Assembly: GCF_020360975.1 (NCBI RefSeq)
Contig: NW_025408671.1
Span: 1,426,001-1,490,000 of the forward strand
Origin: Hirsutella rhossiliensis
Lineage: Eukaryota; Ascomycota; Sordariomycetes; Hypocreales; Ophiocordycipitaceae
Direction: 5' to 3'
DNA length: 64,000 nucleotides
This document shows, piece after piece, positions 1-64,000 of the stretch. Numbering within the stretch: position 1 is the first letter of the stretch; every line of letters begins with the position of its first letter. The translations under genes and the position numbers were made by a program. The notes under the pieces were generated by a model, which saw only the letters and a list, made by a program, of their open reading frames with translations, was not told where the DNA came from and searched no databases.

Positions 1-1
1 G

Positions 2-502
2 TACAAGGACGGCTTCTCCAAGACGGGAAACCCCTACGATGCAAACTTCGAGCGTCATCGTGTAAACCAGTTTAGCACCTGCATCAAGGACAAATCTCTC
101 TTTGGCTTTTCGGGACCACTCGACGCTCTCACCTGCAGCGTCGAGCACCACCGGGTGTACGCTAACGTCGATCCCAACAAGAAGAATTTCAATCCATGCG
201 GCGACAAAAAAGCAAGGACAGAGGAAGAAGAGGATGAGGAGCTTACTGCAGAGGAGCATGAGATGTTGGACAAGAGCCTCAGAGACGAGTTTGAGGATGC
301 GGCGGCCAAGAAGGCCTGTGTCAACTCTTGCAAGTCCGAGGAAGGTGAGTCGTGTCAGCCGGTGGGCATCAAGCGCCTCGAAGATGCGGCCAAGTGCCGG
401 TGCACGGTGCGCCTGACCGGACAGGGCGAGCCCAAGGACGAGGACCGTGACGAGATCGAGTGCGACAAGGACCGCGGCTCCATTGCCGAGCCCGAGGCTT
501 GA
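2..502 (+). CDS. 3' part of an unrecognised Cys-containing protein (5' end outside window)
   Basis: The frame is open from base 2 to the TGA-proximal stop at 502 (166 codons visible), so the gene begins left of the window. The visible part has several spaced cysteines (for example CVNSC and KCRC near the C-terminus), a strongly acidic stretch with a run of Glu around residues 70-85, and a charged Asp/Glu-rich tail ending in EPEA. I do not recognise the family. Cysteine spacing suggests a secreted or disulfide-stabilised protein, but the N-terminus that would show a signal peptide is missing. It is real coding sequence because of the long open frame and codon composition; function is unknown. 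Confidence 0.6.
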   Translation, partial: YKDGFSKTGNPYDANFERHRVNQFSTCIKDKSLFGFSGPLDALTCSVEHHRVYANVDPNKKNFNPCGDKKARTEEEEDEELTAEEHEMLDKSLRDEFEDAAAKKACVNSCKSEEGESCQPVGIKRLEDAAKCRCTVRLTGQGEPKDEDRDEIECDKDRGSIAEPEA

Positions 503-1701
503 GGCTATATCCAGTTGGCTCTTTTCGAGCACGTTTACTAATGAGAATGGATGGATGGAGTAGGTCAATCACAATTCCGCGCTGAAGACTTGATCTGGTG
601 GTATGTGGCGGCGGCGGACAAAGACGGCGACCAAAAGTTTGTGGTTCTTAGCTTTGAATATCAGAGTCGTTAAAAAAAACCCCGTTCACCTCAAGTTGGA
701 AAGTTATCGTTTTCGAGGGTACAGGGATGGCCGTGGCTGCGTCAACGCCCGTTGTCAACAGGGGTAAAGTGCACTGCCGACGGCTGTTCCATCGCTCTAG
801 CTCTCAGTGCAGTTTTCGACAGCCAGTACTCCGAGCGACGACAGAGAGGCTGCTTCTTGGACAGAAGCGGTGGCCCGGAGCTCGGCGAGTATGGGCGCTT
901 GTGCGGGCGGCATGAATGGTCTCACGGCGGAACCATAATTACTTTGCTGACATTTTGCTGGAAGTCGGGGGCACAACAAACTTGCCAGGTATTCCCGTGT
1001 CGGGACGCTAATTAAATTAATTACGATCCAACCATCTGGTCTTCCAAGTATCTTTGCCTGTATCTGCCAGAACCTACGATTGTAGCTGCGACGAGACTAC
1101 ACGCACCACGTTGGGCCTGTTATTAACCAGACCTGCCCCCATTGCCCTGATTTTTACCCTAACGACATTTTTGAGATCCCGTCTTGCCCCTCCCGCCGAT
1201 TTCATTTGACCGGAACCTTTTGACAGGAAGGATTGATGTTCCTCTTGGCGCTCCCTTGTGTCTTGCGCCACTGTCCCAGGCCGTGTTTCGGGCCTCATAC
1301 TCCTCCAGTTCCTAAACGCGAATCCAGTCTTATGTTTCATCTCACGTCAGACCGCTAAACTTGGCCCGCGGAACCCCTCCACAGGACGTAGGCTTTGTAT
1401 CTATGGCGAGAATGATTCCAAAGATGTAATCACGCTGGAGTTGAAGGATGTCGAAAGTGATTCCAAAGATGTGCTCGCCGCCGCGCGAGGAGGCATCCAT
1501 GGGGGGCAGCCCAAGTCTGCACAACATCAGCGAGCACAAATGGGAAGCATATATATATATATAACTGATCGAATGATAAATCCAAAAGAAAAATTTACCC
1601 ACGAATTATTCACCGCTTCTTTTCCCCCTAATTTCAAAACGCTAATTTACAACAGTTGACGATAGTTAATCTCGCCTTAATTCATTTCTTCAGATCGCAT
1701 A
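503..1701. other. Intergenic, no supportable gene
   Basis: About 1.2 kb between the stop of the first gene and the start of the beta-propeller gene. Open frames here are short, start without context and resemble no family. A short (AT)n run lies at about 1549-1562. The last 100 bp before 1702 are pyrimidine and AT rich and probably hold the downstream gene's promoter. Confidence 0.5.
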
Positions 1702-2981
1702 ATGCCCTGTCCACCCATTACCTCAGTCTTGCTCGCGCTCCTCGCGCTCCCCCTCGGGGCTTTGGCAAGGCCCCGCGGAAACGGAGGCTCTGCGTCAGCG
1801 CAGGTGGGAAAGGCTGTGTATTTCATGACCAACAATGGTGAGAATGCGGTTGTCGCGGTGCCCATTGGCGCCGATGGAAAGCTCTCCGGGGGGACTCGCA
1901 CGTCTACCGGTGGACGGGGTTCCGTCTCTATTGATGGCGCTACTAAGGCACCGGCGGCAAAAGATGGGCTTGTAAGCCAGTCTTCTCTGAGCATGGCAGG
2001 AAATGTGAGTCGCCATCTTCTTCATGGCAATGCTGCGGACATGGCTGATGGTTTGGACAGCACCTCTTTGCGGTCAACGCCGGGTCCAACACAGTCTCCA
2101 TGTTTGCCATCAACCCGCAAAATCCCTCACAGCTGGCTCTCGTGGGCAAGCCTGCGGCAGTCCCTGGAGAGTTCACAAACACCGTTGCTGCTTCGGCCAA
2201 GAACGCCATGGTATGTGTTGGTGCAACTGGTGCTGCAGCCGGCATCTCATGCGCCAACTTCGATGCTCAAACCGGCATTGGCAAGATGGACCAGCTCCGG
2301 GAGTTCGAGTTGAAGCAGTCTACTCCGCCCGTCGGACCGACAAACACTGTATCTCAGGTCTTCTGGTCCAATGACGAAAGCGTGCTCTTTGCCACGGTCA
2401 AAGGCGACCCGGATAAGAACAACACCGGGTTCCTCTCGGCATTTCCTACTCAAAAGTCCATGTCCGCTACTGCACTATCCCGGCAGGACGTGCGCAGCTC
2501 CCCAAAAGGCACCGCCGTCCTCTTTGGCTCTCTGCCAATCCCCAAGACATCCAACATCTTTGCAACCGACGCCTCCTTTGGCGGGGCCATCCTCTCTGTT
2601 GGCGCCAATGGCCAGGGATCGCTGGTGGCCGCACAGCCCATTGACGGGCAAAAAGCCACCTGCTGGGTGACCATTTCCCCGGTCCGGAATACCGCCTTTG
2701 TGACGGACGTGGGGGTACCAAAGCTTGTAGAGATGAGCCTCAAGGATGCGAGCATCGTGCAAACTGTGGACTTGTCGTCGACGGGGGCGACTGGGATGAT
2801 TGACCTGAAGGCCGTGGGAAACTTTGTCTATGTCCTGGCGCCGGGTGATGGGAAGACAAACACGCAGATACTGGTGATGAATGCCGGAGGTGGAGGCCAG
2901 AAGGCAGAGGCCATTCAGCGTTTTGATGCAGGAGCTTTGGGCGCCGGCGCCGTCTCTCAGGGAATGGTCGTTATGGATTGA
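1702..2981 (+). CDS. Secreted lactonase-like beta-propeller protein (3-carboxymuconate cyclase family)
   Basis: Two exons, 1702-2004 and 2061-2981, join in phase to about 407 aa. The intron (56 nt) has GTGAGT at 2005 and ends in GGACAG. The N-terminus is a clear signal peptide (about 22 residues, hydrophobic LLALLALPLGALA). The rest shows repeated blade motifs typical of seven-bladed lactonase/6-phosphogluconolactonase-like proteins: YFMTNNGENAVVAVPIG, HLFAVNAGSNTVSMFAI, and later an ATVKGDP and a TAFVTDV blade. Fungal relatives are annotated as 3-carboxy-cis,cis-muconate lactonizing-like and are usually extracellular or wall-associated antigens rather than proven cyclases. Catalytic activity is not established here. 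Confidence 0.75.
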
Positions 2982-3342
2982 ATTTCAAGCTTCGGTTTTC
3001 AGACTCATCGGATCGAGCCGGCGATTTATGGCTGAGTGGAGCTGAAAAGGCTATCAGACTGGCGCTGAGGCAGCAAAACTTGTCTCCAAATAGAGACGAA
3101 GGGGTCACGAATAATATCGCAAGCGGGTCCAGACAGCTCTTCAGTATGCGTGCCATCTCTACTTGCAACATCTGTCTTTCCCTAACATACTAGTAAGGCT
3201 ACATGTATATAGTTCAGAGCCAAATTACAAGGAGGCGGGGAGCTTCACCACATGCTTCCGCCTCCTCAGGAGACCGCATTTGGAGCCTAGCTATGAGTAT
3301 AACCTGAGGTGTCGTACTTGGGTCCCGTTACGGCTTACATCT
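2982..3342. other. Convergent intergenic spacer
   Basis: About 360 bp between two convergent stops (2981 and 3343). It holds only the 3' UTRs of both genes; no open frame or repeat stands out. Confidence 0.5.
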
Positions 3343-5082
3343 CTATAACTCGAAAATCTCCTCTTCAACGTGAAACAGCCCCTTCTCCCAGCTTGCCGCG
3401 ACGGCTGCCTTTCGCACCTCGTTAACCAGAGTCCTCGGACCACACACGTTCACCGCAGCATCCATTCCAGCGCGTGCTTGCTTCACCTGGTCGAACCAGG
3501 CCATCACATCCGGTCTCCCGGTGTTGACGGTCCACGGGTCCAATACAGGCTTAGCCTCACGTATCTCGTCCGGCTCCCCTGGGCGTTGTGGGGGGTCAAG
3601 TGTTGAGCTCGCGCTGGCGGTAGTGTAAATGGCGATATCAAGGGTGGCGAGTACGTGATCCTGCGAAGACAAAGCGTGCAGTTGACGCAGCTCATCCTCG
3701 AACCACTCTATATGACATGTCTCCTTGACAACCCAGAGCAGATGGATATGCGGGACGGCAGGGGCTCCCGGTGCGGGTAAACCGTTGCCTCCGTTCGAGG
3801 GGACGGCTTTCTTGACTAGATGCGACACGATACTGATGGCCGGAGTGATTCCGATGCCGCCGGCAACTAGAACCGCCACCGGCAGTTCACCCCATTGTGT
3901 CCGGCCAACGCCGTAGGGGCCGTCAAGACGCATCTTTAACTCGCTAGCCGTGGCGGCTGTTCTCTGACGGTCTGCTCCGTCGCCGGCGTCGCCGGCGTCG
4001 CCCTTGTATTCGCCGTCGTCGTCGGCATGCTGCACCCCCTTTGTGTATCGACCGAGACCCCTGACCGCAATCGAGGCGAGCCCGTTGGTCTCTCCTGGCT
4101 CGGTCGCGACGGTGAATGGATGCCAGTTCAAGAATGAGACACTAGGAATCTGGACCCATACGACCTGTCCGGGGTGGCTCGTCCTGATGCCCTTGACCTT
4201 GAATTTGGTGACATTCCCCTCGTAATGTCTAACGCTTAGCACCTCAATACGCCGAAAGTTATAGGCGAAGCGGATGGCTCGATCGACAACCCAGAGAGAG
4301 AAGCCGGGCAGCAGGAATTCGGGCCCGTTTGTGGTGTGGATTAGTGCCCCGACCATGAAGACGAAGAACAGAGCGTGGGCGTAGTAGAAGACCTCGAAGC
4401 CCCGGCGGCGCACAACGGGCAGCGCCGTAAGGAGGATGACGACCAGGCTCAGCCAGGCCACAAGGCCAATGCGGATCCGGGAATTGGCGAAGCTTGTCGC
4501 GATCTGGGCGGTACGGAGGTAGTGCATTGTGTTGTAGGAGAAGTGCGCTGTTGCGTGGGCCACGGTAGCGATGCCGGCCCAGCGATGGTACTGCAGCAGG
4601 ACGGGGCTTGGGATGCGCAGCAAGATTGAAAATAGATTGGTGCGTGCAGCCATGAGCAGTGCCAGTCCACCGTTGGCAATGGTCAGCCAGCCGTATAGCT
4701 TATAGTCGGTCGTGTAGTTGTTATCGTTTAGCCCGAAGACGACGTTAAGTGCGACAAAGACGAGGAAGCGAATCAGGTCGGCGACATGCCAGTCGGTTAC
4801 GGAGGGGACCGGCAGCGGCTGGGTGAGAAGCTTGTGGACGAGGACAGTGAGCTTCCAGTGTGGCAGGCCGTGCCCGCGCCTTGGTCGACCTGAGAACAAT
4901 GAGCGATACGGCCATCGTTGCGACGACGCCCCATACGAGGCAGTCAGTCACTCACCGCGCCGATACTTGAGACCGAGGTACGCTGGGAGCCGGAGCAGGC
5001 TCTCGACGAAAAGAATGCCAACCACCGAGGCGAAATAGGCCCTGGCGGCGGTGTATTGATCCTGGATGATGGGGTTGACCAT
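3343..5082 (-). CDS. Ferric reductase-like transmembrane oxidoreductase (FRE family)
   Basis: Two exons, 5082-4956 and 4889-3343, give 557 aa; the intron starts GTGAGT and ends CTCAG. The longer frame that starts inside the intron is not the true start. Order of parts: an N-terminal membrane segment (VVGILFVESLLRL), the Ferric_reduct bundle of helices with the heme-ligand histidines (YHRWAG, HATAH, HALFF and ALIHTT), the FAD-binding motif HPFTVA, the NADPH-binding GGIGITPA loop, and the C-terminal NAD_binding_6 segment with CGPRTLV. It moves electrons from cytosolic NADPH via FAD and heme to extracellular Fe(III) or Cu(II) chelates at the plasma membrane. It faces away from the DM13-domain gene at 5963. 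Confidence 0.88.
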
Positions 5083-5209
5083 GTTGCATCAAGGCCTGCG
5101 AGGGTGAAGTCTCCGTGCACGTGGAGGCAATAGGGACTGAGTATAAAGGCAGTTGTTTCGCTATATTGATGTTGACATGGACGCAGTTGGGAGCGTGTCT
5201 TGTCCTGCA

Positions 5210-5216
5210 CTTTATA
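5210..5216 (-). promoter_or_regulatory. TATA-like box of the ferric reductase gene
   Basis: Read on the minus strand, TATAAAG lies about 130 bp upstream of the ATG at 5082. Position and sequence fit a TATA element; there is no experimental support. Confidence 0.35.
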
Positions 5217-5813
5217 AAGAGTGCTAGAAATGTCCATGGCCATGATCCTCGTCGCCGCTGAAGAAAAGATAGCCCAAGATTTGACAGACTCTGACGGAAG
5301 AAGGGGCTGTGTCACTGATGATTTCAAACAAGCACCCGGAGAATATGGCATCTCTGTACGAAATCTTGAAAGTGTATGGAGTCGCTGCCACTTGACCGCT
5401 GCGCTAAGGCACCAGGGGCCAGTGCTAGTTGATTCCAAACCATGTCTCAGTGACAACGCCCATCAAATAGCCTGTCTTTGATCCTTGCAGGGGGTCGCTG
5501 GCACATGGTCACTAGCAATAGCCTTTTGGTTCGTCTCCGGCGTAGGCCTACGTCCAACCGCCCCGACGAAGATGATTCCATAGTGCGCATGCGCCGCTGC
5601 TTACAAGCGTCGTCGTCGTGCTGATCTCGGCGGGAAAGGTCAATATTATGCACAGCCGCGTCCGGTCGTGAGACGCGCCAATGGAAGGCTGCTCTGAATC
5701 TGCCGGCACGACGACTGCGTCCGAGCGGATGTGGAATCAAACAGCCAATACGACTCTTGGGCGCTTCGCATCGGCGTTGGCATCAACAGATCTTGGGCGG
5801 TGGCGGTTTTTGT

Positions 5814-5820
5814 TATAAAG
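5814..5820 (+). promoter_or_regulatory. TATA-like box of the DM13 gene
   Basis: TATAAAG stands about 145 bp upstream of the ATG at 5963, a usual distance for a fungal TATA element plus 5' UTR. Confidence 0.4.
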
Positions 5821-5962
5821 GGGTTACTCCGACAGCCAAATGACTCTCGACTCAAGCCGATACATCATCTCCATTGCGCTGGAAGGATATCCTTTCCCCT
5901 ACAGGGTCCCACAAGTTACGAATTCTACTCCATCGGGTTGCCTCGAGCTCAACTGGGACACC

Positions 5963-6463
5963 ATGCTTTTAAAGGCCGCCGCAATTCTCTCCCTCCTCCC
6001 ATACGCTGCCGTAGCCGCGGAAGCCGGCTGGTCAGGCACCCTCTCGTCCCTTGACGGCGGACTCGGCGGCACCGTCAAAGTAGTCGACAACACGACGCTC
6101 ATGATATCCGACTACAAGCTCAAGGATGCATCTGCGCCGGCTCTGTACTGGTGGGGCTCGACGACGGACAACTTGCCGTCGGGGTTCCGCATCAACAACG
6201 AGCAGGTCACCAAACCCGCCGCGGGCGACTCGAACACTATAAAGCTGGACGCGGGCAAGACAGCGGCCGACTTCTCCGTCGTCGGCTTGTGGTGCGAGAA
6301 GCTCAACGCCAACTTTGGCCAGGCCACACTGACCAAGGACGGGAAGGCGAGCTCGAGCTCGGACGGGCAGAAGATGAAGGGAGCCGCGACATCGGGCAGG
6401 TCGAGCGGCTATCCGGTGGCTGCGGCGGGCTTGCTGGTGGCCGCATTGTGCCTTGCTTTGTAA
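5963..6463 (+). CDS. Secreted/GPI-type DM13-domain protein
   Basis: Single exon, 166 aa. An upstream in-frame Met at 5840 exists, but the Met at 5963 starts a proper signal peptide (MLLKAAAILSLLPYAAVAA), so it is preferred. The body matches the DM13 domain: WSGTLSSLDGG, GGTVKVVDNTTLMISDY, PALYWWG, and the conserved end VVGLWCEKLNANFGQATL with its cysteine. After a Ser/Gly-rich linker the protein ends in a hydrophobic tail (VAAAGLLVAALCLAL) with no charged residues after it, typical of a GPI-anchor signal. DM13 is predicted to act in extracellular electron transfer or redox chemistry. Its divergent pairing with a ferric reductase fits that idea, but a joint role is an inference. Confidence 0.78.
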   Translation: MLLKAAAILSLLPYAAVAAEAGWSGTLSSLDGGLGGTVKVVDNTTLMISDYKLKDASAPALYWWGSTTDNLPSGFRINNEQVTKPAAGDSNTIKLDAGKTAADFSVVGLWCEKLNANFGQATLTKDGKASSSSDGQKMKGAATSGRSSGYPVAAAGLLVAALCLAL

Positions 6464-7291
6464 TTGTATGCAAGTTCTTGCGTTTGTTTGTAGCAATTGG
6501 TTTTTTTGTATCCAGGGGACCGCGGTGGCGGGGGGAACATAGCATGGCCAGTAGAAAGCAAGATGAGTTGAACCTGTTAGACGGACTGTGAATTATGTTG
6601 CTGTTGATGTTTCTCTAGCTGCAGTAGCCCTAGGAAGGGGTGGAGGATTAAGCAGTTTCTTCCACCAGTAGCTGAAGATGGAAGTAGACGTCTCGGAGTT
6701 GTTTGTGGGGAAATGACAGAGAGCCCAGACTGCGCGCACCCTTGTCGGGACGCACTTTAACTGCTAGCAATTTAGAAGCACCACTTACGCGTCAACAGTG
6801 ACAAGGACTGTTGTTGTTGCCCATACAAGAGCATACAAAGTGGTGACCCATAACTTAAATCTTAGCTGCGACGACGGACTCTTTCAGAGTTTGGTTGAAC
6901 CAGGGAAGAGTTGGTTGGTTGCAGATGGTAAAAAGAGTGAAGAGTCAATAAGTCACAATACAAAGTACCTTTTTTTCAAGCCCGACAAAATAGCACCAGG
7001 AAGCGATTTATCAATTAGTTATGCAAAAGTCGGGTCGAGGCGGGCCGGATCGGAGATACGATTTTACAGCAGCGAGCCGTGAGGTACATGGACGACGGCC
7101 CGTCTCGTCCGCAAGTCGCCCCGTACCTTGTGTGAGACCCCCCACCCGAGCTTAGGCGCCGCCGCCTTTTCCTGACGATTTTCAACGGCTTCATCCATCC
7201 TCAACCTCCGATCTGCCCCCGCCCGCCGCGGCCCCTCCCGATGCTCCGCTGACTCGCCTGCGCCTCTCGCTTCTCTCACCACTGCGACGCC
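6464..7291. other. Intergenic, no supportable gene
   Basis: About 830 bp. A 94-codon open frame at 6798-7082 begins at GTG and resembles nothing known. The last 200 bp before 7292 are pyrimidine rich and probably form the PAM17 promoter and leader. Confidence 0.5.
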
Positions 7292-8048
7292 ATGTCGTCG
7301 GCGTTTAGGACGCTCGCCATGCGCTGGCCCCCCCAGCAGAGCCTTGTCCGAGCCTGTCCCAAGGCTTCCTTCTCGACCTGCTTCGCACAGCCTCCGCCGC
7401 GCCAGAGACCGGCATGTGACCCAACAGTCTCCCGCCGCTGGGCCCTCAGACCCAAGCCGACGCCCCTGCCAGCGCGCCCCGTTCCCGCAGCCCGGTGCTT
7501 CGCCAAGCAAGCCTCAGCCTCGGCATCGAAGCCCGCCCTCGACTGGAACTCCTTCTTCCAGCTCCGTCTCCGCCGTCGCCGCATCCAGATTGCCTTTTCC
7601 GTCGCCGGCGGCCTGATGGGCGGTGCCGGCGGCGCCATCCTCGTCTCCACCGGCTTGGCCGAGCCCCTCGTCATGCAGGTCCCTCTCGACCCCTTCTTCA
7701 CCCTCGGCCTCATGACGCTCGCCTGCGCCGGCATGGGCTGGCTCGTCGGGCCCAGCCTCGGCAACCAGGTCTTTTACATCCTCAACCGCCGCCTCAAGGT
7801 CCAGATGATGGACAAGGAGAGCGAATTCTTTGCTCGCGTCAAGAAGAACCGCGTCGACCCCTCCAACTCGAGTGCCGGAAACCCAGGTACCCCCGCATTC
7901 CCACCCTGGCCCTGTTGCCGCCATAGACTGACATGACTCTGCAGTCCCCGACTTTTACGGCGAAAAGATTCAGAGCGTGCTGGGCTACCGGAGGTGGCTC
8001 AAGGACCAGCGGGCCTTTAACAAGAAGAAGACGGCCAACTTTGTCTAG
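7292..8048 (+). CDS. PAM17: PAM17, presequence translocase-associated motor subunit (mitochondrial inner membrane)
   Basis: Two exons, 7292-7886 and 7945-8048, give 232 aa. The intron begins GTACCC and ends CTGCAG. The N-terminal 70 residues are rich in Arg, Ser and Ala with few acidic residues, as in a mitochondrial presequence. Two membrane segments follow (IAFSVAGGLMGGAGGAIL and FFTLGLMTLACAGMGWLVG, around residues 100-155), then the family's C-terminal motif with VPDFYGEKI and YRRWLKDQRAF. Pam17 helps organise the Pam16-Pam18 module of the import motor that drives matrix proteins through the TIM23 complex. Length and layout match fungal orthologs. Confidence 0.9.
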
Positions 8049-8329
8049 GATCGACGCCGGTAAACTGCGTGTCAGGAAGCACGCAGCGCAGCCCCAACAA
8101 ACCGGTCTTTCCGCATGGTGAGCTCGAGGAATCAACAGGCGCGAGGAGGATAAGGTGGTATATGAAAGGCTACATGTTACGTTTGCAACGTTCATATCCT
8201 CTGGTCAAACGACCCTTTTTTTTTTCGTCTCACTCGTCGTTCACAACCCACCTACCTGTATGCCTCTGTCTTGTCGTCAGTCTATTTAGCAGAAACCTGT
8301 GCATCTGTCTCATGGCTGATGTCTCATGG

Positions 8330-9913
8330 CTAAATGAACGGCATCGTGGGGTCCACGGCGTCCTTCCATGCCTTTAAACCCCCCCTGATATCTCCAATGA
8401 ACCGTTTCCCTCCCTGATCCAGCCCCGAGTCCTTGAGCTTCTGCACTACAAGCTGAGAGTCGTTGCCCACTCGGCAGACGACGTATATCGGAGCCGTGTC
8501 CCGCGCGTCCGCTGACAAGACGTCGTCGGGTATCCCTTGGCCGCGATTGAACCGGGACATGGGCGCGTTGACGGCCCCGGGCATGCTGCCGAGGCTAAAG
8601 TGCTCCTTTTCACGCACGTCGAGAAGAATGTGGTCCGGCTGCGCGGTGCGGACACGGTGGTAGTCTTGGGCGCTGATGCGATGCTCGGGCGGCAGGAGGG
8701 AGACGGGTTCGGCGACGCCGCAGAACTGGTGGTAATCCATCGACTGCTGTAGGTGTTGCAGTGTCAGGCCGCCTTCGGGAGAGCAGGCAAAGCAGTCTGG
8801 GCGCTTGCCCCTCATGCGCGCCGAGCGGAAGGACGGGCTGCCGCCGTCGCCCATGGCGCTGAAGAGCAGCATTGTGTGCTGCTGCTGCTGCTGCCTCGGC
8901 CCATCAACCGTTGCCGTCCCCTCCTCTTTTGTGCTTGACAGTCCATGCTCGGTCTCAGGCTTGGGCTTGGTCCGCGCCTGCGGCACGCCCCCCCTTGCGA
9001 TGAGCTTGATGGCCTCGAGAGCTTGCAGAAGGCCCATGGTGCCCACGACAGGCCCCAGAATGCCACCCTCGCCACATCCGACCACGGTCTCGGGCGGCGG
9101 GGGGCGGGGAAACACGCATCGATAGCAGGGCCCGGCGCCGGGCGGGCTGTTGAGCACAATGAGCTGGCCCGAGGTCTGGAAGGCCGAGGCCGAGACGAGG
9201 GGCTTGCCGATGAGGACACACATGTCGGATACGAGGTAGCGCGTGGCCGGGTTGTCGGTGCAGTCGAGGACGACGTCGTACTGCGAGACAATGGCCTCGG
9301 CGTTTGAGGGGGAGAGGAGGCTGTCGTGTTGTTGGTAGTTGACCAAAGGGTTGAGCCTGGCTCGGGAGGGCTCAGCACACGGCACTCATGCACCAAGTGA
9401 TCTTGTGTTTTCGCGATAAGAGGCCGGCTCACCTTTGCAAGTATCGGATGGCGCTCAGCACCTTTGGCACGCCCACGCGATCCGTCGTATGGGCAATCTG
9501 TCTATGCAGGTTGGATGCCTCGACTCTGTCGCCATCGGCGAGACCCAGAGTGCCCACGCCCGCGCCGGCGAGATAGGCGCCGGCCGGACAGCCAAGCCCG
9601 CCCGCGCCGACGATGAGGACTCTACTCTGCTTCAGCCTCAGCTGCGCTGTTGGACACGGGTAGTCGTCGTCAGCTCCCAGCCATCCGAGCGCAGCCAGCT
9701 TCGGGAATCACCTTGCAGGCCGAAGCCCGGCACAATCATCTGCCGTCCATAGCGCTCGTACTCGTGACTCGTCAAAGGCCGGGGCGGCGACCGAGGCGTC
9801 TTCCGTTGTGCTTCTTCTTCTTTGGCTTCTTGGACGACGAGTCGCGCCTTGAGGGACGCGAGATGGGCCTCTTGCTTGGCGATTTCAGCGCGGAGAGATT
9901 CGGACGTTTCCAT
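8330..9913 (-). CDS. uba4: UBA4/cnxF-type adenylyltransferase and sulfurtransferase
   Basis: Three exons, 9913-9712, 9646-9433 and 9356-8330, give 480 aa. The start at 9913 gives METSESLR followed by a short coiled coil. The adenylation (E1-like) domain shows [12 protein letters not shown], the nucleotide loop [14 protein letters not shown], the [13 protein letters not shown] segment, and [12 protein letters not shown]. Zinc is held by CYRC and CFAC. The C-terminal rhodanese domain carries the active cysteine in [12 protein letters not shown]. The protein activates Urm1 for tRNA wobble-uridine thiolation and also MOCS2A/cnxG for molybdopterin synthesis. A CAG-type polyglutamine run (8880s) sits in the linker. 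All three junctions agree with the known family alignment. Confidence 0.9.
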
Positions 9914-12782
9914 TCCAAGCCGTTTCTCCTCTCCTGGAGAAGCATCAGCTTTCGGCTCTCCGGTGCGCGGGCAGTGCTTGTCTACCAGAGCGAGCGATGG
10001 AGGAGAGTGAGCCGAACGTTGAGCTTGAGAATTTGCGCTGCTATAGGGTAAGTGGGTACTGCCCCATGTCACCCGACCAGCGCCGGTGGGATAACATCCG
10101 GGCCTCGGCCGAGAAACGTACCGGCTTGCTCCGCCCGGGCCGGAGGCTCTCCCGCTTCGGCTCCAAGCTCCGATAAAATGTCTTTTATCGATATTTGAAA
10201 GCCCATGTCTTTGCTTGGACGAATCACAGATACTCGCCGTCCCTAGTGGAACCCCCCAACGTGGAATCTCTCCTGATCCTGTTCGTTCAGTATCGCCAGA
10301 GCGGCTCAACAAAACTACGCAGAACAAGAGCATATGGGCATCGATGCCGGCCCCCGTGATAAGCTCCAGCCGAGTGCAGCGGCAGGTCGCAGACAGCGGG
10401 TCCCTGTCCGAGGCGAGGACCGGCTGTGCCGCCCGAGGCCCCCAAGGTCTCTGTGTAACGCACTTATCACCGGTCAAGCACCGATGCGAAGTTTGCTTGC
10501 CGGTAGCTAGGAAGGGCATGGCAGCCCCAAAATTGGAGACATGATGCATACATGCGCGTGGCGGATGCTACGATCCTATCGACTTCCCCGGGAGAAAACG
10601 GAGGGCAACGTCAACGGCGTTTTTCATTTACCGAAACTTCCACCATGAGCATCTGCGTGGAAATTGCCCGTATAATGAAACTTATCTTACTTCCTATAGA
10701 GGATTTGGGAATATATGGCGAGGAGAGCCTAGATGGGGGGCCCATGATGATACATGACAACGTGGTGCCGATCTCGCCATGAAGCCGCGCTCTCAGTCCC
10801 AGCGCGGCAAACAGGGCATACAACATGTCCAGGCTGCATCCCCCTCACGTTGTCTCGTGTCCGCCACGCGGCTAGGCACGACATGGCGGTGGACGCACGT
10901 GGGGCCTGAACCAAACCGGGCGCCAAAGAATGGAGCGTTTGGCCAATCTCCAAGGGCGAGCGGCGCTGGTGCTGCTGGTCATCTGTTTACTCAAAGGGAG
11001 AACCATGATCTTCCGTTTCGTTCTCCTGTCTGCGGTTTTCAGTCCAGTCGCCCTCTGAACTAGCCAGTCGGCTCTTCGGTATCTCGGCCAGGGCCATCAA
11101 CATGCCACTGCGCAGGCCCAACTCGGCCGCCTCGAGACGACGGGCGCTTGGCTAATGTATCAGTCGTGACGAGCTACCTTGATGGATGCAGGCGGGCCAA
11201 TCGCAGCGTCTCAAATTGGCCCGATGACATGCAACGTTGAAGCATTCTGAGAATGCCCCGATATTGAGATCCCCAGACAAATCAAAGCAGAACCCTAAGA
11301 TCCCAACTACCCTTGCTAACCGCTCCGACAATCCATATTACGATCTCACCGGACGTCTTTGTGACGGGTGACATTTCGGGCTACGTGGCAAGCCAAGGGG
11401 TAACTCAACGCTTGATTTCATCGCAGTGGGAAAATAAGCTTCTTCAAAGAGCCAGAAATCCAAGAAGCGCCCGAAGCTGATGTTCTTGAAAAACTGCTTC
11501 AACCTTCAAACCACTTCATGCCGGTAGCTTCTAGGGCAAATACCATTGGCGGCAGCACAAACCATGTTTAAGGACTAGGAACAAGCTGAGTCGGTTCACT
11601 GATGGGTTTCCTACCCATGGACCAAGCAGAATCGGGCCGTTTCTCTTCGTCAGATTCCCACGTAATATCAAAGCTTACGAGATATCTCTGAAAATTAAAT
11701 GTCGCGCCATCACTCACGACGAGGCATCTGACCGCGGAGGCGCTTGTAGTTTCGAGCAGCCATCGCAGGTGAAAGAAAACGTGGCGTTACTCGTACATAT
11801 CACTTGAAGTGCCGTTTTCAGAATTTGGGTCTACTCAGGTCTCAGGACCAGTCGATACGACGCTGACGTTGAGCCGACCTTCTCTCATCCTCTAGTCTAT
11901 GGCGTCAGCGACGCGGCCCATCCTTGAACAGGAGAACGCACGTGGAATCCCTACATCCTTATCCCAGCGCCTTGTCTTGCATCGGCGGCATCTCTATTTT
12001 TAATCCCACTTAATCCGCATGCAACCCCGTCCCCTTTCCGTCAGCATGGCCAGGGCTGGTTGATCAATGCAGCCTTGAGATTACGAGGCAAACGCCGGAT
12101 AGCCGCGAGCCCATTGTATCTCAACCGGATGGCGAACCTCTGTGGGCGCGGCTAAGCATCCATAATCTGTGCTCGAGAAGGCTTTAAGCTTTTCCCTATA
12201 CTGACCTGGGTATCCGATATTGGGCCATACGGTGCTCGGACGAAGCCAAGTAGCGCCTGGGGGACTCCAGATCACAGCAAATTGTTCAAAAGTCTAGCGA
12301 CTGCATGTCCTTACCGTACCGGATCTCTGACGGGTCGATACAGAGAATGGATCCATGGCCAAGAAAACATCTAAAAGCCCTGGTTGTGTGTCATGCTTGA
12401 AAAGATTGAAATTGTGAAAATCGTCCATCTCAGAGCGCGTCGCCTCGAACGGCAAATGAAGCCGCAACTAAAGTTGACAGACTCTTCGACATGCACGATT
12501 CGCATCCTAAGATCAGGTGTTTCAGGCGAAAGCTTGCAGATACGGATAGCGAAGTGAGCAGAGGAAAATCACCTCATGCATGAGCTGTCAAGACCCATTT
12601 GATAGCAACAAAATACGTTGGTCCAACATCTTCGCCATCCTCAAGTCTTGAAAGATGCTGCAAGTTTTTCAATTCAAAAAGCCCAGAGCTCCCCTTCATC
12701 ATGGTATTCATCTCGCAGCCCGCCCATCTAAAGCATCCTTGTGCTCCAGATCCAGAAGAGAACCCCAGCCCCTCAATTCATC
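9914..12782. other. Gene-poor 2.9 kb stretch
   Basis: Between the uba4 start and the deuterolysin start. Open frames are short, overlap each other and match no family; between 11064 and 12080 there is almost none. Base composition is near that of other spacers, and no inverted ends, LTRs or RIP-type TA bias were seen. It probably holds the promoters of both flanking genes and otherwise unannotatable DNA. Confidence 0.45.
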
Positions 12783-13888
12783 ATGAAAGGAATCTCCGTT
12801 CTCGTCGCCCTCGCCGCCTCGACCCTCGCCGCTCCATCTCGGGAGAAGCGTGCTTCCTCGCCCCTCAAAGTCAAGATCGAGATGGTCGGCAACTCGGAGG
12901 TCAAGGCCGTCATCAAAAATGAGGGCCAGGAGAGTCTCAAAGTTCTTAAGACCGGCAGCATCCTCAGCCCTGTTCCTGTCGAGAAGGCAACGGTCTTCGC
13001 TGATGGTGTGTATTACCAAGCAGTGTCGACGGCGAAATCTATACTGACCCACGTTCAGACCAGCCCATTGAATTCGAGGGCATTCAACTACGGATTGCAC
13101 TGGGAGCTCTCAGCGAGAATCATTTCCAGTATATCCTTCCCGGACAATCTGTCGAGACGGCCTTTGACCTCGCCGACGTTCACAATCTTACCTCTGGGGG
13201 CAAGTTTGGGGTCCGTGTCGATGGAGCCTTCGCGTTTGCCAAAGACAACAGCACCAAGCTGATCGGCTCCATCCCGTACATCTCCAACCACATTGTGGCC
13301 GATATTGATGGCAGCCGCGCCGCCTCAAGCTCCTTGGCCTCACTTGCAAAACGCACTCTTGTCCAGAGCGACTGCAACGGCGAGAAATACATAATCACTC
13401 GAAAGGCACTGACCGAATGTGCTTCCATGGCGAGGGACGCTCGCATGGCCGCTTCTTGGGGACCCGCGGACAAGATGGAAGAGTACTTTCAGTCATCCAG
13501 CCAGGAAGTCCGCGACACCGTCTCGGGTGTCTTTGACCGCGTCGCCTTCGAATGCGGCTCCGCCACGGGTGGCATCGCCGAGTACTACTGCACTGATGTC
13601 TTCAACAAATGCGACGGCGGAACTCTGGCGTACACGACGCCGGCTCGAGGAAAGATGTTTTTCTGCCCACTGTACTTCAAGGCCCTTCCCGATCTTGCCA
13701 GAGGCTGCCACCACCAGGACCAGGCCACCACCAATATCCACGAGGTAACCCACTTGAAGCGTATCAAGGGCACCAAGGACTACGGAGGCTACGGTTATCA
13801 GTTTATTCGCAGCCTGACTCCCGAACAGAACCTCAACCACGCGGATACCTATGCTCTGTTTGCCAGCGCGGTCCGGCAAAAGTGCTAG
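12783..13888 (+). CDS. Deuterolysin (neutral protease 2, M35 zinc metalloprotease), preproprotein
   Basis: Two exons, 12783-13005 and 13059-13888, give 350 aa. The intron starts GTGTGT and ends GTTCAG. Residues 1-17 form a signal peptide (ISVLVALAASTLAA). A propeptide follows and ends at a Kex2-type LAKR site around residue 180, so the mature enzyme begins TLVQSDC. The mature part has the aspzincin zinc site HEVTH, the downstream GTKDYGGYGY segment that supplies the third ligand Asp, and paired cysteines (YYCTDVFNKC, ARGCHHQD). These are secreted, heat-stable endoproteases with a preference for basic nuclear proteins. The gene ends only about 115 bp from the large transposon block yet shows no RIP damage. 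Confidence 0.9.
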
Positions 13889-14051
13889 AAGCCTTGCCAC
13901 TGGGGTTTTCGATGCTGTCCTATGAATCGAGGAATTCGACAAAGAGAAGATTACGGTTGTGCTCAAGAATACTTGAATGGATTGGAGGAGATCTGAATCC
14001 GTGGTTGTGTCTAGACTTAAAAATACCTATAGGTATTTGCTTATAGGCTAC

Positions 14052-14341
14052 TGTTGAGGAGAGAGAATGGGCATAAGAGGCCACAATCATGCTCAGTGGA
14101 CCCAATAGTCATGCACAAGGAAGCCTGCCTAAATAACATGACTCCCCTAGCCCAAAGACACTATGCAGGCCTAACTTAGGTATAGGAATATCCTATTGCC
14201 CTCTTTTAGCTAGCTATATGTGGTCACTGTACCTATATAAGCCCCTCCCTTGTCCCAATAGATAGACCAAGATATGCATCACTAAATTCACCTTTCTATG
14301 CCCCTATTTCTTCCACTATGCTCTCAAGCCACTACTTGAGA
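14052..14341 (+). repeat. 5' LTR of the copia element (little RIP)
   Basis: Starts TGTTGAGG and ends ACTTGAGA, so the 3' end is not the usual CA; the last base is uncertain by one because G is shared by the duplication and the primer site. Unlike the 3' copy it still has many CpA and TpG steps. Aligned by hand without gaps to 20216-20505, it shows about 28 differences, all but one being C to T or G to A in the 3' copy. Confidence 0.9.
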
Positions 14342-14352
14342 GTTATGAGCCC
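14342..14352 (+). other. Primer binding site matching the anticodon loop of initiator tRNA-Met
   Basis: GTTATGAGCCC directly follows the 5' LTR. It is the complement of GGGCUCAUAAC, the anticodon arm of eukaryotic initiator tRNA-Met, not of a tRNA 3' end. Priming from an internally cut tRNA half is known for Drosophila copia and yeast Ty5, so the same mechanism is likely here. Confidence 0.7.
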
Positions 14353-15599
14353 GGCCTGCACGGCTAGACCATCTTTTGCCCGCCGATATCACCTTTAAAG
14401 CTATTTACGAGCTATCAACGCCGTTATAACGCTCAAATTGTGGTATTAAGGCAAGGAACCTAGCCACACTAAGGGGCACTACCAGAAACACACGAATTGC
14501 ACGAATTACGCATCCCTTAAAGAAGGATATTACTTATTAAGCCAGAACCCCTTATTTTCCTAAGATAACGTTAAAGGAAGTAAGAGGGGATAATTATATC
14601 GTGAGACTAAAGGAAAGCCTCGATTGGACCCCATAGATTAGGGGGATCAAATCGTGGGCCTAGACTCACGAGATTTAGGAATATGCTAACCTAGACGGCA
14701 TAAAAGAGCTTAAATAGCCCTAATGGCCGGACTAGGAGCAATTTATTGTCAACCTTAGAGGGAGACCATCCTAACGAGAAGATAAAACCGAGGCTGCGTT
14801 CCTAGCGAGGCGAATAGGCTATAACGAACGATACTAGGATATAAAGGACTCCTTTCGCAACCTCGAGAAAAGGTTCTAGCTATAATTCGATCGCTATAAG
14901 GTCTAGTAGAAAGCCCTAATCGCACTCGAAGAATTAATCAAGAAAACGATCAGTAAAGGGCTTTAAGGGATAACCCTAATGCATAATAGCCTAAGAGAGA
15001 AAATCAAGGAATTAAAGAAGCAAGCCCTGCCTTTAGGGGCAGAGGAGAAAAAGCTGATTTACGAGAGATACACGACCTCTATTAACAAAAGAGGCACGCA
15101 AGACTAGAGAGCATAGGCAGAATAGCTCGACCAAATTATCATAGATTTACGAGACCTTAAGGTCGACACACTTAACGATATAAGAATTAGATAGGACTTT
15201 CTTATAGCGGCAGACGAGTGGGACCTATATTAGTCTATAACAATAAGGGCTCTCGACCTCTATAACGAAAGACACGGCAAAAATCAACTTCCCCTAAGGA
15301 ACCTAATCGCTAACTTTAAATAAGAATATACCTATAGGAAGAAGTCGCAACTACCCGTAAAAAGGGGAAGCGCTAATTAAATCTCTAGGAAATCAGACAC
15401 CTAAGCTAAATGCGCTAGCTATAAGCAGCACGTTAATAGCTCAACAAGCTAGTAGGAAAATTGCTACTTACTACGGGTAATATATAATAAGAAGCCCCCG
15501 ATAGGCTAGAAATACAGTGATCTAGCTAAATAGAATATCGAAAAACGGCTAAAGGACCATCTAGACGAGAAAGTAAAATGCATAGCCTAGACCCCTAAT

Positions 15600-18500
15600 T
15601 CCCACCCTAAAGGAAGAGAACCAGCAGACACTATTATTAGCAATAACGGGCTAGGAAAGACTATTAATACGGTTACTCTATCTAGGGTAAACACGGCTAT
15701 TAAGGGAACGTCGTTACTTACCGATAAATTAATATACGACTTAGGGGCCGATATTAACCTCTTTAATAACCTAGGTTAGTTCTAGGAAGGAACCTTTAAG
15801 TAGGGTTCTAACAACGAAGTCTAGGTTAGAGACTAAGCCTTTAGGGTATAAGGAATAGGAACAGCAGTTATCCCTATAATTAACGGTGGAAAGATAACCC
15901 TGCTAGATGCCTACTTTATCCTAGAAATGCCGATAAGTGTCTTCTTAGCTAGGCTAGGGATGACGGCAGGGATATTCTAGAACCAGCTCCTAGGATACCT
16001 CTATTCGGAACCTACGAAGGAGGTTCGTATTAAACTAACCGACTTCGAAGGTCAATTCGTAATAGGAACACTCCCGCAGTATAAGCGGGTATTCGCAGTT
16101 ATATAAGCGCCTAAGCCGCTAACTAGGGGGGTGGGTGACCTATAGCATCGCCGCCTTAGGCATCCTAGTCTAAAATCACTAGAGAAGCTATTAGAAGCCT
16201 GCCTAGGCACCAAGCTTTAAGGCCCTACAACATACAGCTATCAGATATACGCAACAGGGAAAGCTAAGAGGGAAGTCTCGAGAAAAACACCATCCCTAAG
16301 GCCTAAAGGTCTAGGGGTGCAAGTTAGCTTCGACCTTCACCCTAGCCCTATAATAGCATATAACGGGGAAAAGAACTTCGCCCTATTTACCTATATAGAC
16401 ATATCTATAAGGTTCTATTACCTAATAGAAAGAAAAACGGGTATTAGGGATATCTTTAATAACTTCGTAGCGTTACTTAAGACCTAGTACGGAGTTAAAA
16501 TAACTATATTAGTCACTAACGGGGAAAGGGCTCTTTTAACAATAGAACAAATAGATCATATAACTAATAGAGGGATACGAGTCATACAATCAGCCCCTTC
16601 AACGCCTACGCAAAACGGTCACGTAGAGAGATTAAGGGCAATAGTAAAGGAAAAAGCAAGGGTTATAAGGCTTAACTTAAAGCTTCTAGAAGAGCTATAG
16701 CTAGAGATATACCGTATAGCGGTATACCTGCTTAATATAACACCCTTCGAATTATATAATCATAGCTAGCAGAGCCCATACGAGCGTTAGTAGACCTAGA
16801 TAAAAGAAAATAATCTACTATATTACTATATTAAAGATATTAAACTAGACATTATACATTTAAGGGTCTTTAGCTATATAGCGTTCCTAATAATAATTAC
16901 GGCATTAGAACACATTAAGTTATATAAGACGCAATTACCCCTTAAGCAGAGAGCTTATATCGGCTACCTAGTGGGCTATAGGTCTACTTAATAATACGTC
17001 GTATAGATACCGTTAATTAGATAGAACAAACTAATAGTATTAGCTAATATATAGTTTAACGAGTCTATAAGCTACGATATAAAAAGAGAAGAGCAAGCCT
17101 AGCTAGTCTAAATATACAGCTACGATATCCTTAGAGATATAGCCGCAACCGACGTTATAGACAGCGGGGAACCCAAAACCTTTAGGGTACTAAGTTTATC
17201 CGACGATAATACGGATAACGGTTAGACGCCGGAAGAAGCAATTACCCTCCTACGGGACCTATTGCCCCTACATACTCCGGAAGATCAGGGATTAAAAACG
17301 CCCTTACAGGGATCACATAGATATATATATCTTTCCCCTCCGGAAATAGTAGGCCTAGGGATAGAGATTTCAACGTCACCCCTTCTACCTAATACTATAT
17401 TTAACACGGAGTTACTAAGCTCTATGCCTCCTACGCCCGCAATAGATACTATAGCCAGCAACCCCTCCTATATCTCGTTAGGGAGACAGCTTAAAGATAC
17501 GATACCTATATTAATCGACTCGTCTCCTTAAGACAAACGCAATAATATACCTCTTAACCTAGGGGGTGAAGGAACGATTGTAGTACGGGTTTAAGAAGAT
17601 GACCCCTAGTCCGAACCCCGCACCCTTAACCTAGCGGTTAGTAGGGCCGGCTCAAGGACATCACAAATATAAGAACAACGTAGACGAAAGGATACGTTAT
17701 AAGGGATTAACCTAAGCAACGTTATTAAAGGAAAACGGGCTCGTAGGCCTAAGAAATCCCTTATTAATAATATTATCGCAAAGGCAAGCAAATATAAGCT
17801 TTACGTTGAAGATATGCCGCCCCCCCCTACCTCCTTTAACGCGGCAATGGCTTTAGAATTCGTATACGAGTGGAAGGAAGCTATAGACCGCGAAATGGAG
17901 GAAAACCTAGCAAGGGGCACATAGAAGACTATCCTAAAAGCTATTATCAAATAGAAAGGTCACTTCCTAATCCCCTTACGTTAGGTCTTTGCATATAAGA
18001 CCGATAAATAGGGGTATATTACACGCTTTAAAGCACGTATTGTGGTTCGTAGAGACCTATAACCCGAAGGTAACGAGGATATATATGCAGCTACCCTACG
18101 AGCACGAACATTTCGACTACTAATAGCCTTCTGCTGCCTCGAGGACTTCGAGACGGAACAATACGACGTAAAAACAGCATTTCTATACGCAATCCTACGC
18201 TAAGAAGTCTATTTCTAGCCTCCACCGGGATTCTCAATGCCTAGGCTATGCCTAAAGCTATTAAAAGCACTATACGGGCTCCGTATCTCTCTAAAGCTAT
18301 AGTTTAAAGAGATATCTAGTTTCTTTACTAAACTAGGAGCCTAGCAGCTAGTAGAAGACGCCTGCGTACTAGTCTATAAGGGCGTTATTATCTTTATCTT
18401 CGTAGATAACATCGTTATAATATATCCGAAAAGGCAAAAATAAGATTAGGAAGAGCTATATAAGGCTATCACGAAGAAATACACCGTTACGTATATAGGA

Positions 18501-19390
18501 GAGCTACGCTAGTTCCTTAGCATCGAGATTATTAGGGATAGGGATCTTAAGAAGATATAGCTCTCGCAAGCTTCCTATATCTCTAAGACCGCGAAGAAAT
18601 ATTATATCCTTAATAATAATATCCTTCGTAAGCCTAAGATCCCGCTAATAATAGAAGAGCTCGTCCCCTATAAAAAGCAGGCCTTAAAGGAAGAGATACA
18701 CGAATATCTCTCTCTAATTAAGTTGCTTATTTATCTAGCAATTCATACTAGGCTAGATATCGCATTTATAGCCGGAAAGCTAGCCTAATACAATTATAAC
18801 CCCGGGCCGCGCTATAGGCACGAAGCACGTAAGTGCCTAGCTTACCTCTATTATACGAGAAACCGCTATATCTACTTTACGGCGACAAACCTAATAAGGC
18901 GGCTAATATATATATCCGACTCCTTATACGCCGATAACCTAGAGACTAGGAAGTCCTTATAAGGATACGTATTCCTACTCCTTAGTAGGCTAATTAACTA
19001 GAAAGCTACTAAGCAAGCTACTATAATAACGTCCTCTATAGAAGCTAAATTATTAGCACTCTTATAGACAGCTAAGGAATAGGTAGCATTTGGCCGACTA
19101 ATTAAGGAGCTTAGCATTAGTGTTAAAGGGACTATAGAGCTCTAGTATAATAACCTTTAGACTATTAGGCTTTTAACTAAATTAAGCGCGAAGCTTAAGA
19201 CGAACCTTAAGCACGTTAACGTTTATAGACACTAGCTTCGTTAGGAGGTGCAGTAAGATCGGATATAAGTTAGCTAGATCGCATTAGCAGATAACCTAGC
19301 TAATAGCATAACGAAGGCGCTTATATACTAGAAGCATTAGAGCTTTATTAAGCAACTAGGACTAGTAACACGGCCGGAAGATATATTAAG
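15600..19390 (+). pseudogene. Decayed copia polyprotein (protease-integrase-RT-RNase H)
   Basis: Reading TAG/TAA as former Gln or Trp codons, the plus strand shows a protease core like DLGAD near 15735; the integrase zinc region HRRLRHPS near 16140 and core motifs ending QNGHVERL near 16610; then reverse transcriptase with ARIVVRRDL near 18030, the DVKTAFL box near 18165, ALYGLR near 18270 and a FVDNIV box near 18400 where copia has VDD (Asp to Asn is a G to A change); and RNase H with SSIEAKLLAL near 19035. Integrase before RT defines Ty1/copia. An upstream gag-like part (14.4-15.6 kb) is too eroded to define. The copy cannot encode protein. Confidence 0.85.
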
Positions 19391-20215
19391 AGATAATATA
19401 CCTAACCACCGTATTAAGGCGTGATGTCTCCTTACTATAGCGAACTCGATAATCGCCGGATCCCGATAATAAGAGCACCACTATATGCACTAAGATTAGG
19501 GGATTCTAACGGCGTAGTTAGATCTTAATTTAGTTAAGAAACCATAAAGATCTAGGGGGTAGAAGTTAGCCCTATTTACTACTAAGAAGTAAAGCTATTA
19601 CTAGACTACCCCTTAATTAGCACAATACTAGGGCGCTTAAACTCACGATAATCGCGATAGCTTTACTAAATTAAGACTAATTAATATAAGGAATATATTA
19701 TTAGAAAGCCTACCTTTAGGATTACTTTTATCCTAAATAATAACGTCGCCGGCAAAGGTACTACGGTACCTAGGCCACCTAAAGGGATGCCCCGCTATGC
19801 CCCCTCCTTATAAGGAAGGTTATAAATATAACTTATAACTACTAGTTAAACGGTAAGAGTAGGTTATATAACCCTATTAATCGTAAGTTCGACTCCCCCT
19901 AGGGCGGAAGAGCAGGTTATATGACTACGCCCTAGGGGGGGCGCGGTCAACGAACTTAGGGGCCCGAGGAGATAGGATATACGGAGGAGGGTTCTCCTTA
20001 TATCCTATCCCCTCGGGTCCCGGCTTTTGCCTTTTGCTGCATTTACCTTCCCTTTTTTGCAGGATATAATTAGGAGCCTCCCCTATTTTTAGACAACCTC
20101 CTTAAACAGACAATAAAGCAGCCGAATTTAACATCGGAATAACCTTATATTTATTAGACCGAACCCTCCTCTACCTATTGCCCTACTATCTAGAAGCTAG
20201 TGTGATAAGGGGGTA

Positions 20216-20505
20216 TATTAAGGAGAGAGAATAGGCATAAGAGGCTATAATTATACTTAGTAGACCTATTAGTTATATATAAGGAAGCCTGCCTAAATAA
20301 TATAACTCCCCTAGCCTAAAGACACTATATAGGCCTAACTTAGGTATAGGAATATCCTATTGCCCTCTTTTAGCTAGCTATATATAGTCACTATACCTAT
20401 ATAAGCCCCTCCCTTATCCTAATAGATAGACCAAGATATGCATTACTAAATTCACCTTTCTATGCCCCTATTTCTTCTACTATGCTCTCAAGCCACTACT
20501 TAAGA
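20216..20505 (+). repeat. 3' LTR of the copia element (heavily RIP-mutated)
   Basis: Same length as the 5' LTR with no gaps. It starts TATTAAGG where the 5' copy has TGTTGAGG. Nearly every CpA/TpG of the 5' copy is TpA here. It is followed by the target duplication GCTAC. Confidence 0.9.
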
Positions 20506-23500
20506 GCTACCTATACCTACCCACGGGCTATTTTAGGGCCACTATAAATACTTAGTAGGTAGGTAAATTTAAAATAGGTACCTAAAAATATATATAGGTA
20601 TATTCGGGCTACTTATAGGCATTACCTATTTAGTTTTATTATATTAATCGTTTATACTTATCTTAATACGAGGCACCTATAAAATATATATAGGCTATAT
20701 AGCTAAAAGTAGTATTAAATTAAAGGATAAGATCCTATAGATATTATTTATTCTCTACCTTAACTATCCTTTTAATATTTAAAGTCCTATCGTCGCGGTC
20801 GAATATTCTCCCTATATCTAGTTCTCTTTATAGAGGAGGCGACTATTGCCTTTATTACTATACGGCCTTTTTGCTTTTTCTTATAGCTTTAAACTTATTC
20901 TTCCCGATAAGAGTTACTTTCTTCTATCTCCTCTACTTCCCCTATCTCCTCTACTTCCTCTATCTCCTTTACTTCCTTTAACTCGTTATTACTTAGTAAA
21001 GTAATATTAATTATATCGCGATACTTATCTCTCCCTTACCGGCTTTACGTTTATATTTAAAGAGAGTCTATAAAAAGCTTTTATTAGATAATACTTATAG
21101 GCTATAAGTAAGTATAAAATCTCTTACTTTAATCTTAATCTTCTTTATATAGTATTATAGCCTCTTTATTAAAACGAATTCTATTAAAAGGATTCCTATT
21201 TCTAGGAGTATAAGATATCTTTAAAGCTATATTAAGCTTATATAGCTAATCTTTATACTCCTTTATAGGGTTAATATTATTATTAATCTTTATATCTTAA
21301 AGAAGGATACTATCCTATACGTTAAATCGAGACTATAAGATCGATAGCGTAAATCTCGCCTCTAAGTTTAAGAGTTTTATCCTAGATCGTTAGTATATAT
21401 TAATCTACTAATAAATACTCTAAGCGCGCTTAAGCGGCACGTTACTTAGTTATATTACTAGAAATTCTTATACTATAATATAAATATTCTTATACCTTTT
21501 ATACTAAAATATATAGCGCTAAAAGCTATATATATCCTTAGATAGTAACCTCCTTAGCTAAGATTAATATATTACTTATATATTAATATAAATAAATAAA
21601 AACTTACTTTCTTTAAAAAAAAGCCCTATAGACCGAAATACCTTTATTACCTTATAAAGTCCCTTAATATATAATTAGTATAAATAATTACTATAAATTA
21701 TTATACTATTTACTTTTATTAAACTAAGAAACTAAGTAAGCTAGTCCTTATAAGAGTTAAGAGTAATATTAATATTAAAGGATTATACTAATAACTATAA
21801 GAATCGTTATTAGTAATAGGAAATAAATATATCTTTATAAGTCCTCTATATTTACTTAGAACTAAGTAGATTAGCTTTAGTCTCTTTCTTTAGTAAAATA
21901 AGTAATCCTACCTAACGAATATTAAGCTTACTAATACTTAATAGGGGCGTAAGTAGGGTAGTAATTATATATACTTCCTTTTCCTCTTAAAGGTAGTTAA
22001 TATACTTAGTAAGCTTTTTCTCTATATTATTAATTACTATTATTAGTATACTTTATTAGTTATTACTAGTATTATAAATATTTATAATTTTAGTATAGGA
22101 GTAAAAGAGATCCTTATAAATTATCTTTAGCGAGTTCTAAGATTCTAAGAGTATTATATCTTTCCCTTAGCTAACGTTATTTATAAGCTATAAGAATATC
22201 TTCTTAATATTAATTAGGTAGTTAATTTACTCTTAATTCTTAGTAGATAAAGGCGGGCTAAGCTAAGTATTACTAATAAGAAGTATATTAATTGCCTATT
22301 ATAGCTCCTTAGCTCTCTTAAGTATTATAATAGTAGAGTTCTAGCGCGTAATAATATAACCGGGAATACTTAATAGTTATTTATTTAGTTAGACCTCTTA
22401 TTAGATATTAAAGAAAACCTTTATTTACTTCGCGCTTTAATAGAGTATTAATACTAATATATAGATCTAAGAAGGTTAATATAAAGATTAGTATATAAGT
22501 TATAGTATTTTAATTAGTATTAACTTACCTTTATTATTATTCCTAAGATAACGTTGCTTATACTTATAAGTAAGTTACTTAGTATATCTTTATTAGTACT
22601 TACTTCTTCTATATTATAGTTATCTTATAGAGTTCCTATTATATAAGAATAACTCTATATAACTAGTTTCTACTCTACCTTAATCTTAATAAGCTTTTTA
22701 TAATCTAGTATCTTAGATATAAGAAGGTTAAGAATATACGCGATATATTATATATAGTAAATCGTACTTAGTATATTAATCCCTAGATATAAGTTAAGTT
22801 TCCCTTATAAGTCTCTTAAATAAAGATATATACTATTATTAGTAGTAATACTTTTAAATCGATCTAAAATATAACGCCTTTATAAATATTATATAATAGT
22901 ATTATTTTATAATTCTCTAGAATAGCTAGCTAATATATTTATTAGGCTAAGTAAAAGAAGCTATAAGTACTAATTATAATCGATATAGTAACTAATAATT
23001 CTAAGGACTACTTCGATATTTCTAGTTTAAGTCTAGCTATTAATAGTTAGTAAGAGATACTATCTAGAAGGTATATAGTTAATTAATACTTCTTAAAGAT
23101 TATTAGCGATTATCTCTACTAAATTTATTAGTATAGGGGCGGAGGGAATATAGAATTCTTAATAGTAGAAATAAACTAAGTCTTAGAAAGACTTATAGTT
23201 TACTATATTAACGGCTAAGTATATCTACGAAATAAAATTAGTAAGATAATATTAATATTATAGCTTCTATTTTTAGGTGCCTTATAATAAGATTAGTATA
23301 ATAGATTACTATATTTTTATATAATAAATATAAATATACTAGGGTATATTTCTTTTATACTTAAGTAGATTAAAATATATTCTTAGGTTACTATTTTTTA
23401 ATATAAAACTTACCTTGCCTATAGTATATAAAAGCGCTTATACTAAAACCTTTAATATAAGGATAGATTAGTATAGACTAGTAGGATATATAAATTACTT

Positions 23501-26500
23501 AAGGTTCCCTTATCTTATAGTTTACGCCTTCCTTAAAAGGCCGCTATATATCTAAACGATATAAAGTATTAAAGATTAAAAGAGCATTCTTCTTATAAGG
23601 AGATATATCTATATTAATAGTATTAGAGCTTAAGATACTTACTTAAGAGTATATTATCCTAGGAGATTAAATATTATCTAATAAGTTAGCTTTAAATCTC
23701 GTTTTATACTAGCTAGTAAATATCTACTAATTAAGGAAATCTTAATAATCTTAATACTAAAAGTATAGCGGCTTTCTAAGAGATACTAGCCTATAAGTAG
23801 GAATTATATTAGTATTTATAGTACTACCTTCTTTACTTCCTTAATTAAAAGATTAAAAAGGAGATAGTAAGTCTTTATCTCTATTAAATAAAGAATTATA
23901 CTAACTACCTTAAGTTAACGGTAAAAGGGTAAAAGGCGAATCTTAGTCTATATTACTATAAGGTAAGAAGCTTAGAGCTTAGAGTAAGATATTCGACTTC
24001 TAAGCGTTTTATCTTTAAAGAAATAGATTATTAAAGTATAAAATCTATAAAGTATCTACTATAAAGAAGTAGATAAAGATCTATATAAATAGTTATTATA
24101 AGTAAATAGGTACTTTTAATAAAGTAAAGTAAATAATACGTATAAATAATTAGTATAATTAGTATATATAGAGTACTTTATATTATATAGTACTAAGGTA
24201 ATAGGTATATATCTAATAATAAGAGAAAGTAAGAAAAGCTATATACTACTTTAATATAAAGTTATATCCTAGTATATATACTATATATAGAACGTAAAAG
24301 AGTTTTACCGAGCCCCTATATATTGCCTATTAACTAAAATTTCCCGCTATATTATTATAGAAAGTATTCCCTCCTTTCTCTTTATTTCTAAAGGTACGCT
24401 CTTAATATACTATATACCTTACCTTAAGAAAGGTATATCTAAAATAATATAAACTCTTACTATTCGCTAGTAAAAGTAAAGCTTATAGCTAGATAGCTAG
24501 AATTAAGCTTTAATAGCTTCTTTACTAGCTTAGCGATTATATTAGTCCTTAGTAAAAGTAAGACTAAGCGAATAATTAATCGACCGATTTAGCTTATAAG
24601 ATACTAGCGCCCCTTTTATTAAGCTCGCTATATTTATAGAGCTCGCTATCTCTAGGAAGTTCGCCGCCTCTATAACTAACTTTACTACCTTTATAATACT
24701 CGTCTTTGCTTAAGTAAAGCTTTTCTTATCCTCTATAATAAAGCTCGCCGCTTCCTAGACTAAGCCTAGTATAATAAACGTTAATAGTATTCCTTAAGCC
24801 GCCGCTAACGCTAATACGTTAGATACTAACTCCCTTATCCCGGCCGCCCTTAAAACTTCTTCCTCTTTTACTAAGACGATCTTAAGACTCCCGCCCCTTA
24901 AGTTCTTATATATTTAGTCGTCTAGGTAGTTTACGGATGGATAACTCTACCTACCTAGTTTTAATCCTTTCTTAAGATTAATATATTTAGCCTAAAGGGT
25001 AAAAGAGAGGTAGTAAGATAAAAGAACTATTTAGAATATAGCTAGAATTCTATTCCTGCCCTTAAGTATCTACCCCTATTTTAATAGGCGTAATTAATAT
25101 CCTTTTTAATCTCTACTTAAGGGTATATACTTTTAATATTAAGTAATTATTTCTTTAGTAAGATATAGTACGCTTTACTTATATAGAAGTTTATCTATTT
25201 AATCCTTCTTATAAAAGGATATATTACCTAGGAAAAATAAAGGTCTATTAACTTTTATATAAAAAAGGAAATAATTAAAATATATATTTATATATAGGTA
25301 GTAACTATACTATTACTACTTATTATAAAATATTATAGTATTTATAGTAATATTTATACTAATCTAAATAATAGTATATAAATAAAACATACTAAAATTC
25401 TTTACTTTCCTTACTTTTAAGCTAACTCTCTAGGGTAGTAATAGGTTAGGAAAAACGTCTTAAATACCTTCTATAAATTTAAATATCTACCTAGCTAACT
25501 TAAACTAAAAAGCTTTCTATTAATAGTATCTAGAATAACGCTAGGGCTTCTTATTATAAAGGACCTAAAAGAAACTAATAAAGTATATTCTTATACTCCT
25601 TAGTATACCTCTTAAAGTTTAAAAGGATTCTCTTAAAAATAGATTAAGGAAAGTTATTAGTCTCTTACTATAGCTACGCGGGTTTAGGAAGGATTACCTA
25701 GCTCCTTTTCTTCCCCTTACCTTACTTTATATAGCCGTAAATCTTATATACTATTAAGATCTTTAAGGGCCTAGCCGAAATTCGTTATCGAGAAATTACC
25801 TAAAATGCCTAATAATAGATATTAGTCCTAAGCCGCGTACTAAAGAGTCTCCTATTTATCTAGTTAGTTTAATTAATTAGCTTAAATTATTAGAAGCTTA
25901 GTACTTATATAAATAGTTTTCTTATTAACGTAATTCGTCGTAAAGGCCTAGTCTAAAGACTAAAAGCGAACTAATAAAATAGTTTATAATATAAGAAAAT
26001 ATTTAAGCCGTAAAGAGATTTTAGAAATCTAATAAGGAGTTAACCTAAAAATATATAAAGAAGTAAATAAAGTAAGACTTACTCTTCCTACTACTCTTAA
26101 AGAACGCTTTTTACTACTTAAACTACTAAGGTTAAGTATACTTTAAGTACCTATAGCTTAGAAAATATTAACTAGATAGCTATACTAAAGTATCTTTAAA
26201 AGCACCGAAATACTAATACTTCTTAGTTCTATAATAATTAGTATATAAGAGTAATTAAGGTTAAGAAGATTAAAATACCTTTTAGTCTTACTTAAGTACT
26301 TCTTTAATTCCTTAAAAAGGTTACTTATTACTAAACTAAGCGCTAAACTTAAGCGACTTATCGCCTTTATTAAGAAGAAATATAATCTCGTTGATTTATT
26401 AGGCTTTATTCTCTATCTTAGCGTTAATATCCTCTTAGTTAATATCCTCTTAGTTAATATCCTCTTTAGTAAGAGCGTCCTTATTAAGGATTATATCGCC

Positions 26501-26758
26501 CTACGATACTAATAGGTAAAGTATTTCTTTAACTTAGTCTAGATATCGGCTAAGTAGAAAACTAAATTATTTTTAATTAATATAAAGATTAATTTATTTC
26601 CTATAGTTATTACTTAGTACTTACTACTTACTTTTAATTTCGCAAGAGTCTTTAGTAATTATAATAGCTTTTTCTTCTTTACTTATATTTATCTAAGTTA
26701 TAAAGGACTAGACTTTCTTTCTTAATCGTATAATAGCCTAACGTATTATATTCTTAGC

Positions 26759-26935
26759 TATTATAGAGTAGGCAGAGGCGTAGGCTTAGGTATGGTCCGT
26801 TAGAAGAAGGTCAATAATCTATAAGGGGGAAAAGGAAGAGAAGTATAGGCCTAGCTTATATAGGCGCGGAGGCCGCTTATATATAGACTTAGCCTAGACC
26901 CTAGTCTAGGCCTATATAGGGCAAAAGCCCTTATA
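26759..26935 (-). repeat. LTR of the gag-only element (3' LTR in element orientation)
   Basis: Near-identical to 28455-28631 and the same length. It contains an internal imperfect palindrome built on TAGGCCTATATAGG and CTAGTCTAGG. Confidence 0.85.
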
Positions 26936-27459
26936 TTATACCCCTACCCGGCTTTTAAAGAGGCGCGCCTCTAAATAATACCCGATACCGCGCCTAGGGG
27001 GACGGAACCCTCGCGCGGACTACGCACGCCTAGTCGCGGAAAAAACGTTAGCAAACAACGCACAATACCCTCCTAAGCGAGCTTCTCGGATAGACCATAT
27101 TATTAGTAGGGGCCGCGCCCTAGGAGTCAGGCTTTAGCACTTCTAGCTAAGGAGCGGAGGCACGTAGAACGGCGCGCAGCTAGCTTCGGCAAGCTTATAG
27201 CATCCCGCCCCCCTTATATCGGCGCACGGCAGCAGCTCCTAGTGCCGCAACGTAGGGGACGGTACTCCGGTATATAAGGCTCCGCTCCCTCCCGCACGGG
27301 GCTATGCGGGCACTCCCTTTCGCTATAGTTACATTACATTAGCGGCCTTCCCATATCTTAGCCGCCCTTTCGGTCGCTGCGGGCACACGTCCCGTCCGTA
27401 TAGCAGCTACTGCCGCACGCGAGGGGACGCCGACGAAGCCCGCAAAGGCGTTACTAAGA

Positions 27460-28350
27460 TCACTCGTCGCTAGAGTCGCTATCGTCGAACCTAACCTCCT
27501 TTCCGTCCTAGCGCGTGCGCCCCTCTACTACTTAGAGTGCGTTTACCCGCGCCTCCCGGCGCGGGCACTTTAAAAACTAGTGGGATTTGCTGCCGTAGCC
27601 TATATAGCGACCCTCCTATCGCTACCTCTTTCTATCCTCGGTCCTCGAGGCAGAGATAGAGATATCTATAGTATTACTAGCGTTATCCTCTTCTTATACT
27701 ACGGAAGAAGACGAAAAAAGAAACTTATTGCTACTAAGCTCGCGAAGAAGGCGGATAAGATCGGTATACGTATCTAGGGGTGCGGACCTTTCGCTTAGAC
27801 GGGTGCGCTAATCCGAATTTAAGCTCGTAATAAGGCAATTATACTTTGCCGCGTCGGGCTAGCTATATACGTCTGCTCGATAAAGCACCTCTTTAAACCG
27901 TACGAGGTAGGCCGGAATAGCTTTACTCCGCTTCTAACGGAGCGTTATAAGCTCCTAGCCTGCCGACTTAGCTACGTTAGGTTCGCCGTAATTAGTACGG
28001 AGCTTCGCGAGGAGGTCGGCTAGTCTGTTTATACTAATACGCGTAAACGGTAAGAGATACCTTTATAGGCGTAGGGATAGGCTCGCGTAAAGATAGTCGA
28101 ATTAGGCGCGGATATCCCTTATTGCGGCGCTATCGGTGCGGAGCTTCGCTTCTATATAAAGTAGCCACGGCTCGAGCTCTGCGGAGGAGCCGTCGAACTT
28201 ACTAAGGTGCGGCAGTACCGCTCTTAGTCGTGCGGAGCCCTGCTATTATAAGAGGCTCTCGATTGCCCGGGCGAACTAAGTATTACGTTCGCCTTAATTT
28301 TGCGACTATAGGAGTGCGGATATTTCGCGTGCGCATACACCGGCGCGGGC
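27460..28350 (-). pseudogene. Retrotransposon gag-like protein with CCHC zinc knuckle, RIP-damaged
   Basis: On the minus strand, with TAG/TAA read as Gln/Trp, the frame shows a Retrotrans_gag-like order: DGSSAELEPWL, then KLRTDSAA, FDYLYASLS, LLAKLRTNYGEPN and LSERSAPLDTYTDLI. A CX2CX4HX4C zinc knuckle follows near 27590-27550, with its first two Cys turned into Tyr (TGC to TAC, a RIP change) while the His and last Cys remain. The frame ends in an acidic DDSDSSDE tail at a TGA at 27462-27460. The 65-codon plus-strand frame at 27580 is its shadow. Confidence 0.75.
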
Positions 28351-28454
28351 GGTTTAACTAGACTAGGTAATTAAACGTCGGCTTTAAAGGCAGCTAAAAA
28401 TAGCTATTCCGTATATAGGGATACGGAGAGGGTAAAATAAAGGGTAGATTATAC

Positions 28455-28631
28455 TATTATAGAGTAGGCAGAGGCGTAGGCTTAGGTATAGTCCGTTAGA
28501 AGAAGGTCAATAATCTACGAGGGGGAAAAGGAAGAGAAGTATAGGCCTAGCCTATATAGGCGCGGAGGCCGCTTATATATAGACTTAGCCTAGACCCTAG
28601 TCTAGGCCTATATAGGGCAAAAGCCCTTATA
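28455..28631 (-). repeat. LTR of the gag-only element (5' LTR in element orientation)
   Basis: 177 bp, almost identical to 26759-26935, followed by the TTAGC duplication at 28632-28636. The few differences between the two copies are transitions. Confidence 0.85.
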
Positions 28632-29260
28632 TTAGCCTTTTTAAAGACTTTCTTATTATCGGTTATCTTAGTAACGCGATCGCGCGCTTTCTTTATATTT
28701 ATATTTATTAATAGGGTATCTTCTACCTTTTGTTTTTTTAAAGGCATACTAAGCGGACGGCCTATTATAGATTAGTATAAAGATTAGTATAAAGTAAAGA
28801 GGAGTGTTTAGGAACTCTTACTACGTCGCCGTCGCTCTTAATTATCTATAAAGAAGAGAGCTAAGAAATACGAAAATCTCTAAAATTATTAGCTAGAATA
28901 TTATATAAAATAGAGAGAGATATTACTTACCGTTTAATATATAGTATTAATATAGGTATTAAAAGTAAAATAAAAATTCCTAACGCTAAATAAAGACTAA
29001 ATCTTTACCCTATATAGACCTACTTTTTACTAGAAATTAATTAAGTCGGTAGATCTTCGTAACTAAATAACTATATTTTAATTAGCTAAGAAGCTTATTA
29101 CTACTAGCTTATATTATCGTAACCTTTCTTTTTTTTCTCCTTTCTTAATAAATATATACTCGCCTACGACCGCTAAGCTTTTAAGGTTAATACGCTATCT
29201 ATATATAAATAGCCTTATATTAATATACTAATTATTTATAGTAATCTCGCTTTTAGTCTT

Positions 29261-29834
29261 ATAGTACGTAGCCGGTTTTTTAGCCGGCTAACTAGCGGAA
29301 AGACTCTCCCTAGCTAGAATATAAATACTAGCGGAAAAACTAATAGTAAAGGTAAGGGGAAATTAGTTAAGCTAGTAAGTATTATTAAGCATAAACGAAG
29401 ATTTAAGCTAGGTAGTAAGTCTTTATTTATCTTTTCTTACTTAAACGTAATAAGACTTAAGTATATTTCTTTCTTAGATTATCTACTAATTTTAATATTA
29501 GCTATTACTTTACGCGAAATTCGAAAATTCTAGTAAATTCCTAATTTACTTATCCCTCGCGCTTCGTTTACCCGCTTTATTTAAGAGGTTATATAAGATA
29601 TTACTCCTAGCCTTCGTATCTAGAAGGCAGTATTAGCAGCTATCTAGGAGTCGGCAAAGAGTATACTAGCTACTATATTCTAAGGTAAGTTAATATAATT
29701 ATTATACTAATTATTATACTAACTAGCGACTATAAATAGTAATAGGATAGCTAGTTATCGCGGCTAAAAGAGTTATAATTTAGTAAAAAGATATTACTAC
29801 TCTTAAAGATATTATTAGTATCCTTAAGAAATAA
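29261..29834 (+). pseudogene. Decayed histone H3-like gene carried by the outer transposon
   Basis: Three exons are implied: about 29261-29414, 29502-29684 and 29740-29834. Introns start GTAAGT at 29415 and 29685 and end in TTAG and ATAG. Exon 1 is a Lys/Ser/Thr-rich tail ending KRRFKLGT, as in the H3 tail-core junction. Exon 2 aligns without a gap to 58 residues of the H3 core: TLREIRKF, LLIPRASF, the loop-1 region DITPSLRI and ESAKSILATIF. Six in-frame stops occur, and four lie exactly at conserved H3 glutamines (Q55, Q76, Q85, Q93), as CAA/CAG to TAA/TAG RIP would make. Exon 3 gives AKRV-I-I then KDI, the H3 C-terminal helix signature. Loop 1 has canonical H3 length, not the longer CENP-A type. 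The gene is dead. Confidence 0.72.
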
Positions 29835-29959
29835 GACTAGTCTTTCTTAGTCTAAAATAAAGCTAGTATATATACCTTATTAGAAGTTATTATATTAATC
29901 GTTTATACTAACTTTTTTCCTTTAGTATATAGTTCTACCTCCTAGCATAATTTTTCTAA

Positions 29960-30490
29960 TCTATTAAGAGTCGAAAAATAAAAGCTTCTACGAAGCACGC
30001 GACTAGTAAAGATTAAAGAAGTGCGTGCTTATAAAGTTTAGGCTTAAAGAGATAATTTTAATAAAAAGCAGAAGTAGTTAAAGGAGTAACGATAATCGAA
30101 GGTATAGTAAAAGAAGAAAACTATTACTATAGAGATTAATAGTAAGGGGAGCGAAAATAAAGATAATTCCGACTATAAATAGCCCCAAATAATTAAAAAG
30201 ACCTATAAAGTCCCCTTAGATAATAAGGCTAATAAGGATAAAATATTCGAAGAATTACTATAATCGTTAGGTATAAAAGAGCCTATAATAACTATAGATA
30301 GCTTAAGCTTATCCTAGCCATGGGAAGTATAAGGGTAGAAAGTTAGGAGTAAAAGAGGCTAAAAATATCCTAGCTCTAAGTTAGAGATAAAGAGATAATT
30401 AGTATAATTAATTAGTACTAGACTTTTAGTTCTTTAATCTCTATAAATTCGCTTAACTAAAAGTAACTTCGAATAGGAATCTACTAAGTT
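29960..30490 (+). pseudogene. Basic, coiled-coil-like coding trace downstream of the H3-like gene
   Basis: The plus strand reads as a Lys/Gln/Arg-rich chain when TAG/TAA are taken as Gln/Trp (for example KLLRSTRLVKIKEVRAYK followed by alternating K, Q, R), then an acidic Ser/Asp patch. The style recalls the basic C-terminal tails of fungal pogo/Fot transposases, but no catalytic motif was found. It may be a second small gene of the transposon or a 3' exon of something lost. Confidence 0.3.
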
Positions 30491-30657
30491 ATTTTAGGCT
30501 AGTCTAGGTACCTAGCTTTACCTAAAGTATATATTAATAACCTATAGGTAAATATAGTCTTTTGTCTTAAAACCTATTTCTACCTATAGACTAGACTGAA
30601 AAAATTAGGCAGCCCATGGGTAGCCACGGGCGCCCACTTTTAAAGTCTAGTTGTGTC

Positions 30658-31218
30658 TGTAGGCCGAGTATTTGTAGCGTCGCATGAGTATTAAGCAATT
30701 TCCGCCGATTGAGTGGAACGAGCCAAAGAATATGGATTAGCCTGTGCTACTGGCAGGTCGGGTTTCGACCCTGATTATGCCGGCATGTTACGAAATAGTC
30801 AGGTCGAATACGTTGGCTCCTATCAGCCTCAGGTCCACTACCTGCAAATTCAGCAGTATCAACCCTTAGATCTTGACATACTACAACCACCTTTTCATGA
30901 AATATCGAACACGTTAAGCTTCGGCTTCTTAAGTGCGGGTTCAAAGAGCTCGAGTCCCGTGATCATGTTTTACTCGCAGGCTTCCCATGTTTTCGTCTTC
31001 CCCCAGCATGCTTGTCGGGGGCTACCGATATGCTATACCGAACGGCTCCGCATTGCAAAGAAATCCCAAAGGTTCATGTTTTGCCCACGTAATTGATAAC
31101 GTGCTCTGCCAAGGCCAGCTGCGCCTCTTTCTCTCTCGCTCTGGCATCAAATCGTCGTTTAAATGGGGCATCAACAAGCAACCCCACCCCAGAAACACGA
31201 GCAAGATACACAAACCTA
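30658..31218. other. Unique-looking spacer between two transposons
   Basis: Normal base composition returns directly after the 8-bp duplication. A 127-codon frame at 30713-31096 starts at an ATG but matches nothing I know. No RIP bias. Confidence 0.4.
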
Positions 31219-31227
31219 TTTGACAAA

Positions 31228-31293
31228 GGCCCAAGTTATCTATCCACCCACTTTCATTAACTGTACACCCAAAAAGTGGATTAACTGTGGCTG
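31228..31293 (+). repeat. Left terminal inverted repeat of the MULE
   Basis: Pairs with 33766-33830 in inverted orientation; a few mismatches and one or two small indels. Confidence 0.85.
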
Positions 31294-31449
31294 ACGGCCG
31301 AAGAGGGCCGATACCGCCAATTTGTATGCACACATTCTCTACGATAAGTAGAGCCAGGTAGTAACAGTTCTCCTTCAACGATAAGGCACCCAAAATTGAA
31401 GCTATTCGTACTGCGCTTTCTATGCTGATGAGACTATTCTTTGGTGTTT

Positions 31450-33599
31450 ACAACAGGCCTCCTTCTTCGAGTGCACTACGTGCCTGATCCGCTTCATCTA
31501 ACTGTGATTCCAATTGATCCCATACATCCTCAAGGGCGGCATCGTCCGTGAGGCCGGCGACGAAGATGCAGTCTTGGGTCTCCCGCCGTACCGGCTGATC
31601 GTCATCATCAGAGACTGGCGTTTGACGCCCGGCTTGTTGATACGCCCGTTGCATCCGTGTGCCTGCCTCGTACGTATCGCCGTTTTCCTCGATGCCGCAG
31701 CCCTCGTTCCGTTGAAGTCATCGCGGCCGTTACCGTACCCGTCATCGCCGCTGGTGCCGTTGAGGAGGAGGCAGTCGTATAGCCTCAGCCCGCTAATGCC
31801 GTTCAGCGATCCCGTTGGGTGACGGCTCCCGCCGCGTTGTTCTTGACCGCCGTGACTCTTCGAGGTTGAGTGAGCCCTGGGGCGGCCCTTAGCCCTGATA
31901 ACTTGTGGCTCGTATGGTGCCCGAGTAGGGCTTGTGCCCTGAGCGCTTGTATCGATCGGAATATACCAAAATGGGTCGAAGTCGTCGAGTGTAAGGAGGT
32001 ATTGGTGTTGATAGACTCGAAGATTCGATGGCAGCACGGTAGCCCTCGACTAGTAGCCCAATTAAAGGACATTGACCTGGCGGCGGTTTGGCCCGTTGAC
32101 TTCGGGGTCTAGAGGATCTTGCGATGCTCATCTATTAGTAGCTTTAACGCATATGACGATACTCGCTCGCGGATCGGCATATACGGCGCCTGTAGGAGAA
32201 CGTTGATATCTTGTGGAGGTTTCGATTCTCTATCGCTGTGATCTGAGCAGCCTGATGGCCCCAGAAGCGTTCGAATCGTTGGAAAACGGTCGTCAAATCG
32301 CCCGTACAGGACCAAAGGAACTTCTTCATATGAGTGAAGTCCTCGACGATCGAGGTCGTTGTACGCCCGAAGTGGCGATATTGATTAACGAAACAAGATA
32401 CAAACTTCTCCTTCCAAGGCGTTAGCCACGTATTGCAACAGTATTGTATAGCTGCAAGCGGGTGGCGGCCTGGTGTCTCAAATTGGCGTAAACGTTCGTT
32501 GAAGCTATTCACATCTTGTGACTTGACGATCTCGTTCCACTCTTGTAGAAACGCTTGGAATGCCGGGGCCCGTACGACTCGATTGCCGATTTTGATGCCT
32601 TAGGAAAAATTGCTTGCATTTCGCAACGACATTCTGGTTAATATGCCACGTGCAGAGAAGGTTAGTACTGTTTTGAAGCTCGCGAAAGCTATCTAACGCC
32701 TTAAGCAACGCAGTATCTCGGTCCGTGACAGTGACCCTTGAAATGGGATCGACTCTTCTCGCAAAGGACTAGCAGCAACGAGATAGCCCAATAGTAATGG
32801 GACTCGGTCTCGCCGTTCAAGAAGATAGAGGCAATAGAGAACGTTTTGTTATCTCGAGTGGCCGCGCAGATATTCAATAACGGCATATTGAATCGGTTCG
32901 TCTTGTAGGTACAGTCGAGGACGAGGACATCGTGATGCTGACGCCATCGATGGAAGGTAGCACGAGGCGCGAGAAATAGCCCAGTTAGCCGGCCCTGGGG
33001 ATCACGACTATCTCGATGAAAGAAGTCGGACTTATCTAGCCGGTCGTAGAGAAACTGAAGAGGCGTACGGCCAGCTAGTTCTTCCTGACGGTGCCTAGCC
33101 AAGGCGTTACTCACGTCTTGAGCCGTGATACCGGCTAAACGAGGATCGTCGTGAACCAGGTCACGAAGCTCGCCAGCAATATCGGTCGGCCGGGTATTGT
33201 TATTAAACTTCCGGATAATGTCGTCGCGATACTTCTGGATAACAAGCGCCCGGTACTTCGGAAAGACCATCGGGTCATCAACAAGGCGATGATTGTGAAC
33301 ATCGTGAAGATAAGAGATAGTCCAGTAACCGCGTTTTTCCTTCAACGAGAGGCGAAATTCACAGTCTGTTTTCTGGGTTGCTGTATTGAGGCGACGACGA
33401 GAGATATGAGCAGCTTTATCCTTCCGATTTTCGTAGGGGCCGGCCTTGATACAACGAACAAGTGCAGACTTGCGTTGGCCAGCGTTATCCCGCTTCGATG
33501 TTCGAATGTGTAGGGCGTAGCCTCAGCCTCAGCAACGGTATCGGCGGCTTCCATCGCGGCCTGGAAGGTCGGGAATAGTGTCTTCGTAAGCGACTCCAT
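31450..33599 (-). pseudogene. MULE transposase, broken by several frameshifts
   Basis: Read from 33599 downward: a FAR1-like N-terminal zinc-chelating region (frame change near 33450), HDVHNHRL, a helix-rich middle, then the MULE catalytic domain with DCTYKTN (first Asp) and NGETESHYYWA. The frame breaks near 32740; after a one-base shift TDRDTALLKALDSF supplies the second Asp. It breaks again near 32610, where CTWHINQNV gives way to WNEIVKSQDV and NTWLTPWKEKFVSC. The tail has the usual Ser/Arg-rich RAKGRPRAHST linker. At least three frameshifts prevent a functional product. Similar in layout to fungal Hop-type elements. Confidence 0.85.
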
Positions 33600-33765
33600 G
33601 ATTCGGGCTCGTAAGGGCAGAAAACGCGGTGCGAATAGCTTCAGTTTTGATGGTATTGCTGATAGTTACGGTTACAGGATGTTGTTACGCAAGCATCACG
33701 AACTGGCCAGCTGGCCGGCCGGAATGGGCGCACCAAAATTAGCGGCATCGGCACTGCGCCTGACC

Positions 33766-33830
33766 CAGCCACAGTTGATCCACTTTTTGGTGTACAGTTA
33801 ATAAAAGGAGGTGTATAGATAATTGGGCCC
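33766..33830 (-). repeat. Right terminal inverted repeat of the MULE
   Basis: Inverted copy of 31228-31293, ending in GGGCCC directly before the TTTGACAAA duplication. Confidence 0.85.
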
Positions 33831-33839
33831 TTTGACAAA

Positions 33840-34508
33840 TTCATGGACGAACTGCGAGTGCGCCCTCCCGCCGCTTGAGCAGGGCCTGCATGTACGCTAA
33901 GGTCACAGACCCTCCCACTGGCTGGGAACAAAACACAGCATGAACCCCAGGGACTGGTTCGCGGAGATGCGTAAGATCCAGGGAATACCGGTGGGCGGAG
34001 TTACGCGATCAACAGGGAACATGGGATGTGACTGGTACACGTACGTAATGACGCAACATATTCAGTGCGCTTGCAGCAGCAGGACAAGCAGTGCCGAAGC
34101 TGACAGCCGTCACTTGGTACATGTGAGAGCGTCTATTTATGCCTCATAGAGAAAGCTGAGTCGAGTTAGATATTCCTATCTTAATTGGTAGCTAAACATG
34201 TATATCAACTCGTTTACGCAGAGTTCGGCTAAATTCCCACCGAATGGCGATGACCTAAATGGCATTACAACACACAATAAGATGAGGATCACACTCGAAG
34301 AACCTTACCAATAAAGGTGAGTCGCGAATGTGAGAGGTAGACTTGAATGTCTCACACCGGGCACTTTCAAGACGATGTGTTTAGGCAGACGCTGCATGTC
34401 TTTGCTACGTTTTGATTGATAATGTACTTTGGCTGTGAATGTAATGCTCTATGGACAGGGAATCTTCGAGGGCCCAGCCTCAACCAACCCAGTTGTTTGG
34501 AGTCCAAT
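33840..34508. other. Spacer, no supportable gene
   Basis: About 670 bp between the MULE and the stop of the dehydrogenase gene. Open frames are under 70 codons and unrecognised. Confidence 0.5.
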
Positions 34509-35998
34509 CTACCTAGCTTTGCGGTTAGAAGTTGAAAAAATACGAGGGTGATTCCAGTCACCTACAATATTGTTGGTCAGCTGCTGCAGGTCAGCAACGC
34601 CAAGGTTACCTGCGTCGAGGGCAATCTCGCGCTTCAGGAGGCTGATGGCCCTTTTCACCCCAGGCTTGCCGAAGATGTTGGCATACATGAAAGGGCGGCC
34701 GAGGCCGACGGCCTTGACGCCGAGCGAGAGAAGCATGAGTACATCCGCTCCGTAGCGGACGCCGCCGTCAGCGAAGACTTCAGTCTCGCTGAAGATGGAT
34801 GGATCCTGCTGGTTGATCTCCAGCGCAACCTCAAGCGATGATGGGGCCCCGTCAAGCTGTCGGCCGCCGTGGTTGGAAAGAATGATGCCCGAGACGTTGT
34901 TCTGGACTGCTATGCGAGCGTCTTCGACCGTCATGATGCCCTTGAGAATGATGGGCAGATCGGTCATTGTTTTGAGCTTCTTGTAGAAATCCCACTGCAA
35001 ACATGCTAGTGTCAGCCAGATATATGTAGCCAACAGCCCAGGGGCAGTAGAGTAAAGCGCATGAGCGGTAGTGCCAACATACAGTGAAGGAAGAATAATC
35101 CGAATCACTGCCGCCGGTTAGCCGAGACCTTCGTAGCCATGACAGGAAGCTAGACTTACGCAGATCCGACATCGAATCGTGCCGCGCGGTGGCGGTTTCC
35201 GTCAGCTGCGGAGTCGACCGTGAAGACGACAGCGGCCGCGTTTGCCTTTTTGGTAGCATCCAGAAGCGCTTGATTCTCGGTGTCGTTGGACGACAGGTAC
35301 AGCTAGAGCGGGCTTAGCATAACGATATGGCTCCCTTGTGAAAGGACGCGGGCAGTTACCTGTTGAAATAGAACTTGATCGGAGCTCTTGGCCGCTGCAA
35401 TTTCATCAATCGTCTTGGACGCATAGAGGGCCGGCTAAGGAGATTAAGGCCTTCAGTAACAAGTCCAACTGCAACCATCAGAGTATCATCCTACCATGTA
35501 GAGAATGTTCTCTTCGGCGGCGGCTTTGACAAAGTTCAATTCGGCTTCCGGGTGCCCCAATTCACCCCGTGCGCAAGGGCTGATGTAAAAGGGAGCCGAG
35601 AAGTTGTGGCCCAGGATCTTGGTTCTATCGATGACGTCAGGGCCTGAACAATTGGTGAACTAGAGAGTCAAGGGGCCGTACGGGAGAGTGGACTCGATGT
35701 TGGAAATGTCCCTCAGGACTCGAGGGCGAAGGCGATATCGACGGAAGACTTCGAGGTTGTTGCGATACGACCACTCACCAGCGGCGCCGTTGCGGTAGTA
35801 TGTGTAGTTCCTGATGGGCAGATATTTCCGGGCAACTGCGTCAAAGTCCGGCAAGCTCACCATCTGCTCCACGTTGGGCAGCGACCCTGCGGTCAAGTTA
35901 CTCAAAGCATCGTCGAATCCGGTGTCGGGCTCGTTGAGGAATGGTCGAGCGGCCAAGGCCGTGTTTGCCAAAGCCGAAAAGAGAATCTGAGTACGCAT
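34509..35998 (-). CDS. Secreted FMN-dependent 2-hydroxyacid dehydrogenase (L-lactate dehydrogenase-like)
   Basis: Six exons: 35998-35682, 35624-35495, 35434-35360, 35302-35160, 35107-35083 and 34994-34509, joining in phase to 391 aa. Exon 5 is only 25 nt. The N-terminus is a signal peptide (MRTQILFSALANTALAA). The FMN-dehydrogenase barrel shows LPTKILGHNF, TVDSAADGNRH, the FMN-binding ILKGI lysine, the catalytic LSNHGGRQLDG histidine/arginine, and the phosphate-binding ADGGVRYGADVL and GLGRPF. It lacks the cytochrome b5 domain of flavocytochrome b2. The reaction is oxidation of an L-2-hydroxyacid such as lactate; the true substrate and electron acceptor are unknown. The signal peptide suggests an extracellular or vacuolar location. 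Confidence 0.85.
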
Positions 35999-37504
35999 TT
36001 TAACGAGAGGTAGGCTGGGCAATGTCGGCTGGAGAGCTGTCTGAGGGAGCGTCCATGACGGCGAGCATGCTCGTCTTTTAAGCAGAATGTCGATGTCTGC
36101 ATTGATATGACACCTACCTCTCTCAAATATCTTGCTCCAGCTACAAAATGTCTGTCGTGGGGTAAAAAGCTCGACCTCTCCTCGCAGCCAAGAGGTAGTT
36201 GTTTTCGGACATAGAAACATCCCACTTATACCGGTATTTCGGTCGCATGAACGGTCCGCCACGAGTCCAAGCCCCCGCCAAGAGGACTGTGCTGTCAGCA
36301 TCTCGCACGAGTAATGCTTTCTAGAAGCCCGCAATTGGCATATTAAGGGTGTTTATTAGCGGGCTTCCTATGCCAATCTCCCATGTGGACATGTCGTCTG
36401 GTGTACGCGTACCCCCGGGATTGGTAAACCCCTGAGGCTGCCTCGTTTCCGTTAAGCGGGATGACGAGTCAGAGAGCATGGTGGCCCTCCAAGAGGATTC
36501 CATTGACAGTAAGCTCGAAAAAGCTTACGCGGATACATGTGGCGCTCTCTCCTCGAGACAGGAAACATGTGCTTCCGACTATAGTAAGTATAGTAAGGGT
36601 ATTCGTCTCGTCTCGTCTCGCGTCCCCGGTTTGCGCCAACAAGGCAAATCGCGACTTCATCGTTGTCTATCCAGGCCTCCGAGTAGCGCATTTTTGGCGG
36701 GATCAAATAAAACCGAAGGATAGGAGAGACCGTCCAGGGGAGGCCGAAGGCGGCGCCGCTGGAAAGCAATGCGAACAGGCGTTGCAAGGGGCCCAAACGA
36801 CAAGCGTCCGGCAGGCTTTCCCCGGTCTGCGCCGGTGATCGAAGGTAACAAGCCCTCTTTACCCACATGCAACGATTCATCTCAAGTTGTCGAGAATACG
36901 CACCGGACGGTCGGCCTAACGGTCGGGACTCAGGGATGAAGACACTTGGGATCGTCACGTCATACCCACGGGAGACTGGGTCGGCAATATCAAGCAGGTG
37001 CGGATCTCGGCGTGGATGATAGATGTACAGCTAGCTCATAGCCTTCGGCCCCGAAGGCGTAAAATGAAAGGGCGTCAACGCCAGCCCCAGTCTCTCCCAA
37101 GCCTTCTCCGGACGTCTGCCCCCTCCTTTCACAGCTGTTCTCCATTCTTCGAACGGGAGAAACCCGGCCCAGGCATCCATGCCACCTCGCTCGTCTACAG
37201 TTCCCCAGTTAAAACATTGCCCTCGAGGCTGCACTTCGCCTTCGCCCCTGAGAAAGAGAGACCCTTCTATCCAAGCATAATCTCCCGTTACATTCTTCAC
37301 TTTGTGCACTGAACGAGAGACAGCTTTCTCGTCTCGGGTGCGCGCTAAGGGAAGTTCGCCGCACTCTTCTCCGCCAACGTCGCAGCGTGAGTAATTCGTA
37401 GCTTCATGTTTGTTTACATCCGGCAGCAGCAGGCTTCTCAGTCGTCACCGTGTCCAGCTTGGAGCGGAACGCAAGCTACCCCTGGCGGACCAATACAACG
37501 AACA
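35999..37504. other. Intergenic, no supportable gene
   Basis: About 1.5 kb upstream of the dehydrogenase and downstream of the ankyrin gene. Overlapping short frames on both strands match nothing. A small tandem TCTCG/CGTCT run sits near 36605-36622. Confidence 0.45.
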
Positions 37505-39196
37505 CTACAACTCCACGGCGTCAGCCTCCGCTTGGCGAAGCACCTCGGCCACGGCGTCCAACCCCAAGGCCTCGGCGCGCTGCAAGGCCGTCTCCCCCTC
37601 GGTCGTCGGCGTGACTGGGCTGGCCCCGGCATCAATGAGCGCCCGTATAACCGCCACGCCCCTTTGCGACATCTGGTCCAGCAAATCCGGTTGCAGTTCC
37701 GGCCAGAGCGGCGGAAGATGCGATTTCGGCCCCTGGGTGACTGCGCAGTGCAGCGGTGTCTCGCCAGCAGCTGTTTGTGCAGCGACACTGGCCCCGGCTC
37801 CAAGGAGCAGCCGTGTCTCTTCTTCCCACCCCCCGGCTGCCGCGAAATGGAGCGGCATCTTCCCGTCATCAGTGGTTGCTGACACGTCGGCTCCCTTGTC
37901 AAGCAGCAGCTGCGTCCCCTGCTCCCATCCTTTCGTTGCTGCAATATGCAACGGTGTCTTGCCGTTGGGAGTTCTCGCCATGACATCGGCCCCGGCGTTG
38001 AGGATGAGGCGCGTGGTGTTCTCAAGCCGCTGGGCAACCGCATAATGGAGTGCCACCTCTCCGTCGCTGTTCGTCGCCGAGACATCCGCGCCAGCCTCCA
38101 GCAACAGCCGCGCGCTGTTCCGCGAGCCTTGGTTCTCCACGGGAATGGACGCTACGAGATGCAAAGCCGTCTCGCTGTCTCCAGTTGCCTCCCTCACATC
38201 GGCTCCGGCTTTCAGCAGAGCGGTAATGGCGTTTTCACCCCCTCGACCTGCCGCGAGATGGAGCGCCGTCTTTCCGTCTTGGTTCGCTTTCGTCAAGTCG
38301 GCGCCGGCATCCAGGAGCACTGAAACTGCTATTCCATCTCCCGCGGCGGCTGCACGATGCAACGGTGTCTCCCCTTGGGCAGTGACGGCAGATACATCAG
38401 CGCCGGTATCGAGCAGCAGCTGTAGCTTCCCTCGATCCCCTTGGCCCCAAGTGACAGCCTCGTGCAGCGGTGTTTCTCCATTGTTCGATCTTGCCGAGAT
38501 GTCTGCTCCAACATCGAGAAGTCGCTGCACCACATCTCTGGACTCCCATGCCGCGGCTCGATGCAGGGCCGTCTCTCTACCATAGCCTGTTGCCGAGACA
38601 TCGGCTCCAGCATCAAGCAGCTGGGCCACTACCGCAAGACCGCCGCTTACCGAGGACAGCAATGGCGAGTCGCCGTTGTTGTCCACCGCATGGACGCTGG
38701 CTTTGGCATCGAGGAGAAGCCTGACGACGGCTGCGTGCCCGCGGAGGCCGGCACCGTGTAGCGCTGTGCTTCCATAGCAATTTGGCGCCGAAACATTAAC
38801 CCCGAAGTCGATGAGAAGCCTGACAACGGCTTCATGCCCAAACATAGCCGCCACGTGCAGAGGCGTCTCTTGGTCGAAGTTGACGGCAGAAACATTGGCT
38901 CCGGCGTCGAGGAGTAGGCGTGTGGCTGCTTCCGACCCGTCAATCGCCGCGGTATGCAGCGCCGTAACTCCGTCAACACTTGCCATCGTGGCCTGGGAGC
39001 CGGCGTCATGTAAGTCCACCGTCCCCGATCCTTCACCGGCGCAGCCAGGTTCTGGAAACGCGACCATGTCAGGCGGCGTCGGCGTTCGCGTATGAGCGGC
39101 CTGAGGAAGTGTCCGCAGAAGTGACGACCACGCCAAGTACAAGATGGAGACGGCGACAAAGGCTGTGAAAGCGACTCGCAGTAATACCGCAAACAT
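37505..39196 (-). CDS. Membrane-anchored ankyrin-repeat protein
   Basis: Single exon, 563 aa. Residues 3-27 form a hydrophobic anchor (VAFTAFVAVSILYLAW). After a Pro/Thr linker come about 14 ankyrin repeats of 33-34 residues, each with the pattern G-TALHxAA...V-LLLDAGADVSA, running to the C-terminus. Repeats are unusually regular and similar, for example NGKTPLHIAATKGWE and DGKMPLHFAAAGGWE, which points to recent internal duplication. Ankyrin repeats bind proteins; no enzymatic domain is present, and the partner is unknown. The GC-rich repeats also create long shadow frames on the other strand. Confidence 0.85.
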   Translation of the reverse strand: MFAVLLRVAFTAFVAVSILYLAWSSLLRTLPQAAHTRTPTPPDMVAFPEPGCAGEGSGTVDLHDAGSQATMASVDGVTALHTAAIDGSEAATRLLLDAGANVSAVNFDQETPLHVAAMFGHEAVVRLLIDFGVNVSAPNCYGSTALHGAGLRGHAAVVRLLLDAKASVHAVDNNGDSPLLSSVSGGLAVVAQLLDAGADVSATGYGRETALHRAAAWESRDVVQRLLDVGADISARSNNGETPLHEAVTWGQGDRGKLQLLLDTGADVSAVTAQGETPLHRAAAAGDGIAVSVLLDAGADLTKANQDGKTALHLAAGRGGENAITALLKAGADVREATGDSETALHLVASIPVENQGSRNSARLLLEAGADVSATNSDGEVALHYAVAQRLENTTRLILNAGADVMARTPNGKTPLHIAATKGWEQGTQLLLDKGADVSATTDDGKMPLHFAAAGGWEEETRLLLGAGASVAAQTAAGETPLHCAVTQGPKSHLPPLWPELQPDLLDQMSQRGVAVIRALIDAGASPVTPTTEGETALQRAEALGLDAVAEVLRQAEADAVEL

Positions 39197-39803
39197 GACC
39201 CCTGCTCTGATCGCTACTGATGGATTTTAAGCTTGAATATGCACGAGTCGAGGCTGGACCTGACGATACACGAATGTGGAGTCTCGTGAGTCAGTTGGTT
39301 AGTAGCTCAGTTACGGACAATAATGCCACGCTTGCTATGGCCGTCACGTTTGAGTTGAAGCTGGTGAAGCAGACTGTGTGAAAAGAGGAGCTCACTGGTT
39401 CAATGCCGAGCACAGGGGCTGGTTAGTTGCATAATGCCCGACATACATCGTGCATGGATGCAACCCCGGCTTTGTTTGAAGCTTGACCAACTTAAGCAAA
39501 ACACGGCCTCCTTGGCACTCCGCATTTTCGGCGTATCCCCGATTGGAATCCTTGTCAGACTACCGAGCTCCCCGAGATCGTGCCTGCGAAAATGACTTTG
39601 ACTTTGTAGCTCCGGGATGGACGGCCTATGTGCAAGGGGTCATGAGCTGGGACTCGGAATTAGAGCAGGAAGAAAAACCATCGTATTATAGCGGTACGCT
39701 GCCCTAAGGGTATCCATTCTTCTGCCCATAAAGGGCCTCGCTTTATCCCAAGTTCTCCAATCCCAAGACTGAACCTCCAGACGCCATGCCAACAACCCGG
39801 ATT
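39197..39803. other. Intergenic, no supportable gene
   Basis: About 600 bp between the ankyrin gene start and the ABC transporter stop. Nothing recognised. Confidence 0.5.
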
Positions 39804-41825
39804 TCACCTGCGCATTTTCAGAACAGACCAAGCCAGCAGACGGTAGACAAATATAATGGCTATTGTAATGCCCACGTTTCTAGCAAGGCTTCGCTTGCCA
39901 GAAATGTCGTAGTAGTCGAGGACTGCTTGTCCGGCAATCTTGCACTGGTCGGCGAGAGGTGAGTTGTAAATGCAGCGGCACCCATTCTCGCAAGATATTA
40001 CCCGATCCTTGAACTCGTTGGCCATCAAGCCCTGGAAAACGTACTTTTGATGGTTCAAGTGGTAGACGGCATTTTTGTAAAAACGGTTGATCATCGTCGG
40101 AGGGACCATGAAGCCGCTGTTTGTCGCGAAAAGGGCGCTGGCAAACGCATATAGAGAAAGTGAAGTGATGAAACTATTGAAAATGGCAGCCAGAAGTACA
40201 ACGACCGACTCTGCTGCCAAAAGGTCAAGAAAGATCCACATAATCGAGGTGAGAAAGGCTGCGGTTGTCGGTTGGAAGTTGATGGCCCAATATACCACCA
40301 CTGAATAAGTACAGGCAAAGGTGAAGATGTACGGAATCCCAATGAGAGAGTTGGCAATGATGAACTCGGTCGGACCGTATAATCCACTTCCCCTCTCCTT
40401 CGTGTACTGGTGGTGGTCTTCGAGAAATGCCGGGGTATACGCAATCGATATAAAGGGAACGAGCGTGGTGCCGGCAAAGAGAGCAATGATGTAGGACTGA
40501 ATTGAAGACTGTCCCGAGTCGAGACGGAGCCAGACGGTGCCTGACAGTAGAGCTATGACGGCGAATAGGACGAGACGGGTCCCATACGCCATCACATCGC
40601 GGTGGCTTTTAATAAAGTTGCGATGGAGGAGCGTTAGAGTCAGACTCCACTTGCTGGGCCTCTTATCGACGAACTTGAGCTTGATGTTGCCACTGGTCGA
40701 AGTCCCCGTCACCGGCAAGGCGCTGCAAACTTCTTTGTATTGCGGCGAGCGTTCCCAAGCCTCATGCAGCTCACCAAGGCGCTTCTCAGCCGCCGCCCTG
40801 TCCTCGGCAAAATCGATGTTGACGAGATCGAGGAGATGTTCGGAAGGGTTGACGTTGCTTTGGATTTGGATGCCAGTGGACTCATAGTACGGTACGAAGC
40901 CATCCATGGAGCCAAAGTAATGCATCTTGCCGCCAGTCAAGAGCATCAGCTTGTCGAAAAGACCAAAGGTTTTGGCCGAGGGTTGGTGGATGGAGATGAT
41001 CACGATGAGATTGTTTTGCTTGGCGACAGATTTGAGGTAGCTGACGACTTTGTAGCTCGCGGCCGAATCGAGGCCGCTCGTGGGCTCATCGAGAAAAAGT
41101 ATCTTCGGGCAGGTGATGAGCTGAGACACGACGCTGACTCGACGCTTCTCGCCGACCGAGATGCCATGGCGAAGCGACGTGCCGATGAGCGTGTTGGCCT
41201 GCTCCGTCAGGCCGAAGGAATGGAGAAGTGAATCGATTCGGTTATCGCGGACATGGCGGGGAAGGGAACTAACGGGCGAAATCGTATGAGCTCGCCAAAT
41301 CACATCTCGAGGGGAGCACCATGGGCTCAAGGAGCATTCTTACGCAGAGCAAGCCAGGCGCGAGGCGAACTCAACGCTCTCCCGAGCCGTGAGAGAGCCG
41401 ATGAAAGCGTCTTCATGCTCAACGAAACACGACGCTCTCTTGAAGTCTGAGCGCGACACGAAGCTTGAGTTGACCAGAATTTCCGACTCAATCTTTTTGG
41501 CCTTGATGGGTTTGTCGGCCAAAACGCTGAGCAACGTAGTCTTGCCACAGCCAGAGGGACCCACGATGGCGCAAATCTCGCCTGGTTACAGGTCAGCATT
41601 GGGGGTATACCAAGCGTGAACGTGGGAACCCAGTCCTGACGCACCAGCCTTGACCGTTCCGCATACATCATCAACAATGGTCCGGTTGGTCGTGGTGGTT
41701 TTGTCCTCGACTGTCACCGTGACCCCTTTCCAGGTGATGTCCTTGACAGACGAGTTGAAAAGATAACCGTTCCCCTCACAACCTTTCTCCAGGTCTTGCT
41801 CGCTGGCGGGAGTAGAGTAAGGCAT
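39804..41825 (-). CDS. ABCG-type half transporter
   Basis: Three exons, 41825-41645, 41581-41344 and 41268-39804, give 627 aa. One ATP-binding domain comes first: KAGEICAIVGPSGCGKTTLL (Walker A), the Q-loop region, ILFLDEPTSGLDS (Walker B), and the H-loop in VIISIHQPS. An ABC2 membrane domain with about six helices follows. The family signature, usually ISGGEKRR, reads ISVGEKRR here. NBD-then-TMD order and one copy of each mark an ABCG (White-type) half transporter that must pair to work. Fungal members export lipids, sterols or drugs; no substrate can be assigned. A CENGCRC loop near the C-terminus resembles the extracellular cysteine loop of ABCG proteins. Confidence 0.87.
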
Positions 41826-44374
41826 TGGCAATTGTTTGCAGGGTCGAACAGATGAGGTGAGGACGACAGGCAGCCGTCTTCTGGCCAACAAGGGAATGTG
41901 TCCTTTTGCTGGACGGTGTGGAGCAGGGGATTCGCTTCTTGACAGGACCTACTATTCTCAATCTGAACTGGCTTCGGCCATGTATTGACTCTATATATAC
42001 ACTGTTTGGAAAATGGCATTGGTGAATATGACCTCATAGAGAGGAATCCCGAGGGTAAATCGATCATCTAGCCATTGCTGTGCATGACGATTGGCAACTC
42101 CCAGTACGAGATTGTGTAACTGCCCGTATGCACGTCTTGCCCTCCTGGGGCCCCGGCTATGTTGTAATACGTAACTAATATGACCCTGAGGCCTAGGGGT
42201 CTCGACTTCCTTCCTTATGTGAGACTAGACGTGACCCGTTATGCGACCCTGCACCCGTAGATCTGACAAGATTGCACCCCACGTGTCATTTCTGGTGCCC
42301 CTTGCATCGGAATGTTTGCCCTGAAGCTTGACGGCTTGAACACTTGAGCCGATTGCCAAGGCCTGCCTCTTATGTGGTCGAACCACGATCGAGTTTGCCG
42401 CCCGTCATCTCTGGTTTCTGCTTGCGTCCATGCAGCCCTGGGAGAATGTGAGGCTTAAAGTTTGGTCTATACTTGCATGTGCTTCCTGCGAAGCCGTATC
42501 GTCTCCCTTTCCTCTGTCATCCCAATTTGTGCACGCGAGACACATGCGAGGAGGTTATCAATTTTGGCGGGTCAAGACTTGATATCTCCTCTTCTTTCTT
42601 TTCCTACCCTAGCTGCTGGCTGCTACATCTTGTCTGTTGCCTCGACGGGTGAGGCTTGCTACGCGCGTCTCTGGGTGTGAGCGCTCGCCCGTGTGACATG
42701 TTTCGGGAAAGGGGGAACAAGGCGTGTTGTCCAAATCAATCTTCTGCAGGAGGCTTGCGCCTCGTGCGCATGACACCTCGTTGTCACATACAATCGTTGG
42801 AATGACTTGGGTAAAGGTGCACACAATGACGCCACGACATTTGCAAGGTTCTTGTTTACTCACGAGGGCCATTAAGATTGAAGTTGCGCTTCTACAGCTC
42901 GCCACGTTGCACTCGATGTCGATTTACGCACGTCATTTCCTGCGGAAGGGCTTAGTTTGAGGAGAGGACGCTTCAGAGCATCCTAATTCCTGCTATGTGT
43001 TTCTTACCAATGTCACCTAAACTGCTGCGGTTGACGAAGTAATGCCCTTATTGCACCAACAGATCGCTCGACTCGGTTTCCATCAATGAGTCTATAACAG
43101 AAGACTTCTGGAGGGGGGGTGGGATACGGGCCTAACTTGACAGGGCGCGGCGTTCGTCCTTGCGCCACTGCCTAGTTTTGGCTCGGGCCGCGCCGCTTCG
43201 GCTCGCTGTGTCCCGGGCTCGAGCTCACTCTCATGCCATGGCTTTACGCCGTAGCAAGTAAACGTGAATGGTCCGGAAGACGGAGTGCCTGACGCGGGAT
43301 TGGACGCCTCTTGGTGCGTGCTAGGCATATTGGCCTCCCGCGCCACCGATTCACCCTTCCATGCCACCCTAGGTAACCCGGATAAGCGGTGCCCGGCATT
43401 CCTTGCAGGGCTGGGCGAGAGAAACATGAATACGCCCGTGACGTTATTCCCGGGTAGAAGCTCCCGATGACCTGGCGTCAAGGAGGCGGAAGCACCACGA
43501 AGACAAGGAAGTGCTGGATTGTCGAGGCATGCAATAAGGGGCAAGTATTCTCATATCAGCATCAAGATCAGGCGACGACACAGGACTCAAGACACAGTAT
43601 CTTTGCCATGCGTATTTCGCAAAGAATCGAGTTCCTGTTGGTAACGCGTGAAAGCCTTCACCCCCTCTCATCCAAGCGTACCTCGGGTCCGCGAACGAGC
43701 CGTTGCACACATGGTTCAAGCCGCCAATGCACATGGGTTCGGACCGGTCAATGAAGCCCGGGTGGCGTAGGCATCGAGGCGGATTACGTATTTGCGCATG
43801 TGAGCTGTGCCGCACACTACGAAGCACATGCACCGTGGTAGGCTCGAGAACATTGTCCCTTTAGCCGCCAGGCAAGATAGGTTTTGGGTGATTGAAGACA
43901 TGCATGTAGCCGCAAAGCAGGCCGTGTGCGTCGCGAAGTCCAGCAGCCTAACCGATGCTGTCGCACTGCTATGTTGCACGACGAATCTCGATACCTGGCG
44001 CAGATCGGATGGCACCGGGGCCGCACGGAGGAGCCTTGATAGACCAGCAGAACCCCTGACGGAGGTGCCGCCACGTTTGTTATCTGGTTCGATAGGGCTT
44101 GTGCGGGAGCCAACGTCGAGTGCAGTTGTCATTGAACGCGCATACATGACATGTGCAAAGCGCATAACAAAAAGCAGTCGACGTTCAACCAAGGAGGTCA
44201 CGTGGCGCCGTCTCTCTGGTCCTCGGTGGATCGGGCCCCGAGGGTTCCCAAACCCACACAGTACGTACCCCTCGGTGTGCAGTTGCTTGACCGAAAATGT
44301 CCACCGTCTCGCTTCACCCGACGAGACTCTTGCCTTGCTCCCGTCTCTGAAGCCATCACATCTCTTCTACCGCC
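41826..44374. other. Gene-poor 2.5 kb stretch
   Basis: Several open frames of 70-160 codons occur on both strands, overlapping, without conserved motifs or consistent codon use. The longest (plus strand, 43807-44841) only runs into SLX9 in the wrong frame. No repeats with clear ends were found. Confidence 0.45.
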
Positions 44375-45101
44375 ATGGCAAGTCCCAGTCCAGTCCTGTC
44401 CCCCACCAGAACAATGCTAACACTGACCACCGCCGCCCATCCAGGCTCCTGTCGCCCCGCCATCATCAGCGCCCTCGGCCCGCGCCCGTCGCCTCGCCCG
44501 CATCTCAGGCGCAATTCACCCGCTCGCGCCCCCAAAGACCTTTCGTTCCGATGCCGCCGTCACGGACTACTTCCTCTCCACCAAGCGCGACAAGCGCCTC
44601 ATCAAGCACTCGTCCTTTCTCGCCCGCGTCGCCTCTTCTTCTTCCTCGTCCCGCATCACCAAGCCCCGGAGCCAGAACCGCTCCCGCCGCCCCAACAACA
44701 AGCTCAAGACGTCCCTTCAAGGGCTCGCCGATGCCCTCCCCAGCTTGCAGGACGAAGACGAGGGAGCTGACGAGGACCGCCGCGGCGAACTGCGACACAA
44801 GGTCCGCCACCGGAGCATCAAGAGCAAGCCCGGTGCCCTGAAGCGCAAGGAGATGGTCGTCAAGGGTGAGATGGAGCGGTTCGGCGTCAGCATGGCCCGC
44901 CTGTCTGGCGCTACCCCGTCGTCTTCTACACCCTCACTCCGTGGTGGCCAGGCCCAAGCGGACGGTAACGGTAGCCGCCAGGCGCCGCAGGATTCGGCCC
45001 CTCCGCAGCAACCGCCGGCCGTGGCAGGTCGATGGGCCGCCCTGCGCGGATACATCTCTGCCACCATGGAGCAAGCCCCGGCCTTTGTCGGCAAGAGCTA
45101 A
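44375..45101 (+). CDS. SLX9: SLX9-like ribosome biogenesis protein
   Basis: The main exon is 44445-45101. It has no in-frame ATG at its start and upstream stops at 44418 and 44424, so a first exon is required. The acceptor CATCCAG at 44444 and a GCTAAC branch site are clear; the likeliest first exon is 44375-44392 (MASPSP), giving 224 aa, but that donor (GTCCTG) is weak. The protein is basic with FRSDAAVTDYFLSTKRDKRL, KLKTSLQGLADALPSLQ, and KPGALKRKEMVVKGEMERF, the conserved blocks of Slx9. Slx9 acts in nuclear export and processing of pre-40S particles. The low-complexity Gln/Pro-rich segment near the C-terminus varies among species. Confidence 0.8.
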
Positions 45102-45766
45102 GACGCAGATGCACCTGCCCATGTACACTGCTTGACTGCAGAGACACGATTGACAGAGACACGATTGACAGAGACACGATTGACACGGGCTACGAATCAT
45201 TCATTAACCATGCCTTTCAGTGTATATACCCGTTTTCGGGAGTTGAGGAGTTTGTTGGCAGGGAAAATTTGTCAAGGCAAAGTCGTGCAGAGGCACCTAC
45301 TACATGCAGAGTCACCTCATCTCACTCGAGGTCGAAGCAGCTGAATTCCAAGTCGTTTGCTAAAGCACACAATTGTCATTGAACTCATCGTCTCATTTTC
45401 TCGCCTGTATGCCACGGGTATCCTCAAAGCTCCCCTCGCCAAACTCTCTCCCCCCCTTCCGCAGCTCATGCGTAAACGCTAAGCGCCAGAGGCTTCAATC
45501 AATTCGTATCAGTCAATAGTGGCGACGTCGCCTGTCTTCTCATTGGGCGGCCGCTGTCCGGAAATGTGGTTTGGGCACTCGTTGCCAGTCCGTTGTGGCC
45601 TCAACATGATCTCTCCAACGCCTCGCAAGAAAACAAACAAATATGAGGGCAAAACGCACGTCTTGAATGAAGCAAAAATGCGGCCAGGAGAAAGCAAAAA
45701 AAGCGGAGAGAGATAGTCACTCGCAAGAAATGGGTCGTTGCTGCTTGTTTTCTGCGGTCGGCCTCT
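45102..45766. other. Spacer with a 15-bp triple tandem repeat
   Basis: About 660 bp between convergent genes. Three exact copies of GAGACACGATTGACA lie at 45141-45185, just after the SLX9 stop, probably within its 3' UTR. Nothing else is recognised. Confidence 0.6.
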
Positions 45767-46198
45767 TCAGAACCCAAGTCGTGCCAGTTTCTGGGCTCTG
45801 GTTTCCATCGGAACACGCTGCATCCACAACCCGTTGTTCGAGCTGGACGCAGTCGAGGCCAGCTTGCTCTTCGTCGACCTTGCAGAAGTCATGGCCTTGG
45901 GCGTCTTCTTGGGTGCCTGCTTGCGCATGGTTCTTTTCTTCGCAACAGACGTGGCTGAATTGTGGCAAATGCGAGCGGCTCTGCCCGATTTGAGATTTTT
46001 CTGGCCCTTGACGGCAGCCTTGCGCCCGGCGGCGTCGAAGGAAGAAGACGTTGGAGCACAAGGGTCGACATTCAACGTCTCGTTACCTTGAGCACCCGGG
46101 GCCTTGCCGGGTACGCCCCGAGCCTTCATGCGCAGACGGAAGTGGCGCTTTCTCTGGATCCTCGGCGAGGGGCATTCACCGCACTTGAACTTGCGCAT
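45767..46198 (-). CDS. Small basic hypothetical protein just downstream of den1
   Basis: A 143-codon frame starting MRKFKCGECPSPRIQRK. It is rich in Lys, Arg, Ser and Ala, with a CGEC pair near the start and Lys/Arg clusters such as KKRTMRKQAPKKTPK, which could be a nuclear or nucleolar signal. The same frame is open upstream to the den1 stop (46294-46292) and matches the den1 reading frame, so it could also be a C-terminal extension of den1 in some transcript. I recognise no family. It begins 94 bp after the den1 stop on the same strand. Confidence 0.4.
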   Translation of the reverse strand: MRKFKCGECPSPRIQRKRHFRLRMKARGVPGKAPGAQGNETLNVDPCAPTSSSFDAAGRKAAVKGQKNLKSGRAARICHNSATSVAKKRTMRKQAPKKTPKAMTSARSTKSKLASTASSSNNGLWMQRVPMETRAQKLARLGF

Positions 46199-46291
46199 GG
46201 CCGACTTGGGCAGTCTTGCCTCGAGGCGGCGGGCCTCCACCTCTCGCACAAGCCGTTCAAAAGCCGCGGCCGAGCCGTATCGGGCCGATCT

Positions 46292-47180
46292 CTATTCGAT
46301 CCGAGGTGGCGTCTTGTCGGTAAATGGGCTCGAGCTTCTCCTGTGGTGTCCCCGGTTAGCCGCTGTGCACTGCATGCCGAAGGTTGGCTTGGAGCGGATA
46401 CTCACGATCTTCGGCGCTCGCCCTCCTTGCGGAGGTTCTCAATGATGCGAAGCATCTCCTTGCGGCCGCCGTGGCTGTCCACTATCTTGCCCGCCATGCT
46501 CATGGAGATCTTCTCGCGGGCATTAACGCAGAGAAGGCGCTTGATGAGGAGATGGCGCATCAGGAGGCAGACGTAGACGCCACAGTCACTCCCGTTTTCC
46601 TGCTGCGGCGAGTCCTGGAGGTTGATGAAGCGGAAGGGGCGGCCGAGCATCTCGGCGAGCTTGCGCGTAGCAAGGTTTGCTTCGGAGAAGTTGGAGCCAC
46701 CGAGCGAATCGTAGTGGAAGGCGAGGCCGTCAATAACGGAGACGAGCAGTAGGGACCAGTGGCTGCCGCCCTCTGCGACGCTGACATTGCGATTGTCGTT
46801 GATGGGCAGGAAGATGTGGGTGACCTTTGTAAAGTCGGGCAGGGCGGCGCGGACAAGGCGGCTATCGGGCTCCTTCATGAGGAGGAACGTCATGCTAGGA
46901 CGGAGGAGGACGATATGGGCTTGCGGGTAGCGAGCCAGCGTCTCTCGCTCGAGGTATTCCTCCCAGAAGGCAATGTTATTGTCCGTGAGCCAGTCGTGCT
47001 TGAGAGCCTTGACGTCTTCGACGGTCAATAGGACATCATAGTAGCTAAGGTACGGCTTTTCGGGGGAGAGCTGCGTCGCAAGATTGTCAGGGGCACAGAA
47101 GCAACAATATGTAGGCATTGAGGAATTGTCAAACTAACCGCATCGCCGAAGTGGCGGGCAACACGCTGGCGGAAGGGCAT
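46292..47180 (-). CDS. den1: Deneddylase Den1/NEDP1-type cysteine protease (Ulp1 family)
   Basis: Three exons, 47180-47139, 47070-46406 and 46340-46292, give 251 aa. Exon 1 encodes MPFRQRVARHFGDA, joined to LSPEKPYLSYYDVLLT; an upstream TGA limits the start to 47180 unless another exon exists. The C48 peptidase triad is visible: GGSHWSLLLVS (His), FHYDSLGG (Asp), the helper Gln in INLQDSPQQ, and the nucleophile in NGSDCGVYVC. Family members remove NEDD8/Rub1 from cullins and other targets and process its precursor, so they tune SCF ubiquitin ligases and fungal development. The last exon is a short Ser/Arg-rich tail. Confidence 0.88.
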
Positions 47181-48840
47181 CTTGTACTCGTGCTCACGAT
47201 CCGGGCCTCGCCGGTGCCTCGTGAGGGCACGGGGGGGGACGCGGCCGAAGATGTCGGCGGCGGAGGCGGTGCCGAATGCAAGGGTTGTCGTGGTGCTCAA
47301 AGACGCAACGAGGCGGCGCGATCAAGTCGTGCCAGAGGGGTTGCTCGAGGTCAAGAAGCAGCAGCAGCGGATGACAAGTCGGCGTACAAGGGGAAATGCG
47401 GGGGATGGGAGGTGAAGCTTGCACCATGAGACGATTTGATATGTGCCTGAAAGTGTGGAGCCGTATAAAGCAGGATCGTGTCTGAAACGGTTGACGGCGT
47501 TTGATCAGCGGCGATGGAAGAGTGAGGCTGGTGTCAATCAAGACTCACGATGCCGACAATAAAGGGAAAAGATGGGGAATGGAGGAGAAAGAGGAGAAAA
47601 AAGAGCGAAATGAGAGGCGCGGCGCGGGGTGCGTATTGAGCCCGCCACTAATAATACCAGCTAGACGACAATGGGAACCTTGGACTATTGTGGAGGTACT
47701 CTATGGGTGTTAAGGGTGTCGAGAGGGACACCGGGCCGCGTCTAACAGAATCGGGGTACATGTCGTCGACTCTCTTGCGCGGTACTCCGTACAGTGCATG
47801 ACGAGATTACTTTCTTCTTTTCCGGGTCGAGACCGCCATCTTCCAGGTCCTACGGGGAAGTACTTACTGCAAGGCTGGCCTGTGAATTACTTGCTTGCTT
47901 GCTCGTGACACCTCTGCCTGGATGGGCACAGACATATGATTAGGCGGCAACGCCCGTGATGGATGGGTGGGAAAACAGAACATATTGCGGGGCCTTTTTA
48001 GGCGGGGCTCACCGATGATAAACATGTTACCTCTCTCACAGAGGCGTGAAGTGGTCTTCGTGCTCGGTCCGTCTGCGCCAGGGGTCCATGGCCCTCTGTG
48101 CAATCAGCTTTTTTTGGTGGGACAGGAAATGACGCGACGACGGATAAGTTACGGTAGCGCATGACAGTGCTCATCTGGGGCAGGTAATTAATTAATTACT
48201 GTAGATCTACAGAGTAATACCACCGTGTCTCTTCTCCATTCAACCTGCATCATCTAATTCATCATGACCATTGTCTTGGGGCCCTCCACCGCTGCTCGGC
48301 CGGGAGAGGGAGACGCGCGCCACGTCATGGCACCAAGCCCGGCTGCAGGCAGACGGTCGGGAGCTGTGTGCTTGTTTGTTGCTGGAATTTTCGCTGCCTC
48401 TTCGAGGTTTCCGAGAGATAAAAGGGCAGACTTGTTAGAGGGTACAAACTGCCAAGCGAGGCCCCTTATGTAAGCGCCCCATGTCGGCTGACTGCTTCCC
48501 CCTCTGCAGCCCGCGCGAGAGTCCGAGATTCGTCAACACCTCCACTCCAAGCCTCAATTACGCCCCCCTCGTCATGGCGGCTGAGCATCCCGGCCACGCG
48601 GAGCCTCGTCAGACTGGAAGTCGTCGCTGTTCTCGACATGCCGCCCCGAGTCTCGGACGTCCAACGCCAGCGCCACAGGTGATGCCTCCCATCGGCAACT
48701 TTTTGCCGGACCCTGGGCAAGTCCCATCTCGCGGGAGAATGCAGAGAGACACGGGCGTCAATGTTACGTCATGCGCCTCTGGACCCTTTTGCCCCCCCGT
48801 TGCCGTCATTGTCAGTCTCCGGGTTTGACTCACTCACGCC
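47181..48840. other. Intergenic, no supportable gene
   Basis: About 1.66 kb of divergent upstream DNA for den1 and the GFA gene. Short frames on both strands match nothing. An AT-rich patch with TTAATTAATTA lies near 48187-48197. Confidence 0.45.
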
Positions 48841-49528
48841 ATGGCCTGCGAACCCCAGAGCTGGCATTCTCTCCCTCCCTACCAGAGTCCCGACGCCGAC
48901 GGCTTCGACAAGAAGCTCCGAGGCGCATGCCATTGCGGGACCATCGTCTACTGGCTTAGCCGCGACAAGCCCCTCGCTTCCAAGTTCTGCCACTGCCAAG
49001 ACTGCAGGACCCTTCACGGTAAGCCCGCAGTCTCGCTGCTCCGACGTCCCGCCAATTGACCCTTGGCCAGGCGCCCCTTTTCAATGGGCCGCCATTTTCC
49101 ACAAGTCGGACATGGCCTTTGAGACGGGCACTCGTGGCCTGCGCTTCTACAACTCGGCCACCCGCCGTGCCGAGCACGCTCTGCCGTGCAAGGTCACCTG
49201 TGCCAACTGCGGCACTCTCATCATGGACGAGGGCAGGAACATGGTGCTGCTCTTCCCGACCTTGCTGGCCTTGAGTACCCAAGAGCAGCGGCAGAACTTT
49301 CAAGTCCAGTCAGTCGACCAACGGCTTCCTCTTGAAAATGAAAGAGAAAGCCCTTGCCCAATACGCTCGGCCGTATGCACTGCTGGGGCTGACGCTCGGC
49401 ACAGGTGTCATCTCTTTTATCCGCAGCGCGTCGTCGATATCCCAGACAGCCTACCCAAGTGGGAGGGTCTGGATCACCAGTCGCGCCTCCTGCCACAAGA
49501 CTCAGGTGCCGGACGAGTCTTCAGCTAA
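48841..49528 (+). CDS. GFA/CENP-V-fold zinc protein
   Basis: Three exons, 48841-49018, 49071-49308 and 49405-49528, give 179 aa. The second intron is 96 nt (GTCAGT to GGCACAG) and has no stop in frame, so the unspliced frame also stays open. The Mss4-like GFA fold shows its zinc ligands: ACHCG, CHCQDCRTLHG, and CANCG, with the usual APFQWAAIFHKSD and DEGRNMVLLFPTL blocks, then CHLFYPQRVVDIPD at the end. Relatives include S-(hydroxymethyl)glutathione synthase, which condenses formaldehyde and glutathione, but most fungal copies are uncharacterised and the substrate here is unknown. Confidence 0.85.
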
Positions 49529-50782
49529 CCGCGTGACACTCCCAGCACACGCCTTGTGGAATTGCATTGCGAGAGGACTTCATGGCAAGATTGGTGATGA
49601 TAAATGATGTAATCGCTTGGCCTTACTTGCCAACTATCTTACCCCGATTTCGGCCAAGTTGCACCGCGGACCCATGGCTCAACCTGCATTGTCGTTGTCT
49701 GACTTATTGAGATGACAACTGGATGAGTGCCAGTTGTACACGACTCGCTTTGTTTCGTTGCCTCTGATAGCGACTGACAAGGCCAGCTTTTTGATCGACA
49801 ATGTCTCTCGACGGGCTGTACGGAATATCATGCGACTTGGTGTTTCACCGTGGTGCCGACGTCCGGCCTGTCACTTTGCGCGCTCAATTAGCACACGGCC
49901 GTATTCGTCCATTCGATTCTCCAGCAGAGCCTTTGGATCCTTTCATCCTGCCTGTCGCTCACCCTGTTGAATCAAGCAACAGTCTTTTCATGTACCGTTG
50001 AGCCTGTTTGTTCAATCTCCAATAGCAATAACATGCTTTGCGCACACGTCAGCGGCATCAATCACTTGTTCCCACGCAAAAGTTGCTTTTCTCATGAATT
50101 AATCAGGAGTCATCGCTGCAAGGAACGCGGCACATTCGGCCGATTAGGCTGCCTTGTGGCAGAGGGCAGTATCGGCAGTATCGGCACTTGATTGCCGATC
50201 CAGGCAGTGTTTTTGCCTTACCCAGCAAGGGAGGGAAAAAACGCGCCACCCTCTATTCGTACACCAAGATCTCCAGTGCAAGACGTCGTGTATGGGGGGC
50301 ATGTTGTCTTTACACCGCATGCTCGGGATGACTAGGTATTTGAACATATTCGGCCCAAGTGGCTCGTCGAATACCAATGCCTGTTTCAGTTGGCGTCCCG
50401 GCTTGCTACCTGCCTCAGCCACTCGTCGTCTCACGGCAGCGCCCATTCCATTAGGGTTTTGTGCCTTCGACCCAGCCGGGCGTCACCATACTCTCTGCAG
50501 TCTAGCTCGAAGGGGGAATCGGCAGCTAACCCCCGACCTAGACCGCAGACCTCTGTAACCCCTTGTTTATCTTTCCTGACGTTCCCGCAGGGGAGAGAGA
50601 TTGTATCTCCATTTGAGAGTCCCCTGATGTCTAATAAGTCGTCTTCTCCCTGATTATGTCAACCTCAACGCCCAACCCGTTTCCTCCTGGAACTCTCTCT
50701 CTCTCTCTCTCTCCTCCCCCCTCAATAGGTCGGCTCGCCGGCGGGACGACGACCCTTGCGTTCAACAGCCAACGGCAGCATC
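49529..50782. other. Intergenic; (CT)n tract upstream of the LtrA-like gene
   Basis: About 1.25 kb. A (CT)n run near 50695-50712 lies in the probable promoter or leader of the next gene. No other feature is supportable. Confidence 0.5.
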
Positions 50783-53108
50783 ATGTCCGACTACGAGCCC
50801 AGCCGCCCGACTGCCGACAAGCTTCGGTTTCTCAAGAGCCCGGTCGTGGAGCACGGCGACGGCGACGCAGAGGCCCGGAGCCTCCAACGCCTCCAATCCG
50901 AAGCCTCCAACGACTCCCCCAAGAGCAGCGACGACTATGGAGCCGGCGGCGGTCTTCCGGATTTCGTGCGAGTCCGTCTCTCCCCGGCTTCGTGTCTGTG
51001 GCGTCGGCCCACGCTAACCGTCGCACGCCGCCTCTTTGCAGCATGCCGAACCGACCCTCCTCGAGGTCTTTTTTGACCTCTTCTTCGCCGCCAATTACAA
51101 CGTCTTTTCCGACAATCAAGAAGTCACCAGCCATTCCAGGTTCAAGGCCTATTTTGGCTACTTTTTGTAATTGCTCCCTTTCCGACTTCTGCCTTCCCGT
51201 GACGACAAGCTGCTGACATTCATGCACCCCAAGCCTACTATGGGTAACATGGCTTCTCGTCACCCTCTTCGACGTTCGATACGTCACCGACAGCATCTTT
51301 GGTAGGTACTCACCACCAGCAATTCGCCAGCGTTTGGTGGCTGACCGACGACATACATAGCTCGCCTAACGAGAGCCATACAACTCGGCGTTTTGGTCGG
51401 CTTCACGATAGTTGCTCCCAAGTTCAATCCGACGAACCAGCATGCGGACACGATGCAGACAATGTGTGCGTCCTCCTACGGCTGCGGTTCCAAAGAACGT
51501 CGAAACTTCCCAAGACTGACCATCTCTAGCCCTCATCCTCATGGTCTCCCGCGCGTGTCTGGCGGCCGAGTACGGTGCCACACTATGGCATATCAGACGA
51601 TTCAAGGAGGCTCGCCTGCCCATCTATTTACAGATCGCCGTTCATCTCGTATCGGGAATCATCTACTTGGGCATCTCCTTTGGTTTTAAGCGGGGGGAGA
51701 GAAGAGACATTTTTATCGCTTGGTACTTGGTCTCGGGGGCCGAGGCGATACTTACCATCCTCCTATCCAACTTTTATACGGTCCTTAGCTTTACCAGGAC
51801 GCATCTCATTAAACGGCTTACGCTTTTAACCGTCATCATCATCGGCGACGGCATCATTCAAGTGGCGAGGGAAGTGGTAACGATTGTTAAGAACCCAGAC
51901 GCATGGGGTAAGCAGCTCTTGCGTCGCAGCTCCAGTACCGAGCACCGCTAACTCACTAATAGACAGAGTAACGATTGGACTCGTCACGTCTGCGACTGCG
52001 ACCATCTACTTCATCTTCCTCGTCTACTTCGACTGGCTGCGGTCCTCCTTCTACCTCCCCCCCTTACGGCAGCAGCTCTGGATGATGATGCATCTCCCGT
52101 TTCACCTCTCGCTTATCTTGTTCACTCAAGGCTTCACGCAGTTTCTGATATGGTCCAAGATTGTCGACGTCATCAACACGGTGAGCGTAGGCCTAAGCCG
52201 TGGCAACGTCGAGTGGCTTTACACCGCCACAAGCGCGCAGGTCCAAGAGCGCATGAACCTCAGCGCGCTGCTCTTCTTCAGGGACTTTCCTCCTAAGATC
52301 CCGAGCACGTGGATCACGGTCAACGACGCGCTTGCCAACATTACCCAGATCCCCGATGCATTTTGGCCCGATCTCGCCAACTACTATAAGACGAACGACG
52401 TGAGCGCCTTAAAGGACACGGATGTTCAGGCCACCGAGATCTTCTCCAACGTCCTGCAGGCGACAATGTCGTCTATGGCCAACGCGCTGTTTGCGACGTT
52501 TGGCATGGATTTCGAAAGCGAAGTTACCAACAAGAACCCCCGGGTCGATGAGGAGATTAGGGGGGGCGGGTTCCAGGGCGAGGTTCAGGACACGACCTGG
52601 GACCGTTACAAGTTGGTGGTATGTCTGGTTCTGCGGGACACTTGGGCTCCTTTCTGGCCTGTCCTGTCGGGCACAATATGGAGCTGCTGCTAACATGTGG
52701 CAGTTTGCTTACACATACGTCGCTGCCGGCTGCACCCTGCTGTCCATGATCATCCTCGCCATCGTTGCGCGGACCACGCGGTTCAAGGCGTGGCCGATTG
52801 TTCGCCTCACCATCATCTTTCTCTTGGCGCTGGGCACCAGCCTTACCGCCATCCTCTTCTTCAACCCTACCGAAGCCTTTAACTTTTTGCTGACGCTCTG
52901 GGTTCTGCCGACTATAACGTTTCTGTGGGCTATTGTGCTGGTCATCACCCACATCAACGGAGAAAACTTTGGACGCCACGTGCCCCTTTTCAATCGCCGA
53001 CGGCGGCCGTACAGCGCGCCGTCTTGTCCCGCGTCCCCGACCGGCAATTGGGACGACCGTGGACTGAGAGATATCAAGGAACAGAGGGGCATGAGGGGCG
53101 ATAATTAG
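50783..53108 (+). CDS. LtrA-like multipass membrane protein
   Basis: Seven exons: 50783-50965, 51042-51166, 51234-51301, 51361-51465, 51530-51907, 51963-52618 and 52704-53108, joining in phase to 639 aa. After a soluble, acidic N-terminus comes the LtrA signature around the first helix (EPTLLEVFFDLFFAANYNVF) and LLWVTWLLVTLFDVRYVTD. About ten hydrophobic helices follow, including a hydrophilic luminal-type loop (NVEWLYTATSAQVQERM to FPPKIPSTW) before the last three helices. The family is named after Listeria low-temperature requirement protein A; fungal members are common and functionally unknown. All six junctions are consensus-like and restore the family alignment. Confidence 0.82.
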
Positions 53109-54750
53109 ACCCGGTCAAGTCTGCGCGAAAGGCGTCGACATGCATAGCCCAGTGGAGTTTTGGGACTTTCACTATTGGATGTATACTTTTAATCAGGACA
53201 AGACACAGGGGATCTGGCTCGCTGCCTGTCGTATTTATACAATTTGCAAGCTTCTTGACGCAAGCTCTGTCCGGCTCCAAGTCCAATCAGCGTATCCTTA
53301 GGTCTGTTGTCGCCGACGGATCTCAGTCAAGCCACTGTTCGTGTTGGGCGTAGGATGCCTATGCGGTCTTCGAGGAACTCATTCTATCCATAAACATACT
53401 CGCTCACTGGCACAATAAAGTCGATGACGATGACTCGGGGTGTCAATAGCAAGTCAAATCTCGAAAACGAAACCGTGTCCCCCATGTCACAGTAGTGTTC
53501 CTTGCCCCAGCAGACTGCGAAGCCAGCGCAGCGACGAGCATGCCGTTCTCCCAGAAACGTGCTCCTCTCGCTCGGCTCCTTTCCCAGCGCCGGAGACAGC
53601 CTGGCATTCAAACGCGGGCACCATGCGCTCCGGCAGATGCATGGGCACCGCCTCGTCGCGCTGCTTGGGCTACTCGTCCTGCTCAAGGCTCGGCTGGGGG
53701 GCTTCTCGGCGCTGGTCTTGGGCGGCACCTTGGCTTTGTCTGCTGTCTTGACAATGTCGCCGACGGACGTGTTTACGTCGGGCGTCTTGGGCGCCTCCAC
53801 CTGGACCGCGTCGAGCGCCGGGTCGGCCTATCTTTGTCGGCCTTTGCGCTCTTCGGATCGGGTTGCGCCAGTCCGCCCCTTGCTGCCGGCCTTGGGCCCC
53901 TTGCGCACCACCTTGGTCGTCTAAAGGCCCGCCGTGCGACCTTGAGCGTCCGCGCAACCGGAGCTCGGGAGATTCGGATCGCGGCGCTTGCCGCTCAACG
54001 GCGGCGAGTCACAGCGGCAGACGCAACCTGTACCAGTCATGATACGAGTCCTTCCGCAGCTAGTCATCAGGAGGCTCCCTCCTTGGCCCATCTACTCCCA
54101 GCTCATCATGGTTCTGTCCGGCCATCCAGCCCACTACCGGGGGGCAGAGCAGACCACCCAGTGCCGAAACCGCCCCCTCCTCGTCGGTCTCCTTGAGCGT
54201 CGTGCCCGCGTCATTCATATCTGGCGAGGCAAGGGGCCTGCTACGGTTGAGCATACCCAGAGCAGGCACCGGAGTCCGGCGAGGAGAACAAGTTGCCGCG
54301 GGAGGGGATCATGTCGAGAATGCTGGGAGCTTCGGCTCGAGCTTTATTGACGAGATGCCGGTATCAGAACCCGGCGCCGGAGCCCGTTTAGATGAGCGTG
54401 CCAACAATGAAGACATGACACGGCGAGCCAGCGACCTTTCATGCTTGTAATCGATGACGTTGACGACAGGGCTCTGACTTATTAAGAGGGTCTCGCGAAC
54501 TGTTACGCTATCCTCGCTTCCCACTCTCACCATCTATTTCTTGAAACGACGGCGAAGAAACCTATCAAGCATGACGAAATCTGCCACAGCTAGTTGCTCC
54601 TCAGATACGCCATTTGGATTGCGACTCGTAAGCATCCAGGCCATGGACTAAAGGTCCGGGCCTGTAGCTCAACTAGGAAAGACAAGAGTTGGCCAGATCG
54701 GGCTGACTGAATAGCGAGGCAATCCGTCACATCAGCTGACCGGCCTGCCG
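53109..54750. other. Degraded 1.6 kb stretch
   Basis: Many overlapping, Arg/Pro-rich frames on both strands, none with recognisable domains. A minus-strand segment near 53670-53800 looks like a decayed hydrophilic coding region, but I could not join it to anything. It may be the 5' remains of the reductase-like pseudogene to its right or an unrelated relic. Confidence 0.35.
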
Positions 54751-54774
54751 TCTTCTTCCTCGCCTTCATGAGGA

Positions 54775-55195
54775 GCTAATAGTGCAAGCCCAACGCCTTC
54801 CCACACCTCACGCTCGTTGCCAGCGGCGCAGGCATCACGCCCGGTTTCCATCTTGCCCAAGGCATCCTGCGAAGCCCGGACGACCACACCGCCGTGACGC
54901 TCGTATTTATGACCAAGAAGTACTCCTCGAGGCCGAGTTGGACGGCTACTAGCGGCGCTTCCCGGGGCGACTCGGGGCTGTGTGCGTCAAGAGTAATCCA
55001 GTCCGAGAAGGTCGCGTGACAAAGGAACCCCTGAGCGAGGGTTTGCCCATAGTGGCTCAGGATGAGAAAACCAAAAATCGTATGGACCGCTGGCGATGGA
55101 GAAGAGTCTAGGGGCATATGGGTCGATCAAGGGCGAGCTGCAAGCGCAGGGGTTTCGAAAGGATCAGCATCACACGTTTTGAGGGCTTTAAGGCT
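54775..55195 (+). pseudogene. Cytochrome-b5-reductase-like pseudogene fragment
   Basis: Plus-strand pieces in shifting frames resemble the NADH-binding half of the family: LTLVASGAGITPGFHLAQGI (the Gly-rich NAD loop), then HTAVTLVFMT, then in another frame EVLLEAELDGY, VREGRVTKEPLSEGLP, and finally ELQAQGF with QHHTF at the C-terminus, as in reductases that end in a Phe. There are at least two frameshifts and stops, and no intact FAD-binding half upstream. It is a dead fragment of an NADH-cytochrome b5 reductase or related flavoenzyme. Confidence 0.5.
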
Positions 55196-55552
55196 ATGTG
55201 AAGAGTAAGCGGGTGGTATAACAACCTCGAAATAAACACTCTGCTCCAGCTTGGCCGAGAGTTGTGGCGGATCAGGAACATGCACAGGTGCTACACATGT
55301 CATGTCGAGATTCGCTTTCTGCGTTGGGCTGATGCTCTCGGCGCCTACAACTTAAAGACGCTGCTAACCATTGGCCATTTTAAAGTAAACACAAAGAGAG
55401 ACGAGGCGTTGCTTTCAGATTCCGTTTGTGACATGCTCGTTTCCTAGTTGAAGCAAACAGATGCGACACGAGGCCAGCCGCCTTCAGAGAAACCGCTGTT
55501 TCTTGCTCATGAGGTCGCCCCTCCTCCCGCGAGGAAGAAGTGTGCCCTGGCC
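55196..55552. other. Spacer, no supportable gene
   Basis: About 360 bp between the reductase relic and the stop of the disordered-protein gene; only a 61-codon unrecognised frame. Confidence 0.5.
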
Positions 55553-58344
55553 TCACCCAGAGATCCCACCTCCCTCCAGCAGCTGACGATGCAGGGCCTG
55601 TAAGCTCTTCGTCGCCCGTTCGTACATCGCTAGTCGCTCCGCCGTGTCCCGCTCAAACTCTCGAATGTCAGGCTCCCTCAGCCGACTGTCGTTGGACACT
55701 GTGCTCTTGGCCTGCTGAACAACATCTCGAAACTTGGCGGCGTCGACTGCCAGGGTTTCGAGCAATACCTTGCGCTCCTGACTCTGGCGATTGCCTATCT
55801 TGTCGATGCACCCAGCGGTCTTGGTGCGGTATACGTCTGCAATATTGTGACCTGCTTCTTCCTTTGACCTCAACTGCTTCACCATGGCCTGTTACGTCGT
55901 CAGTATCGCGGGTAAAGCTCCAGAACTGTGCTACTCACGTCAACCAATTGGTGCAGCCGTTGGGGCAGATTGTCGGATGGGTTTGATCTCGGGCCGGCCT
56001 GCAAGTTTTCGACTTCGTCGCGGCAATCTTTCGTCGAGGAATTTGTCGCATCGTGACGGCGCAAATGCTCGTCGGAGTGGGTGCCGTTATCTTGAAGGCT
56101 AGCAAGTATCTGCGCATGAACATGCCCATAGAGACCTTCCATTGAATCCGTTACTGGGTCTCGGTGATGAACCAGTCGATGGGTTTCCATGTCACCAATT
56201 CCGTCGCCGACGCGCCACCTATGCTGTATCCGATTTGGTCCCCCGCTCGAAGCGTCTCGCGCTGTTGGTTGTGAGTGTTGTTTCCGAGGAGGCTCGACGG
56301 ATGGGCCCTGTTTGTTTGGCTTTGGGTCTCCAGGCCCCTCAAAGACATTTGGGTCTCGGCGCGGCGCTTGGCGATGGACCGGCAGCGGACTCCCCTGAGC
56401 GCTGACACTGAAGTTCCGGATGGCTGTCCTGGGGGCCTGGGGCTGAGTCCTTCTCGGACGATGGTTTTCTTGCTTTGCAGGGCTGGTTTCTTTCGGTGAA
56501 GAGTTGATGGCAGCAGTGTGCAGCCCGCGCCCTCTCAAGTCCTGGCTCGTTTCGATATTCACATCAAGGGGGCCAAGGACCTCGCCGCGCTCTACAACCT
56601 CTGTCCTGCGGATGTACTTGGGAGCTCTGCGTTCGGCTGGTTGGGAAGCTACCGCACGTTCTGGGATCGCGGCGGCCGCGGGGAAGTCATCAGACGATGA
56701 AACGGCTGGGAGCAGCTCGCCATCTCTTGTTGGAGAGTGCGTTGAACCGACGCTTGGGAGGATTGCACAATCGGCTGTGCTATGGAGAGGCACCCAATCG
56801 CTCACAGATGATGCACCTGAATCGCTGTCGCTGTCGTTGTCGCTCGAAAGAACAATAGGATCGGGGCTCTTGACAGGGATTGGCAGGTCGGGTTTGGGAC
56901 GTGGCGAGGCCTTGGGCGGCTTTGCAATTTGCTTTGCTCTCGTCGCTTGCTGCTTGAACGGGGCCGAGGACTTGCCAGGATCGGGATGCTGCTTAGATGT
57001 GTCCACAAGTGACGTTTGCTGCTGCTCCTTGGCCTCAGCTGTCTTTGCCTTCTTCTTCGGCTGTGAGCATTTCCCAGCACCTCTTTTTCGGGGCACCGTG
57101 GCCTGAGGGCTCGAAGGCTGAGCCGAGTCTCTGAGCGCGCTGACGATCGGCATGCGTGGTCTCTGAGGCGCCTTGGCCTTGGAACGGGTCTGGGGCTTGA
57201 TCTTAGGGCGGGCTTGGGGCTCCATGAGCTGCTGGCTGATCTCGTCGAACTGGAGAGGCGGCTTCGGGCGCTGCTTGGGCTTTTTTCTTTTGTCGCCTTG
57301 GGTCAGCGTGTTTGTCGCTTTTGTTGCTTCCGATGGAGGGTTGCCGACATCGATTGCTACATCCCGCTTGGCTTGTTGGGCGCCAGCACAGCCTGCTTGA
57401 CGAGGTTGCGACTTTTGGTTCCGGGTTTTCTGGTCCTGGACCAGATCGCGACTCGGGCTAGCTATCGGGGCAGGAGAGTCGTCAGGAGCTCGTCGGCCTT
57501 GAGCGATCGGCTTCTCTCGTATCTTTCGCCTGTTGGTCTCTTGATGCGGAAAGAGTGCCGACACGGACAGACCGGCACCCGGCAAGCTCGCGGGACTCGC
57601 CTCTACCTCGGGGCTACGACGGGGACGGACATTGGCGGGCGATGGAGTGGCATCGTAGATGTTGTCGATTGGAAGATGCGTGTGACTGTGGTTGAGCTGG
57701 GGTCGCTGAGTGCTCTCCTGGAGACGCATGGCGGGAGAAGGGCCCGGCGCGCTGTCATCGCCAAAGTCGAAGAGGTCCTTGACTGGGTCACCGAGCTCAA
57801 CAGGCGAGCTGCGGCGCGTGGTCGAAGCGGTTTCGGAGAAATCAACCTTGTTCGTCGAAGCCGGCAACCCCGCGGACTCTATTGTGGCTGGAGGGCCGCT
57901 GGGCAAAGGTGCGGTATCCGGCAGCTTGTCTCTGCCAGATCCGGGAGTTGAAAGAGGGGGAAGCGACTCGTCTGCATCAAATTGCCAAGCTGCCGTTGGG
58001 GTCTCGCCAGGGTGCAATGGAGAGCTTCGCCTTGCAAGAGACTCGGTTTCGGACCATTGAAAGCTGCTGCGACGTCGGTTCTCCGGAAGGGCAGATTGCA
58101 AATCTTCGAGCCCAGCAAAGGCCAAGTCATCAAACCCATCGTCGTATCTCTCTGGCTCGGCCCAAGACCGAGGGCCTTGTCCCCGAGGAGTGTTGGCTGG
58201 GTGGGTTTGGTCACGCTGCACAGCCGGGGGGTGATCTGCCTGGTCATGGTGACTGGTCGGCGTGGTCTCCAGCTCTCCAAACTGGGTCGGCAGCCGCTGC
58301 ACGCGTGCACGAGTGGCCGCTTTCGCACGCGTTTTGACAGGCAT
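55553..58344 (-). CDS. Large intrinsically disordered protein with C-terminal coiled coil, unrecognised
   Basis: Two exons, 58344-55939 and 55888-55553, give 913 aa; the intron starts GTGAGT and ends TAACAG. The true ATG is at 58344 (MPVKTRAKAATRAR); the frame upstream has no ATG. Most of the chain is low-complexity, rich in Pro, Ser, Arg, Lys, Gln and acidic patches, with basic clusters such as RKRGAGK and QPKKKAKT that look like nuclear signals, and a Ser/Asp-rich stretch (LSSDNDSDSDSG). Only the last 150 residues look folded: a helical coiled-coil (HQLVDAMVKQLRSKEEAG and DIREFERDTAERLAMYERA). This layout recalls chromosome or meiotic scaffold proteins, but no family is recognised. Confidence 0.65.
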
Positions 58345-59537
58345 AATGGCGGGTGAGGCGACGTTGCGCCTTGAACGAGTCACTTGAGTTCTTTCCAAGT
58401 CAACGTCAGCAGCTATCTATGACCAAGCGGCGGTCTTGGATGAAGAGGGCATCAGAGAATCCACGGTCGGCGCCAGTCACCCTGCTCAATGGCGTTTCAA
58501 CCGGGGGGGCATGGCAGAGCCGCTTGACGGGCTGCTCTTCAGGGGTCGACCAGCAACGAGGATGGCTTCAGCGCATTTTGAAAGAAAAGGGCTTGAAAGT
58601 GAAGGACAGAGGTATTTGCAGTGCCCTGATGCGGCGGTGGGAGAAAAGTTGCCAGGGCTCAGGTCATATCATGTGAGCGGTCGCAAGAGAGGGAAGGCAC
58701 GGGTGCGCCCGACTCTCGCCGAGGAAGGCGCGGCGACTCTTGTTCACCACCTCATGATTGACGGCCACGATTCCATCCATGGCGACTTCGACAGACGGCG
58801 TTCGCGGCCGCTTGAAGGGTCAGAGGTTTGTGGCGGCGGAGAAGAAAGAAGTAAGTCCGAAACTCCGCAAGATAATATGCCGTGTTGTGATGACTGATGA
58901 CCGAGTCTGACACTACACTCCTGCTGCCCGCGCGACGTGGAGGTGGAGGAGGCGGATTTTATTCCGAGGCGCGTCAGCTGACAAGACGGCGCATGCGGTG
59001 GGACATTGTGCGGGATAGCGCATTCTACGAGGTTTCCCGGCTCGTCGGCTGGAGAGAGAAGCGTCGTGCGCGATTGGTTCGGGTCAGGAGACGCTGCCCA
59101 CGACCTCGGCGCACAGCCGGTCTCAATGACGAGAGCCAAGGTACCAAGTGATCTGCAGATGCAGGGGCCACTGGACGCGTCCAAGAACGTCAAGGTTGGG
59201 CTGCTCGGTTGGCGGATACTCGATGATAGCTGCGCTGTAGCGTCAGCAACGGCTAATAGAGCATCAACCCAAGACCGGTAACTAACAGACGAGCTACAAG
59301 CTAATACTCGCTAGCAGGCTGACGCATAGGCGCGCGCAAGCTCCGCACAGTCCGCCAGGCGAAACGTGGTCCGCACGAAAGCCGACGCTCCGTCCGTGTT
59401 TAAGAACAGCCCGGGCCATCGGGGTTCCGCCCTGCGAACGCTGTTCAACTCTCCTCCTACAAGTTCAATTGCTTGTTTATCCTTCCGCATCGCATCCTCA
59501 CCAAGCCAAAGTCGACCCACGGAAACCTGCCGTCTCA
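58345..59537. other. Divergent intergenic region
   Basis: About 1.2 kb between the starts of the disordered-protein gene and the GGCT-like gene. Short frames on both strands only; presumably two promoters. Confidence 0.45.
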
Positions 59538-60608
59538 ATGTCGCCCTGCCCGCCTTCGGATGCGGCCGAGTCGCTTGCTCCGGCCGCCTTGGACAATGCA
59601 GAGGCCTCGAGCCGCCATCCCCGCCCAGGCTCCTACCCTCCCATCTCTACGATTCCGTCCACTCCCCCCGAGCGACTGGCTCTCGCCGCCGAGGCCTCCG
59701 GTGCGGGCTCGGATGCGTCAGCCCCCAAGACGGTGCTCTATCTTGCATACGGGTCCAACATGGCGGCGTCGACATTTCTAGGAATGCGAGGCATCCGGCC
59801 TCTCTCGCGGATCAACGTCTCCGTTTCCTCCCTGCGACTGATGTTTGACCTGCGCGGAGCGCCCTATTGGGAGCCGTGCTTTGCCAACGTTGGTTTCAGG
59901 GACTTGGCCAAGAAGCCGGCGTCGAATGGGAGACAGGCTGAGGACGAGTGGGACGGTCGCTTGATGGGCGTCGTTTACGAGGTGACGCTCAAGGACTGGC
60001 GGAAGATCATGCAGACAGAGGGTGCAGGCTCCAGCTACAAGGAGATTGTGGTGTCGTGCATGCCCATCCGAAACGAGCATCTGGCGGTCGAAAAGCCCTT
60101 CCTGGCGAGGACTCTGTATGCGGCGCACAGCCCAGGCAGCGACGGCTCGCGGGCTTGCAACTGGTGGTCCCGAATGACGGCCATGACGCACCGGCCGGGC
60201 TCGGCACAAGCCAGCGCTCGATACCTGAAGCTCCTCTCAGACGGCGCGAGAGAAAACAATCTTCCAGACTGCTACCAGAGGTACTTGGGGTCGCTGCAGC
60301 CGTATACCATCACGCACTGGCAGCAGCGGGTGGGAGAGTATGTGTTTTTGTGCACGTGGGGACCGTTGCTCATCACCTTTCTCAAAACCACGAGCCTCTT
60401 GGCGGACGATACTGGCAGGCTTCCTGCGCGGCTGGCGGCGGGGTTGAACTTGCTCTTCAACCTCATGTGGATGAGCTACGATACCATATTCAAGCCCGTC
60501 TTTGGCGACGGCGAGAGGACGGGGAGCGACGGGAGCGACGGGAGCGACGGGAGAGACGGTTCCGGGTCGGAAAAGCTGTCGCTGATGTCGAACGGCAAGG
60601 GCAGGTAG
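59538..60608 (+). CDS. Gamma-glutamylcyclotransferase-fold protein with C-terminal membrane segment
   Basis: Single exon, 356 aa, starting at the ATG 59538 (MSPCPPSDAAES); the upstream open frame lacks an ATG. After a Pro/Ser-rich leader of about 65 residues, the GGCT fold begins with its signature YLAYGSNM, followed by PYWEPCFANVGFRD, the GVVYEVTLKDW strand-helix, and a Tyr-X-Glu segment (YKEIVV). Around residues 260-340 it carries hydrophobic stretches (VFLCTWGPLLITFLKT and GLNLLFNLMWMSY), so it is probably membrane-attached, unlike classical soluble GGCT. Ser-Asp-Gly triplets from a 9-bp tandem (about 60527-60555) decorate the tail. GGCT enzymes release 5-oxoproline from gamma-glutamyl compounds; activity here is unproven. 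Confidence 0.78.
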   Translation: MSPCPPSDAAESLAPAALDNAEASSRHPRPGSYPPISTIPSTPPERLALAAEASGAGSDASAPKTVLYLAYGSNMAASTFLGMRGIRPLSRINVSVSSLRLMFDLRGAPYWEPCFANVGFRDLAKKPASNGRQAEDEWDGRLMGVVYEVTLKDWRKIMQTEGAGSSYKEIVVSCMPIRNEHLAVEKPFLARTLYAAHSPGSDGSRACNWWSRMTAMTHRPGSAQASARYLKLLSDGARENNLPDCYQRYLGSLQPYTITHWQQRVGEYVFLCTWGPLLITFLKTTSLLADDTGRLPARLAAGLNLLFNLMWMSYDTIFKPVFGDGERTGSDGSDGSDGRDGSGSEKLSLMSNGKGR

Positions 60609-61649
60609 GAGTTGGCCGAGGCTCCGCATGAGAAGGGCCAACTGGGCGTGTGTACAGTATACGGAAGACGTGCCTCGAGGACAGCCGGTCTGATGTGTCA
60701 GGAAGAAGTAGTGATTCGAGAGGTCCCGTCGTCAACGCTAGAGTTCATACGCACATGCATATTTGTATATGGGTATGTGCGCAGTGCATGACGTCGGAAT
60801 CGAGGGTTGTATCGCCTCTGGTAGGCAGCATTGCGCAAACTCTATGTCAGGCAACGGAAGACGAGGCGGACGCTCGTGTCTCGCTCGCAGGTCGGCACGG
60901 AGTTTTGTTTGCCTCGTCGTCCGCCGGTCAACTGTCGGGGTTTGACACCACTTCAGCCCTGTCTCCAGGGGCGTTTCTTGTCAAGCCCAGACCCGATTCT
61001 CGTCCGTTGTCGGCATGTGAAATCGCCGTCTCTCCGTCCGGTCGATGCAGGCAGACAGGGGCAGCGAGCCGCAGCATGACAGCCGAGTCGATTGATTCCA
61101 TGGTTGGGGCCCAGATCCGATGCGACCGCGTGGCGAACGAGAGAGGAATAAAGGGCGGGCATGTGAAAGTCGCCGCCAACGGCATCAACCGTCTTTGTGT
61201 TGGCCTCGCATCTCGGCTTGGGTCAAAGGACAGCGCAAGACTTGCAGGTGACGCCATTCCCGATTGGCTCGGCTCTTTGTTCGTCACGGCAGGCGGTGAG
61301 CACCCGCGAGAGGCTTGCGTCATGCCGCCAAGTGCGAGGCAGCTCCAGAGCACAAAGCCCACGGCAGAATCAGGAACTTGCGGACGCGGGGAAGCTCCTC
61401 GAAGCGGCAGTACCGGGTACCTGCCTGGGCAGTGCTCCGTCCTGCAAAACTCCGTGCAGACACTCCGATGCCCTCATATAAAGTCAATCGCGGCAAGCTT
61501 CCTCTCTCCAAGCTTCCTCTAGTCTCCCCACCCCGCCTCAGCCTCCCGCCACCGTCGACCACCGCCATCAACCAGCTACAGTCCACCTGGCCTTTACACC
61601 CTCCCCCGCTTCTCTCCGCCTTGTCTCTCGCGGTTCTCGTCGACATCGC
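60609..61649. other. Upstream region of the glycerol-3-phosphate dehydrogenase gene
   Basis: About 1 kb. The last 180 bp are strongly pyrimidine rich, as in highly expressed fungal genes, with two copies of AAGCTTCCTCT at 61495-61505 and 61510-61520. An AGGGG stress-element core is seen near 60967. The 290-codon open frame across this region begins at GTG and is not a gene. Confidence 0.5.
61477..61482 (+). promoter_or_regulatory. TATA box of the glycerol-3-phosphate dehydrogenase gene
   Basis: TATAAA lies 168 bp before the first ATG (61650) and is followed by a CT-rich leader, the classic arrangement of strong ascomycete promoters. Confidence 0.5.
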
Positions 61650-63065
61650 ATGCTGCCATCGCCGGTCCTGCGCTCCCTGAACCGTCGTCTGCGCATCTCG
61701 TCGTCCCCGCTCTGCTCGACCGCCGGCAACATGGCTGGCTCCGTGCTCCTCGGCGGGCATGAAAAGAAACACAAGGTCACCATTGTCGGATCGGGCAATT
61801 GGTAGGTTGGCCGCGGCAGGCAAGAGTCCCCCTCATCCGCTGACCGGGCCCGCAGGGGCTCAACCATTGCCAAGATTGTCGCCGAGAACACGCGGCAGCA
61901 CAAGAACCTCTTCGAGGAGCAGGTCCAGATGTGGGTGTACGAGGAACAAGTCGTCATCCCGAGCGGCTCCAAGCACCACGATGCCGCTGCCGCCCAGCAG
62001 CCCCAGAAGCTCACCTCCATCATCAACAACCACCACGAAAACGTAAAGTATCTGCCCGGCATCACCTTGCCCTCCAACATCGTCGCCAACCCGTCCCTCG
62101 TCGACGCCGTCCGCGACTCCACCATCCTCATCTTCAACCTGCCTCACCAGTTCATCGGCAACGTCTGCAGCCAGATCCACGGCCACATCCTGCCCTATGC
62201 CCGCGGCATCAGCTGCATCAAGGGCGTCAACGTCTCCGACGATGCCGTCAGCCTCTTCAGCGAGTGGATCGGCGACGGCCTCAACATCTACGTCGGCGCC
62301 CTGAGCGGCGCCAACATTGCCAGCGAGATTGCCGCCGAGAAGTGGTCCGAGACGACCGTCGCCTACGACCCGCCCCCCATGGACAGTCGGGCGCCCACCC
62401 CGCGCTCCGGGAGCCCACTGCCCAGCCCGGGCTTCACCGTCACGGAGGTCCCCGACGGCCATCACCGCGACGCCCGTGGCCGTACCTCCAAGGTCCGGCT
62501 CACGGGGGTGCCCTCGACCTATCCCCCGCTCGACCACGAGTGCTTCCGCATGCTCTTCCACCGCCCCTACTTCCACGTCCAGATGGTCTCGGACGTGGCC
62601 GGCGTCTCCCTCGGCGGTGCCCTCAAGAACATTGTCGCCCTGGCCGCCGGCTTCGTCGACGGCCGCGGCTGGGGCGACAACGCAAAGGCTGCCATCATGC
62701 GCATCGGCCTCATGGAGATGGTCAAGTTTGGCAAGGAGTTTTTTGGCGAGACGGTTCAGAGCGCCACCTTTACCGAGTCCTCGGCCGGCGTCGCCGATCT
62801 CATCACGTCGTGCTCCGGCGGCCGCAACTTCCGCTGCGCCCGCAAGGCCGTCGAAAAGGGCATCACGGTCGACGAGGTCGAGTCCCAGGACCTCAACGGC
62901 CAGAAGCTGCAGGGAACAACGACTGCCTACGAGGTCAACAGCTTCCTCAAGGCACGCGGCCTTGACAAGGACTATCCTCTCTTTACCGCCGTCAACGACA
63001 TTCTGCGTGGCACCAAGCAGGTCGACGACATTCCCCAGCTGGTGGCTGCTGCAGACGATGGCTGA
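61650..63065 (+). CDS. GPD1: NAD-dependent glycerol-3-phosphate dehydrogenase with N-terminal presequence
   Basis: Two exons, 61650-61801 and 61856-63065, give 453 aa; the intron splits the Trp of the nucleotide-binding VGSGNWGS motif. Other landmarks: NLPHQFI, the lysine in [17 protein letters not shown], the catalytic lysine in [15 protein letters not shown] with GWGDNAKAA, and the substrate-binding [11 protein letters not shown]. An insertion of about 50 residues ([13 protein letters not shown]) before [10 protein letters not shown] occurs in filamentous fungi. It reduces dihydroxyacetone phosphate to glycerol-3-phosphate for osmolyte synthesis and redox balance. The first 27 residues are Arg/Ser/Leu rich without acids, like a mitochondrial presequence; a second Met (61731) starts the usual cytosolic length. 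Confidence 0.93.
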
Positions 63066-63534
63066 GCAGAGCCAGACTCGACTCAGTGTAGCTTGAGAGC
63101 GCCATAGACGGGAACACGCCGCCAGAAACGGAATCACGCTCCGCGGATCATGGAGAACGTTACGAAGACGGAGGTGTTGGGGTGGGGGGCTATGCAAGCC
63201 GGGCGAGGAGACAAGGAGAGTAGACAAGAGAATATCACAGAGCGAGCCAATGCGTGTGCTGGATTCCAGACACGATTCGTGAAGCTCGTCATTATCAGCG
63301 ACGACGTTATTGAGTTATTATAGGGCATGTACGACGATGGGGCTAGAGAGTCATCTGGACGAGCCGTACTAGATGGGCAAAAGGGGGAGGGAGCGATCTT
63401 GAGCAAGCAATAAAACACTGGCTATAGACAGTTTTATGCGACTTCTGCGGACGGCTGCCGGGCCATGTACAGGGTGCCAAGGTGAGGCCTCGCGCAGAGA
63501 GAAGGCGCAGGCACGATGCGCCCGCAACACACGA
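63066..63534. other. Convergent spacer
   Basis: About 470 bp between the GPD stop and the hydrolase stop; 3' UTRs only, nothing recognised. Confidence 0.5.
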
Positions 63535-64000
63535 TCATGCCACCATATACTCATCCGCCGCGTACTCGAGAGCGTACGTCAGCCCTTGCTGATACTGATC
63601 CAGCGGCCGCGGTGCGTCGGCGCCCATCTCACGAACCGAGCACTCGCCTTTAGGTGGGCGTTCGCGGCCCTGGTCACCCTGGCCGCGACGGCGTCTCCCC
63701 TCCGCAAAGCGCTGGTCGAGCCAGTCGAGCCAGATCTGCTGCGTGGCGTACAGGATGGAGTCGTGTCCCATGGCACGGGCCTTGACATAGTGAAGCTGGC
63801 GACGGGGAAATTCTTGACAAGTCTTGTTGACATACTTGGCAGTCAGGTCCTCTGGAATGACTTGGTCGGCCGTGCCCTGGAGCACCAGCAGCGGCTCGGC
63901 GAAGTCCTTGCCGCCGGCCACGGATAGGTTGGCGAAGCGCTCGGCGTCGTCTGACTGGATGAAGTCGCCGTGCACGAGGGCCCTCTGGGGATCCGCGCCT
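63535..64000 (-). CDS. C-terminal part of an alpha/beta hydrolase (5' end outside window)
   Basis: The minus-strand frame is open from the window end to a stop at 63535, about 155 codons. It shows the hydrolase C-terminal landmarks: EPLLVLQGTADQVIP, where the Asp is the likely catalytic acid, and KARAMGHDSILYATQ, where the His after Gly-x is the likely catalytic base, then IWLDWLDQRFAEG. A charged Arg/Gly linker and a short Tyr/Ala-rich tail follow. The nucleophile elbow lies beyond the window. Several fungal secretory lipases and prolyl-type peptidases share this end; the substrate cannot be assigned. Confidence 0.75.
   Translation of the reverse strand, partial: GADPQRALVHGDFIQSDDAERFANLSVAGGKDFAEPLLVLQGTADQVIPEDLTAKYVNKTCQEFPRRQLHYVKARAMGHDSILYATQQIWLDWLDQRFAEGRRRRGQGDQGRERPPKGECSVREMGADAPRPLDQYQQGLTYALEYAADEYMVA

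What the first reader, a model, noticed from the sequence alone, without database searches (positions are those of the whole stretch)
29261..29834. A histone H3-like gene carried inside a RIP-inactivated transposon
Exon 2 of the plus-strand trace aligns without gaps to 58 residues of the H3 core, with about 22 matches if RIP stops are read as Gln. Four of six in-frame stops fall exactly on glutamines that are nearly invariant in H3 (55, 76, 85, 93). The flanking exons supply a Lys-rich tail ending KRRFKLGT and the AKRV...KDI end, joined across GTAAGT introns. Histone genes are not known cargo of this kind of element as far as I know. A mobile H3 variant could alter chromatin or silencing at its insertion sites, or help the element escape the host. 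Function is inference; similarity is read directly.
Basis: partly seen in the sequence, partly recalled or inferred. Interest (0 to 1): 0.88.

Follow-up and report, generated by a model that had tools for sequence, protein, structure and literature searches.

The report
Histone H3-like gene inside dead transposon
A fungal jumping gene, now wrecked by the fungus's own genome defence, carries its own much-changed copy of histone H3, a protein that packages DNA; such elements are already described from other fungi, but this one has introns in places where the fungus's own H3 gene has none.

Summary
Confirmed. Window 29261-29834 (+) holds a three-exon histone H3-like gene broken by stops of the kind RIP makes. 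Exon 2, stops read as Gln, scores 29.8 bits to Pfam Histone (C23 copy 43.1; cut-off 26.4) and 1.3e-10 to H3.3 in the PDB; 12 of 12 element copies tested beat the best of 300 resampled sequences. Exons 1 and 3 match no Pfam family alone and are assigned by position and short motifs. The gene lies in an 8.3-kb element with TAGACTT ends and an 8-bp duplication (window 14012-30649, split by two nested insertions). All 17 exon-2 matches in element copies contain stops.

The claim that histones are not known cargo is wrong: hAT-borne H3 is published from Pyrenophora tritici-repentis (PMC3538342) and, RIP-killed and intronless, from Mycosphaerellaceae (PMC6710886). Here the gene has two introns, not at the host H3 intron positions; the tail is longer and seems to lack K9. 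Kept frame and codon-position pattern suggest it stayed a coding gene before RIP (modest evidence). The hAT label rests on duplication, ends and literature; no transposase domain passed its cut-off. Effects on chromatin are speculation.

The parts
14012..30649 (.). Whole transposon as it lies in the window, interrupted by two nested insertions (a copy without them elsewhere: 8,296 bp)
   Evidence: Left end TAGACTTAAAAATACC at 14012, right end AAGTCTA at 30649; uninterrupted copy L050:142-8437
14004..14011 (.). Left 8-bp target-site duplication GTTGTGTC
30650..30657 (.). Right 8-bp target-site duplication GTTGTGTC
14012..14051 (+). Left terminal stretch of the element, before the nested LTR retroelement
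   Evidence: 3 of 30 mismatches to the left end of L050; sequence
14052..20505 (.). Nested LTR retroelement, 5-bp duplication GCTAC (14047-14051 and 20506-20510); not part of the transposon
   Evidence: 292-bp direct repeats 14054-14345 / 20218-20509, 90% alike; ends read by eye
20506..26758 (.). Left and central part of the transposon; no protein domain above a curated cut-off found
   Evidence: Matches to other copies; Pfam scans of read-through frames
26759..28632 (.). Nested 1.87-kb insertion with 181-bp terminal direct repeats, 5-bp duplication TTAGC; not part of the transposon
   Evidence: duplication read by eye
28633..30649 (.). Right part of the transposon, holding the H3-like gene
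29261..29414 (+). H3-like gene exon 1: first codon reads ATA; N-terminal tail ending KRRFKLG(T)
29415..29501 (+). Intron 1 (87 nt), GTAAGT..TAG
   Evidence: GTAAGT in 14 of 15, final TAG in 16 of 16 copies without a gap there
29502..29684 (+). H3-like gene exon 2: H3 residues 46-105
29685..29739 (+). Intron 2 (55 nt), GTAAGT..TACTAAC..TAG (3' site chosen because it gives a gapless match to H3)
   Evidence: GTAAGT 16 of 16, TACTAAC 14 of 16 copies
29740..29834 (+). H3-like gene exon 3: C-terminal part with AKRV..KDI and final TAA
   Evidence: assigned by position and motif, no Pfam match on its own
30621..30649 (-). Right terminal inverted repeat region (short, imperfect)

Best explanation
A class II transposon, probably of hAT type (8-bp duplication, short TAGACTT ends), acquired a histone H3 gene long ago. 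The gene diverged as part of the element while it stayed translatable: seen are a frame that matches H3 46-105 without gaps and, with the 3' splice site as chosen, on to the C-terminus; a pair of introns of its own; and fewer second-position transversions. Repeat-induced point mutation then put stops into every copy found, the window copy included. Inferred: that the element is hAT, that its own transposase moved it, and that the H3-like protein once served the element, for example by entering nucleosomes on its DNA. In this genome no copy seen could make the whole protein now.
For: H3 identity. The gene belongs to the element: 9 of 34 own-genome matches (the window's included) span at least 1,787 of the 1,791 bases queried, and the right end AAGTCTA was found in 20 of 21 loci examined, and in the twenty-first, L017. 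TSD: the window copy identical over 8 bp; of 6 copies elsewhere whose flanks I paired by contig order, 3 are identical and 3 differ only by C-T or G-A. RIP: (CpA+TpG)/(ApC+GpT) 0.04 and 0.13 in the two window parts against 1.22 and 1.27 in the flanks; 16258 of 17916 pairwise differences are transitions. Coding constraint, L011 against host H3 over 80 codons: transversions at positions 1, 2, 3 are 28, 13, 27 of 80, and 19 of 45 at host fourfold sites; position 2 against 1 p 0.011, against fourfold p 0.0025 (which mends). Introns do not coincide with host H3 introns, in codon 25 and between codons 70 and 71 (sequence).
Against: No transposase domain above a curated cut-off: best Dimer_Tnp_hAT E 0.01, in 2 of 15 read-through frames, in a stretch that by eye does not look like the motif; blastp, phmmer and copy profiles found no good match to 4 intact hAT proteins of the genome. 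The codon test rests on one ancestral sequence, with exon 2 alone gives only p 0.051, and part of the silent change arose on the host branch. Exons 1 and 3 have no independent statistical support. No intact relative was found to check the reading.
Confidence: 0.8

Rival explanations
1. Passive transduplication: a host H3 gene or transcript was captured by chance, never used, and simply amplified and killed by RIP, as the authors of PMC6710886 propose for Mycosphaerellaceae.
For: All 17 exon-2 matches in element copies contain stops; published precedent; the codon test for use is weak (p 0.051 on exon 2 alone).
Against: About half of the core residues changed (29 of 60 still match in copy L011 with stops as Gln) with the frame kept; second codon positions more conserved than first over 80 codons; introns unlike those of the host gene, which neither a retrocopy nor a recent genomic copy of this host's H3 would have.
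Confidence: 0.27
2. The gene derives from CENP-A (CenH3), not from canonical H3.
For: KRRFKLGT resembles KRRYRPGT of the host gene that I take for CENP-A more than HRYKPGT of host H3.
Against: Alignment score 123 to host H3 against 83 to host CENP-A; no CENP-A-type insertion in loop 1; shares ESVES with host H3, where host CENP-A has EAAEA.
Confidence: 0.05
3. The histone similarity is a chance product of reading AT-rich RIP-damaged DNA with stops as Gln.
For: The first Pfam and PDB tests, in the wrong frame, were negative.
Against: 38.4 bits against a maximum of 9.4 in 300 resamples, and 12 of 12 copies above all of them; the whole-genome PF00125 search found the C23 copy without my choosing a frame.
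Confidence: 0.01

Closest known systems
Histone H3-like (H3L) hAT elements of Pyrenophora tritici-repentis (PMC3538342; passages read)
   Same: Terminal-inverted-repeat element carrying a divergent H3 with insertions in the tail and helices that match neither H3 nor CenH3.
   Different: There a 5.6-kb form (10 copies, with hAT transposase and a central ORF) and a 2.3-kb form (16 copies); of 26 H3L genes only two are frame-shifted, and ESTs exist. Here 8.3 kb, stops in all 17 exon-2 matches, no transposase domain recognised. The passages I read do not say whether the Pyrenophora H3L gene has introns.
RIP-inactivated hAT elements with histone H3 in Pseudocercospora, Cercospora and Sphaerulina (PMC6710886; abstract, background, results and first part of the discussion read)
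   Same: hAT element with 8-bp duplication (P. fijiensis, C. zeae-maydis), H3-like copies all RIP-broken, an intact host H3.
   Different: There 9.5-9.9 kb in P. fijiensis, one or two H3 copies per element, 135-784 H3-like copies per genome, introns absent (transcript or retrocopy inferred), DUF659 found. Here one H3-like gene with two introns, about 16 copies with exon 2, and a host whose ITS looks to me like Hypocreales (recalled, untested).

Membership tests
Core histone H3 (PF00125) | Score above the Pfam gathering cut-off of 26.4 bits | tested here: met
   Exon 2 with stops as Gln: 29.8 bits window copy, 43.1 bits C23 copy; the whole frame of L050 only 17.5 bits
Core histone H3 (PF00125) | H3-type rather than CENP-A-type loop 1 and helix 2 | tested here: met
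Core histone H3 (PF00125) | Conserved N-terminal tail with K4, K9 and other modified lysines | tested here: not met
   Position 4 is R in 8, W in 3 and a stop in 2 of 13 copies; the K9-S10 pair aligns by eye to a single Leu and about 7 residues are added. So H3-like, not canonical H3; the tail alignment is by eye
hAT superfamily | 8-bp target-site duplication | tested here: met
   Window copy exact; 3 of 6 paired copies exact, 3 of 6 with transition differences only
hAT superfamily | Short terminal inverted repeats | tested here: met
   TAGACTT and an imperfect extension
hAT superfamily | hAT transposase domains | tested here: inconclusive
   Best Dimer_Tnp_hAT E 0.01, under the cut-off; the DUF659 search is uninformative because nothing rang in its controls either
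Mycosphaerellaceae-type hAT-H3 capture | Intronless H3 retrocopy | tested here: not met
   Two introns with conserved splice sites; splicing itself not observed
RIP-inactivated repeat | CpA to TpA bias and stops of TAA/TAG type | tested here: met
   Index 0.04 and 0.13 against 1.22 and 1.27 in flanks; only TAA and TAG stops in exon 2 of the 14 rows counted
Same lineage as Pyrenophora H3L | H3-like genes form one clade apart from host H3 | not testable with these tools
   The Pyrenophora and Mycosphaerellaceae sequences were not at hand; no tree was built

The most novel reading that the evidence does not exclude
Divergent H3 is not an accidental passenger but an old working part of a lineage of fungal hAT elements, in at least two classes of Ascomycota if my ITS reading of this host holds. 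The element-coded H3, apparently without K9 and with an altered tail, would have formed nucleosomes on element DNA that cannot carry the H3K9 methyl mark, delaying heterochromatin and silencing; RIP then ended it in this genome.
Probability: 0.15. Interest if true: 0.82.

Novelty: new variant of a known kind. Interest (0 to 1): 0.48.

Why it matters
H3-carrying hAT elements of Mycosphaerellaceae were explained as capture of a host transcript; the Pyrenophora authors asked in print whether captured genes are kept by selection and whether the odd H3 alters chromatin (passages). A further example, with introns of its own and a codon pattern that hints at a gene kept in use, makes it testable whether fungal transposons encode their own histone variant. 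That would bear on how mobile DNA handles chromatin silencing. As a relic with stops in every copy found here, it has no evident present function.

Tried and rejected
Wrong frame first: exon 2 read from 29472 gave no Pfam or PDB match; the right frame, with codons from 29504, was shown by the C23 copy found. Chance similarity was rejected by resampling and CENP-A origin by alignment. A slip of mine (host codon 71 taken from intron bases) was mended: fourfold transversions 19, not 20, of 45; third positions 27, not 28, of 80.

Search for the transposase: six-frame read-through Pfam scans of L050, 15 left-half minus-strand frames from five sources, 24 further frames from four copies and 8 shorter pieces gave only matches under the curated cut-offs apart from the histone. 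Four intact hAT proteins of the genome gave one blastp match at E 0.94, no phmmer match, and no copy-profile match better than E 0.6. Stop density per frame gave no clean gene map. Protein database: no hit among 1 candidate for the H3 piece or among 4638 for the minus-strand ORF; I suspect the collection holds few fungal proteins, untested. Folding exon 2 alone gave mean pLDDT 67 with a short and a long helix, not used; no fold search was made.

Literature: ten searches of an open-licence library gave the two papers on H3 in hAT elements, a 2026 paper that cites one of them (PMC13041039, passages), and others seen only in listings, PMC8616336 among them. In what I searched I saw none describing such an H3 gene with introns or from Hypocreales.

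Full report
What is there. The stretch 29261-29834 (+) is a broken gene of three exons: 29261-29414, 29502-29684 and 29740-29834, 144 codons with the final stop. In the right frame exon 2 of the window copy reads ITLREIRKF**IPNLLIPRASFTRFI*EVI*DITPSLRI*KAVLAAI*ESAKSILATIF* and that of the C23 copy IALREIRKF**IPDLLIPRASFARLIREVI*DITPSLRI*KAVLAAI*ESVESMLATIF*. The host's own H3 over the same part is [60 protein letters not shown]. With stops as Gln the window copy matches it at 24 of 60 and the C23 copy at 29 of 60 residues; with stops left as stops, 20 and 25.

Is it more than chance. With stops read as Gln, Pfam Histone matches exon 2 at 29.8 bits (E 7.8e-7) in the window copy and 43.1 bits (E 6e-11) in the C23 copy, cut-off 26.4. 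The best PDB sequence is H3.3 at 1.3e-10. A search of the whole genome with the Pfam model found the C23 copy unprompted at 26.4 bits, E 4.1e-4, with five stops inside, last of 9 matches, the others lying at histone-like genes. Host H3 against read-through six-frame translations scored 15.1-46.1 bits in 12 of 12 copies examined and at most 9.4 in 300 order-1 resamples of the right window part. Against this, exons 1 and 3 alone match no Pfam family, exon 3 alone scores about 1.4 bits, and the whole read-through frame of L050 scores 17.5 bits. Of 18 aligned rows (window included) 14 were counted for exon 2; L020, L023, L025 and L026 were dropped, and L015 was counted although one inserted base shifts its frame. 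In those 14, stops stand at Q55, K56, Q76 and Q85 in 14, at Q93 in 11, at E105 in 13, at R72 in 8 and at R52 in 1; all are TAA or TAG.

The element. The right end is AAGTCTA at 30649 and the left end TAGACTTAAAAATACC at 14012, with GTTGTGTC on both sides. Between them lie an LTR retroelement (14052-20505) and a 1.87-kb insertion with 181-bp terminal direct repeats (26759-28632). An uninterrupted copy at C1:8426841-8435136 is 8,296 bp with CTATACTT on both sides. For six copies elsewhere I paired both flanks by contig order: three are identical over 8 bp and three differ only by C-T or G-A. The H3-like part has 34 own-genome matches, 9 of them (the window's included) over at least 1,787 of 1,791 bases. 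Exon 2 has 17 matches besides host H3, two of which I take for halves of one split copy; all 17 contain stops. No intact copy was seen.

RIP. The index (CpA+TpG)/(ApC+GpT) is 0.04 and 0.13 in the two parts of the window element against 1.22 and 1.27 in the flanks. Of pairwise differences among the 18 rows, 16258 of 17916 (91%) are transitions.

Introns. Intron 1 (29415-29501) begins GTAAGT in 14 of 15 copies and ends TAG in 16 of 16. Intron 2 (29685-29739) begins GTAAGT in 16 of 16 and holds TACTAAC in 14 of 16 (copies with gaps there left out). The 3' site of intron 2 was chosen because it gives a gapless match to the C-terminus of H3. The host H3 gene has introns in codon 25 and between codons 70 and 71 (sequence); the gene I take for host CENP-A breaks at about the latter place too. 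The element gene has neither; its introns lie in codon 45 and near codon 106. So it is neither a simple retrocopy nor a recent copy of this host's H3 gene. Either introns were gained after capture or the source was another lineage's gene.

Tail. The least damaged copies read IARGRFFSRLTGGK (L011) and IARSRFFSRLTGGK (L026), then a Lys- and Gly-rich part, then KRKRRFKLG or KRKQRFKLG. The first codon is ATA in 13 of 13 copies that cover it, as expected if an ATG was hit by RIP. Position 4 is R in 8, W in 3 and a stop in 2 of 13. By eye the K9-S10 pair aligns to one Leu and about 7 residues are added. This alignment is weaker than that of the core.

H3 or CENP-A. Exon 2 of the C23 copy scores 123 against host H3 and 83 against host CENP-A, has no loop-1 insertion and shares ESVES with host H3.

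Was it a used gene. Transversions, which RIP does not make, from host H3 over 80 codons of L011 are 28, 13 and 27 of 80 at positions 1, 2 and 3, and 19 of 45 at host fourfold sites; a rotated control gives 49%. Position 2 differs from position 1 at p 0.011, from position 3 at p 0.017 and from fourfold sites at p 0.0025; with exon 2 alone, position 2 against 1 gives p 0.051. With the kept frame this suggests a gene kept in use while it diverged. Limits: the copies share one ancestor, the comparison is with one host gene, and part of the silent change belongs to the host branch.

Transposase. No read-through frame gave a transposase domain above cut-off. Dimer_Tnp_hAT appears at E 0.01 at best in 2 of 15 frames and at 0.046 in one of L050, in a stretch that by eye does not resemble the motif. 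The genome has many hAT matches without stops (150 matches scored of 473 candidates), but four such proteins did not match this element. The hAT label therefore rests on duplication, ends and the published relatives.

What is known. Manning and others 2013 (PMC3538342; passages) describe a hAT element in Pyrenophora tritici-repentis with transposase, a central ORF and a histone H3-like gene, 26 copies, with ESTs, tail insertions and helices that match neither H3 nor CenH3; they already ask whether such genes are kept by selection. Dhillon and others 2019 (PMC6710886; abstract, background, results and first part of the discussion) describe RIP-inactivated hAT elements with intronless H3 in six Mycosphaerellaceae genomes. 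The finding is therefore of a known kind. New here, as far as those texts go, are the introns and, if the ITS reading is right, a host outside Dothideomycetes. That reading (Hypocreales) is recalled from ITS1 of L074 and was not tested.

Verdict. The reading worth following is that divergent H3 is a regular gene of some fungal hAT elements rather than a repeated accident; a search for intact relatives would decide.

Noticed in passing
window 14052-20505: LTR retroelement nested in the left end of the H3 transposon; 292-bp terminal repeats 90% alike, 5-bp duplication GCTAC. The stretch 20000-20505 with its right LTR has many matches elsewhere in the genome.
   Followed up: partly
window 26759-28632: 1.87-kb insertion with 181-bp terminal direct repeats (98%), duplication TTAGC, GC 0.51 against 0.26-0.29 in the transposon. 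Relatives also lie in or beside two other copies: L015, and one at C1:5.897-5.899 Mb seen as L032 and L036.
   Followed up: partly
window 25687-26730 (-): Frame with low stop density, 30 matches in the genome that I take for copies of the element, no domain above cut-off; might be a second gene of the element.
   Followed up: partly
window 29850-30450 (+): Lys-rich frame downstream of the H3-like gene, similar in the 4 element rows shown; no domain above cut-off (one other copy).
   Followed up: partly
G000, many places: Many hAT-domain matches without stops in the same genome although this family is heavily RIP-mutated; RIP may be weaker now, or those families may escape it.
   Followed up: no
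L074 1200-1860: ITS1-5.8S-ITS2 on contig C16 (10 matches to 5.8S); ITS1 looks like Hypocreales from memory.
   Followed up: no
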